A stretch of DNA of 11,230 nt from Candidatus Eiseniibacteriota bacterium. Lineage in GTDB: Bacteria; Arandabacterota; Arandabacteria; JAGLYR01. The stretch spans positions 1 to 11,230 of the forward strand of contig JAGLYR010000222.1 of NCBI GenBank assembly GCA_023132135.1, written 5' to 3'. The notes under the pieces are model-generated. The model was not told the origin of the DNA, ran no database searches, and saw only the letters and a program-made list of their open reading frames with translations. Shown piece after piece: positions 1 through 11,230 of this stretch. Positions within the stretch are counted from its first letter, which is position 1, and every line of letters starts with the position of its first letter. A program made the translations under genes and the position numbers.

Positions 1-56
1 TGTCAGCCCCGTAGCATGGGACCGGGCGGGTCCGGTCCCATGCTACGGGGCTGACA
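1..56. terminator. Perfect 25-bp inverted repeat (long hairpin), possible terminator
   Basis: Positions 1-25 and 32-56 are exact reverse complements separated by a 6-base loop (26-31). The left arm begins TGTCAGCCCCG and the right arm ends CGGGGCTGACA. The arm touches the window edge, so the repeat may extend further. It lies about 60 bases downstream of the stop of the C10 protease gene on the minus strand, so a terminator role is plausible. No T-tract follows on the plus strand, and the minus-strand continuation is outside the window. A stem this long is also compatible with a REP/MITE-like palindrome. Confidence 0.5.
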
Positions 57-68
57 GGCATCTACCCC

Positions 69-90
69 GGTCGGCTCCTCTCAGCCGACT
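69..90 (-). terminator. Short hairpin after the C10 protease gene
   Basis: GTCGGCT (70-76) and AGCCGAC (83-89) form a 7-bp stem with a 6-base loop, and a G-U pair can extend it by one. It begins 27 bases after the stop codon of the minus-strand gene. There is no T-run, so it may be only a 3'-end stabilising structure or part of a two-hairpin terminator with 1-56. Confidence 0.3.
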
Positions 91-116
91 AGATGAATGC
101 GCCCTTGGCTGGGCAC

Positions 117-2456
117 TCATTTCAACAACACCATGCGCGCCGTTCGTCCCTTCCCTCTTGAGGATAGATGGCAGAAGTAGACTCCACTGGCCACGGGCGC
201 TCCGTCCTCGTCCTTTCCGTCCCAGGTGACCGTGTACGTTCCGCCCGGTTGCGGCGCGTCCAGCAGCGTGCGTACGCGTTGACCCTGACAGTTGTACACG
301 CGAAGGAGCACCCCCGAGGGCTCCACTCCGCCCTGGACTGAGTAGGTGATTTCTGTCGTGGGGTTGAACGGGTTGGGGACGTTGGTGAGGAGACCGAGCA
401 CCGGCGCGCCCGTCTCTCCCAACTCCGCCACGGGCGTGCCCGTACATCCGACTCCCAACGCCCCGATCATTCCACAGTCCTCCCCCGAGTTGTCGCGCGC
501 GCAGGGGGAATCTTCGAAAACGGCGAGATTCCCGTTCGCCGCATTGCAGAAGAGCGGGTCGCTATCGAAATTCCCATTGGTACCATACTGGCTCGCGATG
601 CATCCCACCCAATCGCCGCCTGCATTGCCGTGGATGTCACAGCACTGGAGACTCGCGGTCGCTCCACCATCGCAGTAGACGGCCTCTCCGTCCGTACTGA
701 AGGCCACGATGGAGTGGTCCAGATTCGGGGTCGAACCGTTGTCACAGGCAACACCGGCGCCCTCCCCTTCCGCACCGTTACCGAAGAAGGTGCACTGGAG
801 GAGCCATGGCGAGGACGCTCCGGTGCAGTAGACCCCACCGCCGGACTGCGTGGCCGTGTTGTCGCGAAAAATGCATCGGGCGATGAGTGGGGACGACCCA
901 TCACAGTAGACGGCTGCGCCGTGGTCGGCCTGTGCATGGATGATCGTGATCCCCTCAAGATAGGAGGTTGCGCCTTCCCCGGACTGGAACAGGAATCCCC
1001 GGCCCAGGCCCTCGCAGTCGATGACGCACGCACTGGGAGTCCCCGTTTGGGAACGCACGGTGAGCGCCTTCCCGTGGAAATCGATATCGCGGTTTCCCTC
1101 GCCGCTGAAGACCCCGTCGGACAGAACAATGAACTTGCCCTCCCCAGCGGCATCCACGGCCGCCTGGATCGTTGGATAGTCTCCGGACCCGTCCGCCTCG
1201 ACCTCCACGATGAACCTGGTGGCTGGCCGGATTTCCCGGATCAGGACCTCCTCCATGGGGTCCGGCGACCAGTACAGGTTGTCGAGCACGTACCATCCAG
1301 ATTGCCATCCGCCCCAGCCGTAGTTCATGTGGTACTGATTCAAACCGCCCGTGTCTCTCCACCCGCTGCACACAATCGCGTGATACGGGATCCCGTATAT
1401 CATCGGTCGTCCTTCGTTGATCTCCGTCTGAATCAACTCGAACCAGGATTCGGCGGTGTAGTCCATCCGGTACTCACCATCAATGGCGGCCGCGTATTTG
1501 AAGTAGTAGGGCAGCGCAATCATGGCATCCGTGAACGCGCCTACAGAACCGCACGCTCCGTAGTTCGTCCGAAGGCTCACCCCCACTTCGTAGTTCAGCT
1601 CCGCCACCGCGTTTTCTTCAACCGGCACGCAACCGTCGAGGGAGGTGCCATAGTGACAGCTGTCCGGCATGTTGGCCCAGTCGTAGGGATTCGAGAAGTC
1701 CGCGAACAGCGTATCGCCCGGTGTGGTTCCCCCGCACGACTGGTCCCCGTTCCAGTAGTAGCTCAGACTTCTGCGGCCCGTCGGTGGCCACTCATGGTAA
1801 TTCATCACCTGCACCATCGCGGTGGCCAGGCAGCCCACGACACAGCGTTCCCCATCGCCCATCGGGCATAAGTTGTTGAAGGGTTCCTGCTGGTGCCACT
1901 TAGCGGTGACCAGCGGGCCGACCTCGGTCAGAGGAGCAAAGGTTCCCCCCTCGAGCAGGGAGGCGAACTGCACCTCTCCCAGTAAGAACTTGGCCCACTC
2001 TTCGCGGTTCACGGCGTGGAAGACCCGGTCGCCCTTCACCGGCTCAATCGCATCCAGCCCGCCGTAATGTGCGACGAAGCGGCCGATCCGATCCCGGAGG
2101 ATATCCCTCAGGAATTGTGCATACCCCACCGTCTCGTCCGGATCAATTCCGCAGTTCTCCGAGTACGCCTTCACAGGTGGGAGATCCTTGAGAATCGGCA
2201 CGACCACATGACCGCCGGGATGAATCGAATAACAGAGGGCCAGGAGGGTGCCCTCGTCCGTGAGCGGCGCGACGCTCGAGACGGCGGGCCGCGATGAGCC
2301 CGCCCAGTCCCCCGTCTGGTGGACCATGTACGAGAGCCAGTTCCGGCAGACCTGTTCCATCTCCGCTCGCGTTGCTCTCTCGGCCCACACCTGTCCGGAC
2401 AGGGACACTCCCAACACCAGCACTATGGCCACTGCAGCTACATGAGCAATGCGCAT
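117..2456 (-). CDS. Secreted C10-family cysteine protease with beta-helix domain and C-terminal sorting domain
   Basis: Predicted secreted cysteine endopeptidase of the streptopain/SpeB family (MEROPS C10), 779 residues. Residues 1-25 are a signal peptide ending VWA. Residues of about 26-135 resemble the inhibitory C10 propeptide. The catalytic domain spans about 165-405: nucleophile Cys209 in VVGCLATAMVQVMNYHEWP, His359 in PYHAIVCSGW, and the HMNYGWGGW block with Asn378. SpeB has Trp after that Asn; here it is Tyr. Residues of about 420-665 are a right-handed parallel beta-helix opening with GDYPTIQAAVDAA and followed by Cys-rich, degenerate repeats. Residues of about 683-779 are the FlgD-like sorting module (VPNPFNPTTEITYSV, TVTWDGKDEDG, SGVYF, tail MVLLK). 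The ATG at 2456 is preferred over an in-frame GTG at 2465 because GGAGGT lies 7 bases upstream of it and the GTG overlaps that site. The family and architecture are clear; substrates are unknown. Confidence 0.9.
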   Translation of the reverse strand: MRIAHVAAVAIVLVLGVSLSGQVWAERATRAEMEQVCRNWLSYMVHQTGDWAGSSRPAVSSVAPLTDEGTLLALCYSIHPGGHVVVPILKDLPPVKAYSENCGIDPDETVGYAQFLRDILRDRIGRFVAHYGGLDAIEPVKGDRVFHAVNREEWAKFLLGEVQFASLLEGGTFAPLTEVGPLVTAKWHQQEPFNNLCPMGDGERCVVGCLATAMVQVMNYHEWPPTGRRSLSYYWNGDQSCGGTTPGDTLFADFSNPYDWANMPDSCHYGTSLDGCVPVEENAVAELNYEVGVSLRTNYGACGSVGAFTDAMIALPYYFKYAAAIDGEYRMDYTAESWFELIQTEINEGRPMIYGIPYHAIVCSGWRDTGGLNQYHMNYGWGGWQSGWYVLDNLYWSPDPMEEVLIREIRPATRFIVEVEADGSGDYPTIQAAVDAAGEGKFIVLSDGVFSGEGNRDIDFHGKALTVRSQTGTPSACVIDCEGLGRGFLFQSGEGATSYLEGITIIHAQADHGAAVYCDGSSPLIARCIFRDNTATQSGGGVYCTGASSPWLLQCTFFGNGAEGEGAGVACDNGSTPNLDHSIVAFSTDGEAVYCDGGATASLQCCDIHGNAGGDWVGCIASQYGTNGNFDSDPLFCNAANGNLAVFEDSPCARDNSGEDCGMIGALGVGCTGTPVAELGETGAPVLGLLTNVPNPFNPTTEITYSVQGGVEPSGVLLRVYNCQGQRVRTLLDAPQPGGTYTVTWDGKDEDGAPVASGVYFCHLSSRGKGRTARMVLLK

Positions 2457-2463
2457 GGCGAAC

Positions 2464-2469
2464 ACCTCC
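2464..2469 (-). promoter_or_regulatory. Ribosome binding site of the C10 protease gene
   Basis: Read on the minus strand the sequence is GGAGGT, ending 7 bases before the ATG at 2456. It decides between that ATG and the upstream GTG at 2465, which would overlap the site. Confidence 0.7.
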
Positions 2470-2588
2470 GTGTTGTGGATTGTAGGGTGGATGGAGCTTC
2501 AAACCGCGACAAGAGAACCTTCGCCCCCTTCCCGAAAGCGCGAAGTGGAACCTGGGTGCACCAATCCACAGCCCCTGGTTCCACCACT

Positions 2589-2617
2589 ACTATACCGAAC
2601 ATTGTTCGGTTCGTAAA
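2589..2617 (-). promoter_or_regulatory. Sigma-70-like promoter of the C10 protease gene
   Basis: On the minus strand, TTTACG (2612-2617) and TATAGT (2589-2594) are separated by exactly 17 bases. The -10 matches the consensus at 5 of 6 positions and the -35 at 4 of 6. Transcription would start near 2582, giving a leader of roughly 125 bases before the ATG at 2456. The spacer contains a perfect palindrome, listed separately. Confidence 0.5.
2594..2610. promoter_or_regulatory. Operator-like palindrome inside the promoter spacer
   Basis: ACCGAACA and TGTTCGGT are perfect reverse complements around one central base, a 17-base palindrome. It fills the space between the -35 and -10 elements of the C10 protease promoter, where a bound repressor would exclude RNA polymerase. 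The half-site GAAC/GTTC recalls the Gram-positive LexA box, but that box has four bases between GAAC and GTTC and this one has three. The binding protein is unknown and no regulator gene lies in the window. Confidence 0.5.
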
Positions 2618-2655
2618 CCTCCGGGGACGACAGGCTTCCGTCCACTGGTGTGAAA

Positions 2656-2684
2656 TCAAGAGGGGTGGCTGACCCTATTCTTGA
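2656..2684 (-). terminator. Hairpin over the deacetylase stop codon, weak terminator candidate
   Basis: On the minus strand TCAAGA (2679-2684) pairs with TCTTGA (2656-2661), and GGGT pairs with ACCC inside it, around a CAGCC loop. The stop codon TAG (2675-2677) lies within the structure. Only a short T-run follows. Its position at the end of the two-gene operon and upstream of the next promoter fits a terminator, but the stem is interrupted. Confidence 0.3.
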
Positions 2685-3754
2685 CCCCTTTCCCTCGTCG
2701 CCTTGTCGCCCGGCCTGATCCACAAATGACTATACCAGTAATACCTCGTCCCGTCGGCATTGGGAGCAGTGATGTTGTACCGGCTCCGGCCGATGGGGAG
2801 AGCCTCGTCGGCGGAGACTTCCAGAACCCGCTTCTCTCTGTCCACCCAGCGGATGGGGACCACACCCTGACCGCTCACGTAACAGGCGATGGAATTCGCT
2901 CTGTAGTCTCCGGGGCCGAGTTCCAGGCGGAGGAGCGGCCGTGACTCACCAGGCGGAAGTAACGGATCGTCAGGCGTAGCGCTCACAACCGGAAGCGGCA
3001 AACTCCGGACCTTGGTCACGAACTCATCCATGTCGGCGTAGCGGCCAGCCATGGGAAATCGTGGAAGGGCGCCGAAATCGCTTCCGCTCCAGACCGGACC
3101 CGAATGCTGGCCAAAACCGACAAGCCCCATTCCGAGCACGATCTCCCGCAATGCCCGATCGTACTCTCCATAGGGATAGGCAAACAAACCGGACCGCAGG
3201 CCCAGCTCCGTCTCCAACCGATCCAGTGAGTGGCGGATGTCCTCCGTCACTCGCCTCTTCCATTCCGTCCCCGATTCCCCCGGTTCCCGCCGAATCAGAT
3301 AAGCGTGGCTGTGGCCGTGACCGGCGAACGACGCACCGAACTCCTGCATCTCACGCATCTGGTCCCAGTTCATGTAGACACCGGATTCCCGGCCGATCGC
3401 TCCGGTGGGAACAAATACCGTGAACGGCCAGCCGCGGGCTTTAAGTCGCGGGAACGCCCACTCGTAGACGGAGACGTAGGCATCGTCGATCGTAATCGCC
3501 ACGCACCGCCCGGGGAGATCCTTTCTCTCGCGAAGATGCGAGACGATTCTCTCCAGAGACCAGACGGAATAGCCGTTTTCCTCGAGGTACGCCAGGTGCC
3601 GGTCAAATTGCTCGAGCGTCACGCTGGTGGACGGAGGCGTGTCGCTTCCGAAATGATGGTACTGGAGGATGACGGCATGATCGGCGGCCAAGGCGGCAGT
3701 GGCGAGGACCGCAGCAAGAATCAGCAGCCCTGTGACGCATACGGGGTTCTTCAT
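2675..3754 (-). CDS. Exported polysaccharide deacetylase (CE4 / NodB-like)
   Basis: Predicted metal-dependent carbohydrate esterase removing acetyl groups from an N-acetylated polysaccharide or peptidoglycan, 359 residues. Residues 1-23 are a signal peptide (ALAA). The NodB fold spans about 25-250: motif 1 is TIDDAY (Asp90-Asp91; the usual TFDDGY glycine is Ala92), motif 2 is GHGHSHAYL with His146 and His150 at the usual four-residue spacing, and motif 3 is FAYPYGEYD (191-199). A C-terminal beta-rich domain (about 255-346, ending RYYWYSHLWIRPG) is not assigned. The ATG at 3754 overlaps the preceding gene by four bases (ATGA), with GGGGAGAGGG just upstream. A longer in-frame reading starting at 4273 would run through the upstream gene in another frame, so it was rejected. 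The cotranscribed glucosaminidase suggests a cell-wall substrate, which is inference. Confidence 0.88.
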   Translation of the reverse strand: MKNPVCVTGLLILAAVLATAALAADHAVILQYHHFGSDTPPSTSVTLEQFDRHLAYLEENGYSVWSLERIVSHLRERKDLPGRCVAITIDDAYVSVYEWAFPRLKARGWPFTVFVPTGAIGRESGVYMNWDQMREMQEFGASFAGHGHSHAYLIRREPGESGTEWKRRVTEDIRHSLDRLETELGLRSGLFAYPYGEYDRALREIVLGMGLVGFGQHSGPVWSGSDFGALPRFPMAGRYADMDEFVTKVRSLPLPVVSATPDDPLLPPGESRPLLRLELGPGDYRANSIACYVSGQGVVPIRWVDREKRVLEVSADEALPIGRSRYNITAPNADGTRYYWYSHLWIRPGDKATRERGQE

Positions 3755-4683
3755 GATCCCTCTCCCCGGGTGCCACCGGACGCGACATCGGACGGTTCGT
3801 CGATCCCACTCGAATCCATGGAGTCCTTCGAGACAACCGGAGGATCCGGCCGGTAAAGCCCCATGTATGGGCGGTTGGTGAGAAGCATCCTGCGAATATC
3901 CTCGAGATACTTCTCGCCCCGTTCGGAATAGCTCACGAGGCAGGAAGCCAGAAGATACGGGTTCGGAGATTCGCCGGAACAGCGCTGCTCGAGCCGCAGC
4001 CTCCGCATTTCCCGGTACGCCGGATGTGTATTGAGATTGCGGATGTAGCTCCGGACGGACTGATTCACCGAAGGGAACCTCGCGACCTTGTGGGTTTCTC
4101 CCTGGCGGCGACCTTCGGGCACCATTCCGCACGCCGGGCCGTGGCACCACTGTCCGAAGAGACTGTTCCCCTCGCGGGCGAATCGTGAAGACCCCCAGCC
4201 CGACTCGTTCGCCGCCTGGACCAGTGCGAGCGCCAGCGGAATCGTATCCACCCGCCGCCGGAGAGTAGTCCACGCTTTATCGGAGCCCACACTGAAGTTC
4301 CTGACGCCGTACTCTTCGGCCAGATTCATCGTCCAGATGGAATCCGCCGGGGCAATGCCCTCGCCGCCGAGATATTCCAGATACAGGTCCATCATGCGCC
4401 GCCGTTTCTTCCAGACTCTTGCATTCTCCGCCCGAACGATGGGACGCATGAAATCGAAGAAACTCCTCTTCCGTTCCTTGATGTTTCGAATCGCCTCAAA
4501 ATCGGGAACTTCCAATATCTCTCCGACCGCGGCGGCAGCCGAGAAACCGGGATCATCTGTTTTCGGAATCTCCACATCACGTTGGCAGGAGAGAATCAAC
4601 GCGGCAAGGAGAGCAGCTGGGATCAGAAGCAGGCGCGGCGGCAGACCGCGCGCATGGGGACCTATCGACCGGTCGGAAATCAT
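3751..4683 (-). CDS. Glucosaminidase lipoprotein, Bax/GH73-like
   Basis: Predicted N-acetylglucosaminidase acting on peptidoglycan, 310 residues from the ATG at 4683. A GTG directly before it (4686) is an alternative start. Residues of about 18-32 are hydrophobic and end in the lipobox ILSC with Cys33, so this is a predicted lipoprotein. The enzymatic domain (about 120-275) has ALVQAANESGWGSSRFAREG followed by NSLFGQW; Glu160 in NESGWG is the expected catalytic acid. HPAYREMRR and YSERGEKYLEDIR are typical of the E. coli Bax group. The last 35 residues are polar and probably disordered. There is no Shine-Dalgarno near the start; the promoter sits so close that the message may be leaderless. 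It is the first gene of an operon with the deacetylase (ATGA overlap). It could be called bax-like, but orthology is unproven. Confidence 0.88.
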   Translation of the reverse strand: MISDRSIGPHARGLPPRLLLIPAALLAALILSCQRDVEIPKTDDPGFSAAAAVGEILEVPDFEAIRNIKERKRSFFDFMRPIVRAENARVWKKRRRMMDLYLEYLGGEGIAPADSIWTMNLAEEYGVRNFSVGSDKAWTTLRRRVDTIPLALALVQAANESGWGSSRFAREGNSLFGQWCHGPACGMVPEGRRQGETHKVARFPSVNQSVRSYIRNLNTHPAYREMRRLRLEQRCSGESPNPYLLASCLVSYSERGEKYLEDIRRMLLTNRPYMGLYRPDPPVVSKDSMDSSGIDEPSDVASGGTRGEGS

Positions 4684-4692
4684 CACAGCCGG

Positions 4693-4721
4693 ATGCTACA
4701 CGGCGGCCGGACCTCTGTAAA
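4693..4721 (-). promoter_or_regulatory. Candidate promoter of the glucosaminidase-deacetylase operon
   Basis: On the minus strand TTTACA (4716-4721; 5 of 6 to TTGACA) lies 17 bases from TAGCAT (4693-4698; 4 of 6 to TATAAT). The expected start of transcription (about 4685-4687) coincides with the GTG/ATG start codons, which would give a leaderless mRNA. This fits the absence of a Shine-Dalgarno there. Confidence 0.4.
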
Positions 4722-4819
4722 GCACACTTCCGGCGGGGATGCAACCCATCAGCCTCTCGACCAGTCCAGAGAGCCAACGGTTCTCTCCCCTTCACCCCCG
4801 CGCGGCTAACAAGAAATCG

Positions 4820-4859
4820 GTGTTGTGTCCCCGATTGCCGTGTTGTGTCCCCGATTGCC
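4820..4859. repeat. Tandem duplication of a 20-bp unit
   Basis: The unit GTGTTGTGTCCCCGATTGCC occurs twice back to back without mismatch (4820-4839 and 4840-4859). On the minus strand each copy contains GGGGACAC, the kind of core seen in REP-like extragenic repeats near Y1/RAYT transposases. It lies between two divergent genes, 14 bases upstream of the -35 of the plus-strand promoter. Confidence 0.85.
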
Positions 4860-4872
4860 CAGCACGCCCACA

Positions 4873-4901
4873 TTGACCCTGCCCGTTGAACGTGATATAC
4901 T
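4873..4901 (+). promoter_or_regulatory. Sigma-70-like promoter of the 4980 gene
   Basis: TTGACC (4873-4878) and TATACT (4896-4901) are separated by exactly 17 bases, each matching the consensus at 5 of 6 positions. Transcription would start near 4908, giving a leader of about 70 bases that ends in a good Shine-Dalgarno. Confidence 0.6.
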
Positions 4902-4979
4902 GGTAGGCAAAGCCAGCTTCTGATCTACACGCGCGCTTTGCACTAACGCCTGCACCCACCCCTGCCTTGGGAGGACGCG

Positions 4980-6518
4980 ATGAGAACCGCCATTCCTGTT
5001 ACGCTGACTACATTCCTGCTCGCTTCGCTCACAGGGTTCGTCGTACTTCACTCACGGGACACAATGCCCCCAACGCTGGATGATTTTGTCAACGGCGCAT
5101 CGCCCCCCTTCGGGACGATGACGGTCCAGGTGGACATCGCCGAGAACGACTCCCCCACCCAGCCGGGCGAGGCATCCGTGTTCTACTCGACCAACGCACA
5201 GACGTCGTGGACCGAGACCCTTCTCTCTGAAGTCCCCGGCTACGTCGGCGGAACATGGGAAGGATCTTTCCCGGTGACTAGTGGAGATGTCCACTACTAC
5301 TTCATGGTTCACGACGACTCGGCCGCCACCTTCAGCTCTCCGGTAAACTCGGCTGAAGTGTACCCCCCCACTGCGAACCTCACAGCGGATCCGGGAGATG
5401 AGCCCGCCGGCGACGCGGTCAATCCCGACGGGAGCTTTCTGGACTTGAACGGGGCCCGGTTCGGTTATTCCGCCTCCCACTTCTACGCGACCCTGTCGAA
5501 TGTCAGTGGAAGCTGGCCGCTGTACGGTGGGCTCTTTGGTCCCTGGTACATTTACTCCGCCGCCATCGCCAATCCGGATGCAACCGGCGACGTGGGGTTC
5601 GCGCTGGTGTACGCGAATGTTCCACTAATGCTTCCCGACGGTCTGTACGCCGTGGACATCACCGACTCCAGTTTCACGCGCATCGGTGATGTGGACTACA
5701 CGATTCAGGGCGGTGATCTTCATCTTCGGTGCGACCTGGCCGACCTCTACGCTCACCCCGGCTTTGGCACGAACAACCCCAGCGGCTTCTGGGGGATCGG
5801 AGCGGGGACGGCGACAGTCGATCTGTCCCAGAACAGTGAGGCCAACGATATCACCAACGGCTATGCATTCTACCACCGGACCGAGGTCGCCTCGGTGAGC
5901 GGCAATGCGCGTCCGGTCCTGAGCGATCCCGGTTATCAGGTCGTGGGTCGCTCGGAAATGCGGGATACGGCCGTCCGGTTCTTCGTGACCTACACGGATT
6001 CCGATGGGCACCTTGCCGTTGACCGGAACGTCGTGGTGGATGGTGTACCGATGGCCATGGGTTCAGGTCCGGAGCACGAGTACGCAGCAGGAGTTCTGTT
6101 TGAACTCGAGGTTTCCCTCACGGACGAGGATCACGTCTACTTCTTCTCCTTCAACGACGGAGAAGCATCTGTCCAGACCGAACCGGACACGATATATTCT
6201 ACGATGGATGTCGCGTCCGGCCGGACGTCTGTCGGCGCGACCTTTACTTTGGCAGAGGCCTGTCCGAATCCGTTCACGAGCATGACGGAGATTGCTTACT
6301 CTGTACCCGTCTTCGGCGCTCTGGTCGAGATTGTGATCTACGATGTCTCGGGGCGATTGGTACGAGATCTTGTTCGCAGCACGCGCTCGATGGGTTCGCA
6401 CGTAGCTACGTGGGACGGCCGCGATGAGACCGGCCGAGTCGTAGCCTCGGGCGTGTACTTCGTACGGATGGAGACCGAAAACACGACCGAGGTTCGCAGG
6501 TTGGTATTTGTCAGGTAG
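4980..6518 (+). CDS. Secreted protein of unknown function with C-terminal sorting domain
   Basis: Exported protein of 512 residues. Residues of about 1-25 are a hydrophobic signal segment. Residues of about 28-130 look like an Ig/fibronectin-type module (MTVQVDIAEND, VFYSTNAQTSW, DVHYYFMVHDDSA), common in secreted proteins of this style. The central part (about 130-320; LDLNGARFGYSASHFYATLS, GDVGFALVYANVPL) is beta-rich and not recognised. A further Ig-like stretch (about 320-410) reads VRFFVTYTDSDGHLAVDRN. Residues of about 416-512 are the sorting module: CPNPFTSMTEIAYSV, EIVIYDVSGRLVRDL, ATWDGRDETG, SGVYF, ending RRLVFVR. No catalytic motif is visible, so a surface or adhesive role is only a guess. 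GGGAGG lies 5 bases before the ATG. The 3' end faces the GH97 gene across 18 bases. Confidence 0.85.
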   Translation: MRTAIPVTLTTFLLASLTGFVVLHSRDTMPPTLDDFVNGASPPFGTMTVQVDIAENDSPTQPGEASVFYSTNAQTSWTETLLSEVPGYVGGTWEGSFPVTSGDVHYYFMVHDDSAATFSSPVNSAEVYPPTANLTADPGDEPAGDAVNPDGSFLDLNGARFGYSASHFYATLSNVSGSWPLYGGLFGPWYIYSAAIANPDATGDVGFALVYANVPLMLPDGLYAVDITDSSFTRIGDVDYTIQGGDLHLRCDLADLYAHPGFGTNNPSGFWGIGAGTATVDLSQNSEANDITNGYAFYHRTEVASVSGNARPVLSDPGYQVVGRSEMRDTAVRFFVTYTDSDGHLAVDRNVVVDGVPMAMGSGPEHEYAAGVLFELEVSLTDEDHVYFFSFNDGEASVQTEPDTIYSTMDVASGRTSVGATFTLAEACPNPFTSMTEIAYSVPVFGALVEIVIYDVSGRLVRDLVRSTRSMGSHVATWDGRDETGRVVASGVYFVRMETENTTEVRRLVFVR

Positions 6519-6536
6519 AGCAAAGCGACTGGAGAC

Positions 6537-8591
6537 TCACTCGTTCACCGGCCGAATGCGGATGGCCTGGCCGCCGCCGGGGCCCAGGTTGATTTCCAGG
6601 TTCGTTGTGTAATCGACCTCGCGCTCGTAGATGTCTATAGCCAATGGATCTGACTCCCAGTCCGCATCCGCAGCATCGGCATAGATCTCCGCGACATACT
6701 CCCGACCCGGGTCCAGGAAATCGAGGGACGTCTTCAGCGTCCGTCCATTCTCATCCGTCACGCTCCCTATGTACCAGTCCTCGCTGTTCCGATCCTTACG
6801 AGCAATTGTGACGTAGTCGCCGATCTTTGCATGGAGAACCCGCGTATCCTCCCAGTCCGCCGGGACATCCACGATGAACTGGAAGGCGGGCTGCCCGTCA
6901 TAGTTCTCCGGAAGATCCGCTGCCATCTGGAGCGGGCTGTAGATCACCACATAGTGGGCGAGCTGCCTGGCGAGCGTTGTGTTCGACCGGTTATTCGGTC
7001 TGTACTGGTTGAAGAACAGATCGAAGATGCCGGGGGTGAAATCGAAGGGCCCACTCAGCATCCGGGTGAAGGGCAGGATTGTCGTGTGCTCCGGCGGGTT
7101 TCCGCCGTCGCCGCTCCACGCGTCGTACTCCATCCCTCGCGCTCCCTCCCGGGTCAGCATGTTGGGATACGTCCGGCGGATGCCCGTGTCCTTGATGGGC
7201 TCGTGGACGTCCAGCATGATGCGATGCCGGGCAGCCGCTTCGACGACGCTTCGGTAGTGCTCGACCATGTACTGACCGTGATGCCATTCGGTCTTGTTCA
7301 CCCGGGTTCCAACATAGCCGGTCTTGATCATGTCGATCCCCAGCCGTTTGTAGTAGTAGAAGGCGGGTTCCATCTGCCGCTCGTAATTGTAGATGGCGGC
7401 GCCGTTTTCGTGGTGGCCGATAATCCCGACACCTCTCTCGGCCGCGTAGCGTGTCACTTCCTCGATGTCAAAATCTCGATGGGGAGTCGTGAAGTTGAAG
7501 ATTTCGCCGTTCTGGATCCAGTTGCCATCCCAGCCGGTGTTCCAGCCTTCGATGAGGACGCCGACGAATCCGTACTTGGCGGCGAAGTCGATGTACTTCT
7601 TCGCATTCTCCGTGGTGGCGCCGTGATTGCGTCCCGATCCCCAGGTGTATTTGCCGATGTGCATACCCCACCAGATCCCGACATACTTCCCCGGGGTGAT
7701 CCACGACGTGTCTTCCAGCCGGCAGGGTTCATTGAGATTCAGGACCAGGTAGGATGTGACGAGTTCACCCGGTTCGTCGGCAATCTGAATCGTCCGCCAC
7801 GGAGTCACGAGGGGCGTCGATGCCTTGACCTTCGTCCCATCGGCCCAGGGTACCAGGTCACATTCGAGCGTATTGTCCTTCGTTCTCCGAAGCGCCATAC
7901 TCGCATAGTCCGTCAGCGCCGCCTCATGGATGCTCAAGAAGAGGCCGTCGGCTGTCTCGATCGTGAGCGGTGTGTGAATGGCCTCGAGGTCGCGAATGGG
8001 AGACTTCTGGTACAGGTATTCGTACCGGTTCCCCATGAAGGCAGGAATCCACCAGGCGTTGTCGGTTTCTCCCAGCACGAACTCGGTCCGCTCGTCCATG
8101 ATTACGAGTTGTTCGAGTCCCGGCTGACCGGGGATCTCATACCGGAATCCAAGACCGTCGTTGAACACCCGGAAGACGACGGTCATCCGACACAGGCCGG
8201 GCGCGGATTCCACGAACTCCAGTCGGAGTTCATTGTGATGATCGCGTATCTCCCGGACCTCTCCCCATGGTTGAACCCAGGTGGAGTCGTAACTGCTGCG
8301 GGTGACGTCTCCAATCTCGAGACCCCTGTTGAAGACTCTGCCATCCCGCAGGACAAACCCCAGTCGGGACTTGCCGATGACTTCCCTTCCCAGACGATCA
8401 ACGCTGTAATACGGCACGCCGCCGGCGAGAAGGATGGTCACCTCGATACGCCCGTCCGGAGATGAGACTGCATGACTCATCCCGGACGGGCCTCCCCACG
8501 TTTCCTCAGAAGCCGGTGCAGGTCCACAGCCTACAATTGAAACTGCCCCAACCAGTATTAACCCGACCAGCCATCTCATTCCTGCCGACAT
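6537..8591 (-). CDS. GH97 alpha-glucosidase-like glycoside hydrolase, lipoprotein
   Basis: Predicted retained-in-envelope alpha-glycosidase of family GH97, 684 residues. The signal peptide ends in the lipobox SIVGC (Cys22). The N-terminal beta-sandwich begins about residue 36 (SHAVSSPDGRIEVTI), the (beta/alpha)8 barrel about 300 (YVGIWWGMHIGKYTWG), and a C-terminal beta domain follows about 580. Catalytic and calcium residues by comparison with Bacteroides SusB: Glu395 in GHHENGA (base), Glu464 in DVHEPIKDTG (base/calcium), Glu482 in LTREGARG (calcium), Glu488 in GMEYDAW (acid). Their spacing (69, 18, 6) equals that of SusB 439/508/526/532. The retaining branch has a nucleophilic Asp in VDF; here the region reads MIKTGYVG, so inversion is predicted. 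ATG 8591 was chosen because GGAGGT lies 5 bases upstream and the signal peptide starts there; an in-frame reading back to 8672 adds a non-signal extension. Exact sugar specificity is not shown. Confidence 0.93.
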   Translation of the reverse strand: MSAGMRWLVGLILVGAVSIVGCGPAPASEETWGGPSGMSHAVSSPDGRIEVTILLAGGVPYYSVDRLGREVIGKSRLGFVLRDGRVFNRGLEIGDVTRSSYDSTWVQPWGEVREIRDHHNELRLEFVESAPGLCRMTVVFRVFNDGLGFRYEIPGQPGLEQLVIMDERTEFVLGETDNAWWIPAFMGNRYEYLYQKSPIRDLEAIHTPLTIETADGLFLSIHEAALTDYASMALRRTKDNTLECDLVPWADGTKVKASTPLVTPWRTIQIADEPGELVTSYLVLNLNEPCRLEDTSWITPGKYVGIWWGMHIGKYTWGSGRNHGATTENAKKYIDFAAKYGFVGVLIEGWNTGWDGNWIQNGEIFNFTTPHRDFDIEEVTRYAAERGVGIIGHHENGAAIYNYERQMEPAFYYYKRLGIDMIKTGYVGTRVNKTEWHHGQYMVEHYRSVVEAAARHRIMLDVHEPIKDTGIRRTYPNMLTREGARGMEYDAWSGDGGNPPEHTTILPFTRMLSGPFDFTPGIFDLFFNQYRPNNRSNTTLARQLAHYVVIYSPLQMAADLPENYDGQPAFQFIVDVPADWEDTRVLHAKIGDYVTIARKDRNSEDWYIGSVTDENGRTLKTSLDFLDPGREYVAEIYADAADADWESDPLAIDIYEREVDYTTNLEINLGPGGGQAIRIRPVNE

Positions 8592-8596
8592 CGATG

Positions 8597-8602
8597 ACCT
8601 CC
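8597..8602 (-). promoter_or_regulatory. Ribosome binding site of the GH97 gene
   Basis: The minus strand reads GGAGGT, ending 5 bases before the ATG at 8591. It selects this start over the upstream in-frame start at 8672. Confidence 0.7.
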
Positions 8603-8645
8603 CGTGATAGGAATCAACGGTTCCGTCCGCAACAGGTCTTCGGAA

Positions 8646-8674
8646 ACAATAGGTCATCTGCGATTCGATCACAA
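8646..8674 (-). promoter_or_regulatory. Weak candidate promoter of the GH97 gene
   Basis: On the minus strand TTGTGA (8669-8674) and TATTGT (8646-8651) are 17 bases apart, each 4 of 6 to consensus. The inverted repeat of the small mobile element begins only 7 bases upstream of the -35. The match is modest and could be chance. Confidence 0.3.
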
Positions 8675-8681
8675 CTGGGGG

Positions 8682-8699
8682 TTCTGGGGACAGACTACT
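8682..8699. repeat. Terminal inverted repeat, left copy
   Basis: Reads TTCTGGGGACAGACTACT and is the reverse complement of 8945-8962 at 16 of 18 positions. It lies about 23 bases after the stop codon of the transposase remnant, upstream of the GH97 gene. Confidence 0.75.
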
Positions 8700-8722
8700 G
8701 AACTCAGAACTCTCTCCGAGCG

Positions 8723-8956
8723 CTATTTCCAGGAGTTGAATTTGGGCTTAGCGGTAGGGCCTGTCTTGCGCGGCCGGAGAACCTGCCCGAGCATGTCCTC
8801 CAGACGATGCACGAATTCTTCGCTGCCCCAAGGACGCCCGGTGTGAGTCCGTTGCCGGATGACCTTGAGAGTCTCCTCGCTCTCCGATGTGACCACCTGG
8901 CCCTTACCGTACAGAAACCGGCCAACCCGGTCAAGATCCCATTTAGTAGTCTGTCC
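8723..8956 (-). pseudogene. C-terminal remnant of a REP-associated (IS200-like, Y1) transposase
   Basis: A minus-strand frame running from 8956 to the TAG at 8723-8725 encodes 73 recognisable residues from KWDLDR onward. The signature RTHTGRPWGSEEFVHRLEDM followed by LGQVLRPRKTGP is the conserved end of the TnpA-REP / RAYT family (usually RTGRPLGSEEFV..LE..LGR.LRPRK.G). The HUH motif, the catalytic Tyr and the whole N-terminal half are missing. The frame is closed by TGA at 8957-8959 inside the inverted repeat, and no suitable start codon exists before an internal Met about 50 residues in. The remnant is not expected to give a functional protein. It is too short and startless for ordinary gene calling. 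Confidence 0.85.
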
Positions 8957-8962
8957 TCAAAA
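8945..8962. repeat. Terminal inverted repeat, right copy
   Basis: Reads AGTAGTCTGTCCTCAAAA and pairs with 8682-8699. It directly abuts the first transposase-like codon (AAA at 8942-8944), marking the deletion junction. Confidence 0.75.
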
Positions 8963-8976
8963 ACTCTATTGCCTGC

Positions 8977-9005
8977 TCGACATCCTTGCGTACAAATGTT
9001 ATAGT
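8977..9005 (+). promoter_or_regulatory. Sigma-70-like promoter, probably of the 9311 gene
   Basis: TCGACA (8977-8982) and TATAGT (9000-9005) are separated by exactly 17 bases, each 5 of 6 to consensus. It starts 15 bases beyond the right inverted repeat of the small element. If it drives the gene at 9311 the leader is about 300 bases. Confidence 0.5.
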
Positions 9006-9310
9006 CCTCGGTGCTGGACATCTCAGAATATCCAAAGATATCCAAGGGGAGGGCAGGCGGACGGTACCCAATACACAACGAAATGGAACTTCCAGCAGAC
9101 GTGGAGCGAGCAGGCGACACACTGATCACGAGCCGTTCTAGTCCATAGACGGGTGTCGGGCTTGCGGCGGCCGGCGAGGATTGTCACTTTGGCCGCCACA
9201 AGTGCTTTGTCTGTTATCCACGTGAGGCCTGAGGCGCGGGAGCACCGCCGGGGGCCAGCCGCCGGGGGAAGAGCTGAAGAGACCAGGACTTCTCACGAGG
9301 GGGGATTGAC
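9006..9310 (+). other. Long untranslated leader upstream of the 9311 gene
   Basis: I find no gene here with a ribosome site and family resemblance. The stretch contains a possible hairpin, GGCGGCC (9166-9172) with GGCCGCC (9191-9197) and an 18-base loop, and a direct repeat of CCGCCGGGGG (9245-9254 and 9259-9268). It ends in a G-rich Shine-Dalgarno (GAGGGGGG). No known riboswitch is recognised. Confidence 0.4.
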
Positions 9311-11092
9311 ATGGACAGCAAAAGCAGAGGTGTTAGATTCGCGGTTGCTTCCGTCCTGGCCACCGGGCTCGTCATCTTCGCTGGTGGCGCAGCTCACGGC
9401 CTCAAGATCAACAGTATCACGATAACAGTCACCCCCAACCCGTACCACAATAATGCCACGGTCACCGCGACTTTCAATGTCGCCGCATTGGCATGGCAAT
9501 GCGGTAACGTCAAACTGACGATCAACCTGTGGGACGACGATTCCGGTGCCAGAGATGGTGATGATAAGCTGGGCAGCACCACAGTTATAGTCCCACCCGG
9601 CGGGGGAATCCCAGACCAAACCTGGAATCTGACCTGTACCGGCACAGACGTGACGGGGCCCTTGGCAAGCAGTGGGGAAAACACTGCCGAATTGTTCGTG
9701 CAGGTCGAGGGTCATGCGGCCAAGAGCCAGACGGTTGACGTCACACAGACGGAGTGTGACGTAGCGAGACACGAAATGAACGGGCCCAGTTCAGAACCTG
9801 TTGGTGAGATGTGCCTGGTCGAGTTTGCAATCTCCGAAGATTATACTCTTGAGAACGTGGAGTATGTCGACTTCGGAGTTACGTACGACGAGACGGTTCT
9901 AGCGGTGTTGGATGCGGCCTTCGTCCACCCTGTCCTGGCGGAGTATGGAACCGTGGACACTTCCAGTCCGGGCACGGTGATGTTCATGACCGAAGAGCTG
10001 CCGACCGGAACCACGGTTGCGGGACCTGTGGTTGAGATGCACGTCTCGATAATCGATGAGGCGCCTGTCGGGGTGGAAACCCCGCTCCAATACACCCCCG
10101 GGTCTACATACGGCGGTCCGTTCATCCTCTCCTTCTACGACAACCACACCATCACGGTTCTTCCTCCTGATGTGACCCCTCCGCAGTTTACGGACATCTC
10201 GTCAATATCCATTTCCCAGTACGAGGTCGCGGGGCCACCCGGTTCGGTCTGGGATGACTGGCAGCATCTTCCGAATGATATCCAGGTCGAGCTATATCAC
10301 GGGGTCGATTCGCTGGTGGCATTTGCAGTTGCCGACGCTGAGGGCAGCTTCGCAATGGATCATTTCTGGCTGCAGCGCGGCAGCCAGGCTACGCTCAGAG
10401 CCTATGATCTACTGGGACATTGTGCCGAATTCATGTTCACGGTCCCCACCTCGTACATCCCGGTTGCTACCGCCGGTCCTGACGCAAGTGGCGCGCCCGG
10501 GGAAGAGGTCCAGGTGGATTTTGAGGTCTTCAATCGGTGCGATCTGAGCGAGACCTATGACGTCAGCGTCCACAGTGCGAGGGGCTGGGATGTGAATCCC
10601 AGCTCCCTCGAAGTGACCCTCGAATCCTTCGCAGCCACCACGGTATCAATCTGGGTAGGGATTCCCGAGGGGACTCAGGAAGCAACTGTCGATACTGTCA
10701 TGCTCGAGGCCGTTTCTACAACTGACCCACCGACGAGTGACGTCGACTCGCTGACGGTTACCGCAACCGTCACCGGAGTCGGCGAGGAAGTCCTTTCTCC
10801 GCGGCCTGCCGAGGTTTCTTCTCTGGCCCAGAACTACCCCAATCCGTTCAGGTCCTCCACTTCCATCAGCTATGCGCTGGAGGAGAGGGGGCCCGTGGAA
10901 TTAGCTATATTTGATATCCAGGGGGAGTTGGTGCGGGTGCTGGTCAGTGACATCCAATCCCGGGGAACCCACACGGTGACTTGGGACGGAACAGATCACC
11001 ATGGCGGGACAGTCACCAGCGGGATCTACTTCTGCCAGCTAAAGGCGCATGGTGGCATCAAGGCAACAAGAAAAGTGCTTCTCTCCAGATAG
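9311..11092 (+). CDS. Secreted multidomain protein: cohesin-like and NEW3-like domains with sorting tail
   Basis: Exported protein of 593 residues. Residues 1-30 are a signal peptide. Residues 31-145 are a beta-sandwich-like module with an acidic loop (INLWDDDSGARDGDDKLG) that could bind calcium. Residues of about 160-283 resemble a cohesin fold (VDFGVTYDETVLAVL, GTVMFMTEELPTG, MHVSIIDEAPVGVETPL). Residues of about 290-380 are another beta-rich module. Residues of about 386-487 resemble the NEW3/NPCBM-associated Ig-like domain (GAPGEEVQVDFEVFNRC, WDVNPSSLEV). Residues 500-593 are the FlgD-like sorting module: NYPNPFRSSTSISYAL, VTWDGTDHHGG, SGIYF, tail RKVLLSR. No enzyme motif is seen; a carbohydrate- or protein-binding surface protein is likely. 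The ATG follows a G-rich ribosome site by about 9 bases. The cohesin call is by pattern only. A fragment of a second sorting tail follows the stop. Confidence 0.87.
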   Translation: MDSKSRGVRFAVASVLATGLVIFAGGAAHGLKINSITITVTPNPYHNNATVTATFNVAALAWQCGNVKLTINLWDDDSGARDGDDKLGSTTVIVPPGGGIPDQTWNLTCTGTDVTGPLASSGENTAELFVQVEGHAAKSQTVDVTQTECDVARHEMNGPSSEPVGEMCLVEFAISEDYTLENVEYVDFGVTYDETVLAVLDAAFVHPVLAEYGTVDTSSPGTVMFMTEELPTGTTVAGPVVEMHVSIIDEAPVGVETPLQYTPGSTYGGPFILSFYDNHTITVLPPDVTPPQFTDISSISISQYEVAGPPGSVWDDWQHLPNDIQVELYHGVDSLVAFAVADAEGSFAMDHFWLQRGSQATLRAYDLLGHCAEFMFTVPTSYIPVATAGPDASGAPGEEVQVDFEVFNRCDLSETYDVSVHSARGWDVNPSSLEVTLESFAATTVSIWVGIPEGTQEATVDTVMLEAVSTTDPPTSDVDSLTVTATVTGVGEEVLSPRPAEVSSLAQNYPNPFRSSTSISYALEERGPVELAIFDIQGELVRVLVSDIQSRGTHTVTWDGTDHHGGTVTSGIYFCQLKAHGGIKATRKVLLSR

Positions 11093-11108
11093 AGAGGGCG
11101 GCATCATC

Positions 11109-11186
11109 GGACAGTCATCTCGTGGCGTCTACTTCTACCGCCTGACCTGGAACGGAGAGAGTGAAACCAGGCTAATAGGGGTCAGC
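11109..11186 (+). pseudogene. Remnant of a second C-terminal sorting tail
   Basis: In a frame different from the preceding gene, this stretch translates GQSSRGVYFYRLTWNGESET then RLIGVS. It matches the last strand pair of the sorting module (SGVYF followed by a basic tail) seen in the three intact proteins. It starts 16 bases after the stop of the 9311 gene, lacks the NPF and W-D-G parts and any start codon, and its expected basic tail and stop are replaced by unrelated sequence from about 11187. It is therefore the leftover 3' end of another tail-bearing gene or of a duplicated tail. Confidence 0.65.
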
Positions 11187-11230
11187 GGGGCTGTTGAAAA
11201 AGTGGTCGCGATTTTACCGGTAATCAGCTA
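11187..11230. mobile_element. Possible insertion-sequence end at the window edge
   Basis: GGGGCTGTTGAAAAAG (11187-11202) resembles terminal inverted repeats I recall from several bacterial insertion sequences; the family cannot be fixed. It begins exactly where similarity to the sorting tail stops. A 10-base palindrome TTACCGGTAA follows. No transposase is visible because the window ends. Confidence 0.3.

Follow-up and report, generated by a model that had tools for sequence, protein, structure and literature searches.

A 281-bp unit at positions 8682–8962 of the window, the 11,230-nt stretch of DNA analysed here, raises the question of whether a miniature element has been born from an autonomous transposon and, if so, from which kind. 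The preliminary description took it for a clean snapshot of a MITE-like element arising from a RAYT transposase gene. Our analysis identifies it as a TIRtron shortened by deletion, of an ordinary kind. In the direction of the gene, the unit consists of the 5′ repeat, a leader, 53 codons, a stop codon and the 3′ repeat, and its features are as follows.

8942–8962, minus strand: terminal inverted repeat on the upstream (gene 5′) side, TTTTGAGGACAGACTACTAAA, at which homology with a second unit, on contig C301, also stops
8885–8941, minus strand: untranslated leader of what was the transposase gene, with homology to the C301 leader and no protein homology
8877–8883, minus strand: AGAGCGA at the proposed deletion junction, present twice in C301, 168 nt apart
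8726–8884, minus strand: 53 codons left from the C-terminal part of TIRYT (ESEETLK...GRPWGSEEFVHRLEDMLGQVLRP...NSWK), from protein comparison
8723–8725, minus strand: stop codon of the transposase remnant
8682–8702, plus strand: terminal inverted repeat on the downstream (gene 3′) side, TTCTGGGGACAGACTACTGAA

The two repeats, of 21 nt each, are complementary at 18 of 21 positions and share a perfect 12-nt core, GGACAGACTACT. Near-perfect inverted repeats do bound the unit, as had been described, and an ungapped inverted repeat as good as this one occurred in one of 150 dinucleotide shuffles of 8600–9050. No target-site duplication was evident at the element. Long windows hold many inverted repeats (85 pairs were counted here), and a pair could have fallen by chance beside a degraded transposase gene. 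This explanation is scarcely credible in view of the shuffles, of the motif GGGACAGACTACT, which with at most one mismatch occurs at 17 sites in the window's own genome versus four for the reversed control, and of the sibling on C301 and other elements in which the same motif forms the ends. The repeats were compared with GGGGWSAS, the TIRtron inverted-repeat consensus (Di Nocera 2013, PMC3733652). The fit is GGGGACAG at 8686–8693, and the opposite end, GAGGACAG, has one mismatch; the 5′ end is mutated, with GAGGACA in place of GGGGACA.

Between the repeats, the minus strand codes for the C-terminus of a Y1 transposase, and the catalytic part of TIRYT is missing. The observation in the preliminary description was partly right: the repeats and the transposase tail held, and the "last 73 codons" joined directly to the upstream repeat did not. 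Only about 53 codons (8726–8884) derive from the transposase, with protein homology starting at residue 22 of the 72-residue reading, and the approximately 20 "codons" adjoining the repeat are the untranslated leader. A Pfam search with the 141-aa open reading frame of the window gave zero matches. The leader contains a promoter-like TTGACC at 8934–8929 and a weak −10 element, TACGGT, at 8911–8906; the C301 leader has TTGACT and TATGCT separated by 17 nt, and roughly half of the full-length relatives inspected have TTGAC shortly after the 5′ repeat. These motifs suggest a promoter function for the leader.

The parent type was sought with profiles for the N-terminal/catalytic part and the C-terminal part, run over 193 genomes. 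At approximately 17 loci in other genomes, full-length TIRYT genes sit between significant GGGGACA-type repeat pairs; most loci with a full-length gene have such a pair, and the elements are ~750–960 bp long. Examples are G002 and G007, which belong to the class of the window's genome. In a further genome, G146 (locus L058), a 231-aa gene has AGTTTTAGGGACAGACTACGAAACTTTT at both ends, and the 28-bp end pair contains the core of the window repeats, GGGACAGACTAC. The 72-residue window reading is homologous to the G146 protein at residues 22–68 only (45% identity), and the C301 reading matches it over 66 residues (50% identity), including DWSAWL upstream. The full-length relatives that match the fragment at the C-terminus have ~219–253 aa and contain Pfam Y1_Tnp; two of them scored 69–70 bits against NCBIfam REP_Tyr_transpos, below the cut-off of 80. 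TIRYT genes have been placed in TnpA_Y1 subclass 2.1 (Quentin 2018, PMC6006769). By its gene and by the fit of its ends to GGGGWSAS, the window element can be classed as a deleted member of the TIRtrons. The name RAYT is thus correct in the broad sense only, the parent being of the TIRYT/TIRtron type (subclass 2.1) and not a REP-flanked RAYT. Full-length relatives with equivalent ends, one of them with the same repeat core, support the earlier suggestion of an internal deletion.

The window's own genome (3.4 Mb in 345 contigs, 96% complete) was searched with the region, and a second unit was found on contig C301. The window copy (C138) and the C301 copy share homology over exactly the span bounded by, and including, the repeats; their flanks are unrelated. 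Because both C301 repeats carry a 3-nt insertion (GGGGACATCAGACTACT and GGGGATATCAGACTACT), the two ends of each element resemble each other more than those of the other element. The stretch 8885–8941 is homologous at the DNA level to the leader behind the C301 upstream repeat (74% over 89 nt, repeat included). Specifically, C301 has one copy of AGAGCGA in the leader and another in the late coding region, and the window element has a single copy, at the junction. After removal of the stretch between the two copies, C301 aligns with the window element in 243 of 300 columns. A deletion between short direct repeats (microhomology deletion) would be expected to leave such a pattern, and in the longer sibling the leader and coding parts that flank the deletion can both be seen. 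Since the extra 168 nt of C301 include coding sequence of TIRYT as well as a leader hairpin that C155 shares, we infer from this one longer sibling that the window copy lost the stretch. The earlier expectation of further copies with the same ends was borne out in so far as C301 is related; the window's own junction is found in no other copy. A deletion junction common to C138 and C301 was considered and dropped, as the leader is what both have and the window junction is unique to the window copy. As a separate observation, the leader of the former transposase gene in C301 and C155 (L004, ~1660–1730; L113) contains a GC-rich hairpin with a run of T behind it (CGACCGGCGG...CCGCCGGTCGTTTT), which looks like a terminator or attenuator.

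Over 51 shared codons, the window copy and C301 show 14 differences, distributed 3, 2 and 9 over the first, second and third codon positions; by a simple binomial reckoning, the chance of at least nine third-position differences is ~0.02. The excess suggests that the two copies diverged while coding, probably as working genes, and therefore that their deletions were separate events in two full-length insertions. With separate coding parents, the window copy need not have moved as a miniature: its deletion may have taken place at the present site, and it may never have been mobile in its short form. We lean towards a deletion after rather than before arrival at the site. The open frame and the predominance of third-position differences would also agree with a small gene kept for its own sake, such as a stand-alone C-terminal domain acting as a transposition repressor. 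We consider this highly improbable, as the N-terminus is not common to the fragments of this family, some other C-terminal fragments contain stops, and the length kept varies by copy.

We therefore favour, with good confidence, a reading in which a TIRtron was inserted and its catalytic part was lost by deletion between two AGAGCGA copies, before or after arrival, leaving a unit that is now non-autonomous. The TIRtron, namely a TIRYT-type Y1/HUH tyrosine transposase gene between hairpin-forming GGGGACA inverted repeats, would have been inserted at the site, presumably by the single-strand mechanism of Y1 enzymes, and the parent would have been a full-length TIRYT element with GGGGACAGACTACT ends. 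Deletion between the AGAGCGA in the leader and that in the late coding region, here or already earlier, would have spared the two ends together with the leader and the final 53 codons. Any later move of this unit would need a full-length transposase acting on intact ends. The full-length gene between such repeats that the preliminary description called for exists in other genomes, with the same core in G146; in the 345 contigs of the own genome, profile searches found no intact TIRYT gene, an absence that may be an effect of the assembly, and mobilisation in trans is therefore put forward as a proposal.

The own genome contains many decayed relatives, and the element is accordingly neither unique nor a clean newborn. 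The profile searches yielded 16 C-terminal fragments versus six matches to the N-terminal profile, the best of which is partial. In most of the 16 fragments, a GGGACA-type end follows the domain within 24–91 nt, and in roughly half a matching end lies upstream; fragments with such ends include those on C301, C39, C155, C212, C181, C46 and C152. In C46 and C181, the first ~20 codons are fused to the last ~25, and homology stops at the repeats. Three further miniatures (C54a, C54b and C214) have a common junction, GAGCGACCGG joined to CTGGAG, at different sites. The flanks of loci L122 and L124 are alike, and some common junctions could reflect segmental duplication.

Several other arrangements were noted. 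The ~125-bp unit in C152 (L106; C152:6505–6640) has two end types, GGGACATCAGACTATT and GGGACAGAGCCCC, which suggests recombination between end families. At C304:8152–8400 (L011, ~1650–1905), the GGGGACAGACTAC end occurs twice in direct and once in inverted orientation around 97-bp repeated units; this cluster, which holds no transposase sequence, can be described as REPIN/BIME-like. The window itself contains two further candidates.

4808–4860, minus strand: solo end (GGGACACAACACCGATTTC) from a second family of TIRtrons, matching the ends of the internally deleted C46 and C181
11174–11190, plus strand: possible solo end (AATAGGGGTCAGCGGGG) belonging to a further family, occurring downstream of the C-terminal fragment of C190 as well

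In the former, a 20-nt core, GTGTTGTGTCCCCGATTGCC, is duplicated in tandem after GAAATCG, and the corresponding C46/C181 end is GGGACATAACACCGATTTC. The latter fits GGGGWSAS and lies near the contig end; its matches in the own genome total five versus four for the reversed control, so that only exact matches are suggestive. In addition, the contig start (1–56), downstream of where a large gene ends, carries a perfect inverted repeat of 25 bp around a 6-nt loop, which is probably a transcription terminator.

Comparable miniatures were found in other genomes: a 336-bp tail-only unit in G031, a 329-bp unit in G038 with 26 N-terminal residues and the C-terminus, and, in another lineage (G062), a set of ~160-bp units with the last ~20 codons. 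Two of the last set (C275 and C103) are 88% identical, and their homology ends close to the repeats. Common junctions at different sites suggest that some miniatures elsewhere moved after deletion. The window element might likewise be a true MITE, already short when a transposase copied it here in trans; the G062 pair and the C54a/C54b/C214 set lend this some weight. We nevertheless judge it rather unlikely for the window copy, since no other copy carries its junction, its differences from C301 suggest separate coding parents, and segmental duplication could account for some of the common junctions. Deletion from a full-length TIRtron thus remains our preferred origin. Most fragments were recovered with a C-terminal query, and we make no claim of a general bias towards the 3′ end of the gene; among inverted-repeat pairs of the repeat pattern in the fetched sequence, five of seven loci retain the C-terminus, numbers too small to support one.

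To characterise the ends, 21 of them, one per element, were aligned on the invariant GGGACA. An eight-pair stem with a nine-nt loop, GGACANNNN, was paired in 73% of cells versus 55% after shuffling. The covariation score was 0.438 versus 0.169 for shuffled alignments, with none of 500 shuffles as high; with the partner displaced by one to three columns, it was 0.08–0.23. The stem had been selected on these very sequences, and relatedness is not taken into account by the shuffles. These values support, rather than prove, that TIRtron ends are hairpins with covarying stems. As single DNA ends, some relatives fold well and others weakly or not at all. In the window element, the 3′ end forms an imperfect hairpin together with flanking bases, and the 5′ end does not fold alone.

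TIRtrons appear to show the intermediates side by side: full genes, internal deletions, tail-only units and solo ends. As a tentative generalisation, which we judge somewhat less likely than not, TIRYT elements in unrelated lineages may recurrently yield miniatures with GGACA-loop hairpin ends and the last 20–60 codons, in a series from transposon to REPIN-like repeat that would begin with deletions between short direct repeats. We regard this wider pattern, in which hairpin-ended miniatures that keep gene tails recur in several lineages, as moderately interesting.

Compared with known systems, the element resembles bacterial MITEs in being a short non-autonomous unit with the ends of an autonomous parent, formed by internal deletion. 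The designation MITE-like is apt in that the 281-bp unit has the terminal repeats of its parent type, seen in relatives with equivalent ends, and no complete transposase; several copies of one internal structure at different sites were found for other miniatures and not for this one. The best-known bacterial MITEs derive from DDE transposases, whereas the parent here is of the Y1/HUH type and no target-site duplication is evident. Of the earlier interpretation, internal deletion with both ends kept stands, and direct joining, a clean newborn and, in the strict sense, a RAYT parent do not.

The likeness to TIRtrons lies in the Y1 transposase of the relatives, with NHVH and YVExNP-type motifs, in long flanking inverted repeats fitting GGGGWSAS, and in repeats that are also dispersed or clustered in the genome; the window copy differs in having lost the catalytic core. 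Deletion derivatives that keep the gene tail are not described in the parts of PMC3733652 and PMC6006769 that were searched. No REP-like structure was reported for subclass 2.1 (PMC6006769), whereas the repeats compared here form putative covarying hairpins; self-complementary tracts have been noted in some TIRtron repeats (PMC3733652).

With REPINs and BIMEs the element shares two inverted, putatively hairpin-forming ends, a non-autonomous nature and a putative dependence on a Y1 transposase in trans (PMC3116915). REPINs are pairs of REPs without transposase sequence, whereas the window element retains part of the gene. Its type of end also seems to lack the conserved GTAG tag of the REP-RAYT system: REPs have GT[AG]G at the foot of the hairpin, whereas the conserved part here is the GGACA loop, and the GTAG string in AGTAGTCTGTCCCC is not conserved among relatives. 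Bertels and Rainey (2011, PMC3116915) proposed that REPINs derive from sequences flanking an ancestral element. TIRtrons bear on this question, the origin of REPINs and similar hairpin-pair repeats from Y1-transposase transposons, and their putative REP-like hairpin ends make the idea testable by ordinary single-strand cleavage assays.
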